Part shown: one piece after another, positions 1 to 64,000 of the stretch | Position numbering within the stretch: the stretch's first letter is position 1 | Layout: every line of letters begins with the position of its first letter | Source of the DNA: Paenibacillus sp. JNUCC32 | GTDB taxonomy: Bacteria; Bacillota; Bacilli; Paenibacillales; Paenibacillaceae | Direction: 5' to 3' | DNA: 64,000 nt | NCBI RefSeq assembly: GCF_014863545.1 | Contig: NZ_CP062260.1 | Coordinates: 3,472,001 to 3,536,000 of the forward strand | The notes under the pieces: model-generated | Databases searched by the model: none | The model's input: the letters and a program-made list of their open reading frames with translations, nothing else | Told to the model about the DNA's origin: nothing | Position numbers and translations under genes: made by a program

Positions 1-9
1 AAAAACAGC

Positions 10-582
10 TTACTTTCTCACCTTACAATGTTCGGCTATAATGATAGATTGTATTCTCTCGCAAGCAAGATTGATTTCATCGTTCACTACGGCATAATCA
101 TAATGCTGCAGCAGATTGATTTCGTCAACAGCTACGGACATGCGGTGGTCGATCGTGGCCTGGCTCTCAGTCCCCCGGCCCTGGATCCGATCTTTCAGTT
201 CGTCCAACGACGGCGGCATCAGAAACACAAAGATACCGTCCGGAAACTTCTCCTTGACCTTCAGCGCGCCCTGCACTTCGATCTCCAGTATAATATCCTT
301 GCCGGTGGCTAATGTTTCTTCTACAAAATCACGCGGGGTTCCATAATAGTTCCCGACGTATTCCGCATATTCGAGAAGCTGGTCGTTCTCAATCATATCC
401 ATGAATTGTTCCCGGCTTTTGAAAAAATAGTTTACGCCGTTTACCTCGCCGAGCCGCGGCGAACGCGTCGTAGCCGACACCGAATACACCAGTTCCGGAA
501 CCCGGCTGCGAAGTGCCGTACAGACGGTTCCCTTTCCAACCCCGGAAGGACCGGACAATACAATCAATAATCCTTTAGACAT
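10..582 (-). CDS. gmk: Guanylate kinase
   Basis: Cytosolic enzyme that phosphorylates GMP to GDP with ATP, in purine nucleotide synthesis and salvage. The 190-aa protein has the P-loop GPSGVGKGT at residues 11-19, followed by the GMP-binding region with SATTRSPR and the [10 protein letters not shown] stretch typical of the family. The ATG at 582 is preferred because GAGGAG lies seven bases upstream; a start at 615 would overlap the end of remA and has no ribosome site. It follows remA by 13 bases, the yloC-remA-gmk order known from Bacillus subtilis, where rpoZ comes next; here that would lie outside the window. Complete, typical length. Confidence 0.97.
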
Positions 583-595
583 AGTACTCCTCATC

Positions 596-856
596 TTATT
601 CGTCGTTGTCGTCATCTTTGCTGGACAGACGGTGAGCCACCGTTTCCGGCTGTACGGCCGATAAAATCACGTGGTCGCTATCGGTAATGATAACAGCCCG
701 CGTCCTTCGGCCATATGTAGCATCAATCAGCATATGACGGTCCCGTGCTTCTTGAATGATCCTCTTGATCGGAGCCGATTCAGGACTCACGATTGAGATG
801 ATCCGATTGGCCGATACGATGTTTCCGAAGCCAATATTAATAAGTTTGATTGCCAT
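596..856 (-). CDS. remA: Extracellular matrix regulator RemA (DUF370)
   Basis: Small DNA-binding regulator, 86 aa. In Bacillus subtilis RemA activates biofilm matrix and osmoprotection operons by binding DNA as an oligomeric ring. The protein starts [12 protein letters not shown] and contains the conserved [11 protein letters not shown] segment of the DUF370 family, followed by a short acidic tail (DDDNDE). The ATG at 856 is chosen because GGGGGAG stands ahead of it and because the family begins at MAIKLINIG; a GTG/ATG-type extension to 880 adds residues not found in the family. It sits between yloC and gmk, as in Bacillus. Confidence 0.93.
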
Positions 857-909
857 AGTGCGGTTGCTCCCCCTATACATTTGACTCTTACTTGCCGATG
901 AAACTGCGG

Positions 910-1797
910 TTATTCCACATTGGCGGCTTGTTCACGAATCTTCTCCAGTTCCGCTTTCATTTCGACAACACGGTTTACCAGAGTCAGATGATTGGCTTTC
1001 GATCCAATCGTATTGACTTCTCTGTTCATTTCCTGAATCAGAAAATCCAGTTTACGGCCTACAGGGCTTTTCTGAAGAAGCAGCTCCCTGCATTGTTCCA
1101 AATGGCTGTGAAGTCGAATCAACTCCTCGTCCACATTGGAACGTTCAGCAAACAGAGCGACTTCCATTCCGAATATATGTTCATCAACAGCAAGCGATCC
1201 GTCATCAAGAGATTCAATGCGCTGCCGCAGGCGCTTCCGGTATTCGGCCGGAACCTCCGGAGCAAGCTCGGTCATCTCCCGGTGCAGCTGCTGCAAGCGG
1301 TCAAGCCTCTGCCCGATATCCTTCGCGAGAAAAGCGCCTTCCCTGCTGCGCATCTGGACCAGACCCTCAAGCGCTTGTTCCAGACCTTGAAGAAGCGCAT
1401 CATTCCATAACCCCTGCTGCGCTTCATCCATGGAAAGTCCGCTCGGAGTAACAAGAACATCTGGCAGCGTCAAAATATCCCGCACCGCCAGATCTCCCGT
1501 GATTCCGTATGACTTCAAATCCTCGGCTGCCTGTAAATACGCTTGAACCATGGCATGGTTCAGCACGGCACCCTGAGACTCGCCGTTGTTTTCCTTGTTA
1601 ATATAAACATCAATCCGTCCGCGTCCGATCCGGCTCTGTACCGCCCGTCGAAGCGAATCCTCGAAGAGTGCCCATTCACGGGGCATGCGAAAGACGATCT
1701 CGCAGTACCGGTGATTGACTGACTTCACTTCGAAAGAGATACTGTAGCCTTGAAAATCGACAACGGATTGCCCATATCCGGTCATGCTCAATGACAT
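910..1797 (-). CDS. yloC: YicC/YloC family endoribonuclease
   Basis: Member of the YicC/YloC family, which contains metal-dependent single-strand endoribonucleases linked to RNA turnover. The 295-aa protein begins [11 protein letters not shown], the family hallmark, and ends with the conserved tail that includes [22 protein letters not shown]. The ATG at 1797 is chosen because GGATGTG lies upstream at usable spacing and the start at 1812 has none; a predicted promoter places transcription initiation close to 1812. It heads the yloC-remA-gmk group, 38 bases after the yitJ-type gene. Confidence 0.92.
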
Positions 1798-1818
1798 CGG
1801 AATCACATCCATTACACT

Positions 1819-1847
1819 ATTGTAATTGATAATTATTAATGAAACAA
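1819..1847 (-). promoter_or_regulatory. Predicted sigma-A promoter of yloC-remA-gmk
   Basis: Read on the minus strand: TTGTTT (1847-1842), 17-base spacer, TACAAT (1824-1819). The -35 box overlaps the last codons of the upstream yitJ-type gene. The expected transcription start lies only about 15-20 bases before the yloC ATG. Confidence 0.5.
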
Positions 1848-3707
1848 GGGGGTCAATCGGCGGCCCGATTTCTCCCAGACGTACTCCATTAATTGTACGC
1901 TCATTTCATAGAACATAAACGGCGTCATCAAATAGATGCCGTTAAAATGCTCTGTCGCAACATCCAGCAGCTCCTTGCCGATCTTGACGCCCATCGCCCG
2001 GCCCGCTTCGCCTTCAAGTCCCGCCATGCGGCTGCGGACTTCGTCCGACAGCTGAATGCCCGGCACCTCATTGTGCAAATACTCGGCATTGCGCCCGCTT
2101 GCCAGCGGCATGATGCCGATGAAGATCGGAATATCCAGATGCGCCGTCGCTTCCCGAAGCCTAACCATTAACTCGGGATCGTAAACGGGCTGCGTCATGA
2201 CGTAATCGGCGCCCGAAGCAATCTTCTTCTCCAAGCGGGCAACCGCTTTGTCCAGATGCCTTACATTCGGATTGAACGCTGCCCCGACAACGAATTTGGC
2301 TTTTTGCTTCAGCGGCTTTCCGGAGAAAGCAATGCCGTCGTTCAGCTGCTTGATCATCCGAATGATTTCAAACGAGGTCATGTCGTAAACCGAGCTGGAA
2401 TCCGGCAAATCCCCAAAACGGGCCGGATCCCCCGTCACCGCAAGCACATGGTCGATGCCGAGCGCGTCGAAGCCCATCATGTGCGACTGCGTCCCGATCA
2501 GGTTCCGGTCGCGGCAAGCAATGTGGATCAGCGGCCGCAGTCCCGTGCGTGCTTGTACCAGATGTCCGAGAGCCATGTTGCTCATGCGGGTTACGGCCAG
2601 CGAGTTATCCGCAAGGGTCAGCGCATCGGCTCCCGCTTTTTTCAAAGCTTCCGCGCCTTTCATGAACTTGGTGATATCCAAATCCCTCGGAGGGTCCAGC
2701 TCCACGATAACCGTATGCCGTTCCTTTACGATATCGACAATCGTCGGCTCCCCGCTGCGCTCGTAGAATTGCTCCTGGGCGGTTTCGTGAATCACGATCC
2801 GGTTGATCTCCGCCTCTTCGACGGCAGGGAGCGGCGAAGGAACGTAGCCGGATAGCGCCGAGGAAATTTCCGCGATATGCTCCGGCGTCGTCCCGCAGCA
2901 GCCGCCGATAATGCGGGCGCCGCGATCCGCAAACTCCAGGGCCGTTTTCCCGAAATACTCGGGACTCGCGCCATACCGGTATTCTCCGTCCACATAATCG
3001 GCGATTCCCGCATTCGGGTAGACCGAAGCCGGAAGATTCATGATGCCGTTCAGGGTTTCCAGCGCGCGCATGATGCCGTTCGGCCCCGTCCGGCAGTTAA
3101 ACCCGATCACGTCCGCGCCTTCATGGCTCAATATGCGGTATGCATCCGGCATCGTGAAGCCGTCCAGCGTGCGGGCAATATCCTCCACCGCGAACTGGCA
3201 GATCACCGGCAGGTCGCTCAGCATCCGTGCCTGCGCCAAAGCCAATTGCATTTCATCCACGTCGTAGAACGTCTCGAGCAGGATGCCGTCAACGCCTTCG
3301 GAGATGAGTACGGACAGCTGCTCTTCGAAGTAACGCTTGAGCTCGCTCGTGGAAATATTGCTTCTTTTGCCTGCCCGAATGGAGCCGACCGCTCCCACCA
3401 CATATCCTTGATCGCCGGCGGCTTCACGCGCAATTCTCACGCCTGCGCGGTTGATCTCTCCTACCCTCGCCTCCAAGCCGTATTTGGACAGCTTGTCATA
3501 ATTGGCTGAGAACGTGTTGGTCTCGATGACCTGTGCACCAGCCTCAACATACTGGCGATGAACGTTCCCGATGACCTCCGGAGAGGTTAAATTCAGTTCT
3601 TCATATGAAATGCCTACAGGAAATCCTTTTTGATATAAATAAGTACCCATCGCGCCGTCACCGACCAGTACCTGATTCTCCCATGCCTGCCGAAGATTCG
3701 GTTTCAT
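1836..3707 (-). CDS. yitJ: Bifunctional homocysteine S-methyltransferase / methylenetetrahydrofolate reductase
   Basis: Fusion enzyme of methionine synthesis, 623 aa. The N-terminal half is a homocysteine S-methyltransferase barrel: GDGAMGTYLY near residue 17, a conserved FNCRTGP cysteine around 205, and the zinc ligand pair in GGCCGTTPEH near 270. The C-terminal half (about 330-620) is a MetF-like FAD barrel that reduces methylenetetrahydrofolate, with LTLADNSLA, HIACRDRNL and VGAAFNPNVR motifs. The ATG at 3707 follows GGAGGAG. In Bacillus subtilis yitJ is controlled by a SAM-I riboswitch, but the 180 bases upstream here hold only the dapF terminator and no S-box-like sequence. It is therefore either unregulated by SAM or controlled otherwise. 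Confidence 0.93.
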   Translation of the reverse strand: MKPNLRQAWENQVLVGDGAMGTYLYQKGFPVGISYEELNLTSPEVIGNVHRQYVEAGAQVIETNTFSANYDKLSKYGLEARVGEINRAGVRIAREAAGDQGYVVGAVGSIRAGKRSNISTSELKRYFEEQLSVLISEGVDGILLETFYDVDEMQLALAQARMLSDLPVICQFAVEDIARTLDGFTMPDAYRILSHEGADVIGFNCRTGPNGIMRALETLNGIMNLPASVYPNAGIADYVDGEYRYGASPEYFGKTALEFADRGARIIGGCCGTTPEHIAEISSALSGYVPSPLPAVEEAEINRIVIHETAQEQFYERSGEPTIVDIVKERHTVIVELDPPRDLDITKFMKGAEALKKAGADALTLADNSLAVTRMSNMALGHLVQARTGLRPLIHIACRDRNLIGTQSHMMGFDALGIDHVLAVTGDPARFGDLPDSSSVYDMTSFEIIRMIKQLNDGIAFSGKPLKQKAKFVVGAAFNPNVRHLDKAVARLEKKIASGADYVMTQPVYDPELMVRLREATAHLDIPIFIGIMPLASGRNAEYLHNEVPGIQLSDEVRSRMAGLEGEAGRAMGVKIGKELLDVATEHFNGIYLMTPFMFYEMSVQLMEYVWEKSGRRLTPLFH

Positions 3708-3773
3708 CGCGTTTTCTCCTCCACCCGACGTTTATTTTCAACTAATGTATCATAAAACCTCTGCAAAGATAAA

Positions 3774-3805
3774 GAGACAAAAGGGAGGCCTTTCGAAGGC
3801 CTCCC
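3774..3805 (-). terminator. Rho-independent terminator of dapF
   Basis: Perfect 10-bp stem, GGGAGGCCTT pairing with AAGGCCTCCC across 3783-3805. It is followed on the minus strand by TTTTGTCTCTTT. It separates dapF from the yitJ-type gene. Confidence 0.85.
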
Positions 3806-3889
3806 TACCGTGTCCGTCCCTGCAGGACAAACTTATGAACCTACTGTTTTTTTCAACTGCCGGAGGAAGAGAAGCGGCCAGCGCATGCC

Positions 3890-4729
3890 CTAAATTGCCA
3901 ACTTCCCTTTATATACAACCTCGGCCGGTCCCGTCATGTACACATGGTTGTCAAGCTCATCCCACTCGATGAACAGATCCCCGCCCTTAAGCGAGATCGT
4001 CGCGCTGCGGTCGGTGGCACCGTTCAGCACGGAGGATACCAGCGTCGCGCAGGCGCCGGTGCCGCAGGCCAGTGTCGGTCCCGCGCCGCGCTCCCATACC
4101 CGCATGTCCACTTGACCGCGTGAATTCACCGTTGCAAACTCCACGTTGATCTTTCTCGGGAAGAGCGGGTGCACCTCAAGCTTAGGCCCCCATACGCCGA
4201 GATCAAAGTTCACCGCATCGTCCACATAAATGACGCAGTGCGGATTGCCCATGGAAACGGCAGTGAATCGGAATTCCCGGCCGTCCACTTCAACGGGATG
4301 ATTCACCACCGGATTGAGATCGACCAAGGTCGGCACGCTAAGTCCGTTCAGGACCGGTTCGCCCATATCGACCCTTACGCTGCTTACTTGACCGTCCTGC
4401 ACCGTAAGACGCACCTGCTGCACGCCGGCTCCGATGGTTTCTATGGTAATCTCCTCGCGGTCGATATGGCCGTGATCGTACACATACTTCGCGACGCAGC
4501 GGATGGCGTTGCCGCACTGCTCCGCTTCGGAACCGTCCGAATTCATAATCCGCATCATGAAATCAGCCTTCGCGGAAGGCAAAATATATACAAGTCCGTC
4601 AGCACCGATGCCGAAGAAGCGGTTGCACAGCTTCACGGCCAATTCGGATGCATCGGATGGAAGTTCCCGTTCGCCGTATACGACAACGAAGTCGTTGCCC
4701 AATCCATGCATTTTCGTAAATTCCATCAT
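3890..4729 (-). CDS. dapF: Diaminopimelate epimerase
   Basis: Converts LL- to meso-diaminopimelate, the last step before lysine and the peptidoglycan cross-linking residue. The 279-aa protein starts MMEFTKMHGLGNDF. Both catalytic cysteines are present, in GNAIRCVAKY and in TLACGTGACA, so the enzyme should be active. Two adjacent ATGs (4729 and 4726) follow AGGAG; 4729 is used. The ribosome site lies inside the descending arm of a long hairpin that also looks like the terminator of the upstream ATPase gene (described separately). Confidence 0.96.
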   Translation of the reverse strand: MMEFTKMHGLGNDFVVVYGERELPSDASELAVKLCNRFFGIGADGLVYILPSAKADFMMRIMNSDGSEAEQCGNAIRCVAKYVYDHGHIDREEITIETIGAGVQQVRLTVQDGQVSSVRVDMGEPVLNGLSVPTLVDLNPVVNHPVEVDGREFRFTAVSMGNPHCVIYVDDAVNFDLGVWGPKLEVHPLFPRKINVEFATVNSRGQVDMRVWERGAGPTLACGTGACATLVSSVLNGATDRSATISLKGGDLFIEWDELDNHVYMTGPAEVVYKGKLAI

Positions 4730-4789
4730 AAAAACCCATCTCCTCTGCAATTGCTACGCTCGTGCTTAGCATATCGCAGAGGTGATGGG
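4730..4789 (-). terminator. Hairpin with T-run that covers the dapF ribosome site
   Basis: On the minus strand the arm CCCATCACCTCTGC (4789-4776) pairs, with one mismatch, with GCAGAGGAGATGGG (4748-4735) and is followed directly by TTTTT and then the dapF ATG. It has the form of an intrinsic terminator for the ATPase gene ending at 4803. The 3' arm also contains the AGGAG of dapF. Confidence 0.7.
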
Positions 4790-4802
4790 CTATCCATTCA
4801 TT

Positions 4803-7598
4803 TTACGCCGAAATATTTGCACTCTTCGTCATCATGCCGCGGCGGTTCCGGTTGCGGTTCCGTCTGCCGCCCCACACGCTTCCGGCCCCCATCAGGAAGG
4901 TAGGAATGCCGGCGGCGACGAGTGTCAACGCCCACTCTTTCAGGCCAAGCGGAACCGTCTTGAAGATCGGCTGGAACGCCTCGATGTACATGACGCCGAG
5001 CATCAGCAATACCGAGGACAGCACGGCCAGAACCAAAGCTTTGTTCTGAAGCGGGTTCCGATGGAAAATCGAGCGCGAGCTGCGGCAGTCGAACACATGG
5101 ATCAGCTGGGCCATGACGAGGGTAGCAAAGGCAACGGACTGCGCCTTGGCCAGCTGCCCTGGATCATTCGGAGCGATGCGCAGCGTGACCCAAAATGCGC
5201 CGAGCGTGCACAAGCCGATCAAGATGCCGCGGCTGATGATTTTCCAGCCTAGGCGTCTGGCGAAAATATTTTCCTTTGCCCCCCGCGGCTTGTGCTCCAT
5301 CAGGTCCTTCTCCGGCTGGTCCACCCCGAGCGCCATGGCCGGGAGCCCGTCGGTGACCAGGTTTACCCACAGAATCTGGATCGGAACGAGCGGAAGCGGA
5401 AGCCCCATCATCATCGCAAAAAACATCGTCAGAATCTCGCCGACATTGGAGGCCAGCAAATAGCGGATGAATTTGCGGATATTTTCATAAATGCTCCGCC
5501 CCTCCTCAATCGCCGAAACAATCGTGGAGAAATTATCGTCACTGAGCACCAGCGACGACGCTTCCTTCGTTACGTCCGTGCCGGTAATGCCCATGGCAAT
5601 CCCGATATCCGAGGCTTTGATGGCCGGTGCATCGTTCACGCCATCCCCCGTCATGGCAACCACATGCCCCTTCCGCTGGAGCGATTTCACGATGCGAAGC
5701 TTGTGCTCGGGAGAGACGCGGGCATAAACGAAGGTTTGATCCACCCTCGCATCCAGCTCCTTGTCGTCCATTCGGGATAACTCCTGTCCCGATAGCGACA
5801 GACCGTTCCTTGGCAGGATCCCGAGCTGGGCCGCGATCGCTTCCGCCGTTGTCCGATGGTCGCCCGTGATCATCACGGTCTTGATTCCGGCGCGGCGGCA
5901 CGTCGCAATCGCGTCGCGCACTTCACGGCGCGGCGGATCGATCATTCCGGCCAGCCCCACAAAGATAAGCTGGCTCTCCGCCTCTTTCTCCGTTTCCGGC
6001 TTATCATAGGAACGCAAATCCCGGTAAGCCAAACCAAGCACGCGCAGCGCGTTGGAAGCCATGCCTTCATTGGCGGCCAGCACCTTCTGACGGAGCGTGG
6101 AGGTCAGCGGCACGACGTTCCCGTCCCACATGATATAAGCACAGGCGTCCAGCAGGACGTCCGGTGCGCCCTTCGTGCAGAGCAAGCGTCCGCCCTGATG
6201 GCTGACGATGACGGACATCAGCTTCCGCTCCGAATCGAAAGGAAACTCTTTGTCTCTTTGGTAGATAGAGTTCAGGCTGCCCTTCGTCAATCCCATTTTG
6301 GACGACAGCGTCAGCAGCGCTCCTTCTGTCGGGTCCCCTTTTAACTCCCAAGCAGCTGCCGCCGGCTCCTCCTTGCCCTTGCGCTTGCTCCGGGCTTCCT
6401 CCTGCACATTCTCATAGATCTCCGCATTGTTGCACAGCCCGCTGATTTGCAGCAGTCTGCGAAGCCCCTGATCGGATCTCAGCTCGACAGGCTTGCCTCT
6501 GTGGAGGATTTGACCCGTCGGGTCATACCCGTGCCCGGTCACTTCCAGCGTACGTCCTCCCAGCCAAACCTGGGTCACGGTCATTTTATTCTGCGTGAGC
6601 GTCCCCGTTTTATCCGAACAGATCACCGATGCGCAGCCCAGCGTCTCCACGGATGGCAGCTTGCGCACGATCGCTTTGCGCTTGATCATGCGCTGCACGC
6701 CGAGGGATAGCGCAATCGTGACGATGGCCGGCAGCCCTTCGGGAATGGCCGCTACGGCAAGGCTGACCCCTGCGAAGAACATCCCTGCTGCAGGCTGTCC
6801 ATGCAGAATGCCTGCGACTACGACCAAGACCGTCAGCCCCAACGACACGGCGATCAGAATTTTGCCCAACTGCTCCAGGCGATGCTGCAGCGGCGTCTCC
6901 TGGGATTCCGTGTTTTGGATCAAATCGGCGATTTTGCCCATCTCCGTATCCATTCCGGTCCGGATGACAACGCCTTTACCCGTGCCGCGGGCCACCATCG
7001 TTCCCATGAACCCGATGTTCTTCCGGTCGCCCAGCGGAACTTCCGCATCGTGGATCGGCTCGGCATGCTTATTTACCGGCAGGGACTCGCCGGTCAAGGC
7101 GGACTCCTCGACGCTGCAGCTGTTGATCTCGAGCCAGCGAACGTCGGCCGGGATACGGTCTCCGCTCTCGACGAGAATGACATCGCCAGGTACGAGCTCT
7201 CTGGCCGTTAGCTGCACCACCTTGCCGTCCCGGATGACCTTGGAGGTCGGCGCGGACAGCTGCTTCAAGGCCCGAAGCGACCGCTCCGCCTTGAATTCCT
7301 GGATGAAACCAAGGATCCCGTTGATCAGGATGATGGCCACGATCGTGACGGCATCCAGATACTCGCCCAGCAGGCCGGATACCAGGGTGGCCCCAAGAAG
7401 CACCAGCATCATGAAATCCTTAAATTGATTCAAGAACAGAACAAATGGAGAAATTTTAACGCCCTCGGAGAGCTCGTTGTAGCCACTTTTTTTTCGTCTC
7501 TCCCCGGCTTCCTCTTCCGTGAGGCCCTGCTCCGGATGCATCTGCAGTACTTGCTGCAATTCATCCGTGTCCATCTGGTGCCATTGCTTTTGTTCCAT
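4803..7598 (-). CDS. yloB: Calcium-transporting P-type ATPase (YloB-like, SERCA type)
   Basis: Membrane pump of the P2A class, 931 aa, probably exporting Ca2+. Visible in order: an N-terminal cation ATPase domain ([11 protein letters not shown]), the actuator TGES motif in ALTGESLPV, the intramembrane [10 protein letters not shown], the phosphorylated aspartate in [10 protein letters not shown], the KGAPD nucleotide-binding motif, TGDHRTTA and [11 protein letters not shown], then the C-terminal membrane helices. The ATG at 7598 is preferred over a TTG at 7628 because AAAGGA stands just upstream. It lies upstream of dapF on the same strand and diverges from rqcH, matching the yloA-yloB neighbourhood of Bacillus. 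Confidence 0.93.
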
Positions 7599-7782
7599 GC
7601 TTCCTTTCCCTCCCGGTTGGTTTTGCAAGTTCCGGCGGATGACAGCTTTTCCACCCTTTCTACGTAAATGTATTCGGACAGGTCCTGAATTATCACAGAA
7701 GGGGCCTTAAGTTTTTAAGGGAAATATGGCATCATAGAGAAGTACGATTAGGAAGGGTAACAGACAGATAGGAGAATGAAGG

Positions 7783-9546
7783 ATGGCACTAGACGGCATT
7801 GTCACGCGCGCGATCGTGCATGAGCTTCAAGCCTGCCGGGGCGCACGAATCAATAAAATATATCAACCGAACGATCGGGACATCGTGTTTCATATACGCA
7901 CCCAGCAAGGAAACGCCAAGCTGCTGTTGTCCGCAAACCCCACGTATCCCAGGGTGCATCTGACGCAGGAAACGTTTCTCAATCCGGCCGAAGCGCCGAT
8001 GTTTTGCATGATTCTGCGCAAGCATTGCGAGAGCGGCATCATCGAGGACATCCAGCAGGTGGGCATGGAGCGGATCATCCATATGACGATTCGCCAGCGC
8101 GACGAGCTCGGGGATGTTTCCTCCAAAAAAATCATCGTGGAGCTGATGGGCAGACACAGCAACATCATTCTGCTTGATCCCGCGAGTGATACCATACTGG
8201 ACGGCATCAACCATGTGACGCCCGCCATCAGCAGCTACCGCGTGGTCATGCCGGGATTTTCCTACACGAATCCGCCGGAGCAGCATAAGCGGAATCCGCT
8301 CGAAACCGGGCAGGAAGCTTTCCGGGAGTCCTGTCTGGTGAACGAGGAGTCGGCGGTCTCATGGCTGGTCGGCGAATTCAGCGGCCTAAGCCCGCTGGCA
8401 GCGCAGGAAATTGCCCACCGTGCAGGAGAAGGCCATCCGGGGGGAAACGAAGGGGAAAAAGAAAAAGATTGCGGCAGCCTGTGGCGTGCATTCGATGAGG
8501 TGATGGGACAAGTCCGCAGCCATCAATATACGCCTGTTACAGGTGTCAATCCCAAGGGCAAATCGGTGTTCTCCGTCATACCGCTGACATTGCTTGCGGA
8601 CGAGACCAGAACCTACGAATCGGTCAGCCAATGCATGGAGGATTATTACGGGGATAAGGCGCAGCGGGACACGGTTAAACAGAAGGTCAGCGACCTCCTC
8701 CGATTCCTGCAGAATGAACGGACCAAAAACATCAAGAAGCTGGATAATCTGAACAAAGATTTGGAGGAAGCCGGCGATGCCGATCGGTACCGGATTTTTG
8801 GCGAGCTTCTCTTCGCCTCGCTCCATCAGATTCAGAAGGGCGACCGCGAAGTCCAGCTGATCAACTTCTACGATGAAGAGCAGGCGGCCGTCACCATACC
8901 GCTGGATCCGCTCCTGACCCCATCGGACAATGCCCAGCGATATTTCAAAAAGTACAACAAGTACAAGAACAGCCTCGCGGTCATCAACGAACAGTTAATC
9001 AAAACCCGCGAAGAGATCAACTATATCGAGAATCTTCTGCAGCAGCTGTCGCATGCTTCCCTGAACGACATCGATGAAATCAGGGACGAATTGGTCCAGC
9101 AGGGATATTTAAGAGACCGCAGCCGCAAAACGAAGAAAAAGAAGAAAAACGACAAGCCGACGCTGCATGTCTATACTTCATCCGAAGGCGTCGAGCTCTA
9201 TGTGGGCAAAAACAACCTTCAAAACGAATACGTGACCAACCGTCTCGCTTCCTCGAACGACACATGGCTGCACACAAAGGATATCCCGGGTTCCCATGTG
9301 GTCATCCGCAGCAGCGAGTACGGGGACGCGACGCTCCAGGAAGCGGCGCAGCTGGCGGCTTATTACAGTCAGGCCAAAGAATCCAGCAGCGTGCCCGTCG
9401 ACTATACGCTCATTCGCCACGTCCGCAAGCCGAATGGAGCCAAGCCCGGCTTCGTCATCTACGACAATCAGAAAACGCTGTTCGTGACGCCGGACGAGCA
9501 GCTGATCAAGGCCATGCCCAATTCGGTAAAAAACAATCGCAATTAA
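7783..9546 (+). CDS. rqcH: Rqc2/RqcH ribosome quality-control protein (NFACT family)
   Basis: Homologue of YloA/RqcH, 587 aa. In Bacillus subtilis it binds stalled large ribosomal subunits and recruits tRNA-Ala to add C-terminal alanine tails that mark the chain for degradation; older annotations call it fibronectin-binding protein. The order is an NFACT-N domain (MALDGIVTRAIVHEL to about 180), a HhH and coiled-coil middle (about 290-430, rich in Lys/Glu), and an NFACT-R domain near 460-570 with DTWLHTKDIPGSHVVI. A basic run RKTKKKKKN precedes NFACT-R. The ATG follows GGAGAATGAAGG. Monocistronic, ended by a bidirectional terminator shared with the PHP gene. Confidence 0.93.
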   Translation: MALDGIVTRAIVHELQACRGARINKIYQPNDRDIVFHIRTQQGNAKLLLSANPTYPRVHLTQETFLNPAEAPMFCMILRKHCESGIIEDIQQVGMERIIHMTIRQRDELGDVSSKKIIVELMGRHSNIILLDPASDTILDGINHVTPAISSYRVVMPGFSYTNPPEQHKRNPLETGQEAFRESCLVNEESAVSWLVGEFSGLSPLAAQEIAHRAGEGHPGGNEGEKEKDCGSLWRAFDEVMGQVRSHQYTPVTGVNPKGKSVFSVIPLTLLADETRTYESVSQCMEDYYGDKAQRDTVKQKVSDLLRFLQNERTKNIKKLDNLNKDLEEAGDADRYRIFGELLFASLHQIQKGDREVQLINFYDEEQAAVTIPLDPLLTPSDNAQRYFKKYNKYKNSLAVINEQLIKTREEINYIENLLQQLSHASLNDIDEIRDELVQQGYLRDRSRKTKKKKKNDKPTLHVYTSSEGVELYVGKNNLQNEYVTNRLASSNDTWLHTKDIPGSHVVIRSSEYGDATLQEAAQLAAYYSQAKESSSVPVDYTLIRHVRKPNGAKPGFVIYDNQKTLFVTPDEQLIKAMPNSVKNNRN

Positions 9547-9581
9547 AATGAACGGAAGACGCGGATAGTCTTCATTCAGCC

Positions 9582-9635
9582 AAAAAAACGGGTACCCCGG
9601 AAGGTCAAAATGACCATCCGAGGTACCCGTTTTTC
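9582..9635. terminator. Bidirectional terminator between rqcH and the PHP gene
   Basis: Arms ACGGGTACC and GGTACCCGT with an inner stem (GGTCA/TGACC) are flanked by a run of A on the left and a run of T on the right. It can therefore stop both convergent transcripts. Confidence 0.85.
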
Positions 9636-9652
9636 TTACCGTTCCGTCCGTC

Positions 9653-10519
9653 TTAGGTTCTTGCCCGCGCCTGTTGAAGCCGGTCCAGCACCTGGGTGGA
9701 TACCTGGCGGCTGCCGATATCCCCATGGAATACCTGGCCCTGCCTCTGTCCATGGTAATCCGATCCGGCGGTCACGATGAAGCCGTACTCCTCGGCCATC
9801 GCCAAGTAACGTTCCTCCTCCGATACCCCATGGTCCGAATGATAGACTTCGATCCCCTTGAACCCTGACTCTTCAATGACCGTTCTGACCAACGCATCAT
9901 CGCCGTAGAGCCCGGGGTGCGCAAGCACCGGCACGCCGCCGGCTTCACGGATCCATTCGCAGGCTTCCTTGGGATGGATCCGCGGCTGCGGTACATAGGC
10001 AGCAGCACCCTGGGCGAGATACCGGTCGAAGGCATCCCGCAGATCCAGGGCATGTCCTTTATGGACCAGCGCATCCGCAATATGCGGGCGTCCGATGCTC
10101 TCATCGGGCTCCAGCGGCCGCCCCAATACCGCAATGACTTCCTCCATCGTAAGCTCGATGCCAAGCTCGCGAAGCTTAGCCAAGATCTTCTCATTGCGCT
10201 TCTCCCTCGTGCGGCGAAGCGCTGCCAGCCGCTCCAGAAACACGGGGTCCCGGTGATCGACGTAATAGCCCAGGACGTGAATATCCGTCCCGCCTGCCAT
10301 GGTGCTGATTTCTACGCCGGGGACCACGATGATGTTCAAGCGCTCTCCCGCTTGCAGCGCTTCCTCGATGCCGGCTACGGTATCATGATCCGTAATGGCC
10401 AAAGCCCCCAGCCCACGCTCATAGGCAAGCTGTACGTTCTCCGAAGGCGTATTCATTCCATCCGAAGCCTGGGTGTGCGAATGAAGATCGCAGCCCTTTC
10501 GAGACGCGAGTTTATCCAT
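9653..10519 (-). CDS. PHP-domain phosphoesterase (YciV/TrpH-like)
   Basis: Metal-dependent phosphoesterase of the PHP family, 288 aa. Known relatives (YciV/RNase AM) hydrolyse 3',5'-nucleoside bisphosphates or short 5'-phosphorylated RNAs. Metal ligands are visible as DLHSHTQASDG near the start, the ALAITDHDTV motif around residue 45, PGVEIS near 75, VLAHPGLYG near 190 and GSDYHG near 250. The ATG at 10519 is used because AAAGGAG is ten bases upstream; a TTG nine bases earlier is too close to it. The exact substrate cannot be read from the sequence. Confidence 0.85.
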   Translation of the reverse strand: MDKLASRKGCDLHSHTQASDGMNTPSENVQLAYERGLGALAITDHDTVAGIEEALQAGERLNIIVVPGVEISTMAGGTDIHVLGYYVDHRDPVFLERLAALRRTREKRNEKILAKLRELGIELTMEEVIAVLGRPLEPDESIGRPHIADALVHKGHALDLRDAFDRYLAQGAAAYVPQPRIHPKEACEWIREAGGVPVLAHPGLYGDDALVRTVIEESGFKGIEVYHSDHGVSEEERYLAMAEEYGFIVTAGSDYHGQRQGQVFHGDIGSRQVSTQVLDRLQQARART

Positions 10520-10561
10520 GGCGTTCAATCTCCTTTCGTTGTATATACGGGTACGCTTGCA

Positions 10562-11458
10562 TTAACGCCGTCGCTCTCTTAAATAGGCCAAAAACGTCAT
10601 CGCCGACATCGGCAAGAGCGCCGACCGCAAATGAATGGAATAGAAATTCCGTTTAAATGACGCATCCGCGATATCGATCATTTTGACTAACCCGAGCGCC
10701 GTCTCGTGCTTAACCGTAGAGGTTGACAGCATCGTGATGCCGAGTCCTTCCTCTACCGCCGATTTGACCGCTCCCGTGCTCCCCAGCTCCATCACCGTCT
10801 GGATGCTCTCGGGATCGTGCCCCCGCTCCAGCAGCACGTCCTCCATGACCTTCCTGGTGCCGGAACCTTTCTCGCGCAGCACAAACGGATACGTCAGCAC
10901 ATCCTTCAAATATATCGCATCTTCCCTTTGCGCTAAAGGATGGCTGGAAGGAACGATCAGTTTCAGCTCATCCTCCATGACCGCATCCAGCACCATGTCC
11001 GGATGTTCCACCGGAGCCTCGATCAGTCCGAAGTTCAGTTGATGGCTTGCGATTTCCTCGAGAATCTGCGTAGTGTTCATCACTTTGAGCATTATCGATA
11101 TGTCCGGGTACTCCCGGCCGAAGGGCCCCAGCAATCGCGGCAGCACATACTCCCCGATCGTCAGGCTTGCCCCGAGCTGCAGCCTTCCCTGAAGTTTGTT
11201 CGAGAACGCCGCCATGGCCGCGTCCGTGGCCTGCGACAGCTCCAGGCTCCTGCGGGCAAAGGGGAGCAGCGTCCTCCCGGCCTCGGATAACTCCATGCGC
11301 TTGGTGGAACGGATGAGCAGCTTTGTCCCAAAGTACTCCTCCAGCGCCTGCACCTGCATCGTCACGGCCGGCTGGCTCATATGAAGCGCTTGCGCAGCAG
11401 CGGAAAAACTTCCGCGCTCGGCCACCGTGTAAAAGATATGTAGCTGGTGAAAATTCAT
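10562..11458 (-). CDS. LysR-family transcriptional regulator
   Basis: 298-aa regulator with an N-terminal winged helix-turn-helix (LHIFYTVAERGSFSAAAQAL, then PAVTMQVQALEEYFG) and a periplasmic-binding-protein-like effector domain from about residue 90. The sequence resembles the CysL/YwfK branch in its opening (MNFHQLHIFYTVAE), but the effector cannot be deduced. The gene lies downstream of a small conserved gene and upstream of the PHP gene on the same strand, with no obvious divergent target. The ATG follows an AGGGG site. Confidence 0.85.
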   Translation of the reverse strand: MNFHQLHIFYTVAERGSFSAAAQALHMSQPAVTMQVQALEEYFGTKLLIRSTKRMELSEAGRTLLPFARRSLELSQATDAAMAAFSNKLQGRLQLGASLTIGEYVLPRLLGPFGREYPDISIMLKVMNTTQILEEIASHQLNFGLIEAPVEHPDMVLDAVMEDELKLIVPSSHPLAQREDAIYLKDVLTYPFVLREKGSGTRKVMEDVLLERGHDPESIQTVMELGSTGAVKSAVEEGLGITMLSTSTVKHETALGLVKMIDIADASFKRNFYSIHLRSALLPMSAMTFLAYLRERRR

Positions 11459-11574
11459 CGTTTCGGTTCCCCTCTCGCTGCCGCTCTTGTTTTATATTGT
11501 AACGGATCGCGGCAGCGCATACAAAAAAAGACATCCGCGCTTACGCTCGCATGCCATTTCATGACTTTATTTCT

Positions 11575-12012
11575 TTATTTACGCTTGCGGCTGTTCTTGA
11601 TCAGCGTCATGCGGCGCGAATGACGAAGCCATGAGTAATAAGACTTCAGGTCCCGAAGCTCAATGGTTTCGGACATACGCCCCAAAAATGTTACAATGAT
11701 CATCCGATGCAGTGGGTTGCCGATCAGATCGCGTTCGTGCTCCAGCTCCGAGAACTCCGCCACAACCACCAGGTCGTCGTCGATCAGATAGACATCCTGT
11801 TCGTTGCGGTAATACGGCACGATCCGGTCCTGCTTCAAGCACTCCCACATCCAAGTCCCGATTTCCTCGTGGGAGGTGTCATGGCCTTCCACCCGGTCCG
11901 TATAACGGCTCTTTGCATGATTGGTAATCACGATATCGGCTACCTTTTTATCATTTAACGTAATATAAAACGGCTCATAGGTGCTCCACCGCTCAGTCCC
12001 TTTGTCGCGCAT
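11575..12012 (-). CDS. Conserved hypothetical protein
   Basis: 145-aa soluble protein that I cannot assign. It contains TNHAKSRYTDRVEGHD near residue 30 and a basic C-terminus (RRMTLIKNSRKRK). No signal peptide or membrane segment is seen. GGAGAG is suitably placed before the ATG. Two candidate promoters lie upstream (12066-12094 and 12209-12237), giving a short or a roughly 190-base leader. Confidence 0.7.
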   Translation of the reverse strand: MRDKGTERWSTYEPFYITLNDKKVADIVITNHAKSRYTDRVEGHDTSHEEIGTWMWECLKQDRIVPYYRNEQDVYLIDDDLVVVAEFSELEHERDLIGNPLHRMIIVTFLGRMSETIELRDLKSYYSWLRHSRRMTLIKNSRKRK

Positions 12013-12065
12013 GGAATATCACTCTCCACCAAATGGGTCTTTGTATCTATGTATATATACCCAAC

Positions 12066-12094
12066 ATATTACATCATTCCACTGTCATTCACAA
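12066..12094 (-). promoter_or_regulatory. Predicted proximal promoter of the 145-aa gene
   Basis: Minus-strand TTGTGA (12094-12089), 17-base spacer, TAATAT (12071-12066), about 55 bases before the ATG at 12012. Confidence 0.45.
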
Positions 12095-12187
12095 GATTGA
12101 AACCTCGCTTCTTGTGAACAATCACCGAAAATTTAGAAATAGCTCTAATTGCATCCTGGTGCGGAAGGTGCAAATCCGGATGGAATG

Positions 12188-12237
12188 ATGGGTCCCATTA
12201 AAATGTAAATTGTACCTTACTTATACTATTTTATCAA
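12188..12237 (-). promoter_or_regulatory. Predicted distal promoter with palindrome at the start site
   Basis: Minus-strand TTGATA (12237-12232), 17-base spacer, TACAAT (12214-12209). An 11-bp palindrome ATGGGACCCAT (12198-12188) sits where transcription should begin. The transcript would have a leader of about 190 bases before the next gene. The 419-base interval 12013-12431 otherwise contains only the second promoter and the ylbFG terminator. Confidence 0.5.
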
Positions 12238-12332
12238 ATGGCCTTCCGATTTATGCCAATCTATCGCCGCAAATCGAAATAATCTTTGGAAGTTCATGCG
12301 CGACATGCGAGGCTAATACTTTCCAAGGCTTT

Positions 12333-12361
12333 AAAAAAAGCGGCCCCAGAGGGGCCGCTTT
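12333..12361 (-). terminator. Terminator of ylbF-ylbG
   Basis: Perfect stem AAAGCGGCCCC/GGGGCCGCTTT with a three-base loop, followed on the minus strand by a T-run. Confidence 0.9.
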
Positions 12362-12431
12362 ACGCTTTTCTCGTATTCTTACAAGATACGCGATATGCGA
12401 TTTGCACAGATTCTCGAGTAGGCACATCCTG

Positions 12432-12695
12432 CTAGGGACCGTAAAACTTGGCTTTATCCGGCCCCTTGCTGCTGTACTCTGTCTTAATCTCGTTCCGGTA
12501 GGAGCGCTCGATCTTACGAACGTAGGACAATCTCCGGATGTTCTTCATTGTCTCTTCGGCACGGTCAGCGTTGACGTACATGACAACGTAATGCATGCGG
12601 CGCGATATATAATGGACGCTGCCGTATTTCTCCAAATTCCTTGCTGCCTTAACATCGCTGACCCATATAATAAAACCCGTCCGTTCAGCCAACAT
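12432..12695 (-). CDS. ylbG: YlbG family protein (DUF2129)
   Basis: 87-aa protein with the family start ERTGFIIWVSDVKAARNLEK and the central YGSVHYISRRMHYVVMYV stretch. Its function is not established; in Bacillus it neighbours ylbF, as here, 47 bases downstream of it. GAGGAG precedes the ATG. It is probably cotranscribed with ylbF and ended by the strong hairpin at 12333-12361. Confidence 0.9.
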   Translation of the reverse strand: MLAERTGFIIWVSDVKAARNLEKYGSVHYISRRMHYVVMYVNADRAEETMKNIRRLSYVRKIERSYRNEIKTEYSSKGPDKAKFYGP

Positions 12696-12742
12696 CCTAA
12701 GCTCCTCGCCTCACTTTCGTCTCTATCTCTAATGTATGCCCG

Positions 12743-13180
12743 TTATCCGCACGAGCAGGCTCCTCCGCTGCCGCACCCCTTCTTCGGAAGAGGGTCATTG
12801 CCGGGAACCTTGATGCTCTCCGAAACCGAAAAAGCAATCCTTTCCGACATGGAATGCAGCAGATCGTCCAGATTCTTCTCCGCCTGCTTGAACCGGGCTA
12901 CGGGCTCAAAAGCCTCCAGTTCCGCTTCCACCGCGGCTACTTCATCCTTGGCCGAATGGTAATTCGGGTGAAAGTGGCCGAACCGCTGCGTCTCTTCGAA
13001 CAACTCCTTCTTCGATTCAAGCTTTCTGACCAAAGCCTGAATCATGGGGTCATTCTCAACTGCCTGCTTCCAATATAGATAATCCGCCACTTCGACGGAA
13101 GCATTAATCATGTCGCCTATTTCGTAGGCATAGGTGAGCACCTCGGCCATATCGACCGTGTTTATTTCCGATACGCTCAT
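12743..13180 (-). CDS. ylbF: YlbF, Y-complex RNA-processing and developmental regulator
   Basis: 145-aa member of the YlbF/YmcA family. In Bacillus subtilis YlbF, YmcA and YaaT form a complex carrying [4Fe-4S] clusters; it works with RNase Y in mRNA maturation and is needed for sporulation, competence and biofilms. The helical body (SEINTVDMAEVLTYAYEIGD, then the KESKKELFEETQ-like region) is followed by a tail with three cysteines, GCGSGGACSCG, which fits cluster binding. It is immediately upstream of ylbG. Confidence 0.9.
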   Translation of the reverse strand: MSVSEINTVDMAEVLTYAYEIGDMINASVEVADYLYWKQAVENDPMIQALVRKLESKKELFEETQRFGHFHPNYHSAKDEVAAVEAELEAFEPVARFKQAEKNLDDLLHSMSERIAFSVSESIKVPGNDPLPKKGCGSGGACSCG

Positions 13181-13283
13181 GAACTCATCCCGCTTTTCTA
13201 TTAAATTTGGCCCGCGTGTTGATCGTGGACTCTTTCATCATAGCATAACGCTCGTATCTTAAGAAGGGGGAATTCAAACGCTT

Positions 13284-15002
13284 TTACGGAATCACAAGCC
13301 GCATTTCCCTCCATTCCCCTTCGCCTAACTCCACGATGGCTCCCGTCTTATCCGAATCCGGATCGTATAACGCACCCGAAATTTTCCACGGCTGACGCAG
13401 GATTTGAAATGGAATGAATTCCATGCGGCTCCCATCGACGGCAATCTCCAATTTGGCCGACAGCTCCAGCGCCTGCTCCATCATTTGTTTGGCCGTCGAG
13501 CCGTGGTAAGAGCGCCAATCCCGTGTCCACATGACAGGAATCCGGTTCAAATCGGGAATGACCGACGATGGATCCGGCAGGGTGTCATCAGGTTCAAGTG
13601 CAAGCTCGCTTCGTGCCGGGCGGATCAATCCGCAGGAGGGACGGCTGCGAGTCCCCCACTGCATAGGGTAACGGTCATTTCCATCAGTACCCGCAAGTTC
13701 CGTATCCTCTTCCGGAGGAGCCTCTTCATAGCGCAGCGACTCGTTCAGGCCTGCCCTGTCCATCTCCTTGCCCCATTGGTATAAAGCAGCTTGCACGTTC
13801 TCCGGCATTCCAGCGGCTGCATGTTTCGAGAAAAAGGCCGCGATTCCCTCCGGCTCCATTCCGGCTTTTGCCGCCTGCATCACCGAATCCCTTGTCAGGC
13901 GATAGACCGTCATCACATCATCCAAAATCCGCTCCGTGCAGCAAGCAGCTTGAAACTTAACGGAATTCGGCACATCGGGCGGTATCAAAATGTCAAAATC
14001 CGGCTGAATGAACAGACCCGATGATCCGGTATCGGCCCCTTCGCTTCCATCCAGCAAGGAGGAGGGGGCCACACGCCAGCGGAACAGGAACTGACCATCG
14101 TCATCGATGCCCAAATCGGTGTAACCGCAGCCGGTTAATAACCGGAGCCATGAAGCGGCTTCCTCCGGCAATAATTCTTTTCCGGTGGATGCACCTCCTT
14201 CCAAAGGCTCAGAGACTGCAGCGGGCATCTGCCAGGCGCGGTACCACACCCCGCCGGACAGCGACGAGTGACATATCCGCCAAGTCCAATGCTGAAACTC
14301 GGCCGAGTTCGGAATGTAGCGTTCCATCATGTGAAGAAGGACGGACCGGTCCATCGCTTCCCGGGAGAGCATGAGCCAACGCCGCAATGCGGTACGGTTC
14401 AGCTTCAATTCCCCCTGCTCTGCAACGACCAGCTCAAACATAAACAACAGATCCAACACCATCGCGACATGTGGAGGGTACGCATCCGCATGATCATAGT
14501 GAAGGGCGAGCCCTTCGACATCGTATGGCGTTAAGGCGATCTCGCCCCCCAGTTTCTGAATACATTTCTTATGCAAAATCCCTTTAGCGGTCAACGATAC
14601 GCGGTTCTTGGCCATATATACGAGAACATTGAACATATCGATCGCTATGCCGCTTCTTGCCTCCTGCTGAAGCCTCACGGATGCGGGAGGCATGGAGCCT
14701 GTTTCAAGTGCCTCCACAGGACCACAGCCTTCTTGGAGGATCTGCAGCTTGTCAAAAGGAATGAAATACAGCCTCTCGCCCCAACCTCTCTTGACCGCTC
14801 GCACCCATCCTTGTTGTCTCAAGGAGATGAAGGCAAGCTGCGCCTCCACGCCGCTCAAGCGGGGAAATCGCAATGAGCGCAGCTTGTCGTCATCGAAACC
14901 CTGCCCGGCAAAGCGGCGCCAGATATGGTGGAGGACCGATCGCTCCTTCGGAAGAAGCCGTTCCAGGCCCATCGTGTCCGCCATGTCCTGCTGCCTCGTC
15001 AT
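13284..15002 (-). CDS. Helicase-associated domain protein, partner of XPB
   Basis: 572-aa protein that resembles the helicase-associated protein encoded next to XPB in actinobacteria (Rv0862c beside Rv0861c in Mycobacterium tuberculosis). A winged-helix-like N-terminus (LERLLPKERSVLHHIW, then a GWVRAVKRGWGERLYFIP strand-turn) precedes a long middle and a C-terminal domain starting near LFIQPDFDILIPPDV at about residue 330, typical of the XPB/Ssl2-like helicase-associated family. No helicase motifs are present. The ATG overlaps the stop of xpb as ATGA, so the two are translationally coupled, and AAGGAGGT lies nine bases upstream. A GTG at 15008 is too close to that site. Its role is probably to assist the helicase in DNA repair or recombination. 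Confidence 0.75.
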   Translation of the reverse strand: MTRQQDMADTMGLERLLPKERSVLHHIWRRFAGQGFDDDKLRSLRFPRLSGVEAQLAFISLRQQGWVRAVKRGWGERLYFIPFDKLQILQEGCGPVEALETGSMPPASVRLQQEARSGIAIDMFNVLVYMAKNRVSLTAKGILHKKCIQKLGGEIALTPYDVEGLALHYDHADAYPPHVAMVLDLLFMFELVVAEQGELKLNRTALRRWLMLSREAMDRSVLLHMMERYIPNSAEFQHWTWRICHSSLSGGVWYRAWQMPAAVSEPLEGGASTGKELLPEEAASWLRLLTGCGYTDLGIDDDGQFLFRWRVAPSSLLDGSEGADTGSSGLFIQPDFDILIPPDVPNSVKFQAACCTERILDDVMTVYRLTRDSVMQAAKAGMEPEGIAAFFSKHAAAGMPENVQAALYQWGKEMDRAGLNESLRYEEAPPEEDTELAGTDGNDRYPMQWGTRSRPSCGLIRPARSELALEPDDTLPDPSSVIPDLNRIPVMWTRDWRSYHGSTAKQMMEQALELSAKLEIAVDGSRMEFIPFQILRQPWKISGALYDPDSDKTGAIVELGEGEWREMRLVIP

Positions 15003-16786
15003 CTCCACGAGACCTCCTTCCCGTCGGGATGCTGATAGGAACGGGGATTTCGCATCGCGATCAGATCCAGGAAAGCCGCCGGCTGCTTTGCATGTATCGC
15101 GTGATATTCGTACCCCTGCTCAATCAGAAACAGCTGTCGCCGGATCGCAAAGATCTCCTCCCGGCTGTCCTCCGTTACCAATGCATAAAAATAAGCCCGA
15201 TTCTCCCCTGACTTCGGCCGCAGCAAACGTCCAAGCCGCTGCGCTTCCTCCTGCCGCGAGCCGTAGCTGCCCGAAACCTCGATCGCTACGGAAGCATCGG
15301 GCAGATCGACCGCGAAGTTTGCCACTTTCGATACGACAAGCACGCGAACGTTTCCTTCCCTGAAGGCGTTATACCATTCGTTGCGCTGATCCTGGGTCAT
15401 TTGTCCCGTGATGAGCGGGGCCTGCAGCTCCCTGGAAATGGCATGGAGCTGATCAAGGTATTGTCCAATGATGAGCGTCTGCGCATCCTTGTGGACATCC
15501 ACGAGCTGCCGAATCACATCAAGTTTGGAGGGATTCTCGGCAGCCAGCCGATATTGCTCCCTTTTGCCGGCCGCCTCGCAGGCTTCTCTGATCTCGTCCG
15601 GCAGCGGCACCTTAATCTCCGTGCAGGTCACCGAAGCAATCCACCCTTGCGCCTCCAACCTTTTCCACGGCATTTCATATCGTTTGGGACCGATCAGGGA
15701 GAACACGTCGCTCTCCCTTCCATCCTCGCGAACCAAAGTGGCGGTCAGGCCAAGCCTGCGGGTCGCCTGGATGTCGGCCGTCGCGCGGAATACCGGTGCG
15801 GGAAGAAGATGAACCTCGTCATAAATGATCAAGCCCCAGCGCCGTTCATTAAACAGCTTCATATGCTGCTGCTCCTCCCCCTTGCCCTGCCGGTGGGTCA
15901 AGATGTGGTAGGTAGCGACCGTCACCGGCCTGACCTGTTTGCGCTGACCGGAGTATTCGCCGATTTCATCCACGGACAACGTCGTTTTCTGCATCAGCTC
16001 GGCGATCCACTGCCTTACCGACGTGGTATTGGAAGTGAGGATCAGCGTCTCGCATTGCAGCTCGCGCATGGCGGCGATGCCAATGACCGTTTTCCCGGCC
16101 CCGCATGGCAGGACCAGCACACCGTTGCCGCCTTCGCCGCCAATATCCCTGAAGGATTCGGCAGCCTTCTGTTGATAGTCGCGAAGCTCGAACCGCTGAT
16201 CGTTGGATCCGCCGTTCGAATCTTCAAGGCGCTCGCTGCCCGATTTTTCTCCCCGCCAAAGAATGTTCAGGTATTGCCCGTCCATATATCCCGCGTGGTC
16301 CAGCACAGGATAGCCGAGCCGGGTCATCTCCTGCTTTAACACGCCGCGGCGGTCCGAAGGCACCTCTGCTTCCTTCGGCGAAATCAACCGGACGCCGATT
16401 TCCCTCAGGGAGCGATGGGACGTCAGCTCCTGCATCAGGGCTTCCTCATTGCAGGATAACAGCAATGCACGTTCAAACGTTGGATGCGAGAGCAGCGACA
16501 GCTGCCCATAACGCCCAACGAGCTGGCGAACCTCTTCCAGCAGGGCGGCCGGCACGTCCCAACGCGACAACGACTGAAGGCTCGAGCAAATGGCTTCAGC
16601 CGACATGCCCCCTGCAGCGGCGTTCCATAAAGATAAAGGGGTCAAGCGATATGTATGAAAAGACGCGGGACTTTTGATCAAATCGGCATATTGGGCTAGC
16701 TGCTCGCGCGCAGCCTCCGCATCCGCATGGGCGGTTTCAAGAAGTATGGTCCGATCGCGCTGGACGATGCAAGGCTTGTTGTGCAC
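14999..16786 (-). CDS. DNA repair helicase XPB (bacterial ERCC3/SSL2 type)
   Basis: Superfamily 2, 3'-to-5' DNA helicase, 595 aa. Visible are a damage-recognition-like N-terminal region, Walker A VLPCGAGKTVIG, the DEVH box in LIIYDEVHLLP, the XPB-specific RED motif in TATLVREDGRE, and motif VI RLGRLLRPKSGE. The GTG at 16786 is chosen: AGGAGG is seven bases upstream and the product begins HNKPCIVQRDRTILLE, matching the mycobacterial XPB start (PLIVQSDKTVLLE). The ATG at 16807 has no ribosome site. It is coupled to the helicase-associated gene by an ATGA overlap. Confidence 0.9.
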   Translation of the reverse strand: MHNKPCIVQRDRTILLETAHADAEAAREQLAQYADLIKSPASFHTYRLTPLSLWNAAAGGMSAEAICSSLQSLSRWDVPAALLEEVRQLVGRYGQLSLLSHPTFERALLLSCNEEALMQELTSHRSLREIGVRLISPKEAEVPSDRRGVLKQEMTRLGYPVLDHAGYMDGQYLNILWRGEKSGSERLEDSNGGSNDQRFELRDYQQKAAESFRDIGGEGGNGVLVLPCGAGKTVIGIAAMRELQCETLILTSNTTSVRQWIAELMQKTTLSVDEIGEYSGQRKQVRPVTVATYHILTHRQGKGEEQQHMKLFNERRWGLIIYDEVHLLPAPVFRATADIQATRRLGLTATLVREDGRESDVFSLIGPKRYEMPWKRLEAQGWIASVTCTEIKVPLPDEIREACEAAGKREQYRLAAENPSKLDVIRQLVDVHKDAQTLIIGQYLDQLHAISRELQAPLITGQMTQDQRNEWYNAFREGNVRVLVVSKVANFAVDLPDASVAIEVSGSYGSRQEEAQRLGRLLRPKSGENRAYFYALVTEDSREEIFAIRRQLFLIEQGYEYHAIHAKQPAAFLDLIAMRNPRSYQHPDGKEVSWR

Positions 16787-16818
16787 CCTTATTCCTCCTC
16801 GTGACATTCGGTCATCTT

Positions 16819-16859
16819 AAAAAAAAGAAGTCCACATCCATGTCCTGGATCTGAACTTC
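16819..16859 (-). terminator. Terminator of the M20/Nudix pair
   Basis: An imperfect stem of about 14 pairs (GAAGTTCAGATCCA with TGGATGTGGACTTC) is followed on the minus strand by a long T-run. It lies between the M20 stop and xpb. Confidence 0.8.
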
Positions 16860-16925
16860 CCCTATGATCAATAGGATTTCCAAATAACGAGCGTTCATGC
16901 GCGAAGATTGCGATTTTGTGAAAGT

Positions 16926-18107
16926 CTATGCCCCGTTCTGATAGCTCGACACCATCTCGACCAGCAGCTTCGCCCCGTAGCGCATCGCATCTTCATCAAA
17001 GTCGAACATTGGATGATGATGCGGATAAATCGCCCCTTTGTCGGGGTTGCCGGCTCCAACGAAAATGAAGCAGCCCGGAATTTCCTTCAAGTAATAAGCG
17101 AAATCCTCCGCCGGCATCAGTTTGGGCGAGACGGTGACCTGATCCGCATCGAACACTCGGGGTGCCGTACGGAAAAATCGTGCGGTTTCCGCTTCATCGT
17201 TCACCACGGGTGGGTAGCCGACGAGATATCGAACCGCCGCCTTTGTGCCGTAGGTTTCGGAAACCGTCCGGGTCATATGCTCGATCCGCTCCCGGATCAA
17301 CGCCCGGGTAGGTTCGTCAAACGTGCGAACCGTCCCCGTGATCCGGCAGGAGGAGGCTATGACGTTTTGCGCCGTTCCGGCCTGCATTGTCCCTACCGTA
17401 ACGACGGCAGGCTGCAGCGGATCCACGGTGCGGCTTACGATGGTTTGAAGCTGCATGACAAGCGCAGCCCCCGCAACCAGGGCATCGGCCGTCACATGCG
17501 GCATGCCGCCATGCCCCCCGCGCCCCGTAATGTCAATGAAAAACTCATCCGCCGCCGCCATCAGCGGACCCGGCGCGCTCGCTGCGGTGCCTACAGGTAA
17601 CGGCGTCCACAGGTGCAGACCGTAGACGACGTCGGCCCCATCGAGCGCCCCGTCCTTGATCATCTCCACCGCGCCGCCGGGGCATACTTCCTCCGCCGGC
17701 TGGAACATAAAACGAATCTCCCCCTGAATTTCTTCCGGGAACGTGCTGTAATATGCGGCGGCTCCAAGCAGCATGGAGGCATGCCCGTCATGCCCGCAAG
17801 CGTGCATCACTCCCTGCACCCTGGATTTGTATTCGCAGCTCTTGCCGTCCTCGATCGGCAGCGCATCCATGTCGGACCGCAGCACAACCGTCCTGCCGGG
17901 TTTATCCCCTTTTAATGTCCCTATAACTCCATGCCCGCCAACACCGGTCTTGACCGCAAGACCGAGCTCCTGCAGCCGGGCTGCTATAAATGCCGAAGTT
18001 TCCTTCTCCTGGAACGAAAGCTCCGGGTGCATATGTAAATGACGCCGCCACTCCACCATCCGTGGATACCATTGATCCCAAAATGCTTCCTTCATCAAGT
18101 TCATCAT
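16926..18107 (-). CDS. M20 family metallo-amidohydrolase
   Basis: Zinc/metal-dependent amidohydrolase of the M20D group (hippurate hydrolase, N-acyl amino acid deacylase or indole-3-acetyl-amino acid hydrolase type), up to 393 aa. Metal-site motifs include HMHPELSFQE near the start, CGHDGHASML around 110, PAEEVCPGGA around 145 and YGLHLWTP around 170; a dimerisation lid domain follows. Substrate cannot be told. The start is uncertain: ATG at 18107/18104 lies directly against GGGGGAAGG, while 18095 (MKEAFWDQW) has better spacing. It follows the Nudix gene by 21 bases. Confidence 0.85.
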   Translation of the reverse strand: MMNLMKEAFWDQWYPRMVEWRRHLHMHPELSFQEKETSAFIAARLQELGLAVKTGVGGHGVIGTLKGDKPGRTVVLRSDMDALPIEDGKSCEYKSRVQGVMHACGHDGHASMLLGAAAYYSTFPEEIQGEIRFMFQPAEEVCPGGAVEMIKDGALDGADVVYGLHLWTPLPVGTAASAPGPLMAAADEFFIDITGRGGHGGMPHVTADALVAGAALVMQLQTIVSRTVDPLQPAVVTVGTMQAGTAQNVIASSCRITGTVRTFDEPTRALIRERIEHMTRTVSETYGTKAAVRYLVGYPPVVNDEAETARFFRTAPRVFDADQVTVSPKLMPAEDFAYYLKEIPGCFIFVGAGNPDKGAIYPHHHPMFDFDEDAMRYGAKLLVEMVSSYQNGA

Positions 18108-18128
18108 CCTTCCCCCGCTATTGGCGGC

Positions 18129-18638
18129 TCAATCGATCGCAAGAAAGCCGTGGAGTTTGCTCAGCAGCAGTCCGTGCCCAACCATGGCATCCATCCGGCC
18201 GCCCTCCTTGATCTTGCGATATACATCCCTGAGCGGGACCCACACCGCTCTAACGTCTTCGTCTTCCTCTTGATTCGACTCCCGGCTCCCGGACACCTTC
18301 AAATCGTCGGTGAAATAAAAATAAACGTTCCGGTTGGCCAGAGAAGCCATCGGATAAGCACTGCCCATGTAGGACAGGTCCTTGCACTGCACGCCTGCCT
18401 CTTCCTCAAGCTCCCGCTTAACGGCAAGCGCGCGTTCCTCGCCGGGCTTCACCGTTCCGCCGGGAAGCTCCCAGGTGATCTCATTCACCGCTTCCCGATG
18501 CTGGCATACCAGTAGCAGGCACCCTTGATGGACGGCCACAACCGCTGCCGAATCCGGAATCCGGTCGATCACGACGATTTCCTTCTGCCCGTTTTCTTCC
18601 ACTGCATAATACTCCGTGCGGTAAACGACACGGTTCAT
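18129..18638 (-). CDS. Nudix hydrolase (ADP-ribose pyrophosphatase-like)
   Basis: 169-aa hydrolase with a complete Nudix box, GGTVKPGEERALAVKRELEEEAGV (written in part: G-x5-E-x7-REL-x-EEAGV), near residues 55-80. The N-terminal strand with VEENGQKEIVVID and the downstream YPMASLANRN resemble ADP-ribose pyrophosphatases, but the substrate is not certain. It is the first gene of a pair with the M20 hydrolase and diverges from yugN. Confidence 0.85.
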   Translation of the reverse strand: MNRVVYRTEYYAVEENGQKEIVVIDRIPDSAAVVAVHQGCLLLVCQHREAVNEITWELPGGTVKPGEERALAVKRELEEEAGVQCKDLSYMGSAYPMASLANRNVYFYFTDDLKVSGSRESNQEEDEDVRAVWVPLRDVYRKIKEGGRMDAMVGHGLLLSKLHGFLAID

Positions 18639-18819
18639 AGGCCGTATCCACCCTTCGCTTGAATTGAAGTCCTATGAATATATAACCACTAGGATGGAAA
18701 GCGTACATTTCACAGCGTTTTCACTTGCATTTATTTTAACAGAAAAGAAGAATGCTTGCCGTTATCAAAATCTTATCTGGATAAATGGTCTCAATTGAAG
18801 CGTGACGGGCGGTACAGGC

Positions 18820-18848
18820 TTGCACAAGTTCTTGAAACATACTATCAT
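18820..18848 (+). promoter_or_regulatory. Predicted promoter of yugN-ftsW
   Basis: TTGCAC, 17-base spacer, TATCAT (18843-18848), about 40 bases before the yugN ATG. Confidence 0.5.
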
Positions 18849-18890
18849 ATTAAAGAACTTTGCAAGGACTATTAAGGGGGTTACGACCAC

Positions 18891-19238
18891 ATGATTTTCG
18901 AAAATACAGGCTTGGACGGATTGCACAGCGATTTAGCTTACCTCGATGAATGTGCCGAGAAAGTAGGCTTCATTCGTTGGCAGTGGGAATACTACCGCGC
19001 TACATACGACTTGAAAATCGAAGATAAAAAAAATCAGGCTGAATACTTCCTGCGCATTAACACCCGCGCTGTTGAAGGCAAGCTGGAGAAACCCGACACC
19101 ATTCTCAAAATCGAAGCGGTATACCTTGGCAAAGCCACGTTCCCGCACGGTCTCGAGTATGAATCCATGGCTCCGCAGCCTGTCATGAATGTGGCCACCA
19201 AGAAGCTTCAAGAGCTCAAAGCTCTTCTGGAAGCGTAA
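18891..19238 (+). CDS. YugN-like family protein
   Basis: 115-aa soluble protein of the YugN-like family, of unknown function, with RWQWEYYRATYDLKIEDKK and a following beta-rich segment. GGGGG lies before the ATG. It ends 11 bases before ftsW and shares its promoter, so it is probably made with the cell-division protein. Confidence 0.8.
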   Translation: MIFENTGLDGLHSDLAYLDECAEKVGFIRWQWEYYRATYDLKIEDKKNQAEYFLRINTRAVEGKLEKPDTILKIEAVYLGKATFPHGLEYESMAPQPVMNVATKKLQELKALLEA

Positions 19239-19249
19239 GGTCGAACACG

Positions 19250-20467
19250 ATGAATACGACCAAACCTCAGCCGAAGAGAGGGACGCCTGATTTCCAACTG
19301 CTGATCCTTACCTTGCTGTTGGTGGGATTCGGACTGATCATGGTGTTCAGTTCCAGCTCCAGCTTGGCCGTTTTCAATGAAAAATTCAATAACGATCCGC
19401 TGCACTTCACGAAGCGGCAAGCCGCGTTTGCGGTTCTGGGCACGTTTGTCATGTTTGTGGCCATGAACATCAACTATAAGAAATACAAGAAGCTATTCAT
19501 ACCGGTGTTTTTTCTAACCTTGATGCTGCTGATTCTTGTGGTGATTATCGGTTCCGCAACCAACGGCGCCACAAGCTGGTTTAATTTGGGGAAATTCGGC
19601 ATCCAGCCGACCGAACTGGCCAAAATCGCGACCATCGTCTATCTGGCAGCGCTGATCACCAAAAAAGGGGAACGAATCCGTCAATGGAAGGGCGGTTTCT
19701 TCCCCGTACTCATTATTGTAGGGATCGTAGCGGGCCTGATCATGCTTCAACCCGACCTGGGCTCCTGCTTCATCCTCGTGGCTACCAGCGGGCTGTTGAT
19801 TTATGCGGGGGGCGCCAGCCTTAAGCATATTCTCGGCTGTATCTCGCTTGTTGCGCTTGGCCTGGTACTCACGCTCGGCGTCGGATCGCTCTTCAACTCC
19901 GGCGGAGATCAGGAGCAGGCCTCCAAGAACTACAAGATGGGACGAATCGAGGCATTCATGGACCCGTTCCATGACGAATCGGACACGGGCTACAATCTGG
20001 TCCAATCGCTGATTGCCATCGGCCAGGGCGGCGTTACCGGAGCGGGTTACGGGGAGAGCGTGCAGAAGCTGCATTATCTGCCGAATCCGTACAACGATTT
20101 CATCTTCTCGGTCATCGGCGAAGAATTCGGTTTTATCGGAACCGCGATATTCCTGCTGCTCTATTTATACTTCATCCTGCGGGGGATCATCGTGTCGCTT
20201 CGCTGCTCGGATCCGTTCGGAACCTTGACCGGCGTCGGCATCATGGGACTTATCGCCATTCAGGCCTTCATCAACATCGGCGGGGTGACCAATACCATTC
20301 CGATTACGGGCGTTACCCTCCCGTTCATCAGTTACGGCGGTTCCTCGCTGCTGGTCATGATGCTCAGCATGGGCATCGTGCTTAGCATATCCAGGGACAG
20401 CAACCGTCCGATGAAAGAGGAGCAGGTTAAATCCGTAATTAAAAAAGACTACCGGGCAACCGTGTAG
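19250..20467 (+). CDS. ftsW: FtsW/RodA/SpoVE-family peptidoglycan glycosyltransferase
   Basis: Polytopic SEDS glycosyltransferase that polymerises lipid II, 405 aa with about ten membrane segments. Family features: LLLVGFGLIMVFSSSS in the first helix, an extracellular segment with TNGATSWFNLG, the FGIQPTELAKIA motif, a long loop with the conserved LPNPYNDFIFSVIGEEFG, and a terminal NTIPITGVTLPFISYGGSS. Assignment to FtsW over RodA or SpoVE rests on the nearby ylaN, as in the Bacillus ylaN-ftsW region. The final codons overlap the terminator hairpin. Confidence 0.9.
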   Translation: MNTTKPQPKRGTPDFQLLILTLLLVGFGLIMVFSSSSSLAVFNEKFNNDPLHFTKRQAAFAVLGTFVMFVAMNINYKKYKKLFIPVFFLTLMLLILVVIIGSATNGATSWFNLGKFGIQPTELAKIATIVYLAALITKKGERIRQWKGGFFPVLIIVGIVAGLIMLQPDLGSCFILVATSGLLIYAGGASLKHILGCISLVALGLVLTLGVGSLFNSGGDQEQASKNYKMGRIEAFMDPFHDESDTGYNLVQSLIAIGQGGVTGAGYGESVQKLHYLPNPYNDFIFSVIGEEFGFIGTAIFLLLYLYFILRGIIVSLRCSDPFGTLTGVGIMGLIAIQAFINIGGVTNTIPITGVTLPFISYGGSSLLVMMLSMGIVLSISRDSNRPMKEEQVKSVIKKDYRATV

Positions 20468-20476
20468 TCTTTTTTG
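20441..20476. terminator. Bidirectional terminator of ftsW and the Asp23 gene
   Basis: Stem AAAAAAGACTAC/GTAGTCTTTTTT with an eight- to eleven-base loop. It overlaps the last codons of ftsW and has A and T runs on both sides. Confidence 0.85.
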
Positions 20477-20522
20477 TTCATTTTTTTCATTATTAGCGGG
20501 GGCTGATCCCCCAAGGTTCGTC

Positions 20523-20909
20523 TTATTTGGCTCGAAGCTGAATATCGTCGATTTCGTCGTCTTTGAAAGCTACACCTTCGACCTTCACGTTGACCTCAAC
20601 CACGCGAAGCCCTGTCATGCTCTCGACAGCTTCGCGGACATTCTGTTGAAGCATGCGGCACACTTCATGTATAGGCGTCTCGTAAAGCACGATAATCCGC
20701 AGGTCGATCGCTGCCTCCAGCTGCCCTACTTCTACCGTAACACCCTTTTGCACATTTTTGCCGCTCAGCCGCTTCGCCCAGCCCTCGGACAATCCACCGG
20801 ACATGGCTGCAATACCTGGGGTTTCCAAGGCAGCCAATCCGGCAATTTTCGAGACGACATCATCCGATATTCGAATCAAACCGTTATCCAGTTGAAGTTG
20901 TTCCGTCAT
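20523..20909 (-). CDS. Asp23/Gls24 family envelope stress protein
   Basis: 128-aa protein of the Asp23/YloU/YqhY family. It starts with the family-type strand LDNGLIRISDDVVSKIAGLAA and includes GVTVEVGQLEAAIDLRIIV and IHEVCRMLQQNVREAVESMTGL. Relatives are membrane-associated envelope-stress proteins or are linked to acetyl-CoA carboxylase homeostasis. GGAGG precedes the ATG. It is monocistronic. Confidence 0.9.
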   Translation of the reverse strand: MTEQLQLDNGLIRISDDVVSKIAGLAALETPGIAAMSGGLSEGWAKRLSGKNVQKGVTVEVGQLEAAIDLRIIVLYETPIHEVCRMLQQNVREAVESMTGLRVVEVNVKVEGVAFKDDEIDDIQLRAK

Positions 20910-21096
20910 GCCATTTCCTCCTTCACCTCATTATCCGTTATTGTAAATGGTAACGGGCCTAAAAAGCAAATGCTCGCTTCTGAAAAGAACGATAATTTTT
21001 CGAAAAATTTGGGTATATTGTAAAAAGCGATACGAGAATCGTCGTTTTCGCTCGCAAGTACTCATCAGTACATAAACCATAAGGTAGGTGTCGGTT

Positions 21097-22170
21097 ATGA
21101 AGAAATGGCTCAATCCCGCGCTTCTGATCTTTACCTTTTTGCTTAGTGCGCTGGGACATTTTGCGAATTGGAACTTCACGCTCCAATTCATTCTGTCTGC
21201 CATCGCGGTTATTTTTGTCGCCGGTTTTCTCGGCAAAGCAACGGAAAGCGTCGCGCATTACGCCGGCCAACGGCTCGGGGGATTCCTGAACGCTACCTTC
21301 GGCAACGCGGCAGAGCTGATCATCGCCATCCTGCTGATTAAGGAAGGTTTGTACGACATGGTGAAAGCCAGCATCACCGGCTCCATTATCGGCAACCTGC
21401 TGCTCGTCCTCGGGCTCAGCCTGTTTGCCGGGGGCCTCAAATTTAAAATCCAGAAATACAATGTGACGCTGGCTGGTCTGAACGGATCCTTGATGACGCT
21501 GGCCATTATCGCCCTGTTCATCCCTGCGGTCTTTCTGAATACCCATTCCATTACGGAGGGTGAAACCAAGACGCTCAGCCTCATTGTGGCGGGAATTCTG
21601 ATCGTGGCCTACATCGCATGGCTTGGATTCTCGATGATCACCCATAAAAATTATTTGGCGGATGTCAGCGACGACCACGACCAGGATGCGCTCCCGCACG
21701 AACACGGTCCCACTTGGTCCAAGAAGCGCTCGATTCTGTACCTTGTCATCGCCACCGTGATGGTTGCGTTTGTCAGCGAATGGCTTGTCGGGGTGCTTGA
21801 GCCCATCAGTCACGAATATGGCCTCAGCGAGCTGTTCATCGGGGCCTTCCTGGTAGCGATTATCGGGAACGCCGCAGAGCATAGTGCTGCCATCATGCTT
21901 GCGATGAAGAACAAAATCGGCGCGGCCGTAGAAATTGCCGTCGGCAGCAGCCTGCAGATCGCCCTGTTCGTTGCTCCCGTGCTTGTGTTCATCAGCTTCT
22001 TCCTTGGGGATACGATGGATCTCGTCTTCACCACGCTGGAGCTGGTCGCCATCGGCGTCGCCGTATTCATAGCCAGGTCCATTACGCAGGACGGCGCCTC
22101 CAACTGGTATGAAGGCCTGCTGCTGCTCGCCGTATACGTCATACTGGGCGTCTCCTTCTTCCTCGTATAA
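21097..22170 (+). CDS. Calcium/proton exchanger (CaCA family)
   Basis: Integral membrane antiporter, 357 aa with about eleven helices in two inverted halves. The two signature alpha repeats are GNAAELIIA (near residue 75) and GNAAEHSAA (near 260), typical of YfkE/VCX1-type Ca2+/H+ exchangers. A His/Asp-rich loop (SDDHDQDALPHEHG) joins the halves. The ATG at 21097 fits the upstream GGTAGGTG better than the GTG at 21088. It is ended by a strong hairpin. Confidence 0.9.
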   Translation: MKKWLNPALLIFTFLLSALGHFANWNFTLQFILSAIAVIFVAGFLGKATESVAHYAGQRLGGFLNATFGNAAELIIAILLIKEGLYDMVKASITGSIIGNLLLVLGLSLFAGGLKFKIQKYNVTLAGLNGSLMTLAIIALFIPAVFLNTHSITEGETKTLSLIVAGILIVAYIAWLGFSMITHKNYLADVSDDHDQDALPHEHGPTWSKKRSILYLVIATVMVAFVSEWLVGVLEPISHEYGLSELFIGAFLVAIIGNAAEHSAAIMLAMKNKIGAAVEIAVGSSLQIALFVAPVLVFISFFLGDTMDLVFTTLELVAIGVAVFIARSITQDGASNWYEGLLLLAVYVILGVSFFLV

Positions 22171-22220
22171 ACCTTGGAAGCGGTGATTGCCACGGATTCA
22201 AATCTAATCGAAAAGCTAGA

Positions 22221-22258
22221 AAAAAACGCATGTCGCGGGAGCGCGACATGCGTTTCTC
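22221..22258. terminator. Terminator between the Ca2+/H+ exchanger and ylaN
   Basis: Perfect stem AACGCATGTCGCG/CGCGACATGCGTT with a GGAG loop. It has A-run and T-rich flanks and serves both convergent genes. Confidence 0.88.
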
Positions 22259-22284
22259 TATGTATGCGCCTGTACAAGTACAGG

Positions 22285-22572
22285 CTATTTGGATTGATTC
22301 ATGGCTTCGTACAGGACCGCCAGATTGCGTTCAAGCTTGCTGATCAGCTGCTTTCCCGTACTTTCCGGAAGAAGCCCGGCCCGCACCGCGAAATCAACCT
22401 CTTTTGAAAAACCGTACATTTGGGTATCCAGCACTTCCTCATAGAGAGGGCAATAACGGGTCGCCAGATTCTCCATCTGTACTTCAATAAGCTTTAGGAT
22501 TTTATCTGCATCTTCATGAAGAAGACTGATCGCTTTGAGATTCAGCTGTTCCTGTAAATCAGATGAAGTCAT
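22285..22572 (-). CDS. ylaN: YlaN family protein (UPF0358/DUF1507)
   Basis: 95-aa helical protein, conserved through [20 protein letters not shown] and the [14 protein letters not shown] segment. In Bacillus subtilis YlaN binds the iron regulator Fur and relieves repression under iron limitation, which explains its essentiality at low iron. The ATG at 22572 follows GGGGGG; an upstream start at 22599 adds residues absent from the family. It lies about 1.8 kb from ftsW, echoing the Bacillus neighbourhood. Confidence 0.92.
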
Positions 22573-22678
22573 GATCTTCCCCCCTATGTCAAAAATCACA
22601 GCACAGTTACTATCTTTAATATTAGTCGAAATCGTTTCTCAATACAAGGACCTGAACAAAATAGACCCCTTCTCTACG

Positions 22679-22715
22679 AAAAAACACCCTTCCATGGATT
22701 GAAAGGGTGTTTTTG
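22679..22715. terminator. Terminator after the HPr-like gene
   Basis: Stem AACACCCTT/AAGGGTGTT with an 11-base loop and T-runs on both strands. It separates the HPr-like gene from ylaN. Confidence 0.88.
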
Positions 22716-22722
22716 GCGAATG

Positions 22723-22968
22723 TTATTCAGCCACGACGGATACGTTCAAGCCATGCTTGGTGAATACGTCGATCATTGCTTTTTTAGCTTCATCGGCATC
22801 AGGACCATGTACATGCAGTTCATAGCTTTGGCTGTTGACAAGCGTTGTGAACAGACCCAGGATGCTCTTAACATCAATGTACTTGTTCTCCGCCTGCAAA
22901 ACGATGGAGGATGTGAACTGGCTGGCTGTTTGCGAAATTTCTACGATAGATTGATTGTTATTGGACAT
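22723..22968 (-). CDS. HPr-like protein without the phosphorylatable histidine
   Basis: 81-aa protein that aligns without gaps to HPr from QTAS (residues 13-16, HPr 24-27) through VKSILG (residues 33-38, HPr 45-50) and on to the GPDADEAKKAM helix. The offset is a constant 11 residues. The regulatory Ser46 of HPr is kept as Ser35, but the EI-phosphorylated His15 falls on Asn4 and the first beta strand is missing. The start is firm: GGAGGG precedes the ATG and an in-frame TAA lies seven codons upstream. It cannot be a PTS phosphocarrier; a Crh-like regulatory partner of CcpA or an HPr kinase substrate is possible but inferred. Confidence 0.8.
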   Translation of the reverse strand: MSNNNQSIVEISQTASQFTSSIVLQAENKYIDVKSILGLFTTLVNSQSYELHVHGPDADEAKKAMIDVFTKHGLNVSVVAE

Positions 22969-23063
22969 ACGAATCCCTCCGTAACTTTAGGATCTGAATA
23001 AAGCTCATCACTGCACCTTCATGATACATTGAATCCGTTTTCTTATGCAACATTTTTTCCAAT

Positions 23064-24179
23064 CTATTTAAGATTTTCCGGATTTAATGCTTCCAGTTCT
23101 GGAATAACGAATATGCCATCCTTGCGGATTAGACGATCATCAAAGTAGATTTCCCCGCCGCCGTATTCCGGACGCTGGATCAAAACAAGATCCCAGTGAA
23201 TGGAGGATCGGTTGCCGTTGTCTGTTACATCATATGCTTGGCCTGGCGTAAAATGCAGGCTTCCTGCAATTTTCTCATCGAAGAGAATATCCTTCATCGG
23301 TGTCAAAATGTACGGGTTGAAGCCGATGGCAAATTCGCCGATGTACCGCGCACCCTCATCCGAATCCAGGATCTCGTTCAGCCGCTTCGTGTCGCTCCCT
23401 GTTGCTTCGACGATTTTCCCGTTTTCAAAGCGGAATTTAATATTTTCGAAGGTGACTCCATTGTAAAGAGTCGGTGTGTTGTAAGCGATCGTCCCGTTAA
23501 CCGAGTCACGAACGGGCGCGGTGTACACCTCGCCATCCGGAATGTTCTTCTGGCCGGAGCACTTTTCCGCGCCGATGTTTTTGATCGAGAAGCTGAGGTC
23601 CGTTCCAGGTCCCACGATGCGAACCTTGTCGGTATTCCTCATCAGCTCGGCCAAAGGATCCTGGGCGCGGTCCATTTTGGAGTAATCCAGATTGCACACA
23701 TCGAAGTAGAAATCCTCAAAGGCCTCCGTGCTGGTGTTGGCAAGCTGCGCCATGCTGGCGTTCGGGTAACGGAGAACCACCCATTTGGTGCGCTTCACGC
23801 GCTCTTCGCTATGTACGGGATGCGAGTAAAGGGCATTGTACAGCTTCATGTTCTCTTCGGGCACGTCAGCCATATCGTTGACGTTCTCGCCTGCGCGGAT
23901 GCCGATGTAACAATCCATTTTTTTCATGCGTTCAAGATCCAGCTCTGCCCACAGCTCAAGCTGCTCCTTATTTGCGTTCTTCAACATCGCTCGCTGGACC
24001 GTACGATCCGTCAATTGCACGAACGGGCGGCCGCCTCCCTTCGAGACCTCCTCGATAATGGCATTCAGCAGATCGCGCTCGGATCCGATCATTTCGATGA
24101 GCACATTTTCCCCTGGCTGCATATCCACGGAGTAGTTCACGAGATTCTGAGCCAATTTTTGAATTCTGGGATCACGCAT
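23064..24179 (-). CDS. M29 family aminopeptidase (AmpS/thermophilic type)
   Basis: Cytosolic metallo-aminopeptidase, 371 aa. The N-terminus (RIQKLAQNLVNYSVDMQPGE) and the internal ENVND, KCSGQKNIPDGEVYTAP-like and EFAIGFNP motifs belong to the M29 family, whose two metal ions are held by Glu, His and Asp residues in the C-terminal half (IHWDLVLI near residue 330). AAGGAGG stands before the ATG. It lies alone on the minus strand, downstream of the lipoprotein gene. Confidence 0.9.
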   Translation of the reverse strand: MRDPRIQKLAQNLVNYSVDMQPGENVLIEMIGSERDLLNAIIEEVSKGGGRPFVQLTDRTVQRAMLKNANKEQLELWAELDLERMKKMDCYIGIRAGENVNDMADVPEENMKLYNALYSHPVHSEERVKRTKWVVLRYPNASMAQLANTSTEAFEDFYFDVCNLDYSKMDRAQDPLAELMRNTDKVRIVGPGTDLSFSIKNIGAEKCSGQKNIPDGEVYTAPVRDSVNGTIAYNTPTLYNGVTFENIKFRFENGKIVEATGSDTKRLNEILDSDEGARYIGEFAIGFNPYILTPMKDILFDEKIAGSLHFTPGQAYDVTDNGNRSSIHWDLVLIQRPEYGGGEIYFDDRLIRKDGIFVIPELEALNPENLK

Positions 24180-24302
24180 ATGTCTTATCCTCCTTATGAT
24201 GACTGTTCCCTATTGTATAAATTGAACAGCGGTAAATTTATATTATTGTAGCACGCCGGGCAGCCTCGCGTCAGCGCTCATCGTGAAAAAAATTTTAATG
24301 GC

Positions 24303-25130
24303 TCAATAACCGGTAAACGTAACATCCGACAGCAGTGTTTCGGTACGTGTTTTGCCTTGTTCGTCCACAAAGGATAACCTGCGCTCCATGGTCATCTTGG
24401 TAGGCAGCTGGCTTTTTCTGTTAATGGTTACATGACAGACCGAAACGGCATCCGCCTCATTCAGCATGTTTTTCATTTCATGGTAGTCCCTTTCCCAGAT
24501 TTCCTTCAGCCGCTTGCGAACCTTCGGATCGTCGCTGTATAACGGGTCGTCTTTGTGTTCAATCCGCTCAGCCAACGCCTTCATCTGATCATCCAGCGAC
24601 TCCTGCACCATATGGGCAGCCGCCTCGGGCGACAACTCGACACGCAGCACCTTGGTTCCTCTTGCGGCCCCCAGTTCCCGGGTTACGGTCTTCTCCGACT
24701 TGCCCATGTACTCCAGCAATTCCAGCGGATTTAACCGGTTCATCCACATTCCCCCGGCATGCTCCGACGAGAGCGTGCTCCACTTGCCATCCTTTCGCTT
24801 GAGCGTCACGGTAAGTTCATTCGATTTATATGCCGACTCGGCAGACATCTTGTCATTCTTTATGACGGTGCTTCTCTCTTTTGAAGATAAGGTCAGGTCG
24901 GAATGATGCCGCAGATTCCCTTCAAACGCCAGGCTTTCCTCAAACGGTCCTGTTTCTCCGCTCCGAATCGCCGTTTCTCCTCGAAAAGAGAAATTATCGA
25001 TGCCGGACAGCCCCGACAAAGCACGGTTAAACGCTTCTTCGGCAGTCAGCTGATCCTGCCAGGCGCATCCGGTTAGGCCAAAAATGAATACCATCAATGC
25101 GATGACGCTTCGTAACCTTCTGTTTCGCAT
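24303..25130 (-). CDS. Putative lipoprotein
   Basis: 275-aa secreted protein with a basic N-terminus, a hydrophobic stretch and the lipobox LTGC (cysteine near residue 22). It is therefore predicted to be lipid-anchored on the outer face of the membrane. The rest is a mixed beta protein, with the FSFRGETAIRSGE region suggesting a LolA/LppX-like or DUF-type fold, but I do not recognise it firmly. The third in-frame ATG (25130) is used because GAGAGG is nine bases upstream. Confidence 0.7.
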   Translation of the reverse strand: MRNRRLRSVIALMVFIFGLTGCAWQDQLTAEEAFNRALSGLSGIDNFSFRGETAIRSGETGPFEESLAFEGNLRHHSDLTLSSKERSTVIKNDKMSAESAYKSNELTVTLKRKDGKWSTLSSEHAGGMWMNRLNPLELLEYMGKSEKTVTRELGAARGTKVLRVELSPEAAAHMVQESLDDQMKALAERIEHKDDPLYSDDPKVRKRLKEIWERDYHEMKNMLNEADAVSVCHVTINRKSQLPTKMTMERRLSFVDEQGKTRTETLLSDVTFTGY

Positions 25131-25197
25131 AATCATCAGCCTCTCGTTGATCTTGCTATTAGGCTATCCGCGGCCCCTTACATTATGCAGATCACAG

Positions 25198-25229
25198 AAA
25201 AAAACCTGCAGCCTCTCTTAGCTGCAGGG
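25198..25229 (-). terminator. Terminator of the GGDEF gene
   Basis: Perfect stem CCTGCAGC/GCTGCAGG with an eight-base loop, followed by seven T on the minus strand. Confidence 0.9.
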
Positions 25230-25232
25230 TAT

Positions 25233-27224
25233 CTAATCCATTCCGATCTCGGCTTCGGCCCTCTCCACGACGATCCGGTTGCGGCCGCCGTTCTTGGCTT
25301 CGTAGAGCGCCATATCCGCCCGATAGAAGAGCGACTCCACGCTGATCTTGTCATTGGTCCAGTTCCACTCTGAAATCCCGCAGGACACCGTTACGCGCGG
25401 ATCGGTCTCTTCGGCCACCCGTAAGCGAATCCGTTCGGCCACCTGCACCGCCTGCTGAATGCCGAGTCCCGGCAAATATACCGCAAGCTCCTCACCGCCC
25501 CAACGTGCCGGAATATCGCTGTGACGTATGGTTGTTTTTACGATGCTGCTGACCTGCTTCAGAATCTTGTCACCACGCTGGTGTCCGAACGTGTCGTTGA
25601 CCTGCTTGAATTCGTCGATGTCCACCACGATGAGCGAGCCGCAAAAATCACGGTTCTGGCATTCATGGATTATTTCATCCAGATAATGTCTGGCGTACAG
25701 TTCGGTCAGCATATCCCGGTTAGCCATTCTTCTCACTTCCGCATGCAGGAAGGCATTCCCGATCGCCAAGCCGATATGGCTTGTCAAGGCTTGAAGCAGC
25801 CGATAGCTGTCGTACGAGAAATAATGCCGTTTCGCATGGGTGAGCAGGACGACGCCCCTCACCTCGCCGTTAACCATTAGCGGAGTAGCAATCATCGAGC
25901 TGGACCGCGTGCTCTCCATCAGCCTGGATTCTGCCGGACGCTCTTCCTGATAGTCTGACAGAATGAGCGGCTCCTTTGAATGATAGACGAGTCCCCCCAG
26001 GCCGTAGTCCTTCTCGAAGACCTCCTTGGCCAGCCACTCGGCGTTGCAGGATACCACCTCTAGACCGCCAAGCTCCTCATTATGGATCAGAATGCAGCAG
26101 TAATCCGCCTCAAGGATCTTGAGCAGCTCATGATTGGCGAATTGAAATATCTCCGCCAAATGCAAGCTTTTGTTCAGCCGCTGGGTCAGCTCATTAATCA
26201 TGCGGAGCTCATGAATCATCAGGTTGGATTGCTCGTACAGTTTGGCGTTCTCGAAGGCGGTGCCTGCGGCATCGGCCATCATCCCCAGCAGCTCCAGATC
26301 CATATCGGGCAGTTCCGACTTGTCCACTTCAACGTGAAGCACCCCATAGACGCCCTGCTTGCCTCCCATGGGAATCCCGATCTCCACCAGCGTGTCGGGT
26401 TCTTCATGCTCATGAATCGTCAGGGAACCTTCCATAAAGGTGCGAACATAAACCTCTTCCTGCCAATGATGGAGCAGCAGTGGACGCACGAGCGGATGAA
26501 CGCTTTCATGGTCCTGTGACATGAATAATTCGACTTTCGCCTTGGGATACAGGGCCAGGACGCTATCAATAGCCTCCACCAGCACGCTGTCCACATTGAT
26601 CTGCACATGCATCCGCTTCACGTACTGAAACAAGATGGAACGCCTCTGCACTTCACGTTCGGCTTGGCGGTGGACCTTCTCCAGGTCATCCGCAAAGATG
26701 TACTCCATCTGGCGGTAGAAGCAGGAACGGAACAGCAATGCGTAAGTTTCCGTCAGCATGAGCGACTGCTCCGGCTCCATCCTCCCCGAGGCAACGCTGA
26801 CCATCACCGCAAAAAAATCGCCATGGACGCGCGTGAACAGCGGGACAGCGCACAGCACCCTTCCCTCAAGCGAACCCTTGCCCATGCCTTGGGCGGCTTC
26901 TTTCGTTCGGAGCGTATGCGCCAGCGTCTCATCCTCGCTTGCATGAACGTATTCCGTTAGTTCGGGTGCCCCTGTCAGCCAAGCTCCCTCATGAGAAAGA
27001 AGGGCCCAGCTGAATTTCCGCATCGCCTGCGTGCCAACGCTTTCTCTTAGCCACTCCAGATAGCTGTCTGATATGAGAGGCTGAATATAAGGGAAATCAT
27101 GAGGTGTAATATCCAAGCCCTGAAGCCATAGACGAGGCTCGTTTCCAGGAATTGGCCCGGCATCATTGAACATGACCGCAGAACCGGGAGAGCTTTCATA
27201 CACTTTCCGTTGTTCTTCTGACAT
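25233..27224 (-). CDS. GAF-GGDEF diguanylate cyclase
   Basis: 663-aa soluble sensor enzyme that probably makes the second messenger c-di-GMP. An N-terminal region of about 170 residues of unknown type is followed by two GAF-like domains (about 190-330 and 350-490). A GGDEF domain begins at NRDMLTELYARHYLDEI and carries VDIDEFKQVNDTFGH and the active-site signature GGEEL, compatible with activity. No membrane segments are seen, so the signal is likely cytosolic. AAAGGAG precedes the ATG. It diverges from rpsD. Confidence 0.9.
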   Translation of the reverse strand: MSEEQRKVYESSPGSAVMFNDAGPIPGNEPRLWLQGLDITPHDFPYIQPLISDSYLEWLRESVGTQAMRKFSWALLSHEGAWLTGAPELTEYVHASEDETLAHTLRTKEAAQGMGKGSLEGRVLCAVPLFTRVHGDFFAVMVSVASGRMEPEQSLMLTETYALLFRSCFYRQMEYIFADDLEKVHRQAEREVQRRSILFQYVKRMHVQINVDSVLVEAIDSVLALYPKAKVELFMSQDHESVHPLVRPLLLHHWQEEVYVRTFMEGSLTIHEHEEPDTLVEIGIPMGGKQGVYGVLHVEVDKSELPDMDLELLGMMADAAGTAFENAKLYEQSNLMIHELRMINELTQRLNKSLHLAEIFQFANHELLKILEADYCCILIHNEELGGLEVVSCNAEWLAKEVFEKDYGLGGLVYHSKEPLILSDYQEERPAESRLMESTRSSSMIATPLMVNGEVRGVVLLTHAKRHYFSYDSYRLLQALTSHIGLAIGNAFLHAEVRRMANRDMLTELYARHYLDEIIHECQNRDFCGSLIVVDIDEFKQVNDTFGHQRGDKILKQVSSIVKTTIRHSDIPARWGGEELAVYLPGLGIQQAVQVAERIRLRVAEETDPRVTVSCGISEWNWTNDKISVESLFYRADMALYEAKNGGRNRIVVERAEAEIGMD

Positions 27225-27751
27225 ATTGGGCGCTCCTTTGCACCATTATAAAAGGCCTATCCAAGACTGGCGTTCCGATTCATAATGTAAGGATCCATTC
27301 GGCTGCCGCATGGCGGCAACCCGGCTGTTCAACATGTTGGGGAATGATAATCACCAAAAAACACTACGATATGTAACTAGATAATTGCTACTACTTATTC
27401 CAATATCATATTACTCTTTTCTACCCATTTTTGCATCAGAATTTATGCGTTTTTCACAATAATTTTAGGTCCATGGTCCTATCGACAAAATTAGACAAAA
27501 ACCAAGTTATAGTAAGTTGCAGGTTGAACTTGACTTTATATCATTACTTCATATAATATTTATTGTTGAGTAAGAATGCAATGCATTCGATGAATTTGGG
27601 CGGGTTGTGTCACCCTCACGTTATTTGTTACTGACAGGACAGCGGCTGAACTTTCCTGGCAGATCTCTTCCGGAAGATGACGGATAGAGCAAACAAATAC
27701 GGCGCAAATAGAGCCCTAATGAAACTTTAATTAAAAAGGAGTCTATATAAC
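27225..27751 (+). promoter_or_regulatory. rpsD promoter and long leader region
   Basis: This 527-base gap holds the rpsD promoter TTGACT (27530-27535), 16-base spacer, TATAAT (27552-27557), and a leader of about 190 bases. Ribosomal protein S4 represses its own mRNA through a structured leader in Bacillus, and the length fits such an element, but I did not prove the fold. The left half (27225-27500) is AT-rich, carries a small hairpin GCCGC/GCGGC near 27305-27320, and no gene was seen in it. Confidence 0.6.
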
Positions 27752-28354
27752 ATGGCACGTTACACCGGTCCTAAATTTAAATTAAGCCGTCGTCTGGGAA
27801 TCTCCCTGAGCGGTACAGGTAAAGAATTGGCAAAACGCCCTTTCCCTCCAGGTCAGCATGGTCCTAACCAACGGAGAAAAGTAAGCAACTACGGTATGCA
27901 GCTTCAAGAAAAGCAAAAGCTGCGTCACATGTACGGCTTGGGCGAGAAGCAATTCCGCACCCTGTTTAACAAAGCTACCAGCATGAAAGGTATCGCGGGT
28001 GAGAACTTCATGTTCCTGCTTGAGAGCCGTCTGGACAACCTGGTTTACCGTCTTGGCTTCAGCAACTCCCGTGCGGGCGCTCGTCAATTGGTAGCTCACG
28101 GTCACGTAACTGTGAACGGCAAGAAAGTCGATATCGCTTCTTACGCTGTAAGCACTGGCGATGTAATCGGCCTTCGTGAAAGAAGCCGCAGCCTCTCTTC
28201 CATCAAGGAAGCTTTGGCTAACCGCGTGCATCTTCCAGCTTACCTCGAGTTTGATGAAGCAGCAATGGAAGGGAAATACATCCGTCTTCCAGAACGTTCC
28301 GAGCTTTCCCAAGACATCGACGAGAAACAAATCGTCGAATTCTACAACCGTTAA
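27752..28354 (+). CDS. rpsD: 30S ribosomal protein S4
   Basis: Primary 16S rRNA-binding protein of the small subunit, 200 aa. It starts [16 protein letters not shown] and contains the S4 RNA-binding domain with the [20 protein letters not shown] segment near 90-115. There is no zinc-binding CxxC set in the N-terminus, so this is the zinc-independent form. AAGGAG is 11 bases before the ATG. It is monocistronic with its own promoter, leader and terminator, as in Bacillus. Confidence 0.98.
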
Positions 28355-28370
28355 GATTCATTCGGAACCC

Positions 28371-28407
28371 AAAAAACCTGAAGGCCCCGGCCTTCAGGTT
28401 TTTTTTG
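28371..28407 (+). terminator. Terminator of rpsD
   Basis: Perfect stem AACCTGAAGGCC/GGCCTTCAGGTT followed by eight T. Confidence 0.93.
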
Positions 28408-28580
28408 TCGAGCGCGGCTTTTTCTTCGAATCAAAAGGCTCCGCCTTAAACCAGGGGCCTTCAAAGCTTTTTTCCCGTATGAACTTGGCGGCATATGCAT
28501 TGCACCCTTCCCAAAAAAGTCATTCTTCCTCAAAAAAGGACACCCTATATAGGTACACATGATTCAAAACCTTCGATTTA

Positions 28581-28589
28581 TGCTATAAT
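28581..28589 (+). promoter_or_regulatory. Extended -10 promoter of the PBP gene
   Basis: TGC followed by TATAAT, about 30 bases before the ATG. A weak -35 (TTCAAA) lies 15 bases upstream. Confidence 0.5.
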
Positions 28590-28618
28590 AGGTGCGTTAA
28601 AAGGAGGAGTATACATTC

Positions 28619-31600
28619 ATGGTTGAGGAGAAAAAACAAGAGCCTGAACAACAGAAAAAACCGCGAAAACGGTCCTTTCTGCGGGTGCTGGGATCCGTCA
28701 TCGGATGGCTCTTTGTGGTAGGTCTGATGGGCGTTTTGTTCGCCGGAGGAGCCGTAGCCGGTTATGTAACCTCTATTGTCGAGAATGAGCCGGTACGATC
28801 GCGTGCGCTCATTGAGAACACGGTGAACGATAATGCCATAACGGGCTTTGCCTACTTCGCGGATGGCTCACCGATCGGACAGCTTAGAACCGAAGAAGAC
28901 AGACGACCTGTGGAGTTCAAGGAGATTCCCCAGCTTGTTAAAGATGCCGTCGTATCCATAGAAGACAACCGTTTTTATACACATAAGGGTGTTGACATAA
29001 AAGGTACCGCTCGCGCCGTGAAGGAACGCGTGTTGAATGAGCCGGTTCAAACCGGCGGCAGCACATTGACGCAGCAGCTGGCCAGGCTTACTTTTTTAAG
29101 TCGTGACAAAACGGATAACCGTAAGGTAAAAGAAATGCTGCTGGCCATGCGGATGGAGCGCTTCTTAAGTAAAGACCAGATTTTGACGGCCTACTTGAAC
29201 AAGGTTCCATACGGCAACGGCTCGAGCGGATATCAGCTGTTCGGGATCAAGGCAGCGGCAAGAGGAATATTCAACATCAACAATCTGAATGATCTGAATG
29301 TGGCCCAAGCTGCATACTTGGCAGGTCTTCCGCAGCTGCCATCCTCCTACTCGGCCTTCAACGGCAAAGGAGAATTTGATGAGAAATCGTTCAACCGGGC
29401 CATAAACCGCCAGCACCGCGTGCTGGCAAGCATGCTGGAAGAAGGTAAAATAACGCAAGCCGAATACGATGAGGCCAAAGCATTCGATATCAAAAAATCG
29501 CTGGCTCCTCGCACGCAGAAAGCCTATGTGACTTATCCTTATCTCATGATGGAAGTCGAACGTCAAGCATCGAACATTCTGATGCAGCTAAGCCAGGAAG
29601 CTGAAGAGAACGCAAAAGGCACGCAAGCGAACTCCGATCTGATGGACGCTTCCCGTGCTCAGCTGAGCACCGGCGGTTACCGTGTGTACACCACCATCGA
29701 CCGGACGCTCTACAAGACCATGCGTTCCATTGCAGAGGATGACAGCAACTACTTGCCTGACAGCGCCGAAAAAGGAATGGAGCAAACCGCCGCGATGATG
29801 ATCGACAACAAAACAGGCGCCATTCTCGGTATGATTGAGGGCAGGGACTTCAACACGGAACAAATGAATTATGCTACGCAAATGAAACGGCAACCCGGAT
29901 CTGCCATGAAACCTATTGCCGCCTACTTACCGGCACTTGATACGGGGGCGATTCAGCCTGCCAGCGTGGTGGACGATTCACCGATCATCTTAAAGGACTA
30001 CAGCAAAGTATTCCATATCCCCAAAAACTCGTACACCGGGTACAGAGGATTGATGACGGCAAGACAGGCGCTGAACGATTCGACCAATACGGTGGCACTC
30101 AAGCTGTTTAACAACACGGTCGGCATTGAGAAGGCCTGGGAGTTTTCCAAGAAGCTGGGCATCACTACCTTGGAGGAAGACGATTATACTGCTTCAACCG
30201 GCGTACTGGGCGGACTGCATTACGGCGTGACCGTGGAAGAGCTGACAAATGCCTACAGTTCCATCGGCAATCAAGGCAAATTCACGGATGCATTCATGAT
30301 CGAGAAAATCGTGGACTCCAAAGGCAATATTGTTTATAAACACGAAGTAAAACCGGAGCAGGTATTCTCCGAGCAGACAGCGTATCTCATGACGGATATG
30401 CTGCGTACCGTCATTACGAACGGAACCGCCAGCAAGGTCCGGGATACGTACAAGAAATTCAATGAGGTTCCCGTCGTGGGTAAAACCGGCTCCACCCAGA
30501 ACTATGGGGATGTTTGGTTCATGGGATACTCGCCCGATGTTACGCTTGGCGTATGGGTCGGATACAAGGAGCAAAAAAATACGCTTGTCGGCGACCAGCG
30601 CAAGCACGCCCAGGCCATCTGGGCCAGAATCATGAACGAAGCGACGGACGTTAAGCCGGAGCTGTTCCCAACCAAAACGTTCGAAAAGCCTGAAGGCATA
30701 ACGTCCAAGACGGTCTCCGCTTACAGCGGCAAGCTGCCGACTTCCTTAACGGACAAATTCGTAACGGATCTGTTCAACGCGAAGTTCGTGCCTACCGAAA
30801 GCGATGACGGCATCGCCAAAGCAAAATACATTACCTATCGGGGCGTAAATTATATTCCACAGGAAGCAACGCCTTTGGATATGTTGAGAGAACAAATCGT
30901 AATCAAGCGCGAAAAGCCGATTGACGAGCTGATTGTAGAACTCCAGAACGCCTTGAAGGTTATGAAAGGTGAAAAGAAATCGCTGGAATCCTATCTTCCG
31001 CAAGACGCGAAAAAAGGAATGCCAAGCAAGGTCGACCCGAGAACTGACGACGGCAAGGCCCCTACTCCACCGAAAAACGTACACTATTCGGTGGGCAGCG
31101 GTTCCATCAGCTTTAATGCCAGCGGATCGCCTGATGTTGTCGGATACCGGCTCTTTAAGTCCGTGAACGGCAGCCCGTACACACATCAAGGGCAGGTCAT
31201 TCTTGGCGACGAGAGCCTAGTCTTCTCTGGCCTCGGAGCTGACGGTGTATTTACGACCTATTACGTCGTCGCCGTTGACGTAGCCGGCAAGACGTCTGAG
31301 CCAAGCGCTATTGTGGGCGGCACAGCATCTGGATTCCCATTACCGGGCGACACCGAAACGAACCCGGATGACACCATCGATCAGCCTGATGACGGCATCG
31401 CCGAGGAAGAGCCCGGTATCGATCCCGGACTTGGGAATGAAGGCGCGACGACCGTACCGTCTGCACCAGGCCAGCCGACACTCACAGCTACTCCGGAGGG
31501 TTTCCAGGCCACTTGGAGCGGAAACGCTCCGGAAGAAGAGGTCATGGTCTACAATATCTATATCAGTCCGAACAGTGACGGGAACTACCAGATTCTCGGC

Positions 31601-31726
31601 TCCAGCAAGAGCACGGAGTTCTACTATACCTCGGGCAACCCGATTGGCGGCACCTTTAGAATTACCGCCGTCAATCCGATTGGTGAATCTGCAGCTTCGC
31701 CAGCCGTATATTTTGAGAAGAAATAG
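28619..31726 (+). CDS. Class A penicillin-binding protein (PBP1-type) with fibronectin type III-like tail
   Basis: Bifunctional peptidoglycan synthase, 1035 aa, anchored by one N-terminal helix (about residues 25-50). The glycosyltransferase 51 domain shows VVSIEDNRFYTHKGVD with its catalytic Glu, then GGSTLTQQLAR. The transpeptidase domain has the active serine in QPGSAMKP, the second motif STN, and KTGST. After about residue 770 comes a Lys/Pro-rich linker. Two fibronectin type III-like modules follow (about 815-895 and 945-1035), separated by an acidic Pro/Asp/Glu linker. The length and tail match the large class A PBPs of Paenibacillus. AAGGAGGAG precedes the ATG. Confidence 0.93.
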   Translation: MVEEKKQEPEQQKKPRKRSFLRVLGSVIGWLFVVGLMGVLFAGGAVAGYVTSIVENEPVRSRALIENTVNDNAITGFAYFADGSPIGQLRTEEDRRPVEFKEIPQLVKDAVVSIEDNRFYTHKGVDIKGTARAVKERVLNEPVQTGGSTLTQQLARLTFLSRDKTDNRKVKEMLLAMRMERFLSKDQILTAYLNKVPYGNGSSGYQLFGIKAAARGIFNINNLNDLNVAQAAYLAGLPQLPSSYSAFNGKGEFDEKSFNRAINRQHRVLASMLEEGKITQAEYDEAKAFDIKKSLAPRTQKAYVTYPYLMMEVERQASNILMQLSQEAEENAKGTQANSDLMDASRAQLSTGGYRVYTTIDRTLYKTMRSIAEDDSNYLPDSAEKGMEQTAAMMIDNKTGAILGMIEGRDFNTEQMNYATQMKRQPGSAMKPIAAYLPALDTGAIQPASVVDDSPIILKDYSKVFHIPKNSYTGYRGLMTARQALNDSTNTVALKLFNNTVGIEKAWEFSKKLGITTLEEDDYTASTGVLGGLHYGVTVEELTNAYSSIGNQGKFTDAFMIEKIVDSKGNIVYKHEVKPEQVFSEQTAYLMTDMLRTVITNGTASKVRDTYKKFNEVPVVGKTGSTQNYGDVWFMGYSPDVTLGVWVGYKEQKNTLVGDQRKHAQAIWARIMNEATDVKPELFPTKTFEKPEGITSKTVSAYSGKLPTSLTDKFVTDLFNAKFVPTESDDGIAKAKYITYRGVNYIPQEATPLDMLREQIVIKREKPIDELIVELQNALKVMKGEKKSLESYLPQDAKKGMPSKVDPRTDDGKAPTPPKNVHYSVGSGSISFNASGSPDVVGYRLFKSVNGSPYTHQGQVILGDESLVFSGLGADGVFTTYYVVAVDVAGKTSEPSAIVGGTASGFPLPGDTETNPDDTIDQPDDGIAEEEPGIDPGLGNEGATTVPSAPGQPTLTATPEGFQATWSGNAPEEEVMVYNIYISPNSDGNYQILGSSKSTEFYYTSGNPIGGTFRITAVNPIGESAASPAVYFEKK

Positions 31727-31737
31727 ATCGTTTACGT

Positions 31738-31790
31738 AAAAACCAGCCCTTCTACAGACATTACTCTGTGGATGGGCTGGTTTTATTTTT
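31738..31790 (+). terminator. Terminator of the PBP gene
   Basis: Arms AAAACCAGCCC and GGGCTGGTTTT with a 24-base loop containing a smaller stem, then a T-rich tail. Confidence 0.85.
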
Positions 31791-31814
31791 AACTGGAGAC
31801 AACGCTCTGAAATG

Positions 31815-31866
31815 AAAAAAGAGCCGGCCACGAACATGGCGGTTAGCCATCTTCATGCCAGCTCTG
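31815..31866 (-). terminator. Terminator of acsA
   Basis: Minus-strand arms AGAGCTGGC and GCCGGCTCT (one mismatch), followed by TTTTTT. Confidence 0.75.
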
Positions 31867-31880
31867 TTATGATCTGCTTA

Positions 31881-33605
31881 TTAATCTTCGATCGTGGATA
31901 GATCGCCAGTCGGCAGATCCAGTTCCCAGGCTTTCAATACGCGCCGCATGATCTTACCAGAGCGCGTCTTCGGAAGTTTATCCTTAAACTCGATTTCACG
32001 CGGGGCGGCATGGGCGGAAAGACCTTCCTTCACGAAACGATAGATTTCATCCTTGAGCTCCTGAGAAGGCGTATAGCCCTCACGCAGGGAGATAAAGGCC
32101 TTAATAATCTCGCCGCGTGTTACATCAGGCTTACCGATAACGCCGGCTTCGGCTACGGCCGGATGCTCAACGAGCTTGCTCTCCACCTCGAATGGCCCGA
32201 TTCGCTCCCCGGACGAATTGATCACATCGTCGATTCTGCCCTGGAACCAGAAGTATCCATCCTCGTCCATATAGGCCGAGTCCCCGGAAATGTACCAGCC
32301 CGGAATACGGAAATACTCTTGATACTTCGCTTCGTTATTCCAGATGGTTCTCATCATGGACGGCCAAGGTGTCTTGATGGCCAGGTTCCCCATCGTGTAT
32401 GGAGCAACTTCTTTCCCGTGATCGTCCAGGATCGCCGCCGTAATGCCCGGCAGCGGACGCCCCATGGATCCCGGCTTGATCGCCATCCCCGGATAGTTAC
32501 AGATCAGCTGTCCTCCGGTCTCCGTCATCCACCATGTATCGTGGATACGCTGCTTGTAAGCCTTGTGTCCCCAACGCACCACCTCGGGGTTGAGCGGCTC
32601 GCCAACGGACAGTACATGCCTTACATGGCTTAAATCATATTGGTCGATGAGATCGGAACCTGCCCCCATCAACATCCGGAAGGCAGTCGGAGCGCTGTAC
32701 CATACTGTTACTTTGTTGTTTACCAATGTGCTGTACCAGTCCTGCGGGCTAAAGCGGCCTCCGCGAATGACATTGGTCACGCCGTTCAACCATGGCGCAA
32801 AAATACCGTATGACGTACCGGTTACCCAACCCGGGTCCGCCGTACACCAATATATATCGTCTTCCCTTAAATCCAGAACAACCTTGCCTGTATAATAATG
32901 CTGCACCATCGCGTTCTGCACGTGATACACGCCCTTCGGTTTCCCGGTTGAGCCTGATGTATAGTGCATGATCAATCCGTCTTCCCGCTCGAGCCATTCA
33001 ATCTCCAGCTCGCTGGATGCGGCTTCAACTTCCTCGTGGTAGTTTACTAGACGCGGATCCTCTTCTTCCACTTCGCCAACGACAAAAATATGCTTCAGTT
33101 CGGGCAGCTCATCCCGTTTCACCCGTGACAACAGCGCAGGCGTCGTAATCAGCGCAACCGCTCCGCTATCCTCCAAGCGATCCTTTACCGCCGTCTCCAT
33201 GAACGCCTCGAACAATGGGCCTACCACGGCACCAACCTTCAAAATACCAAGCAAACCGGCATAGAGCTCTGGGCCGCGCGGCATAAAGATAAATACCCGA
33301 TCGCCTTTGTTCACGCCATATTTGCGCAGCACATTGCCGAACTTGTCGGATTTCTCTTTCAATTGCGCAAAAGTAAGAGTCTCCTCGCGGGCGGCGTCAC
33401 TGTACAAGAGTGCTACCTTGTCTCCTCGTCCCTCCGCTACATGACGGTCGATTGCCTCGTACGCCATGTTTACTTTACCCGTCTCATACCAAGTAAAATG
33501 TCTCTCGATTTCGTCCCATGAAAACTCGGAGCGTGCCTGCTCGTAACTCTTCATATTGGAATGTGATACTTCACTTGGCAATATTTCGCTATGCGTTTGA
33601 TTCAT
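31881..33605 (-). CDS. acsA: Acetyl-CoA synthetase
   Basis: AMP-forming ligase that activates acetate to acetyl-CoA, 574 aa. The adenylation motif HYTSGSTGKPKGV, the WWMTETGGQ core and the C-terminal PKTRSGKIMRR are all present. The last contains the lysine that AcuA acetylates to switch the enzyme off. AGGAGG precedes the ATG. It diverges from acuA with a candidate CcpA site between them, as in Bacillus, where glucose represses acsA. Confidence 0.95.
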   Translation of the reverse strand: MNQTHSEILPSEVSHSNMKSYEQARSEFSWDEIERHFTWYETGKVNMAYEAIDRHVAEGRGDKVALLYSDAAREETLTFAQLKEKSDKFGNVLRKYGVNKGDRVFIFMPRGPELYAGLLGILKVGAVVGPLFEAFMETAVKDRLEDSGAVALITTPALLSRVKRDELPELKHIFVVGEVEEEDPRLVNYHEEVEAASSELEIEWLEREDGLIMHYTSGSTGKPKGVYHVQNAMVQHYYTGKVVLDLREDDIYWCTADPGWVTGTSYGIFAPWLNGVTNVIRGGRFSPQDWYSTLVNNKVTVWYSAPTAFRMLMGAGSDLIDQYDLSHVRHVLSVGEPLNPEVVRWGHKAYKQRIHDTWWMTETGGQLICNYPGMAIKPGSMGRPLPGITAAILDDHGKEVAPYTMGNLAIKTPWPSMMRTIWNNEAKYQEYFRIPGWYISGDSAYMDEDGYFWFQGRIDDVINSSGERIGPFEVESKLVEHPAVAEAGVIGKPDVTRGEIIKAFISLREGYTPSQELKDEIYRFVKEGLSAHAAPREIEFKDKLPKTRSGKIMRRVLKAWELDLPTGDLSTIED

Positions 33606-33645
33606 GATAACATCCTCCTCATTCTCAAATCGGTCTCCTCATAGT

Positions 33646-33659
33646 GGACAGCGCTTACA
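33646..33659. promoter_or_regulatory. Candidate CcpA-binding site (cre)
   Basis: Minus-strand TGTAAGCGCTGTCC matches the cre consensus TGWNANCGNTNWCA at 13 of 14 positions. It lies 40 bases upstream of acsA in the acsA/acuA divergent region. CcpA is encoded 2 kb away. Confidence 0.65.
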
Positions 33660-33855
33660 AAATGATTGAATGAAACATACATTTTACACATTGCGGCGGG
33701 TTATCACGTTGTCACAGTCATCGAGTCATTAACCCTTGGAATTCGCAAGGAAACATATCGTTAAGTACGATACAATTGTGAAGGTTTTATGTCGAAAAGA
33801 TTATATCATAGCTTTTGTTTGCCTGTCATTGCTTTTCATTTTTTTATTTTTTTGC

Positions 33856-33861
33856 TATAAG
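33856..33861 (+). promoter_or_regulatory. Possible extended -10 of acuA
   Basis: TGC-TATAAG, about 30 bases before the acuA ATG; no clear -35 was seen. Confidence 0.35.
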
Positions 33862-33891
33862 TAGGGTATGGAATTGAAAGGAGCGTAACGG

Positions 33892-34524
33892 ATGGAACAC
33901 TGCAAGGTATACCAGTCTCATGTTTTGTTCCCTGAAGACCGCCGCCTGATCATCGAAGGACCTGTACCTCCCGAGCAGCTATCCGAACTGACCATGCACC
34001 CTGATCTCAAGGCTTTTCGTCGTCCTGCGGAGCAGCATGAGGCTTTGGTGGAAATTGCAGGCCTGCCCGAAGGCAGAATCATCATCACGAGAGACCGAGA
34101 TATGATCGTAGGATACGTAACGTTTCATCACCCGGATGAGCAGGAGCGCTGGTCTGAGGGCAATATGGAAGATTTGATCGAGCTTGGTGCCATCGAGGTT
34201 GCGAAAGACTATCGTTCCCTAGGCCTTGGGCAGCGGATGATCAAAACCGCATTCGAGGAAGGCCAGATGGAGCGCTACATCGTGTTTACAACCGAATACT
34301 ACTGGCATTGGGACCTAAAAGGCAGCGGCCTTAACGTGTGGGATTACCGCAAAATGATGGAGCGCTTAATGAAAGTCGTGGATATGGAATGGTACGCAAC
34401 CGACGATCCGGAAATCTGCTCCCATCCCGCCAACTGCCTCATGGTCAGAATCGGACGGCATGTGCCGCTTTCATCGCAAGAACAATTCGACCGGATCCGT
34501 TTCAGACAGCGGTTTATGTATTAA
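33892..34524 (+). CDS. acuA: Protein acetyltransferase AcuA
   Basis: GNAT-family protein acetyltransferase, 210 aa, which inactivates acetyl-CoA synthetase by acetylating its catalytic lysine. The acetyl-CoA site is seen as AIEVAKDYRSLGLGQRMIKTAF near residues 103-123. The divergent pairing with acsA supports the assignment. The acuB and acuC genes that follow acuA in Bacillus are absent; a terminator comes at once. Confidence 0.92.
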   Translation: MEHCKVYQSHVLFPEDRRLIIEGPVPPEQLSELTMHPDLKAFRRPAEQHEALVEIAGLPEGRIIITRDRDMIVGYVTFHHPDEQERWSEGNMEDLIELGAIEVAKDYRSLGLGQRMIKTAFEEGQMERYIVFTTEYYWHWDLKGSGLNVWDYRKMMERLMKVVDMEWYATDDPEICSHPANCLMVRIGRHVPLSSQEQFDRIRFRQRFMY

Positions 34525-34540
34525 TTCGATTCTCAATAAA

Positions 34541-34575
34541 ACAAACTCCCCTGGGCTTTGCTCAGGGGAGTTTGT
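34541..34575 (+). terminator. Terminator of acuA
   Basis: Near-perfect 15-bp stem ACAAACTCCCCTGGG/CTCAGGGGAGTTTGT. Confidence 0.88.
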
Positions 34576-34629
34576 GTATCTTTCGCTCATGCCGGATTAA
34601 GCATAACGAGCGCTTCCTATCATTTGCTG

Positions 34630-35331
34630 CTAGAGTTTGCCCAGCATATAGTTCACGATTTCATGAGAACGCTTGGAAGCTTTTACTGTAAACTCGGGGA
34701 AGTTGACATGCGCAGAACCGTCGGCTTTATCCGACATGGATCGGATCACCACATAAGGCACGCCGTTCATGTAACATACCTGGGCAACGGCAGAGCCTTC
34801 CATTTCCGCGCAAGCCCCGTTCAATTCCTCGTAGAGCGTCTGCACCGTATCGCGGCTGGCAATGAACTGGTCCCCGGACAGGACCTTCCCTACGATGTAA
34901 TGATTCACCGCCTGCTCTTTGCAGGCCTCCTCCGCCAGTTGGATCAAAGAGGCGTCTGCGGGAAAATCGGACAGTTCCTGATACGGGATGACCCCGCGCG
35001 CAAAGCCTAACGGCGTCACGTCCATATCATGCTGCATGCATGAGGAGGAGATCACGATATCGCCAATGTTGAGCTCCGGATGCAGCGCGCCCGCTACGCC
35101 GGTAAACAATATTTTGGAAACGCCGAAGAAGTCTATCAAGATCTGCGTGGTAACCGCTGCATTGACCTTGCCCACCCCGCTCTTGCATACGACGACCTGC
35201 TTGCCATGGATCGTTCCCGATGCATACGTAACTCCTGCCCTAACGGTTGTTTCTTTATTCTCCAGTTGACCGAGCAGCAGCTCCACTTCTTCGTCCATCG
35301 CCCCGATAAGGCCGATCACCTGTGTTGTCAT
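34630..35331 (-). CDS. mtnN: 5'-methylthioadenosine/S-adenosylhomocysteine nucleosidase
   Basis: Cytosolic nucleosidase, 233 aa, cleaving MTA and SAH to adenine and the thio-ribose. It feeds methionine salvage and autoinducer-2 precursor formation. The family signatures VIGLIGAMDEEVELL at the start, FTGVAGALHPELNIGDIVIS near 75-95, MEGSAVAQVCY near 172 and the catalytic aspartate in RSMSDKAD are visible. The ATG at 35331 follows CAGGAGG and removes a spurious 32-residue extension. Confidence 0.95.
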   Translation of the reverse strand: MTTQVIGLIGAMDEEVELLLGQLENKETTVRAGVTYASGTIHGKQVVVCKSGVGKVNAAVTTQILIDFFGVSKILFTGVAGALHPELNIGDIVISSSCMQHDMDVTPLGFARGVIPYQELSDFPADASLIQLAEEACKEQAVNHYIVGKVLSGDQFIASRDTVQTLYEELNGACAEMEGSAVAQVCYMNGVPYVVIRSMSDKADGSAHVNFPEFTVKASKRSHEIVNYMLGKL

Positions 35332-35378
35332 GTCGATATCCCTCCTGATTATAAGAGCGCATAAAAAAATCCCACCAG

Positions 35379-35408
35379 AAAAAAGCCCCTTAAAACCAGG
35401 AGCTTTTC
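35379..35408 (-). terminator. Terminator of ccpA
   Basis: Minus-strand AAAAGCTCC/GGGGCTTTT stem followed by TTTT. Confidence 0.7.
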
Positions 35409-35450
35409 TCGAATTCACCTTGTTCATCTAAACGTTTGGTTTCACGCAGC

Positions 35451-36461
35451 CTATTCGTTCACATGGCTGACCGAGAGGCGAAGAATCGTTTCATGCGGCA
35501 GAATCACGCGAGGATTCTCCACATTTTCCTTCTTCATCAGCTTGGTAAGCAAACGCATCGCTACGGCTCCCAGATCATACATCGGTTGGGCCACCGTTGT
35601 CAGCTGTGGACGTACCATCGAAGCCATCCGGATATTGTCTACGCTGATGATCGAGAAGTCATCCGGCACTTTATAGCCTTCATCCTGAATGCTATGAATC
35701 GCGCCAATCGCCATCTCGTCGGTAGCGGCAAATATAGCGGTTGGTTTCTTCTTGAGGCCCAGGAAGTATTTCATCGCTTCCACGCCGGACTCATAACGAT
35801 AGTTACCGATCCGCACCAAATCCTCTTGATACTCGATGCCTGCTGCTTCCAGCGCTTTTTTGTAGCCTTGGAAACGAGCATAGCCGTTTGCCGGATCCTG
35901 CAGCGTGCCGCTGATCATAGCGATCTCGCGGTGTCCGTGCCGAATCAGCGTGTTGACCGCATCAAACGCAGCCTGTTCATGATCGATGTCGACCGAAGGA
36001 TAAGAACCTCTCTCATCGCTGGTCGCACAGAGAACAATCGGCACAGCCGATGTCTGGAACGCCTGGATATGCTCGTCCGTCACCGTTCCACCCATAAACA
36101 ACAGCCCGTCCACTTGCTTCTCAAGCAAGGTGTTGATTACGCGGATTTCCTTTTCCTTACGTTTGTCGGCATTACACAAAATTATATTATAGTGATACAT
36201 GTTAGCAATATCCTCAATACCACGGGCAATCTCCGCAAAGATCGAGTTTGAAATGTCAGGGATCACAACGCCGACGGTTGTGGTCTTCTTGCTGGCCAGG
36301 CCTCTGGCTACCGCATTCGGACGATACCCTAAACGTTCAATCGCTTCGTATACTTTTTTCCGGGTCTGAGGCTTAACGTTCGGGTTATTGTTTACAACCC
36401 GGGATACCGTCGCCATGGAAACGCCTGCTTCGCGCGCAACATCGTAAATGGTTACCGTCAA
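35451..36461 (-). CDS. ccpA: Catabolite control protein A
   Basis: LacI-family master regulator of carbon catabolite control, 336 aa from the TTG at 36461. It binds cre sites together with Ser46-phosphorylated HPr or Crh. The N-terminal helix-turn-helix [20 protein letters not shown] is followed by the hinge ([19 protein letters not shown]) and an effector domain with the MVRPQL and [15 protein letters not shown] helices of CcpA. The TTG is chosen because GGAGAGAAGG lies just upstream and MTVTIYDVA matches the B. subtilis start MSNITIYDVA. The ATG at 36476 lacks a ribosome site. Possible partners in this window are the HPr-like protein and the acsA cre. Confidence 0.95.
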
Positions 36462-36554
36462 ATTCCTTCTCTCCATTGCCAATAGATTTTCATTCGTTCA
36501 ATACCAATTGAATTTATGATACGACAAATTACTGCTTTGTGCAACGACACGGCA

Positions 36555-36902
36555 TCATATGCCGTCCAATTGAGCTTTCAGCGCTTCAGCCGTAATATGG
36601 GAATGGGATGTATGCCAGACTGGCGCTCCTTCTTTCACAAGTATAACTTGCGGCGATTCGTGTTGGATGTTCAGAGTTTCGGCAGCCTGACTCGACACCG
36701 GTCGGTCCGCAATGACATCGATCCACACATAGTCGATCCGCTCGTTCGGCTGGTCCTCAAGGTAAGCTTGCACTTCCCTGAAGGCTCCGGCACTGATTGG
36801 GCATCTGGTACTATGTTTGAACAAAAGCAAGTGCTTCCGATCGGAAGATTCCAGCGTGCTGCGCAGCTCTTCTATAGTAGTCATTTTCGTCAACGTCGCC
36901 AT
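36555..36902 (-). CDS. ytxJ: Bacillithiol-system redox protein YtxJ
   Basis: 115-aa thioredoxin-fold protein of the YtxJ (monothiol bacilliredoxin-like) family. FKHSTRCPIS at about residues 28-37 holds its single active-site cysteine, and SPQVILVKEG with the cis-proline is conserved. Members are thought to reduce bacillithiol mixed disulfides. It lies just upstream of ccpA on the same strand, as ytxJ does in Bacillus. Confidence 0.88.
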   Translation of the reverse strand: MATLTKMTTIEELRSTLESSDRKHLLLFKHSTRCPISAGAFREVQAYLEDQPNERIDYVWIDVIADRPVSSQAAETLNIQHESPQVILVKEGAPVWHTSHSHITAEALKAQLDGI

Positions 36903-36997
36903 AGGATATACATTCCCTTCATTGTATTGAAGTTCCTATCCTCTATCCTAACAAAAAGTGCGTGAAAAATCCAACAACCACGAAAATTTTCTGAAAA

Positions 36998-37498
36998 TTA
37001 TCTTGCATAATTGCTCGAATTTTCAGGAATAAGAGATTTTATGGTGCTTAATTGCTCGAGACGCCCCTCAATTTGTCTCATCCAGTCGCCGTCGGCCAGG
37101 CTCTGGGCATAACGAAATAGATCCAACAGCATATTAATGCGCTCGTCAAACACTTCCATGCAGCACGCCTGCCATTCTGGCGACGAATCATCATCGTATG
37201 TACGGAACACTTCACGAAGAACATATGCGGCTTCATTGACATCTGCGAACGAAACGCGTATTCGCTCGGTCTCATTGTTAATCGATGCGAGATAGCGAAG
37301 CAAATCCGGTTTAATAAGAGGCAGAAGCTCATACTTCTTGCAGGCCTGACAGGCATAAACAGGAACATCACATATCCGAGTTTTTCTTTCATGAATCAGC
37401 TTTCTTAATTCCAATTTCATACTTTGTCCGCAGTTGCAGGTTTTGAACAAAATGCCCACCCCAAATCCTATCACGTAATCTAAAACCAACAGTCCCAT
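36998..37498 (-). CDS. Conserved hypothetical protein with zinc-ribbon-like cysteines
   Basis: 166-aa protein with an N-terminal CNCG near residue 21 and CQACKKYEL near residue 49. Together these form a CxC-CxxC set resembling a YgiT-type zinc ribbon. The rest is helical and rich in acidic residues. No function can be assigned. The start at 37498 keeps all four cysteines and has AGGTGAC upstream. Confidence 0.65.
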   Translation of the reverse strand: MGLLVLDYVIGFGVGILFKTCNCGQSMKLELRKLIHERKTRICDVPVYACQACKKYELLPLIKPDLLRYLASINNETERIRVSFADVNEAAYVLREVFRTYDDDSSPEWQACCMEVFDERINMLLDLFRYAQSLADGDWMRQIEGRLEQLSTIKSLIPENSSNYAR

Positions 37499-37641
37499 GT
37501 CACAAATCTGTCACCTGAATTAGTTCTATTCGACTATCATACCAGAGAATCCTGCAAATTTGTGATAATGCTTTATTTACCAGAAATGTTTTCAAATGTT
37601 CCTTCTTCGGACGCTTCCATGAAACTCCTCTCCATATTTGT

Positions 37642-37647
37642 TACAAT
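37642..37647 (+). promoter_or_regulatory. Possible extended -10 of the PfpI gene
   Basis: TGT followed by TACAAT, about 75 bases before the ATG. Confidence 0.35.
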
Positions 37648-37722
37648 GAATACAGTCTTAAAGGACCGAATGCGCAGCGTTACGGTTTTATCAAGATTTT
37701 TGAGAAAGGAGCTAGGCCAATT

Positions 37723-38253
37723 ATGCGATTGACTGGAAAAAAGGTTATAGCGCTTGTAGATGAAGAATTCGAGGATTTGGAGCTATGGTATCCCGTTTAC
37801 CGGGTCCGCGAGGAAGGGGCGGAAGTCCATCTCGCCGGGCTGGAAAAGGGTAAAACTTACACCGGTAAATATGGCGTACCGGCTCAGGCCGAGTATTCGT
37901 TTGAAGAGCTGAACAGCAAGGATTATGACGGAATACTCGTACCGGGCGGCTGGGCGCCGGACAAGCTGCGCCGATATGATAAAGTGCTTCAACTGGTGAA
38001 AGAAATGAACGAGGACCAGAAGCCGATCGGACAAATCTGCCATGCAGGATGGGTGCTGATCTCCGCCAAAATCCTGAACGGAGTTACCGTTACTTCCACG
38101 CCGGGAATCCGCGACGATATGGAAAACGCCGGTGCGATCTGGAAGGATGAGGCGGTCGTGACCGACGGACATATTATTTCCGCACGCCGGCCTCCGGATC
38201 TTCCGCCATACGGCAAAGCCTTCTGCGATGCGCTGGCGCAGCAAGGCAAATAA
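37723..38253 (+). CDS. DJ-1/PfpI family protein (type 1 glutamine amidotransferase-like)
   Basis: 176-aa cytosolic protein with the nucleophile-elbow cysteine in IGQICHAGWVL near residue 106 and the glutamate-containing VDEEFEDLELWYP near the start. Relatives (YfkM, YraA, PfpI) are stress-induced and act as deglycases or proteases, though activity varies. It is monocistronic with a strong terminator. GAAAGGAG precedes the ATG. Confidence 0.88.
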   Translation: MRLTGKKVIALVDEEFEDLELWYPVYRVREEGAEVHLAGLEKGKTYTGKYGVPAQAEYSFEELNSKDYDGILVPGGWAPDKLRRYDKVLQLVKEMNEDQKPIGQICHAGWVLISAKILNGVTVTSTPGIRDDMENAGAIWKDEAVVTDGHIISARRPPDLPPYGKAFCDALAQQGK

Positions 38254-38279
38254 TTGCTCCTTGCCCCCATATACACAGA

Positions 38280-38333
38280 AACAGCCGCCTTTGTCACCAG
38301 GGCTCCCTGGTGAGATAGGCGGCTGTTTTTTTA
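38280..38333 (+). terminator. Terminator of the PfpI gene
   Basis: Stem ACAGCCGCCT/AGGCGGCTGT enclosing a second perfect stem CACCAGG/CCTGGTG, followed by TTTTTTT. Confidence 0.92.
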
Positions 38334-38398
38334 TGCTCATATAGCTTGTCCTTTAAAAAAAGAAGCCTGGAAAAAGTCGATGATCCCTATCTTAACGG

Positions 38399-40162
38399 TT
38401 AAGACGCCGTGCTGTCCGTCCCGTTGGTTCCGTTCAGATAACTGCTCCGTTCGGCAAAAGCGCTAAGACGTTCTTCAACAGCGGAGCTGGTACGCAGCTT
38501 GAAGCAAGCCGCCGCTTCTCCTTTCGCTTCTGCCGCATTCGTATTCAAGATGCGGTGCTTCACGCGGAGCAGGGATTGCGGAGACATGCTCAAATCCTTA
38601 ACGCCGAGCTCAAGCCAAAGCGGAATCGCTCTTTCGTCTCCGGCCAGTTCTCCGCACACGCTGACTGGAATCCCTGCCCCATGGGCAGCCTCCACCGTCG
38701 TCCGGAGCATGCGCAAAATGGCAGGATGAAACGGATGATACATATGCGCGATCTGCTCGTTCATCCGGTCCACGGCCAGAACATACTGAACCAGGTCATT
38801 GGTCCCGATGCTGAAGAAATCGGCCTCTTCTGCCAGCAAATCCGAGATCGTGACCGCTGCAGGCACCTCGATCATGATGCCGACCTTGATGTTCGGATCA
38901 TAGGCGATGCCGCGTCGGTCCAAATCGGCCATGGCACGCCGCAGCACGGCATTGGCCTGCTTGACTTCTTCTACCGATGAAATCATCGGATACATGATTT
39001 TGACGTTGCCGTATGCGCTGGCTCTCAGAATCGCGGTAAGCTGGGTCTGGAACGGTTCGGTTCGGTCCAAGCTGATGCGGATGGCGCGGTACCCGAGGAA
39101 GGGGTTTTCTTCTTCCGGAAGCGCGAAATAATCCAGCTGCTTATCGCCGCCAATATCCAGCGTACGAATCACGACGGACGCCTGGCCTGCGTTCTCCGCA
39201 ACCAGTTTATACACTTCGAACTGCTCTTCCTCCGTCGGGAAGTTGTGCCGGTCCATATACAAAAACTCCGTTCGGAACAATCCGACTCCCTGAGCGCCGT
39301 TCTTCAGCGCAATCTCCATTTCCTTAACGGAATTCATGTTCGCGGCCAGGTTAAAGTATGTTCCGTCCTTGGTTACCGCATCAACGGCTGCCAGGAGCTG
39401 CAGCTGCTCTTTCTTTTTCCGCTGCTGGTCCCGGATGCCTTCATACCGCTCCACGATGAGCGTGTCAGGCTCCAAATAGAGCAACCCCTCATCTCCGTCC
39501 ACCACCAACTGCTGTCCGGTCTGGATCGGTTTATCCAGCTTGTTCTCGATCCCCGAAACGAGCGGTATGCCCAGCGCGCGGGCCATGATCGCCGAATGAG
39601 AGGTCTTGCCGCCGGTCATCGTCACGATACCAAGAACGTGGGAAGGGTTCAGGTGAACGAGCTGCGACGGGGAGAGCTCCTTCGCAACCAAAATGTAAGG
39701 CTGCGTATCGGCCGGGAGCTTCACTTCGGGAGCACCAAGAAGATGCTTCAGCAGCCGATTGCCGACATCCTTAATATCAAGCGCCCGCTCCTTCATATAC
39801 TCGTCGTCCAGCAGATCGAACATGGATACGAAATGATCGATCGCCTCTTTTACCGCCACCTCGGCAGCCTTGTACTGGCGCTCGATGATCCCTTGAATTT
39901 CGTTCATGAACACGGGATCCTCCAGTATGGCCAGATGCGCATCAAAAATCTGCGACTCCTCGTGCCCCACCATTTCCTTGAATTCGTTCTTGATGTATTC
40001 AATTTCATTCTTGGAGGTTCGTATGCCTTCGTATAAGCGCTCGAACTCTTTGGCTAAATCGACAGCGTCCATTTCGGAATCCGGAAGATCCAGCTCCCAA
40101 TGCGGCAGTACGAAAGCCTTACCGATAGCTACGCCTGTTGCTGCGCCAATGCCTTGTATCAT
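38399..40162 (-). CDS. ptsI: PTS enzyme I (phosphoenolpyruvate-protein phosphotransferase)
   Basis: 587-aa cytosolic enzyme that takes phosphate from PEP onto its active histidine, seen in TGGKTSHSAIMAR near residue 190, and passes it to HPr. The PEP-binding barrel carries GVGLFRTEFLYM and the DFFSIGTNDLVQY and VSVCGELA motifs. The ATG overlaps the stop of the EIICBA gene as ATGA. Unlike most Bacillales, no ptsH gene precedes it, so HPr must be encoded elsewhere; the 81-aa HPr-like protein of this window cannot serve. Confidence 0.95.
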   Translation of the reverse strand: MIQGIGAATGVAIGKAFVLPHWELDLPDSEMDAVDLAKEFERLYEGIRTSKNEIEYIKNEFKEMVGHEESQIFDAHLAILEDPVFMNEIQGIIERQYKAAEVAVKEAIDHFVSMFDLLDDEYMKERALDIKDVGNRLLKHLLGAPEVKLPADTQPYILVAKELSPSQLVHLNPSHVLGIVTMTGGKTSHSAIMARALGIPLVSGIENKLDKPIQTGQQLVVDGDEGLLYLEPDTLIVERYEGIRDQQRKKKEQLQLLAAVDAVTKDGTYFNLAANMNSVKEMEIALKNGAQGVGLFRTEFLYMDRHNFPTEEEQFEVYKLVAENAGQASVVIRTLDIGGDKQLDYFALPEEENPFLGYRAIRISLDRTEPFQTQLTAILRASAYGNVKIMYPMISSVEEVKQANAVLRRAMADLDRRGIAYDPNIKVGIMIEVPAAVTISDLLAEEADFFSIGTNDLVQYVLAVDRMNEQIAHMYHPFHPAILRMLRTTVEAAHGAGIPVSVCGELAGDERAIPLWLELGVKDLSMSPQSLLRVKHRILNTNAAEAKGEAAACFKLRTSSAVEERLSAFAERSSYLNGTNGTDSTAS

Positions 40163-42042
40163 GATTCTCTACCCCCAGCATTACTCTCATTTAATACGAC
40201 GGACATGACAGATGACTGTCCTCTCTTCACGGTCTTGAACGGAGCATAGCTCCAGGATCTTACTTTATCGGGATTGGTGATTACCATTGGCGTGGCCAGC
40301 GATGCGGCATGTGTCTTTAAATACGCCAAATCGAACTTGACCAGCAGTTGCCCCGGTTCAACGGTATCCCCTTCGCTGACCACAGCCGTAAACGGTCCTT
40401 TCAGTTGGGAAGTGTCGATCCCGATATGAATCAATACCTCAAGCCCTTCCGGCGTTGAAATCCCGATGGCATGCATCGTCGGATACACGTGCATGACCGT
40501 GCCGTATACCGGTGATACAAGCTCTCCTTTTTCCGGTATGAAGGCGACGCCGTTGCCGACCAGCTTCGCGGCAAAAATATCATCCGGCACTTCGTCAATC
40601 GGAAGCATGCGTCCCTGTACGGGCGCGCTGAACAGAACGCGCGGCAAATCCTGCTGCATCAGCTTGTTTATCTCTTCGCGGATGAGCTCGGAATACGTCC
40701 CGAACACCACTTGCACGTTCCCTCCGCCCAGCTTGATAATGCCGGCTGAACCGAGCAATTTCAGTGCGTCAGAATCAATCTGACGATCATTGTATACGGT
40801 CAATCGCAGACGCGTCATGCAGGACTGCACCTGAACGATGTTGTCTTTGCCTCCAAGCGCCTCCAGAATGAGCGGCGCCTGATAGGGAATATCGCCTGCC
40901 CGGCCTTCCAGCGCCGAGCCCTCCTCGCGCCCCGGCGTGGGGATTTCGAAGGTGCGTATCGCCCAGCGGAACAGAAAATAGTAGACGATGCCGTACACGG
41001 CCCCGATCGGTATGATGATCCAGGCGTTCTGCGATAAATGGAAGTTGAGCACGTAATCGATGAATCCGGCCGAGTACGAAAAACCGTGATGGATGTCAAA
41101 TGCATAGGTAAGGACCATCGCGAAACCGGCCATCAAGGCGTGGAGCACATACAGATATGGAGACGCAAATAAAAACGCGAACTCGATCTGCTCCGAAACC
41201 CCGGTCAAAAAACAGACAAGCGCGGACCGCATAAACGTCTTTTTCACTTTCGGCTTCAGATCTTCACGCGCTTCCTGGATAATGGCAAACGCGATCGCCG
41301 GCAGGGCAAACATCATGATCGGGAACAAACCGGCCATGAAGTCGCCGGCCGTGGGATCCCCCGCGAAGAACCGGGGCAGATCCCCCTGCACGACGGTACC
41401 ATCCTCCGTCTCGTAGGAGCCCAGCTGAAACCAATACACATTGTTTAACAAATGATGCAGACCGAAGGCCGTGAGTACGCGGTACAAAATTCCGTACAGA
41501 AACAAACCGAAAGCTCCCATATGTACGGTCAGATCATAAAAAGCATCTAACCCGCGCTGCACAAGGGGTGCTGTCCCCAGCATGATCCAAGCGAATATCG
41601 TTGAGAACAATCCCATGAACAGCAGTACAAATCTGGAGCCTCCAAAAAACTGTATGGCTTCGGGAAGCTTAATATGTTTGAACCGGTTATACACGTAACC
41701 GGACATTACCCCAAATATAATGCCGATCAAGGTCGAGGGCTGAACGCTCCCGTCTCCCAGACGGGATATGACCTGATCATAGATGAACATGCCGGCAAGG
41801 GCGGCGAGTCCGGCGGGACCTCCCTGATTCGAGAGTCCCCATGCGACGCCAATGGCAAATAAATACGGCATGTAATAAAACACCCCGTGCCCCGCTGCCT
41901 GAGCGATTTCGCCCAAGGTTCCGAAGCCCCAAGCCGACCATGGCAAACTCCCCACGCTAAGCAGGAGAGCTGCCGCCGGAAGCGCCATAGTAGGGAGCAT
42001 GACTGCTCTGCCCAGCTGTTGCAACGATCCCAACCAATTCAA
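40159..42042 (-). CDS. PTS EIICBA permease, glucose/N-acetylglucosamine family
   Basis: 627-aa sugar transporter with all three membrane-complex domains in one chain. EIIC is about residues 1-360 (ten helices, PAAALLLSVG start). EIIB is about 390-465 with the phosphocysteine in QSCMTRLRL. EIIA is about 490-620 with the active histidine in LIHIGIDT. Sequence and order resemble GlcNAc or glucose permeases; the sugar is not certain. The TTG start has AGGAGGG six bases upstream. A weak cre-like core (AAGCGCT) lies 30 bases before it. No regulator gene is adjacent. Confidence 0.9.
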   Translation of the reverse strand: MNWLGSLQQLGRAVMLPTMALPAAALLLSVGSLPWSAWGFGTLGEIAQAAGHGVFYYMPYLFAIGVAWGLSNQGGPAGLAALAGMFIYDQVISRLGDGSVQPSTLIGIIFGVMSGYVYNRFKHIKLPEAIQFFGGSRFVLLFMGLFSTIFAWIMLGTAPLVQRGLDAFYDLTVHMGAFGLFLYGILYRVLTAFGLHHLLNNVYWFQLGSYETEDGTVVQGDLPRFFAGDPTAGDFMAGLFPIMMFALPAIAFAIIQEAREDLKPKVKKTFMRSALVCFLTGVSEQIEFAFLFASPYLYVLHALMAGFAMVLTYAFDIHHGFSYSAGFIDYVLNFHLSQNAWIIIPIGAVYGIVYYFLFRWAIRTFEIPTPGREEGSALEGRAGDIPYQAPLILEALGGKDNIVQVQSCMTRLRLTVYNDRQIDSDALKLLGSAGIIKLGGGNVQVVFGTYSELIREEINKLMQQDLPRVLFSAPVQGRMLPIDEVPDDIFAAKLVGNGVAFIPEKGELVSPVYGTVMHVYPTMHAIGISTPEGLEVLIHIGIDTSQLKGPFTAVVSEGDTVEPGQLLVKFDLAYLKTHAASLATPMVITNPDKVRSWSYAPFKTVKRGQSSVMSVVLNESNAGGRES

Positions 42043-42101
42043 GGCGAGCCCTCCTTTCTATCCTTGATGGTAAGCGCTGCGCCTGTTTTTGTCAAAAAGA
42101 A

Positions 42102-42197
42102 TTAAGGGCAAATGCCCACAGCAAAAGCAAGCCCTGCAAACAGAACGGCGACAGAACCGGACCATGTCCAGTCTGCCACCGGCTGTTTTCTACGCAA
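42102..42197 (-). CDS. Possible 31-aa small membrane protein
   Basis: Reads LRRKQPVADWTWSGS then VAVLFAGLAFAVGIC from a TTG start. The composition (basic start, Trp pair, one hydrophobic segment) looks coding, but the ribosome site is weak and the frame is short. It lies between the CoA-binding gene and the PTS gene on their strand. Confidence 0.3.
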   Translation of the reverse strand: MRRKQPVADWTWSGSVAVLFAGLAFAVGICP

Positions 42198-42231
42198 GAC
42201 TTGCCTATTCTTCCGAAATACGCTTTGAAGT

Positions 42232-42654
42232 TTAACGGCCGCCCAATGCGATGGAATCCTCGACCTTGATGCAGCGGTCCATAATCGCGATCATGCCGCT
42301 GCTTTCGGCGATGGCCGCCGCCTCCTCACTGATGATTCCCTGCTGCAGCCAGAGCACCTTCGCACCGATCTCGGCGGCTTCCCGTGCTACATCGGCGCAG
42401 TATTCGCTGCGCCGGAACACATTGACGATATGGATCGGCTCGGGAATGTCCTTCAGGGAAGGATAACTTTTCTCGCCGAGGATTTCGGTTGCACCAGGGT
42501 TTACCGGGATGATCCGGTATCCGCGTTGCTGCATCGCGGCAGAAACCATATGGGATGTGCGGTCCGGCCGATCGGACAGGCCAACGACAGCGATATTGCC
42601 CGCATTTCGTAAAATATCCGCGATTTCTTCGCGCGTAGGATTTTCAAATGCCAT
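42232..42654 (-). CDS. CoA-binding domain protein (YccU-like)
   Basis: 140-aa Rossmann-fold protein with NIAVVGLSDRPDRTSH near the start and IPVNPGATEILGEKSYPSL, the CoA-binding signature of the YccU family. The biochemical role is unknown. AAAGGTGG precedes the ATG. Confidence 0.88.
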   Translation of the reverse strand: MAFENPTREEIADILRNAGNIAVVGLSDRPDRTSHMVSAAMQQRGYRIIPVNPGATEILGEKSYPSLKDIPEPIHIVNVFRRSEYCADVAREAAEIGAKVLWLQQGIISEEAAAIAESSGMIAIMDRCIKVEDSIALGGR

Positions 42655-42706
42655 GGTTCATGACCACCTTTCCGTTCCTTATCGATGAGAATCTTGTCCT
42701 ATTCCT

Positions 42707-43999
42707 CTATTTTACCCATTCTACATCGGCGCCAAGCGCCTTCATGTGATCAAAATATTGCGGGTACGACTTGGCTACATGGTGGGCGTCCTTGATCCGG
42801 ATCGGCTGTCCTGCGCGCAGCCCGACCACCGTGAGGGCCATGATCACCCGGTGATCGTAATGGGCATTGATCTCAACCCCGCCTTCGACGCCGTCCGGAC
42901 GGCCATGAACGATAATCTCGGCCTGGCGCTCCTCCACGTTGGCTCCTGCTTTACGCAGTTCGGTCAAATAATCCGTAATCCGGTCGCATTCCTTGTAACG
43001 GAGATTCTCCACGTTGTAGAACCGGGAGGTTCCTTCGGCAAACACGGCTGCCGCCACCATCGCGAGCACCGCGTCCGTCGCCGCGTCTCCGTCGAATTGG
43101 AGCGCCTTCAGGGTGCGGTTGCCCTGCACATGGACATTTCCGTTCTCATGCGTGAGCGGAACCTCCATCATTCGAAGAACGTCGATAATGGCGCGCTCGC
43201 CCTGCTTGCTGTCCTCCGACAGATTGCGGATCGTTACATCGGACTGCGTAACCGCGGCAGCCGCCAGCACGGCAGCAGACCCCGGATAATCGCCTTGAAC
43301 CGTATAGGTCTTGGCTTCGTAGGATTGCCCTCCGGGAACCCGGAAGAACGTATAGTCGTCCGCTGCGTGAATCGTAATGCCGGCCTGCTCCAGCACTTCC
43401 AGGGTCTGACCGATCACGACCTTGGATTTCAGATCTCCGGTAACGGTGATCTCGCTGTCTTCGGCAAGCAATGGAGTCAAGAACAACAGGGCGCTTAAAT
43501 ACTGCGAGCTTACTTCGCCAGAAACGGTGAGCTTGCCGCCCTTCGGTTGGCCGCCGCGAATGGTGATGGGCAGCCTGCCATCGTTATGCTCCACTTCCAC
43601 GCCCAATTGGCCAAGGGTCTCAATGAGATCGTCATGAGGACGCTTGCCCAGTGATTCCGGGTACGCATTGACGAAGGTAACCTCTTTAGACAATGCCGTT
43701 ACGCCCATCAAGAAGCGCAGGACGGCACCGGCGTTGCCAACGTTCAGCTCCTTCACATCCCGCGGCGATTTGCCAAAGCCCGTAATCACGGCTTTTTCCT
43801 CGTCCTCCTCGATCACGGCTCCGAGATCCCGGATACAGCGTCTCATCGCGTCGCTATCCTCGCTGTGGGCAGGATAATAAATCGTGCTCGTTCCTTCCGC
43901 TAGGGCAGCCACAAGCAGGTAACGGGTGGTATAGTTTTTGGAGGACAGCGCTCCGATCTCCCCTTTTAATATAGGCGTAGGCCTGACGATAACATCCAT
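42707..43999 (-). CDS. aroA: 3-phosphoshikimate 1-carboxyvinyltransferase (EPSP synthase), divergent
   Basis: 430-aa enzyme of the shikimate pathway, joining PEP to shikimate 3-phosphate. The overall inside-out barrel family features remain: SEDSDAM, the VSSQYLSALL loop, ENLRYKECDRI near 335 and NAHYDHRVIMAL near 375. The usual PGDKSISHR substrate loop is replaced by LSSKNYTTR (Lys and Arg kept), and GNAGTAMRP reads GNAGAVLRF. It lies near aroK, which supports the assignment. AGGGAG precedes the ATG. Confidence 0.88.
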   Translation of the reverse strand: MDVIVRPTPILKGEIGALSSKNYTTRYLLVAALAEGTSTIYYPAHSEDSDAMRRCIRDLGAVIEEDEEKAVITGFGKSPRDVKELNVGNAGAVLRFLMGVTALSKEVTFVNAYPESLGKRPHDDLIETLGQLGVEVEHNDGRLPITIRGGQPKGGKLTVSGEVSSQYLSALLFLTPLLAEDSEITVTGDLKSKVVIGQTLEVLEQAGITIHAADDYTFFRVPGGQSYEAKTYTVQGDYPGSAAVLAAAAVTQSDVTIRNLSEDSKQGERAIIDVLRMMEVPLTHENGNVHVQGNRTLKALQFDGDAATDAVLAMVAAAVFAEGTSRFYNVENLRYKECDRITDYLTELRKAGANVEERQAEIIVHGRPDGVEGGVEINAHYDHRVIMALTVVGLRAGQPIRIKDAHHVAKSYPQYFDHMKALGADVEWVK

Positions 44000-44161
44000 C
44001 GTATGTATCTCTCCCTTGTATATAGTGTTGCGATTACCAGCATTACAATCTCCCTAGGATAAATTGACAGGGAAAGAACCGCTTGGTTATCATAGTTCAT
44101 GTGAACCGGAAAATCAGATCGTTTGCGATCTTACTCATTTATGCTAAGAAAAGAGGTCTAT

Positions 44162-44473
44162 ATGATGAAACCGATCCCTCAAATGGAAACTTCGGAGCTT
44201 AGAAGCCGGCTTCAAAACGGCGAACAGGTGTACATGATTGATGTCCGCGAGGATGAAGAGGTTGCCGCCGGGATGATCAGCGGTGCCAAGCATATCCCGA
44301 TGGGCGAGATTCCGAACCGCCTGGACGAAATTCCGCGCGACCAAGAGGTTGTCTTTATCTGCCGGAGCGGCGGACGCAGTCAACACGTATGCGAATTTCT
44401 CAATCACCAGGGCTTGAACAACGTGATCAACATGAAGGGCGGCATGCTGCAGTGGCATGACGATGAAGTATAG
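44162..44473 (+). CDS. Rhodanese-domain protein
   Basis: 103-aa single-domain sulfurtransferase-like protein. It has the family entry YMIDVREDEEVAAGMISGAKHI and the catalytic loop CRSGGRS near residue 75. The substrate is unknown. Adjacent ATGs at 44162 and 44165 follow AGAGGT; the longer open frame from 44123 has no ribosome site. Confidence 0.88.
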   Translation: MMKPIPQMETSELRSRLQNGEQVYMIDVREDEEVAAGMISGAKHIPMGEIPNRLDEIPRDQEVVFICRSGGRSQHVCEFLNHQGLNNVINMKGGMLQWHDDEV

Positions 44474-44486
44474 GCAAGCCGTAAAG

Positions 44487-44521
44487 AAGGTGCGGGATGA
44501 ACATGATCCCCGCCTTTTTTT
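44487..44521 (+). terminator. Terminator of the rhodanese gene
   Basis: Stem AAGG(T)GCGGG/CCCCGCCTT, imperfect, followed by a T-run. Confidence 0.7.
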
Positions 44522-44609
44522 GCTTGTGCTTGAATCCTGCTCGCAAGCTCCCTTGTTTAAACCCTCAGGTCTTATCCATCTCCATGCCAAGCCGGGTCCG
44601 CTTATCATC

Positions 44610-45128
44610 TTAGCCGCGGTAATGCGTTAAAATGTCAGCCGCCACTTCATCCGCGGATCGGCCAACCGTATCCACCATCACGTCCGCAAACCGGTATTTG
44701 TCCTTTCGCTCATCGAGGATGCGCCGAACCCTCTCTTCCACATCGCCCGCAAGCAGCGGCCGGTTGGCATCGCCCCGTACGCGTTCCACGATGCTGGCCG
44801 CATCCGCTGTGAGGGCAACGACCCAGCCCCCGCGTTTCATTACGTCGCAATTGTCGGAACGAAGGACGGCTCCGCCGCCGGATGCCAGGACGATTCCATC
44901 CCGGAGCAAAACGCTGCGCAATGCAGCGGATTCAGCCTCGCGGAAATACGGCTCTCCCTCCGTTTCAAACATCTCGGAAATCGTTCTGCCTTCCATTCTC
45001 TCAATTTCCGCATCCAGATCTATCAAGTTGTAGCCGAGCGAGTCTGCCACGAGGCGCCCCACGGTTGACTTGCCCGTACCCATCATCCCGATCAGAATGA
45101 TGTTTCTACCCAGCTTATCCAATTTCAC
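44610..45128 (-). CDS. aroK: Shikimate kinase
   Basis: 172-aa kinase that phosphorylates shikimate, two steps before EPSP synthase action completes the pathway. The P-loop GMMGTGKSTVGR lies near residues 14-25, with the shikimate-binding DLDAEIERMEGRTISEMF and the ASGGGAVL loop. The GTG at 45128 is used; a TTG at 45122 is equally possible. aroA lies 0.6 kb downstream on the same strand with a divergent rhodanese gene between. Confidence 0.93.
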   Translation of the reverse strand: MKLDKLGRNIILIGMMGTGKSTVGRLVADSLGYNLIDLDAEIERMEGRTISEMFETEGEPYFREAESAALRSVLLRDGIVLASGGGAVLRSDNCDVMKRGGWVVALTADAASIVERVRGDANRPLLAGDVEERVRRILDERKDKYRFADVMVDTVGRSADEVAADILTHYRG

Positions 45129-45318
45129 ACCCCATTCGCTGCTTCACTGTAAAGGTTGTTCATATCATACCACAGCCCCAAATCTTTCGACAATGGACCC
45201 GACTCTCTAAATTGTAATCCAATTGCCTCAAGCCAAGCCCCTATTTATGGAGTCTATCTTGTTCCCAAGCATCATACACTGTTACAAGAATGCAAGATTA
45301 GAAGAAAGGAATGAACCC

Positions 45319-45711
45319 ATGGTGCCATTTCATCCAACCGGACTCTCTTCCTCGGCCAAGCGGATCCGCCGGATGCTCGATCCATCCTACCCGCTGTGCC
45401 GCGAGGACGTGATGTGGGTGCTTCATTTTGTCCAAAAAAAAGTGGCTCTGAAGGATCCTGCGCTGCAAGATCTTTCAAAGCCACGGTTGCTGCAAAATTT
45501 CAACAGTTATTGCGAAGCCGCGCTGCTCTTGCTCGGAAGCGGAAACCACTTTCACACAAAGAACGGCGACATCCGCACCTGCCTCTTAGAAGCCATGCAC
45601 GGGCTTCCCGAGCTGGCGGAGGCTATCTCCCCTACTAAAGCCCGCACGTTTGAATCGATGCCCTCGATCCCTGAGGACGATATCCATACTGCTGCAAGAG
45701 AGCAGAATTAG
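45319..45711 (+). CDS. Conserved hypothetical protein
   Basis: 130-aa soluble protein, unassigned, beginning MVPFHPTGLSSSAKRIRRML. AAAGGA is nine bases before the ATG; an open frame extends upstream to 45223 without a ribosome site. It is convergent with gnd, and its stop lies in a 20-base repeat of the gnd 3' end. Confidence 0.6.
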   Translation: MVPFHPTGLSSSAKRIRRMLDPSYPLCREDVMWVLHFVQKKVALKDPALQDLSKPRLLQNFNSYCEAALLLLGSGNHFHTKNGDIRTCLLEAMHGLPELAEAISPTKARTFESMPSIPEDDIHTAAREQN

Positions 45712-45757
45712 TCCATCCGGGAAGAGTCGAATTCACGCTGCCGATAAAAGAGCAGGA

Positions 45758-47167
<1,410 letters not shown>

Positions 47168-47292
47168 CTGGTTCTCCATCCTTTGCTCCAATATATTTTT
47201 AAACAACCCATCCCTACGAGATGATTTGCAATAATCTTATATTAACGTTTTTCATTTGACAAGTGAACCCCTGTCACAAAATGAGAACACGC

Positions 47293-47322
47293 GCGAAAAC
47301 ACCCCTTCGGTTTCGGAGTGTT
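47293..47322 (-). terminator. Likely terminator of the 198-aa gene
   Basis: Minus-strand imperfect stem AACACTCC/GGGGTGTT followed by TT; weak U-tract. Confidence 0.45.
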
Positions 47323-47359
47323 GTTCGTGCTTTACTCTTGCATCGTTCGATGAAGTGAA

Positions 47360-47956
47360 TTACCACTCCAGCCTCATCAGCTCTAAGGAAAGCTCGCGGA
47401 GTCTTTGCTTGCAGGCTGCGATTTTGTCCTGATTCCCCTCTTGAAGGGCGGCATGGAGCTTCTCAAGCTCATCATCGGTTTCCAGCCTGGACAGAAGGAG
47501 CCGCTGTTCCCCCTCATCCGATTCGAACAACCGCACCATTTCCTGCTCCGTCATCGGCGTCCCCTTCTGAAACAGCACACGCTGCCGGTAACCGGATATT
47601 TCCACCAGCCTTATAACCTCGCCAAACAGAATATTCTCGATCAATATCTGCCGGTCCTTGAAACGTTTGACGACAGCGTGGCCACGGGTATTCTCGATCA
47701 ATTTCTCCATCCATTCCGCAAGCTTGGGATCGCGGATCATATAATCGCCTACCAGCTTAAAACCGCTTCCTGTCCGTTGAAACCGCAGCTTTACCAGCTT
47801 GCGTCCGGTTCGGATCGAAATGACAAACTGCGTTTCATTCTCGCTCCAGTAAAGCGAATATCCTTCCTGGATCAATTCCTTGATTAGGTCCTGGATATGC
47901 CGGCGATCAAACCGGAGCTCCAGGTTGCAATACTCCACTTCCTCGCTCTTATTCAC
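47360..47956 (-). CDS. Conserved hypothetical protein
   Basis: 198-aa soluble protein with a beta-rich first half (YCNLELRFDRRHIQDLIKEL, then SENETQFVISIRTGRKLVKL) and a charged helical C-terminus with a coiled-coil tendency. I do not recognise a family with confidence. It stands alone between gnd and yktB. Confidence 0.65.
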   Translation of the reverse strand: MNKSEEVEYCNLELRFDRRHIQDLIKELIQEGYSLYWSENETQFVISIRTGRKLVKLRFQRTGSGFKLVGDYMIRDPKLAEWMEKLIENTRGHAVVKRFKDRQILIENILFGEVIRLVEISGYRQRVLFQKGTPMTEQEMVRLFESDEGEQRLLLSRLETDDELEKLHAALQEGNQDKIAACKQRLRELSLELMRLEW

Positions 47957-48223
47957 GGCACTCCCTCCTCCGGTTTACTACCGATCTGAAAAACGACGGT
48001 GAAGATTTCCCCCATGGCTGCTTTTGATGTTGTCTTATCTATATCTTATACTCCATCTTATGTAACGGTAACTTGGTTTATTGACTATTTTTAACCCGCA
48101 TGAAAATACGGTGAAACTTTCCTGGGCCATGCCTGACGTCCACTCGGCTTATGGTATAATGGGTTATCCAAAAGCGGAGTTTAGTAAGTGTTCATCATAA
48201 ACAACAGGGAGGCCATCACATTC

Positions 48224-48847
48224 ATGACGGTTACCGGATTTAAAGATCAGGATTTCGACGTATTCTCCGTTCCAGGGCTCGAAGCCCGTATGGAGGTTCT
48301 CATTGAACGGGTAAGACCCAAGCTTGAGACGCTGGGGGCCGAGCTTGCCCCCTATGTGTCCGCGCTGGCCGGGGAAGAGATGTTTGTGCATGTGGCCAAG
48401 CATGCAAGACGAACCGTTAATCCCCCGATTGACACCTGGGTCGCATGGGCTGCCAGCAAACGGGGCTACAAAGCGCTGCCTCATTTTGAGGTGGGTATGT
48501 TCGGAACCCATCTGTTTGTTATCTTCGCGATTATTTACGAAAGCCCCAACAAAACCGTATTTGCCGGCAACCTGGAAGCCAAGCTCAAGAAAACAGCGAA
48601 GGCGCTGCCTAAACATTTCTATTGGTCCATGGATCATATGAATCCGGCAGGCACCCCTCACCAGGATATGAGCGAGGAGGATTTCGTTCGCCTCATTGAG
48701 AAGCTGAAACAGGTGAAAAAAGCCGAGGTCATGTGCGGACTGCGCATTCCGCGCGAGGAAGCCGTCAAGCTTGAAGGGGACGAGCTGGTGCAAAAAGTGC
48801 AGGAGACGTTTGAGACGCTGCTGCCGCTTTATAAAATGGCGTTTTAA
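48224..48847 (+). CDS. yktB: YktB family protein (UPF0637/DUF1054)
   Basis: 207-aa protein of unknown function, strongly like Bacillus YktB: FKDQDFDVFSVPGLEARM at the start, then MFVHVAKHARRTVNPPIDTW and SMDHMNP. The ATG at 48224 gives the family N-terminus and has GGGAGG twelve bases upstream. A GTG at 48188 would add twelve unrelated residues. Confidence 0.88.
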   Translation: MTVTGFKDQDFDVFSVPGLEARMEVLIERVRPKLETLGAELAPYVSALAGEEMFVHVAKHARRTVNPPIDTWVAWAASKRGYKALPHFEVGMFGTHLFVIFAIIYESPNKTVFAGNLEAKLKKTAKALPKHFYWSMDHMNPAGTPHQDMSEEDFVRLIEKLKQVKKAEVMCGLRIPREEAVKLEGDELVQKVQETFETLLPLYKMAF

Positions 48848-48872
48848 ACTGGCGTGAGATATTTGCGAAAAT

Positions 48873-48898
48873 GGGCTGCGGATGCAGCTCTTTTTTTA
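48873..48898 (+). terminator. Terminator of yktB
   Basis: Short stem GCTGC/GCAGC with a four-base loop and TTTTTTT. Confidence 0.6.
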
Positions 48899-48900
48899 AG

Positions 48901-48946
48901 ATTATAGAATTTATAAATTTTCAGCGAAGCTGAACAATTCTATAAT
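48901..48946. repeat. Nested inverted repeat
   Basis: Perfect 11-bp arms ATTATAGAATT (48901-48911) and AATTCTATAAT (48936-48946) enclose a perfect inner hairpin TTCAGC-GAA-GCTGAA (48920-48934). It lies in the 364-base yktB-speA gap, whose remainder (48947-49211) shows only AT-rich sequence that may hold the speA promoter. Confidence 0.75.
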
Positions 48947-49211
48947 CGCAAGAAAAACTTTCTTTAACCAGCGGTCTGTCTTCTGAGAAAGTACGTCGAT
49001 TGACGTTTATCTTATGGATGATATTTTAATGAAGGAACGATGAAGAACGCATCCCTCCCCCTTAATATGTCCAAAGTATGAAGCGCTGTCGGTCCGTGCA
49101 AAAAAAGCCGGTCATTCTTCTTGCATTCCCCCCCTATTTTGCTATACTCAATTTTGTTTATATAAAAACAGAAATCGACAAATCATAAGAAAATAAACAT
49201 AAGGAAAGGTT

Positions 49212-50699
49212 GTGACAACGTCCATGGACCACAGTCGTACACCGCTCTTCACCGCGCTTAAAGAACATGCGGCCAAAAACCCCGTGCAATTTCACATTCC
49301 GGGACATAAGAAGGGCCTCGGCACCGATGCCGAATTCAGGGAATTTATAGGGGATAACGCCTTTTCTATAGATTTGATCAATATTGCGCCGCTGGATGAT
49401 TTGCATCAGCCTACAGGCGTCATTGAAGAAGCCCAGAAGCTGGCCGCCGACGCATTCGGTGCCGACCACACTTACTTCAGTGTCCAAGGGACAAGCGGAG
49501 CGATCATGACCATGATCATGTCGGTATGCTCCCCCGGCGATAAAATCATCGTACCGCGCAACGTTCATAAATCCGTGCTTTCCGCCATCATCTTTACCGG
49601 TGCCAAGCCTGTGTTCGTATCGCCTGCCCAGGATTCCAATGTGGGGATCGATCACGGGATCACGATCAGCTCCGTACGGAAAGCGCTAAAGCGTCACCCT
49701 GACGTCAAAGCCGTACTGGTCATCAATCCGACGTACTTCGGGGTGAGCGCTAACCTGAAGGAAATCGTCGATTTGGCCCACAGTTACAATGTTCCCGTGC
49801 TTGTGGACGAAGCGCACGGGGTTCTGATCCATTTTCATGAAGAACTTCCGATGTCGGCAATGGAAGCCGGTGCCGATATGGCTGCGACCAGCGTTCATAA
49901 ACTCGGCGGATCGATGACCCAAAGCTCCGTGCTGAACGTGAACACCAAGAACGGATACATCAATCCTTACCGCGTGCAGACCATCATCAGTATGCTGACC
50001 ACAACGTCGACCTCCTACATCCTGCTGGCATCGCTGGATACTTCTCGCCGGAGCCTGGCGCTGCATGGACGGGAAATGGCTGCAAGGACGATTGAATTGG
50101 CGCAATATGCACGAAACGAAGTCAACAAAATCGAAGGCCTGTACTGCTTCGGGAAGGAAATACTGGGCGGAGAAGCAACGTACTCCTATGATCCGACCAA
50201 GTTGACCGTTCATGTACGCCATCTTGGCATTACGGGATATGAAACCGAGAACTGGCTGCGGGACCACTACAATATTGAAGTGGAGCTCAGCGATATGTAC
50301 AACATTCTGTGCCTCATTACACCGGGGGACAACCGGGAGACGATCGATATTCTGCTGACGGCGCTCCGAGAGCTTTCGGACCAGTACATGCACGTGAACG
50401 AAATTAATGAGCTGGTCGTGAAAACGCCGGAAATTCCGCAGCTGTCGCTTATTCCCCGCGATGCGTTTTATGGGGATACGGAGGTCGTGCCGTTCAAGGA
50501 ATCGGCCGGACGCATTATTGCCGAATTCATCTATGTCTACCCGCCGGGAATTCCGATTTTGCTTCCGGGCGAAGTGATTTCCCAGGAAAACATCGATTAC
50601 ATTACCGATCATGTCGAGGTCGGCCTGCCTGTCAAAGGTCCTGAGGACCGCAGCATTCAGAACGTGAAAGTCATCGTGGAAACGGATCCTATATTCTAA
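49212..50699 (+). CDS. speA: Orn/Lys/Arg-type decarboxylase (arginine decarboxylase SpeA-like)
   Basis: 495-aa PLP enzyme of the fold-I amino acid decarboxylases without the N-terminal wing domain. In Bacillus the close relative SpeA makes agmatine for polyamines. Signatures are FHIPGHKKGLG near residue 29, YFSVQGTSGA near 92, VLVDEAHG near 195 and the PLP lysine in TSVHKLGGS near 227. The GTG at 49212 follows AAGGA at good spacing; ATG 49224 is an alternative. The substrate (Arg over Lys or Orn) is inferred from overall similarity. Confidence 0.88.
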   Translation: MTTSMDHSRTPLFTALKEHAAKNPVQFHIPGHKKGLGTDAEFREFIGDNAFSIDLINIAPLDDLHQPTGVIEEAQKLAADAFGADHTYFSVQGTSGAIMTMIMSVCSPGDKIIVPRNVHKSVLSAIIFTGAKPVFVSPAQDSNVGIDHGITISSVRKALKRHPDVKAVLVINPTYFGVSANLKEIVDLAHSYNVPVLVDEAHGVLIHFHEELPMSAMEAGADMAATSVHKLGGSMTQSSVLNVNTKNGYINPYRVQTIISMLTTTSTSYILLASLDTSRRSLALHGREMAARTIELAQYARNEVNKIEGLYCFGKEILGGEATYSYDPTKLTVHVRHLGITGYETENWLRDHYNIEVELSDMYNILCLITPGDNRETIDILLTALRELSDQYMHVNEINELVVKTPEIPQLSLIPRDAFYGDTEVVPFKESAGRIIAEFIYVYPPGIPILLPGEVISQENIDYITDHVEVGLPVKGPEDRSIQNVKVIVETDPIF

Positions 50700-50711
50700 G
50701 GCAGCAAATAC

Positions 50712-50747
50712 AAAAAACCCGGTGCGAGTGGTTCGCATCGGGTTTTT
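50712..50747. terminator. Bidirectional terminator after speA
   Basis: Stem AAAAAACCCGGTGCGA/TCGCATCGGGTTTTT with a short loop. It serves speA and the convergent DUF1292 gene. Confidence 0.88.
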
Positions 50748-50759
50748 CGTTAGGGAGTG

Positions 50760-51083
50760 TTACTCCTGGTTTGCAGCAGCGACCAGTTCGTTGTAAACCG
50801 CCTCTACTTCATTCCATTCGTCTTCGTCCTCAATATTGTAAAGAACCATTTCCTCGTTCTCTTCTTCCATACGTAGAATGACGCCGTCCGCTTCCGGATT
50901 CTCGCGTTCAAGCAAAAGCGCGTAAAGCTTCTCGCCGACATCAAATGTCTCCACGAGAACCATCTCTACTTCTTTTCCTTCTTCATCCGTCAATGTCAGC
51001 ACAAACTCTTCATGCTCGTGGTCGTGGTCATGATCGTGACCGCAGCCGCAAGCATCTCCGTGTTCATGTTTGTGTTCGCTCAT
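50760..51083 (-). CDS. DUF1292 (YrzB-like) protein with histidine-rich N-terminus
   Basis: 107-aa acidic protein. Residues about 26-100 form the DUF1292 domain (FVLTLTDEEGKEVEMVLVET). The first 26 residues hold nine histidines and two cysteines (HKHEHGDACGCGHDHDHDHE), a likely metal-binding extension. DUF1292 proteins are of unknown function. It is monocistronic. Confidence 0.85.
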   Translation of the reverse strand: MSEHKHEHGDACGCGHDHDHDHEHEEFVLTLTDEEGKEVEMVLVETFDVGEKLYALLLERENPEADGVILRMEEENEEMVLYNIEDEDEWNEVEAVYNELVAAANQE

Positions 51084-51177
51084 TGAAAAAACCTCACTTC
51101 GGTTAAATTATCATACTTTCGTATCGTATCACGGATAGCTTCTTCAGGTCAATTTTTGCCAAGCGGCGATGGACCCA

Positions 51178-51732
51178 TCAATTTAGGGCGGTAATCACTT
51201 TCTCCGCAACTTTCACAAAACCGTCATCCGATTTGACTTTTACATAAAAGCCTACCGAGTATTTTCCGGCCGTTTTGAAATCGTATGTGAAATCATAGGT
51301 TCGGAACCAGAAGTTATCCTTGCGGTCCTTCACTTCCTGGGACTGGATGTCCTTGATATTGCCCGAAGGATCCTCAATCGCTACTTTCACGGCATGAATA
51401 TTGTTGTTTAAGCTGTCTACCTGGCTAAATACATTGAATTTCAGCTTGCCTTTGTTTACGTTGCCGAATACAGTATCTCCTTTAAAGAGAAAAATATGCA
51501 CATTCGGCTTGACGACCTGGACTTGTCCATTCGCCGAATTCCAGTCCACAGCCCCGTCAAATTCCCGGACCGGCACATAGGTTTTGCCATCAATCAAATA
51601 TCCGCCATCCTTCAATTCGCGTCCGTTCAGCCAAACCCGAACACGCTCATTGACGGAATCCGCAAACAAAAGGGTGCTGCCACCCATTAAAGAGAGCACT
51701 AGCATACATGCCATCACTTTTTTCCACTTCAT
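51178..51732 (-). CDS. Secreted protein with copper amine oxidase N-terminal-like domain
   Basis: 184-aa protein with a signal peptide (basic start, hydrophobic core to about residue 24, LLFADS cleavage region). The segment VRVWLNGRELKDGGYLIDGKTYVPVREF with a WNSANGQVQV strand pair belongs to the copper amine oxidase N-domain-like wall-binding family common in Paenibacillus. The second half is beta-rich and unassigned. GGAGGG precedes the ATG. Confidence 0.75.
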   Translation of the reverse strand: MKWKKVMACMLVLSLMGGSTLLFADSVNERVRVWLNGRELKDGGYLIDGKTYVPVREFDGAVDWNSANGQVQVVKPNVHIFLFKGDTVFGNVNKGKLKFNVFSQVDSLNNNIHAVKVAIEDPSGNIKDIQSQEVKDRKDNFWFRTYDFTYDFKTAGKYSVGFYVKVKSDDGFVKVAEKVITALN

Positions 51733-51983
51733 TTCATACGTTCCCTCCATTGGCTCTTCTTGTTGTTATATGTGTATACTACATGTCAAAAAACAAGTTG
51801 CGGACAATTTTGCACTTTGTGGTAAAATTTTTTTCTCGTGGTTCAAGGCTTGATGTTATCACGATTTTTGCAGCATTACGGCTCCGTTTCGAGCATATAC
51901 TCCGTGTAAATACATAAGAAATTCGTTAAAATACACATAAGCATACTTGGACTATACATCATTTCATCAGGAGGTTTCATCCA

Positions 51984-52721
51984 TTGACACTGACATTGCA
52001 AATGCTTGGCACCGGCAGTGCGTTTGCCAAGAACTACTATAACAATAACGCACTGATACATGACGGAAATTTCACGCTGCTCATCGACTGCGGAATCACC
52101 GCTCCGTTGGCGCTGCATCAGATGAACAAGACGTTTAACGATGTGGACGCCGTGCTCATCACGCATATTCATGCCGACCATGTTGGCGGTTTGGAGGAGC
52201 TTGCGTTTATTATGAAGATGAAATACAATCGCAAACTCCCGCTCTATATTGCTGAAGCGCTGGTGGAACCGATATGGGAACATACACTCAAGGGCGGCTT
52301 ATACCAGCAGGGACATATCTCTTCCCTACAGGATGTATTTGACGTGCATCCTTTGAAACCGGGCGTGAAGGCCGCTATTTCATCCGGAATCTCGGTGGAG
52401 CTGATTCATACGCAGCATATTCCGGGCAAAGACAGCTATTCGCTTTATTTGAACGATCGGATTTTTTACAGCGCGGACATGGTATTCGACCCCATCCTGC
52501 TGAAGCAATTGGTAAATGAACGGGATTGCGAAGTGATTCTGCATGAATGCCAGCTGCAGGGCCCGGGGGAGGTGCACACGACACTCGATGAACTGCTCAG
52601 CCTGCCTCAAGAAATTCAGGAGCGCACCTATCTGATGCATTACAGCGATGAGGTTGAAGCTTTCATCGGCAAGACCGGAAACATGGAATTCGTGGAGCAG
52701 CAGCGGGTATACGAATTGTAG
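51984..52721 (+). CDS. Metallo-beta-lactamase-fold hydrolase
   Basis: 245-aa hydrolase with the zinc-binding HIHADH at residues 61-66 and a later [12 protein letters not shown] histidine. It resembles the RNase Z/YhfI branch more than beta-lactamases, and the substrate is unknown. The TTG start has AGGAGG nine bases upstream. Confidence 0.85.
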
Positions 52722-52787
52722 TTCAATATGCGTCAATGCATAGTTTACGAGGGTTCCCGGGAATAATAAGGCCGGGAGGCGATTCAT

Positions 52788-53018
52788 ATGGATCAACAAC
52801 AAGAAGTAGTAGGCGTACGTAAAAATGGTGATGGCGACATCATCGAACTAAAGCTGGATAACGGCAGCGTCGTGGACTACAAGACGGCCCAACAGATGGC
52901 CAAGAATAAGGAAATCAAGAACCTGAACGTATTCCGTGGACGTGATGGAGACGAACATCTTCGTTCCAATGCGGATGGCGATCCAAGCAACAACCTGGAC
53001 AATTTGCCGACGTTCTAA
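52788..53018 (+). CDS. DUF3892 protein
   Basis: 76-aa hydrophilic protein with VVGVRKNGDGDIIELKLDNG and the KNLNVFRGRDGDEHLRS tail typical of DUF3892. Function is unknown. It has its own GGGAGG site and a strong terminator. Confidence 0.85.
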   Translation: MDQQQEVVGVRKNGDGDIIELKLDNGSVVDYKTAQQMAKNKEIKNLNVFRGRDGDEHLRSNADGDPSNNLDNLPTF

Positions 53019-53027
53019 TTCATGCGC

Positions 53028-53063
53028 AAAAGACCTCGAGGCGATGCTCGAGGTCTTTTCTTT
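53028..53063 (+). terminator. Terminator of the DUF3892 gene
   Basis: Perfect stem AAAAGACCTCGAG/CTCGAGGTCTTTT with a six-base loop and a T-run. Confidence 0.92.
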
Positions 53064-53114
53064 TTTTGGGGACGATGCGGAATGACCGGCATCTTATTTG
53101 GTTTGGTTAGAGGC

Positions 53115-53558
53115 CTACAATTCCTTTTTCATGCGAACATGGGGAATGCCTGCATCATCAAACGGCTCGTCCGAAATCGTCTCATACCCGAGCTTGCGGT
53201 AAAAAGCCTCTGCCTGCACCTGTGCATCGAGCACGGAATATTGCAGCTTTAGTTCGCGAGCCTGCGCTTCCAGCGCCATCATCAGCACACGGCCAATCCC
53301 TTTGGAACGGAACGGCTTCCGCACCGCGATCCGCTGCATTTTGGCGGAATCCTTATTGTAATAGGTAATACGCCCGGTTGCGGCGTACTGCCCCTCCGAC
53401 TTGATCAAGACATGGTGTGCATCCGATTCCAGGCGGTCGTAATCATCGATCTCCAAATCGATCGGCACCTTCTGTTCTAGGACAAACACATCCTTTCGGA
53501 TATCCAGCGCCTGCTGCAACTGCTCTTCCGTTGATACATTGATGATTTCTGCTGCCAT
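53115..53558 (-). CDS. GNAT-family N-acetyltransferase
   Basis: 147-aa acetyltransferase with the acetyl-CoA loop RIAVRKPFRSKGIGRVLMM near residues 72-91 and VLDAQVQAEAFYRKLGYE, similar to YjcF-type proteins. The substrate is unknown. AGAGGTG precedes the ATG. Confidence 0.85.
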   Translation of the reverse strand: MAAEIINVSTEEQLQQALDIRKDVFVLEQKVPIDLEIDDYDRLESDAHHVLIKSEGQYAATGRITYYNKDSAKMQRIAVRKPFRSKGIGRVLMMALEAQARELKLQYSVLDAQVQAEAFYRKLGYETISDEPFDDAGIPHVRMKKEL

Positions 53559-53680
53559 TTCAACACCTCTTTATGTAGAATCATTTCCTCGTGATATCGC
53601 AGGTCGAGATATTATACAAAATATTCGTTTTCCTGTATAGTAGTAGAAGCTAAGGTCTTCACGAAAGGAGCATTGCCTTT

Positions 53681-53791
53681 ATGAGCATGGGAGCCACGAT
53701 ATTTTGGGCTGTGGTCATTGCTGCCCTGATCATCTATCCCACTTTCTGGACGATCAAAAAAGGTTATTCCCGCAAATGGGATGAGGAATAG
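53681..53791 (+). CDS. 36-aa single-pass membrane peptide
   Basis: MSMGATIFWAVVIAALIIYP begins the peptide, which ends in a charged YSRKWDEE tail. It has one membrane segment, and AAAGGAG is ten bases upstream of the ATG. A hairpin follows at once. I do not recognise the family; the ribosome site and terminator make translation likely. Confidence 0.65.
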   Translation: MSMGATIFWAVVIAALIIYPTFWTIKKGYSRKWDEE

Positions 53792-53806
53792 CATCGGCCG
53801 TCTTAC

Positions 53807-53840
53807 AACAAGCCGCCAGCCTGCCAGCCGGCGGTTTGTT
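53807..53840 (+). terminator. Terminator of the 36-aa peptide gene
   Basis: Stem CAAGCCGCC/GGCGGTTTG (one G-U pair), followed by a short T-rich tail. Confidence 0.55.
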
Positions 53841-53912
53841 CTGCTCACGGTTCGATCAGAGATCATCATGATGGTTGGCCCGCGTTAAGCATAATGCCGT
53901 TCCTGGAGCTCT

Positions 53913-54176
53913 TTATGGATGGAGATCCCTTAACGTGTCCGCCGCATCCATCGGGGATACCGGCTCCAGCGCCCCGCTTCCCTGCTTGGAATATACGTCC
54001 TGATCAACAGAGCGCCCGTACACATCCAGCATCACGGGCGCTGCAGGGGCATGCAGCGGCTCCAATTGCACCGATGTTCTTTCCGGGACACTGCAGCCGC
54101 CGCCCGCAATAGATACCGCCAATAACGAGAACACCAGTCCTGCTCGCTTGATACGATGGGATTTCCCACCTGTCAT
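53913..54176 (-). CDS. Small putative lipoprotein
   Basis: 87-aa protein with an N-terminal hydrophobic stretch and lipobox IAGGGC (cysteine near residue 28). The mature part is proline-rich and unassigned. AAGGAGC is ten bases before the ATG at 54176; a GTG at 54185 is too close to that site. Confidence 0.6.
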   Translation of the reverse strand: MTGGKSHRIKRAGLVFSLLAVSIAGGGCSVPERTSVQLEPLHAPAAPVMLDVYGRSVDQDVYSKQGSGALEPVSPMDAADTLRDLHP

Positions 54177-54311
54177 GCCATTCACGCTCCTTCATTGGCA
54201 AAATCATGTTGTATTTAGTCTGAACCGGAACGTGGTATTTTATAACGAGAAAACCATTGACAGCCGCCTTGTCTGCTGGTAATATATGAATTACCTTTTT
54301 AAATATTTCAT

Positions 54312-54384
54312 GATCTGTTAGCTCAGCTGGGAGAGCACTATCTTGACAGGGTAGGGGTCAGTGGTTCGAGCCCACTACAGATCA
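54312..54384 (+). tRNA. tRNA-Val (anticodon GAC)
   Basis: 73 bases fold into a full cloverleaf. The acceptor is GATCTGT/ACAGATC, the D stem GCTC/GAGC, the anticodon stem CTATC/GGTAG with loop TTGACAG, a five-base variable loop, and the T stem AGTGG/CCACT around TTCGAGC. The discriminator is A and CCA is not encoded. Confidence 0.95.
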
Positions 54385-54392
54385 TCATGAAG

Positions 54393-54420
54393 AGCCCTTG
54401 CGCAGCAAGGGCTTTTTTCT
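54393..54420 (+). terminator. Terminator of tRNA-Val
   Basis: Perfect stem AGCCCTTGC/GCAAGGGCT with a GCA loop and TTTTTT. Confidence 0.92.
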
Positions 54421-54537
54421 TTTCTTCTAATGGTTGTCTATCTGAATTTCACTTTTTGGGGACGAATTGGGGGACAGAGTCAGTTAGACACTACTTTTAA
54501 GCCCGCTTTTTGGTCTTATTTGACCTCATTTCTACTA

Positions 54538-54717
54538 TTATAATAATTTGTTCAAAGGTAACGCCTTCTTTATATAAAGAAAGATAAAAAGAACCGGTTT
54601 ATTCTTCCTTCCCTCTTCCATCTGCCGGCGGATGATAGTTTCTTTATGTTCAGGAAGCATCATCCGGCTGGATTCCCAAAGACCGTTACCTTCAAGCTTT
54701 TTACGTGTCGTTGTCAT
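54538..54717 (-). pseudogene. YolD-like gene remnant
   Basis: A 59-codon frame starts MTTTRKKLEGNGLWESSRMM then LPEHKETI, the conserved beginning of YolD-like proteins encoded next to SOS-induced UvrX polymerases. After about residue 43 the frame loses similarity and ends. A shifted frame continues open to about 54505 but also shows no YolD C-terminus. No ribosome site precedes the ATG. It occupies most of the interval 54421-54798, where nothing else was recognised. Confidence 0.6.
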
Positions 54718-54800
54718 TTATAGTGTCCCCGATCTTAGACGAAACGTGATGTTAAAACATTTACGCAATTTCGTTACATCACAGCCTTATTATGTATACA

Positions 54801-54837
54801 AAAAAACCTTGAGGTTATTTAAACCCCAAGGTTTTTT
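54801..54837 (-). terminator. Terminator of the 98-aa secreted protein gene
   Basis: Minus-strand stem AAAAAACCTTGGGGTT/AACCTCAAGGTTTTTT with one mismatch. Confidence 0.88.
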
Positions 54838-54839
54838 CG

Positions 54840-55136
54840 TTATTCTTCTTTCCAAACAGTATACCAATGTGTTGCTGTAGATTTATCATCATCTATGTAC
54901 CAAAAAAAGTACTCCACTCCATCAACTGTAATGTAATGTAATGGCGTGAAATAGTCTCTGCTATACTGACTTTTTGGATACATATAACCCGCTTTTACTT
55001 TACATGGGTTACAATATTGAGGCGTTATCTCAGATTCTGTCTGTGAGATAGGACTTGCAGATACTGGCGCTGCTACAGTCATAAAAGCAGCAATGATAGA
55101 AGAGAATATTACAAATTTTTTCCCCATTCTAACCAC
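54840..55136 (-). CDS. Small secreted protein with a CxxC motif
   Basis: 98 aa with a signal peptide (VIFSSIIAAFMTVAAPVSAS, cleavage near residue 28). The mature protein is aromatic-rich with QYCNPCKVKAGYMYP and a C-terminal VEYFFWYIDDDKST region. I do not recognise a family. The GTG at 55136 sits correctly after GGAGGTG; ATG 55127 is too far. AT-rich compared with flanking core genes. Confidence 0.65.
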   Translation of the reverse strand: MVRMGKKFVIFSSIIAAFMTVAAPVSASPISQTESEITPQYCNPCKVKAGYMYPKSQYSRDYFTPLHYITVDGVEYFFWYIDDDKSTATHWYTVWKEE

Positions 55137-55395
55137 GCTAACACCTCCAAATATTTATAAAAGTTAATTTACATAACCCATAACAATTGTATCATTTGGA
55201 TATTATTGGAGTATATAGTGTTTAAGGACCATTAAATGGTATAATTATGTATATTTTATTCCGGATTTATCTTTGTCAATTGTCGCATTTGTCCGGGCTA
55301 TTTATAGAATAGATGACATGACATTAATCCTACCATTCCTTCTCGCCTCTTTATTACATAGCCAAGCGCTATAATTCAGGTTAAGAGGTATTTCT

Positions 55396-55739
55396 ATGTT
55401 TATTGAACCGATGTTACTTGCTACAGCGCCCGCTCCATTCTCAGACTCGCATACGCGCGCCATAACAACGACTGTTCTCGCCAATATCCTGAGATAGCCA
55501 ACGCTATATTTCCGCATGACATCGTATTGGACGGCGAAATCGCGTGCGTTGATCCCGCGACTGGCAACTCGGATTTTAAAGCGGTTATGACACGAATCCA
55601 GGCGAAGAAGACGGATAAAATTACAGCTTTAGCCGGAACTCTGCCGTCTACATTCGTCATTTTCGACGTGCTGCAGTATAACGGCTACTTCACCGATAGA
55701 AGACAAAGAAAAAGGACCCCCGATAGCCTAAGCCGGTAG
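55396..55739 (+). pseudogene. ATP-dependent DNA ligase remnant
   Basis: The frame from the ATG at 55396 (AGAGGT upstream) reads MFIEPMLLATAPAPFSD, the N-terminus of LigD-type or Lig B-like ATP-dependent ligases. Another frame then gives RHNNDCSRQYPE and IVLDGEIACVDP, and later PSTFVIFDVLQYNGYF, all adenylation-domain motifs. The segment with the KxDG lysine that should lie between them is missing, the frame is shifted, and the domain stops after about 55700. Not functional as a ligase. Confidence 0.8.
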
Positions 55740-55746
55740 GGATCCT
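55709..55746 (-). terminator. Terminator of the first yjcZ-like gene
   Basis: Minus-strand imperfect stem around GGCTTAGGCT (outer arms AGGATCC and GGGTCCT), followed by TTTTTCTTT. Confidence 0.5.
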
Positions 55747-55801
55747 CTCACATAAATACAACTGTTCAAATCACGTAGGGTCTTTGTCATCCGGGGGAGT
55801 A

Positions 55802-55909
55802 TTATACCCAGAAAGAACCTAAAATGATGACCAACAAGATAAAGAGAACAAGAACTGCTCCGACTGAGTTTTTACCGCCGTATCCACCTTCGTAACCAAC
55901 TTCACCCAT
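55802..55909 (-). CDS. YjcZ-family sporulation peptide
   Basis: 35-aa peptide starting MGEVGYEGGYGGKNSVGAVL and ending in a hydrophobic LLVIILGSFWV helix. This Gly/Tyr head with one membrane segment is typical of the YjcZ/SscA spore proteins. GGAGGAG lies before the ATG. A paralogue is encoded 0.6 kb away on the other strand. Confidence 0.85.
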   Translation of the reverse strand: MGEVGYEGGYGGKNSVGAVLVLFILLVIILGSFWV

Positions 55910-55985
55910 GAGGACTCCTCCTTTCAACGATCTCGATACAAAGTATTCAAAAACTCAAGCAATGCTAGGGCCAATATTCTTATTA

Positions 55986-56018
55986 ACAAAAAAAAACGCC
56001 AGCCTAAGCCAGCGAGGT
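55986..56018 (-). terminator. Minus-strand terminator upstream of the yjcZ-like gene
   Basis: Minus RNA stem CGCUGGC-UUAG-GCUGGCG (two G-U pairs), then nine U. The pairing does not work in the plus RNA. No minus-strand gene was found upstream of it. The 55910-56445 gap otherwise holds the first 40-nt stem-loop repeat and no gene. Confidence 0.5.
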
Positions 56019-56136
56019 TCTTTTTACCGATGCGGCGCTGACCACATGGATATCACGGGTTGTGTGTTACCCGAGTTTTTTCTCCTTCCCGTCAATGGGG
56101 ACGGAAAATGGAGCATATGACACCGTACAAAAAGAG

Positions 56137-56187
56137 GAAGCTGTCACAAAAGCCATAAAAATGACTGCGGGACAGCTTCTTTTTTTT
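56137..56187 (+). repeat. Stem-loop repeat, copy 1
   Basis: Arms GAAGCTGTC (56137-56145) and GACAGCTTC (56171-56179) are followed by a T-run, so this copy is also a plus-strand terminator. The core 56137-56176 is 36/40 identical to copy 2. Confidence 0.8.
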
Positions 56188-56445
56188 AAAGAAGGAAACC
56201 TGAGTTGTAGTTGGCGGGCTACACTCTCATGTATATTCACAGAAATGCCACTTTGCTAATCATTTTCATATGTACATCATCCAAAAATACATAGGGGCTG
56301 CAACAACTCCCTCACGTTAAAAACTTCACCCAAGCAGCAATCGAGATAGGCTTGAAAATTAGGTTAAACACTTAGTTAATCACCCAAGCTTATACATAAG
56401 TGACCACATATTAATAATATGACTCTAAACAAAGGAGGAATAACC

Positions 56446-56547
56446 ATGAGCGCTGATGCCGGGTATGGCTATGGCCGTAGTGCTGCTTTTGTCTTGGTTC
56501 TGTACATTCTTCTCGTTATCATTTTGGCAGCAGGTTTTTGGATCTAA
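56446..56547 (+). CDS. YjcZ-family sporulation peptide
   Basis: 33-aa peptide, MSADAGYGYGRSAAFVLVLY then ILLVIILAAGFWI, with the same design as its neighbour at 55802-55909. AAAGGAGG is well placed before the ATG. The upstream region may carry a sporulation promoter (CATATTAATA near 56406-56415), which is only tentative. Confidence 0.85.
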   Translation: MSADAGYGYGRSAAFVLVLYILLVIILAAGFWI

Positions 56548-56562
56548 AAACTAATGAAAACA

Positions 56563-56602
56563 GAAGCTGTTCCAAAAGCCATGAAAATGGCTGCGGGACA
56601 GC
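56563..56602 (+). repeat. Stem-loop repeat, copy 2
   Basis: GAAGCTGT (56563-56570) pairs with ACAGC at the far end, with an inner perfect hairpin GCCAT-GAAA-ATGGC. It lies 15 bases after the second YjcZ stop. No T-run, so a poorer terminator than copy 1. Confidence 0.75.
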
Positions 56603-56703
56603 CCATTTCATAAAAAAACCATTCAGCGAGTCTCGGGGGACGATGGGGGAAACTAAAGAGGGCCAAGTCCCCGTCTTTTGTCCTTACCTAAGACGCAAAA
56701 AAA

Positions 56704-57117
56704 TCAATCGAATATCGGTGCTTGATCCCATTCCAACTTAAATTGAGAACCAAACTTTCTGACAGAGTCTATATCAGCCGTAAGCGTGAAGTCTTGATCA
56801 GACCCAAAAAAGCCCAACTCATAAATACCTTCTGATTGGCTTCTTCTCCAGCTTAATTGATAGAGATGTTTTTCGAATGACATATATAATCCATCTAATT
56901 TGAATCCATTCAGTGTGTCCAACGGAAATTCCGTAGTTACTGTAATATAATTACGAATCGTTAGATTCGTCCAACCGAAATTCAAATCATAGATGAATCG
57001 GTTGGAATCATAAAATTTAAAGTTGATTTGGCATCCTTCGTACTTTCCAGGGATACGAGATATAAAATGAAATTCGGCTCGTGTCCCCTCATTCGTGCAA
57101 TCTCTAAGCACAGGCAT
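56704..57117 (-). CDS. Hypothetical protein, third gene of a LexA-boxed operon
   Basis: 137-aa soluble, beta-rich protein with many aromatic residues (FNFGWTNLTIRNY-like central part). No family was recognised. AGGAGGT precedes the ATG, which is 19 bases after the preceding gene, so it should be transcribed from the SOS-type promoter at 57631-57660. Confidence 0.65.
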   Translation of the reverse strand: MPVLRDCTNEGTRAEFHFISRIPGKYEGCQINFKFYDSNRFIYDLNFGWTNLTIRNYITVTTEFPLDTLNGFKLDGLYMSFEKHLYQLSWRRSQSEGIYELGFFGSDQDFTLTADIDSVRKFGSQFKLEWDQAPIFD

Positions 57118-57136
57118 CTCTATACCTCCTGCCGAC

Positions 57137-57400
57137 TCAATGTGTCGTCCAGTAATCCGCAGCTCTTTCCACTCTTTGAACGGGCTGTGCCTCTTCTTTC
57201 AGCACAATCAGGCTCTGCAATTCCCGCTTGTTCTTAAACATAATATAGCCTTGTTCCTCCAATGAAGCTATGCCCTCCATAATTTCGTTCGGTTTACGTC
57301 CCGTTAGGTACTTAAGTAACCGTAAGGTCGGGACACGGCTGCGATGCGCCGGATAGTTGATCAAAATTCGGAGCAGTTTTCGTTCCAGATCAGGAAGCAT
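57137..57400 (-). CDS. Small winged-helix-like protein, second gene of a LexA-boxed operon
   Basis: 87 aa; MLPDLERKLLRILINYPAHR then RLLKYLTGRKPNEIMEGIASL and EEQGYIMF has the pattern of a winged helix-turn-helix. The ATG at 57400 follows AAGAGG and overlaps the preceding gene by 11 bases. It could be a local regulator; this is inference. Confidence 0.65.
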   Translation of the reverse strand: MLPDLERKLLRILINYPAHRSRVPTLRLLKYLTGRKPNEIMEGIASLEEQGYIMFKNKRELQSLIVLKEEAQPVQRVERAADYWTTH

Positions 57401-57596
57401 GCGAACCTCTTCCTTTCTGGGGCCTCCAGGACAGGATGTTGTTTTCATTGAATACCCGGGGCTTTCCCGTCTCCAGGCACGTTGCCCGAATCCGCTGATC
57501 CTTAATGCTGTGTATCTGTATTTTGCGCTGGGTAATGTTGCCCTTACGGTCTTCGTATATGATTTCTACGGTTTGCTCCAGGTATTTCTCAAACAT
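57390..57596 (-). CDS. Small WYL-like protein, first gene of a LexA-boxed operon
   Basis: 68 aa; EIIYEDRKGNITQRKIQIHS followed by IRATCLETGKPRVFNENNIL resembles a minimal WYL or Sm-like beta barrel. Similar small genes occur near SOS-polymerase (uvrX) loci in Paenibacillus, as far as I recall. AGAGGTG lies before the ATG. Confidence 0.6.
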   Translation of the reverse strand: MFEKYLEQTVEIIYEDRKGNITQRKIQIHSIKDQRIRATCLETGKPRVFNENNILSWRPQKGRGSHAS

Positions 57597-57615
57597 GATG
57601 CACTCACCTCTGATA

Positions 57616-57660
57616 AGAACATTTGTTTGTATTATATGCGAACACTCGTTCTTTTATCAA
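57616..57660 (-). promoter_or_regulatory. LexA-regulated promoter of the 56704-57596 operon
   Basis: Minus-strand TTGATA (57660-57655), 18-base spacer, TATAAT (57636-57631). Inside the spacer is CGAACACTCGTTCT (57639-57652, plus reading), which fits the Bacillus LexA box CGAAC-N4-GTTCG at nine of ten core positions. A second, weaker box AGAACATTTGTTTG (57616-57629) lies over the expected start site. Confidence 0.75.
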
Positions 57661-57771
57661 TGTTAATTTTACCCTAATCGGCTTGGCATCTATTACTAAC
57701 AAACTCGCAATCATTGGAGCATCGATGGAACCGACCGTTAAGGACTCAGCTGTAGCTTCCTAAGTCATAAT

Positions 57772-57796
57772 AAAAACCGGCGCCAACCGGCACCGG
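57772..57796 (-). terminator. Terminator of the agr-like cassette
   Basis: Minus-strand stem CCGGTGCC-GGTT-GGCGCCGG followed by TTTTTATT, 85 bases after agrD. Confidence 0.9.
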
Positions 57797-57881
57797 CTAC
57801 TACGACCCATATCTCATTCAACAACCATGAACTTACCACAAATTTGGTGTACCCCAGTCCCCGTATCAATTGGATCAAGAT

Positions 57882-58022
57882 TTATTTCAAAAGTTCTTCC
57901 GGCGTCTCTCCGCTATACACAAATACGGGACTTGCAGTATTAACGACAAATACGGCTACCAACGTCAGTGCAGATGCGATGAACGAAAAAAAACGATGAC
58001 GAATCTTATGGATCCATAACAT
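57882..58022 (-). CDS. agrD: AgrD-like autoinducer precursor without cysteine
   Basis: 46-aa peptide precursor. An amphipathic basic head (MLWIHKIRHRFFSFIAS) is followed by a hydrophobic stretch and the tail ASPVFVYSGETPEELLK, whose ETPEELLK matches the charged AgrD recognition tail (compare EVPKEL of Staphylococcus). The core expected just before SGETPEEL is S31-P-V-F-V-Y36. There is no cysteine, so a ring would have to be a lactone through Ser31. GGAGG precedes the ATG, and the gene overlaps agrB by 17 bases. Confidence 0.75.
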   Translation of the reverse strand: MLWIHKIRHRFFSFIASALTLVAVFVVNTASPVFVYSGETPEELLK

Positions 58023-58548
58023 GAGCTTGTCCTCCTTTCCAGCGTAATAAACTAATAGCCTGGATTAAAAATATGACAGCCAATGTTGGGGACTGAAGGA
58101 CAAAATTGAACATCACGATGAAGCAGCTAATCAAGCGGAGCTTAGAGTAATGCTTGCTCGGTATCCGGGATTGTCTCTCGATTCGGCTGGGAGCAAACAG
58201 CATAACCAGCAACAGACTAAGCGCATTCATAACGAGCACAGCTGCAATCCCCATATCAACGAAAGTCACCAAGGTAAACAGTGCTGTCGTGAACGCAATA
58301 CAGCCGGCCCCCGTCTTAAGGTGATACCCTCCCGAGAATTGCCTCAGTATTGCGAAGCCCGTCAAGGCTATGACCGCCTCTCTCACGTTACCCGAGAAGA
58401 TCGAAATCAGCAGCGTGAATACGACAATGAACATCACGTTGAATAGAATGGCGAGCGCGTGCTTCAAAACAGGAACGGAGGACGGATGATCAGGAACCTG
58501 ACGTTTGATCCTCTCCGCTATCCGCTCTGACAGTCCTTCTATGATCAT
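58006..58548 (-). CDS. agrB: AgrB-family autoinducer processing protease
   Basis: 180-aa polytopic membrane cysteine protease that trims and cyclises AgrD peptides. The catalytic pair is intact in RQFSGGYHLKTGAGC, His76 and Cys83, seven residues apart as in Staphylococcus aureus AgrB. About five or six membrane helices are seen. The ATG at 58548 follows GGGAG and overlaps the upstream gene by 59 bases. It is between the kinase-less sensor gene and agrD. Confidence 0.92.
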   Translation of the reverse strand: MIIEGLSERIAERIKRQVPDHPSSVPVLKHALAILFNVMFIVVFTLLISIFSGNVREAVIALTGFAILRQFSGGYHLKTGAGCIAFTTALFTLVTFVDMGIAAVLVMNALSLLLVMLFAPSRIERQSRIPSKHYSKLRLISCFIVMFNFVLQSPTLAVIFLIQAISLLRWKGGQAHVMDP

Positions 58549-59167
58549 AAGACTCCCGCTCCTCTGTATTGATGGCATAATACAAGAAGATTCCAAATGT
58601 GATTCCAAAGAAGAGAAGATGCAGCCACAGGCGGTTGAGGTAAAACAGAATGGCAATTAATATCAGCACTACGATAATTAAAGCGATCAACAGAACATGT
58701 TCAAATTTAATGCGCAGCTTCTCCAGGTCGTACTTAAACCCGATACCGAACCTGTACATCAACCAGGATATCAGCAGTCCCGTCGCTCCTGACAGAACTT
58801 GAAGGATGTAACCTTTGGCAGGATCGGTCTGAATGGCATTGATCGATCCGAACACCGTAGTCAAATAGGCGGTTTGAATCAACGCATAGAACATGTAGCC
58901 TATAATGGTGCAAATCGCCGACCAAATGACTGGAATTTTAATGATGGCCGAGAACAAGAACACAAAGATCATTACCGTAATAAGCGGGGCAAGAAAATCG
59001 AGCGAGAGTTCATTCCGCATGATGTAACTCTGTAGATTGGCAAGGATCATAACCAGCAGGGCTTGCCATATGTACTCCGTTGTTTTAAATCTAAGCAATG
59101 TCATGATCAGTGAATAAATCGCCAGTGTTTCAAAAGTCGAAAACACCATAAACCAAATAGCTTCCAT
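58490..59167 (-). CDS. Polytopic membrane protein, AgrC-like sensor part without kinase
   Basis: 225-aa protein with six or seven membrane helices (about residues 3-25, 32-50, 57-76, 79-101, 120-140, 155-175, 179-197) and a short polar tail ESYDHRRTVRADSGEDQTSG. The layout is that of the sensing half of AgrC-type kinases, but no HisKA/GHKL domain follows. The agrB frame begins inside its 3' end, so a kinase has not simply been cut off by a nearby stop. Possible roles are peptide receptor, export helper or immunity, all inferred. Confidence 0.65.
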   Translation of the reverse strand: MEAIWFMVFSTFETLAIYSLIMTLLRFKTTEYIWQALLVMILANLQSYIMRNELSLDFLAPLITVMIFVFLFSAIIKIPVIWSAICTIIGYMFYALIQTAYLTTVFGSINAIQTDPAKGYILQVLSGATGLLISWLMYRFGIGFKYDLEKLRIKFEHVLLIALIIVVLILIAILFYLNRLWLHLLFFGITFGIFLYYAINTEERESYDHRRTVRADSGEDQTSGS

Positions 59168-59724
59168 TCAAAGATTTCCTCCCTACACCGTAAAGAAATG
59201 GTTTAATGTGTACAACGCCACTTCCCGATTCATCCTGGCTGAGCTGAATGGTTATAACGTCTCTAAGAAACGTATATCTTCAGCCTTCAGATTCTATCGA
59301 GTCGTCCCTGAATGATGCATGTTCTTGAGGTCAATTCCGATGGCGCCTGCCATTTCTTATATGTCTGGAAGCTCTGATGAAAAATGCAATAACTATCGAA
59401 CGGCGTCAATAGCTCCGGCTGGTATACAATTACCAAGCACAACGGCCCGGAACTTATAACGCCAAGACGAAGCAAACCACTGCAACGTTCAATCCGCAAA
59501 ACAAAAAACGAGCATCAATGATCAAGAATCCACGACCTTATGAACATGACTAAGCCAGAATAAACTCGTGTCGCACGATGCGTAACATCCTGACATCATC
59601 ATCTAAGTCGATTATATAAGGCCATGTAGGCATAACAACAGGTAATTAAATACATATGTGGGGGAATCCATCATGGATCTATGAAGTGTAGAGTTTATAA
59701 AAGGAGATAACTAGATATAACTCT
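59168..59724. other. Intergenic region upstream of the agr-like cassette
   Basis: About 560 bases with no gene I can support. On the minus strand it would be the long leader of a transcript from the promoter at 59725-59753. A T-rich run near 59495-59505 lacks a convincing stem. Confidence 0.5.
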
Positions 59725-59753
59725 ATTATATACGAACCTACGTTCCTGTTCAA
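59725..59753 (-). promoter_or_regulatory. Second LexA-boxed promoter
   Basis: Minus-strand TTGAAC (59753-59748), 17-base spacer, TATAAT (59730-59725). Within the spacer, CGAACCTACGTTCC (59733-59746, plus reading) matches the Bacillus LexA consensus CGAACRNRYGTTYC at 13 of 14 positions. The next minus-strand gene is the membrane protein of the agr-like cassette. Confidence 0.7.
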
Positions 59754-59950
59754 CCATTAAGGAACGACAGAATTTATTTTATTCTGACATAAACCTTACA
59801 CAATTAGATATTAAGTTAGGGATCAACTAATCTGCATTCCAAGAAGAGGCATCCGCCGGATGCCCCTCCCCTTTTATTCCGTTCTCGTCCCCAACCTTTC
59901 AAAGGGATGCGCCTTGTTAGCCGGAATGTTTTTGTGTATGAGTAAAGCAG

Positions 59951-61582
59951 TCACTTATACAGTCTGGTCCAAGCCAAACTATTGGCAGCCAGCAGCACGA
60001 CGATATAGGCCGATATACCGTAGGTAACCGTGCTACTAAAATAGTGCAAGCCGCATAACCCGCCGACAACGATAATGAACACCAGCACCCACCAGCCGTC
60101 TTTTTGCTGAGCCATATTAAACGCTTGGGAGAACGGCGGATGGCGAAGCATCGCCTTGGCCGACACAGGAATCAGCACCAAGCCGGTAAGAAGAATGATG
60201 AGAACGTCCGGTAGGATCCGAATACCGAATATGATCAGGAATACGATCGCATTCACAGTGAACAACGGCAGGAACATTTTTATGGCAAAGGCCTTTAAAG
60301 CTCCTTGATATAAGGAACTCATGCTTGGCAGCGGGGCCGCCCCAAACAGCCAGAAGGCCTTGGGTTTGCCGGAGAATTTCAACATCATCACGACGGTTAC
60401 AATCATGATAAGCATGACGTGCAGCACATAGTACGACGATCCCCTGCCGATTTCCGCCAGGGAGGAATTACGGATCGTGGAGAAAAAGAACAAGTAGGGC
60501 AGCAGAACGGACAACCCGAGCGTAGGATACACCTTCAGCTTGAATTCTCTCTCGTTCTTCAACATGCTGGCAGATAACCGGAAACATGCCTGTTCCGTGC
60601 GGGACCGGCATACGATTTTGGCCAAAAACCTGTCAAACCGACCGCGCTCCCGCCCTTTTCCCGCTTCGCTGTGCGCCAGCTTTTCCAGATACTGCTCGAA
60701 GGATGGAATATAACGAAGGTACGCCACCATGAGCAGAACCGGAACGAACACGGCCAGTAAGGATAGGACAATCAGCCACCCGCTCCCCTCGCCGAACATC
60801 CATTCAAATGGGGCCGCAAACCATACGGGCGGAAGCAGGACCTGCCACCAGGCCGGCGTAAATACCAAATTGAAATCAATCAAATCAAATGAACGGATCA
60901 CGAACTGATAGCCGATGGCCAGCGTAGCGGAAAGCCCAATCTGTACATAATTGATCAGATCCTTCAGTTTCTCTCCGTCCCAATATTTCAGCAGCACCAG
61001 ATAAATCATGGAGGTGCTCACCAGTATGAGCATATTCATGAGAATAAGCTCAAGGATGCAGATCAGGAAAAACAGCACGCCATGCTTAAACAGCCCCACG
61101 GCAAGTGAAGCGGCCGATAGCGCTCCGGTCAGCAGCAGCAAATAAATACCGGCATGAATCGATCTGGCCACGCCGACCGTGCGGCCGTCGATCGGTTTCG
61201 TCATCAGAATGCTGCGGTCGCGCACATCCAAAAGCACGGATGAGAAATCCGAAATCATGGAGGTCATGATCAGGAACATGAGGATGGCGGACAGGATGCT
61301 CATCGGCATCAGATATTCCGGATCGCTCCAGAACACAAACGGCGTCAGGACAAGCCCGATTAAGCCATACAACCAGAGGGAACTGACAAACAGGTTTTTA
61401 TCCTGCTCTTCGGCCTTCCGGCTGTTTGAAGATAATATGACGGGTGCCCGCCTCGAGTCCATCAGCAGCTTGACATGCAGGATCCGCCGCAGCGTTTCAT
61501 AGTCGACGCCCAGTCTCGAGATAACCCCTTGAAACCGATCCAGCAGCTTGAGCATTCGAAATGAAACTTCCGGGCCCGCCAT
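59951..61582 (-). CDS. ABC transporter permease
   Basis: 543-aa membrane protein with about twelve helices in two blocks split by a cytoplasmic loop (about residues 320-370). It belongs to the large EcsB/YtrC-like or ABC-2 type permeases. The ATG at 61582 is one base after the stop of the ATPase gene, with GGGAGG inside that gene's end. It forms an exporter with the preceding ATPase; the substrate is unknown. Confidence 0.82.
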   Translation of the reverse strand: MAGPEVSFRMLKLLDRFQGVISRLGVDYETLRRILHVKLLMDSRRAPVILSSNSRKAEEQDKNLFVSSLWLYGLIGLVLTPFVFWSDPEYLMPMSILSAILMFLIMTSMISDFSSVLLDVRDRSILMTKPIDGRTVGVARSIHAGIYLLLLTGALSAASLAVGLFKHGVLFFLICILELILMNMLILVSTSMIYLVLLKYWDGEKLKDLINYVQIGLSATLAIGYQFVIRSFDLIDFNLVFTPAWWQVLLPPVWFAAPFEWMFGEGSGWLIVLSLLAVFVPVLLMVAYLRYIPSFEQYLEKLAHSEAGKGRERGRFDRFLAKIVCRSRTEQACFRLSASMLKNEREFKLKVYPTLGLSVLLPYLFFFSTIRNSSLAEIGRGSSYYVLHVMLIMIVTVVMMLKFSGKPKAFWLFGAAPLPSMSSLYQGALKAFAIKMFLPLFTVNAIVFLIIFGIRILPDVLIILLTGLVLIPVSAKAMLRHPPFSQAFNMAQQKDGWWVLVFIIVVGGLCGLHYFSSTVTYGISAYIVVLLAANSLAWTRLYK

Positions 61583-61583
61583 A

Positions 61584-62369
61584 TCAGCTTCCCTCCCGAA
61601 CGATCGATACGAACCGCTCTGCGATGCTGGCATGGTCATTGAAGCCCGTCAGCTGATTGAACACCTCTTCCAGAGACCCTTCATGGGAATGCTGCTGCAG
61701 CTCTTTAAACGTTCCGTCCGCCACCACCCGGCTGTCTGCGAGCAGAACGATCCGGCTGCTGATTTTCTCGACGACGTCCATGATATGCGAGGAATAAAAA
61801 ATCGTCTTGCCCTGTGCCGACAGCTGCGCCAGTACCTCCTTGACCACCATCACGCTGTTTGCATCCAGCCCGCTTAAGGGCTCATCAAGGAACAAGAGAT
61901 CCGGGTCATGCAGGAGACTCGAGATCAGCAGCACCTTTTGCCGCATTCCTTTTGAAAACGTGGCGATCCGAGCATGGTAAGCCTTTTCCAAGTCAAAGCA
62001 GTCCATCAAATGTTTTGCCTTATAATCCGCAGCATCGTATGTAAGTCCGTACAATTCGCCGATAAAAGTCAGATATTCCGCAGCCGTTAACTGATCGTAT
62101 AATTCCGCCACCTCGGGCACATACCCGATTCTCCGTTTATAATCGATATTCCCGTCGGAAATATCCTGGCCGAATATGCGGACCGTTCCCGTATACCCTT
62201 CAACCAGCCCAAGCATAATTTTAACCGTCGTGCTCTTTCCCGCCCCGTTCGGACCGATATATCCTATCATTTCGCCGCGGTTGACCTTCAGATCGATCCC
62301 GTTCAATACATAACGGTTATCATATTTCATGCGCAGGTCTTCAATCGATAACACTTCATTTTCGGACAT
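61584..62369 (-). CDS. ABC transporter ATP-binding protein
   Basis: 261-aa ATPase with Walker A GPNGAGKST, Q-loop, signature FSKGMRQK and Walker B LLFLDEPLSGLD. It is of the exporter (multidrug/bacitracin-type) class by its length and C-terminal extension. The ATG at 62369 follows GGGAG; 62399 with a GGTAGGT site is also possible. Coupled to the permease. Confidence 0.9.
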   Translation of the reverse strand: MSENEVLSIEDLRMKYDNRYVLNGIDLKVNRGEMIGYIGPNGAGKSTTVKIMLGLVEGYTGTVRIFGQDISDGNIDYKRRIGYVPEVAELYDQLTAAEYLTFIGELYGLTYDAADYKAKHLMDCFDLEKAYHARIATFSKGMRQKVLLISSLLHDPDLLFLDEPLSGLDANSVMVVKEVLAQLSAQGKTIFYSSHIMDVVEKISSRIVLLADSRVVADGTFKELQQHSHEGSLEEVFNQLTGFNDHASIAERFVSIVREGS

Positions 62370-62433
62370 GATTGATTCTCCCATTCCCTCTTTTGTCATC
62401 TCATACCTACCTTATTATGGAAGCGCGGGAAAA

Positions 62434-62973
62434 TCAACCGTTGGCGGTATACTCGCTCTGCAAAAGCCCCATGTGCACAATGTCATGCCAGGCACCGTTC
62501 CGGTACAAGCTCTGTCTGGAGCTGCCTTCGTGGACGAAGCCGATTTTTTCGTACAGCTTGATCGCTTTATGGTTAAAGGAGAACACCCGCAGGCTTACCC
62601 GGTGCAGATTCAGCTCCAAAAAGGCATAATCCAGCAGCAGCTTCATCGCTTCCGAGCCGTATCCCCTGCCCCAATAATTCTTATCGCCGATGTCGATGAT
62701 GCACTCCGCATTGCGATTCTTGAAATCGATGCCGACCAACGACATGATGCCGATCGGTTGGCCTGTTTCCTTCGCCTGGATCAGATAGCTCTTCGAGGAC
62801 GGAGTGCCGAGGATCACATGCTGAACGAAGTCCTTGGTCTCCTCCATTTGGTAAGTATCCAAGCTGGGACTGGTGGATTGCATCACGTCCAGGTCATTGC
62901 GCCAGGTATGATACAGCTCCGCGTCATCCATGGTCATTTTTCGACAAGACAATCTAGCGGAATCAAACAGCAT
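62434..62973 (-). CDS. GNAT N-acetyltransferase (RimJ/RimL type)
   Basis: 179-aa acetyltransferase with DIGDKNYWGRGYGSEAMKLL near residues 93-112 and LHRVSLRVFSFNHKAIKLYE, the acetyl-CoA site of the RimJ/RimL group. The substrate is unknown. AAAGGGG precedes the ATG. It is 22 bases after the TetR gene. Confidence 0.88.
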   Translation of the reverse strand: MLFDSARLSCRKMTMDDAELYHTWRNDLDVMQSTSPSLDTYQMEETKDFVQHVILGTPSSKSYLIQAKETGQPIGIMSLVGIDFKNRNAECIIDIGDKNYWGRGYGSEAMKLLLDYAFLELNLHRVSLRVFSFNHKAIKLYEKIGFVHEGSSRQSLYRNGAWHDIVHMGLLQSEYTANG

Positions 62974-62995
62974 TGCTATAAGCCCCTTTCTGTCA

Positions 62996-63622
62996 TCATG
63001 ATTCTATGGTTATCGGATTTAGCATTTCGCCGAGAGAGTAGAGGAAAGACTCCAGCTGCTCCGGCACGCAAGTCACCCCAGCCCCAAGCTGGAAGGTATC
63101 CAGCATGAGTCCGTTGAGAAACGAGATCATGTACCGTGCGATGGCTTCCGGTTCCAGACGCGGCCGAAACTCCCCCTGCTCCTGCCCCTTCCGGATGACC
63201 CCGCACAGAGCCTCGACCGTAATCTGATAGCGCTCGGTAATATAGGGATCTTCTTGCTTCGCATGATCATAAGAGGAAGACAGGAAGTATTCCGCCCTGG
63301 CGAGTACAAGCGAGTGATGGATCAGCGAGATGTCCTCCTGCTGTTTCTTGATCCAGTCCAACAATTGCTTCCATATCGAATGTGGCGAATCCGGTTCAAA
63401 AAAACGGAGCGCCTCCTGATCGTCATAACGCAGAACCTCCAAAAAAACATGCTCCACATTGCCAAAATACGCGTACACGGCGCCGCGGGATATGCCGGCT
63501 TCCTCCATGATGTCCTGCATCACGGTGCGGGTATAACCCTTCCTAATAAAGACGCGCCTGGCTGCCCTCAAGATTTCAAGCTTTTTCTGCTGCTTGTATT
63601 CGTCGCTGACCCTTGGACACAT
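62996..63622 (-). CDS. TetR/AcrR-family transcriptional regulator
   Basis: 208-aa repressor with an N-terminal helix-turn-helix (VMQDIMEEAGISRGAVYAYF near residues 34-53) and a helical ligand domain. The ATG at 63622 follows GGGAGG; a start at 63670 would lie at the predicted transcription start and is rejected. It probably represses itself through the palindrome in its promoter, and it may control the GNAT and ABC genes downstream. Confidence 0.88.
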   Translation of the reverse strand: MCPRVSDEYKQQKKLEILRAARRVFIRKGYTRTVMQDIMEEAGISRGAVYAYFGNVEHVFLEVLRYDDQEALRFFEPDSPHSIWKQLLDWIKKQQEDISLIHHSLVLARAEYFLSSSYDHAKQEDPYITERYQITVEALCGVIRKGQEQGEFRPRLEPEAIARYMISFLNGLMLDTFQLGAGVTCVPEQLESFLYSLGEMLNPITIES

Positions 63623-63675
63623 AATCCTCCCCACCTTCGACCTTAAACTGACACTGGTATCGTTTTTCATGTCAT

Positions 63676-63704
63676 ATTATAAACGACACTCATGTCGTTT
63701 TCAA
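63676..63704 (-). promoter_or_regulatory. Promoter and operator of the TetR gene
   Basis: Minus-strand TTGAAA (63704-63699), 17-base spacer, TATAAT (63681-63676). A perfect palindrome AAACGACA-N4-TGTCGTTT (63681-63700) fills the spacer and touches both boxes. Confidence 0.8.
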
Positions 63705-63926
63705 ATACCATCCAGTAATTTACGCTGACCCCTTACAGCAAAGTCCCATAAAAGCACAAATTGAGCGCAGCCATGACACTATCGTTTTTTAGATGGAATG
63801 TCCCATAATGCCCCTGTCGCTTGATCTTTGAAAACAACTTGTTCTATTTCCGGCAGCTGCACATTTCCGTCAACATTCGCGAATCCCCGCATATATATGG
63901 GGGAGAACGAAAAGAGGTGATCGGAC

Positions 63927-64000
63927 ATCATTAAGGGCATCGGCCGCATATTGGTCTTCGCCTTACTGCTCGTATTCTTTCTCCCCTCCGTTACCCAAGG
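63927..64000 (+). CDS. Start of an exported or membrane protein (cut by the window end)
   Basis: The open frame gives IIKGIGRILVFALLLVFFLP then SVTQ, a signal-peptide-like segment. AGAGGTG (63913-63919) is well spaced from an ATC at 63927 or ATT at 63930, but there is no ATG, GTG or TTG nearby and an in-frame TGA lies just upstream. Either a rare ATT/ATC start or a sequencing or reading error is implied. The interval 63705-63926 holds no other gene I can support. Confidence 0.35.
   Translation, partial: MIKGIGRILVFALLLVFFLPSVTQ

Follow-up and report, generated by a model that had tools for sequence, protein, structure and literature searches.

The agr-type cassette of the window (the whole 64,000-nucleotide stretch of Paenibacillus sp. 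JNUCC32 DNA that was analysed) appears to be still functional though truncated, and to belong to an agr family without a kinase: the signal and a putative receptor are kept, the LytTR regulator encoded beside its relatives is gone and the output would run in trans or be absent. We give this reading a probability of roughly 0.6. It belongs to a wider proposal, which we put forward tentatively and at slightly under even odds, of a widespread phosphate-free form of agr, where a serine-lactone pentapeptide ring would bind a seven-helix receptor, which in turn would directly retain or release a stand-alone LytTR protein that activates the operon encoding it. Prophages that carry the cassette beside CI, Cro and integrase genes could use it for lysis-lysogeny decisions, and the host of the window would be a sender or decoy that has dropped the output.

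The cassette and its predicted peptide

Three overlapping genes for a membrane protein (TM), AgrB and AgrD lie on the minus strand at 57882-59167 (Table 1), as the preliminary description of this DNA had claimed. The AgrB open frame spans 58006-58656 and its likely start, the ATG at 58548, gives a protein of 180 amino acids, which reaches 69.3 bits with the PF04647 model (E 3.5e-19; cut-off 23) and, numbered from that start, has both His76 and Cys83, the two residues that had been called intact. The AgrD-like peptide, rightly said to contain no cysteine at all, reaches 40 bits (E 3e-10; cut-off 19) with TIGR04223, the model for cyclic lactone autoinducer peptides of the AgrD family, and the host genome encodes one TM, one AgrB and one AgrD above cut-off. 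AlphaFold2 models TM with seven long helices (pLDDT 81, pTM 0.78) and a poorly predicted loop at residues ~140-155, and no Pfam family reached its cut-off in the protein, the kinase part being absent, in agreement with the earlier account of six to seven helices and no kinase domain. Judging from the charges, the loop at residues 139-157 and the C-terminus would lie inside the cell. Neither an AgrC kinase nor an AgrA regulator is encoded with agrBD at this locus, again as first described.

Table 1. Features of the cassette, in positions of the window.
Feature	Positions	Strand	Family or basis
TM, kinase-less seven-helix membrane protein of 225 aa, receptor-like, first gene of the operon	58490-59167	minus	
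AgrB, membrane peptidase for processing and cyclisation (His76, Cys83)	58006-58548	minus	PF04647
AgrD precursor, 46 aa, Cys-free	57882-58022	minus	TIGR04223
Predicted lactone ring Ser31-Val35 (SPVFV)	57918-57932	minus	spacing to conserved tail
Terminator-like hairpin 3' of agrD, at the site of the LytTR gene in most relatives	57775-57798	minus	
Proposed output loop of TM (residues 139-157), cytosolic, joining helices 5 and 6	58697-58753	minus	low pLDDT, conservation

The product had been proposed to be a Ser31 lactone with the ring SPVFVY, and a conserved Cys at this place in homologues had been named as the mark of a dead allele. Among 72 readable AgrDs, which exclude class II (nine further cases were unreadable or did not fit), Ser occupies the ring position, eight places before the conserved tail residue, in 70 and Cys does so in just two (L104 and L105), so the AgrD of the window is not a dead Cys allele. 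The serine lactone is supported by these counts but the six-residue ring is not, as the spacing to the tail gives five residues, and we predict a Ser31-Val35 lactone with the ring SPVFV. The ring is mostly S-x-hydrophobic-Y/F-V/I, and SPVFV is unchanged in the window and L074-L079. AgrB, through His76 and Cys83, would cut AgrD after Val35 and close the ester between Ser31 and Val35, and the lactone would be exported and then bind TM as its receptor. Serine lactones have precedents, as PMC3673130 describes a Ser-lactone autoinducing peptide in Staphylococcus pseudintermedius and the lactone GBAP in Enterococcus faecalis. Both are lactones and not thiolactones, formed by an AgrB-type enzyme as predicted here, whereas in the present family Ser is the rule (70/72 in class I) and the membrane protein is kinase-less.

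The class II AgrDs (n = 23; L115 with two, L116-L118, L121-L123, L125-L129, L131-L133, L143-L145, L147, L148, L151 and L278) have no Ser at the ring place (one has Cys), and all 23 have an adjacent Lys, which suggests a lactam or a linear product. A Lys of this type was also seen by eye in the AgrDs of three cultured phages (L303-L305). The two cassettes of L115 stand in tandem at 8010-11611 in one genome.

The membrane protein family and its LytTR partner

TM represents a family and is not an oddity of one genome. Of 100 genus genomes, the own one among them, 71 have TM relatives, 85 have AgrB and 65 have AgrD by TIGR04223; across the order, a wider TM profile had matches with E up to 1e-5 in 264 of 392 genomes, from 37 of 49 genera. 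Among the matches listed, the open frames of the relatives measure 76 to 324 residues, with fragments at the short end, which excludes a kinase fusion in any of them. The sample of loci comprised 80 stretches from the genus, 20 from the order search and 31 named loci; with the window it held 121 TM genes, or 104 after removal of 17 duplicates, and as the loci were collected by similarity to TM they are related by descent. AgrB, fragments counted, adjoins TM in 95 of the 104 cases. A GHKL kinase lies within 5.5 kb of TM in a single case out of 104 (six of the stretches extend less than 5.5 kb on one side), compared with 10 of 11 agrB loci without TM, a hand-picked set (L134-L142, L149 and L150) of which seven supplied the kinase profile and three of the other four were matched by it. 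The LytTR proteins of these 11 loci, 244-276 residues long, look by eye like a receiver joined to a LytTR domain.

The sole case is L083 in genome G096, where a response regulator and a 434-residue GHKL kinase follow TM-agrBD. The possibility raised in the preliminary description, that a linked kinase or response regulator was lost only in the window, was checked against the relatives, and such genes were found downstream in this one close relative only. It had also been asked whether the 225-residue protein always travels with agrBD and always lacks a kinase: AgrB is the neighbour in 95/104, agrBD is absent from L094, L095 and L099, and a kinase is near in 1/104.

The preliminary description overlooked the usual fourth gene of the cassette, which encodes a stand-alone LytTR DNA-binding protein and lies within 1.3 kb downstream of TM in 77 of 104 cases. 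In an all-against-all comparison of neighbours, the one further same-strand gene widely shared besides AgrB and TM encodes a protein of ~108-136 residues just 3' of agrD, in a cluster that spans 67 loci. Six of seven such proteins passed the Pfam LytTR cut-off and the seventh scored 22.4 against 22.6 bits; their length leaves them too short for a receiver domain. The usual gene order is TM-AgrB-AgrD-LytTR, and in L094, L095 and L099 the LytTR gene follows TM after 27-37 bases with agrBD absent, so the pair holds without the signal genes. The rarity of the kinase, the LytTR neighbour and the loci with TM and LytTR but no agrBD together indicate that TM and LytTR probably stand in for AgrC and AgrA. 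TM itself is best read as a new type of receptor. In the relatives, binding of the signal would alter the hold of TM on LytTR via the loop between helices 5 and 6, and LytTR would switch the promoter of its own operon, giving a positive loop without phosphate.

TM and LytTR are kept with agrB or agrD absent or broken in L094, L095, L099, L169, L170, L172 and L188, possibly listener-only strains or, for the broken genes, sequencing errors. The 12-kb contig L119 has the order AgrB-TM-LytTR together with genes that by eye are integrase-like and recombination-like, and one plasmid carries all four genes (TM, AgrB, AgrD and LytTR).

Upstream of many class I operons there is a box at the -35 place with a good -10. 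The pattern STATACG-N18-TATAATTA has 30 exact matches in 25 of the 100 genomes, all of them 38-66 bases before a TM match and 29 with LytTR in the fetched stretch, against six matches of the reversed pattern. As these promoters served to define the pattern, what carries information is the lack of any exact match elsewhere. Its confinement to the operon fits autoregulation, with LytTR as the candidate binder. Direct repeats upstream of the -35 gave no signal over shuffles in most loci, the conserved box being found instead, and a different conserved sequence precedes class II operons. No exact match to the pattern occurs in the genome of the window.

The promoter data bear on another explanation, that AgrBD makes a peptide for antimicrobial action or interference, that TM is its immunity or export factor, and that LytTR only autoregulates production. 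The strict box stands only at the operon itself (30/30), so no outside target is seen, and the persistence of TM and AgrBD under purifying selection in loci without LytTR would also suit it. We nevertheless consider this explanation unlikely, as TM and LytTR persist without AgrB and AgrD in L094, L095 and L099, which would be odd for an immunity or export protein, and as AgrB probably releases its own product.

The LytTR gene in the clade of the window

The class I LytTR profile had no match in the genome of the window (G000), nor in G032, G065, G069, G051, G070, G062 and G004, and only weak matches in longer frames in G024, G031, G028 and G010, while matches were strong in the controls G085 and G046. 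In G055 it matched the LytTR gene of another, class II cassette, and in G096 a 37-residue LytTR remnant lies directly 3' of agrD. On the TM tree (104 rows) the window belongs to a clade of 11 rows, none of them with LytTR (support 98), whose LytTR-bearing neighbours are L084, L085 and L086; presence of LytTR changes at least 10 times on this tree, or 6 times counting strong branches only, and the figures carry a long-branch warning. Because LytTR follows agrD in most relatives (77/104), the regulator looks lost in the lineage of the window, and we read its absence there as derived.

Despite the loss of LytTR, substitution ratios indicate that TM, AgrB and AgrD are under purifying selection. 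Between the window and L074-L077, dN/dS is 0.065-0.082 for TM, 0.11-0.17 for AgrB and 0.06-0.13 for AgrD, and against L078 it is 0.105, 0.19 and 0.12, respectively. For TM against L080 and L081 the ratio is 0.19-0.20 with dS saturated, and for L079 and L083 no dS was obtained with TM and AgrB. The loop at residues 139-157 behaves differently from the rest of TM: its mean excess of conservation over the remainder is +0.12 to +0.23 in LytTR-bearing pairs of 45-80% identity, compared with -0.11 to +0.09 in the window clade and 0.02 to 0.04, which is not clear, between LytTR-less lineages, the pairs not being independent. On this pattern we read the loop as a putative output surface that lost its partner, and the rest of TM as having kept a role.

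Of course, loss of LytTR and relaxed constraint on the loop, together with L082 and L173, where TM is kept alone, could also mean that what the window carries is the decaying remainder of a LytTR-type system that no longer has a function. This is very improbable given dN/dS of 0.06-0.19 in all three genes against L074-L078, the intact catalytic residues of AgrB and the unchanged ring in the window and L074-L079. It is also improbable, if less so, that TM in this clade controls another regulator in trans, such as the core LytTR-type protein at C1:978589-978930 of the own genome (L156). At 21.5 bits, below the cut-off of 22.6, this protein has the look of a stand-alone LytTR type, and five genomes of the clade encode it in identical form, but it occurs in 95 of 100 genus genomes, with or without the cassette, and the output loop of TM has no extra conservation in the clade. 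We favour the working but truncated cassette, in which the LytTR gene is gone, signal and putative receptor persist, and the output would pass through some other regulator in trans or be none, leaving a signal or decoy only.

Phage cassettes and known systems

Twenty-one IMG/VR contigs encode a TM relative, with AgrB in 20 and a LytTR match nearby in 18, a count that includes L282 with a LytTR of another type. In L282 a window-like cassette lies at the edge of a predicted prophage, and the 147-residue LytTR-type protein (2532-2975), 1.4 kb downstream, sits between TM-agrBD and phage-like genes. A small convergent XRE gene follows the cassette in 11 of 16 contigs that are long enough, compared with 10 of the 104 cases from genomes; as the XRE profile was built from eight of the contigs, the independent share is 3/8. 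CI-like repressors, a Rha-type antirepressor and integrases neighbour the cassette in the inspected contigs. The cultured phages Abouo, Davies and Harrison (L303-L305) have genes for a membrane protein, for AgrB and for a small peptide, plus one annotated as 'peptidase'. Their membrane proteins are matched by the TM profile, with E of 4e-27 or better for the one before agrB. The 'peptidase' of Abouo and that of Harrison score as LytTR above the Pfam cut-off, whereas the one of Davies stays below it (16.9 bits). Set beside repressor, antirepressor and integrase genes, the cassette of predicted prophages (L287-L302, from IMG/VR) and of the cultured phages (L303-L305) is a candidate module for communication in lysis-lysogeny decisions. 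In Davies (L304), AgrB is preceded by a tandem pair of TM-family proteins (3104-3763 and 3840-4508). In a 2014 report, the membrane proteins of Davies, Emery and Abouo were described as possible AgrC homologues without the HATPase domain; those cassettes share AgrB, AgrD and the kinase-less membrane protein with the window, which differs in being chromosomal and LytTR-less (PMC3901668).

The cassette shares with canonical agr (agrBDCA of Staphylococcus aureus) the His and Cys of AgrB, the amphipathic leader, ring stretch and acidic tail of AgrD, and a membrane protein beside agrBD. The ring-to-tail spacing is also the same in S. aureus AgrD. Unlike canonical agr, with its AgrC kinase, AgrA receiver and Cys at the ring position, the window locus has neither of these proteins and has Ser in place of Cys, and in its relatives the place of the regulator is taken by the stand-alone LytTR protein. 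What the window has of agr is AgrB and an AgrD with ring nucleophile and tail; with no kinase and no receiver, the locus does not qualify as canonical agr.

The cassettes of the relatives also resemble the LytTR Regulatory Systems HdrRM and BrsRM, which in the accessible part of PMC6193735 combine a receiver-less LytTR protein with a multi-helix membrane protein and no kinase; autoregulation of the operon promoter is likely shared. The regulator gene lies upstream of the membrane gene in those systems, whereas TM comes first and agrBD in between in the relatives. Likeness of their membrane proteins to TM is one of arrangement, kinship and inhibition by TM being putative, and the operon of the window lacks the LytTR regulator that such systems have, so that it does not count as one of them. 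The same part of PMC6193735 does not link these systems to agr signals, and the open-licence literature searched yielded no description of an agrBD locus that combines a stand-alone LytTR regulator with a kinase-less membrane protein. The cassette likely joins agr signal making with the logic of a LytTR Regulatory System. In the own genome, a LytTR gene, a short membrane protein and an ABC ATPase at C1:2019418 (L155) look by eye like a classic system of that kind.

If the proposal is correct, cyclic-peptide quorum sensing needs no histidine kinase, and peptide, receptor and DNA-binding protein would form one direct switch, testable with compact constructs of three or four genes. Little is known of the inputs of LytTR Regulatory Systems, which would gain a dedicated encoded signal, and the many agrBD loci of Paenibacillales that look orphan would be explained. 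It would also suggest a phage communication route other than arbitrium.

Elsewhere in the window, fragments at 55302-55739 resemble by eye a decayed ATP-dependent DNA ligase, with a longer relative in L080. Two very small Gly/Tyr-rich single-helix proteins, presumably of the kind called YjcZ, are encoded at 55802-55927 and 56419-56547.
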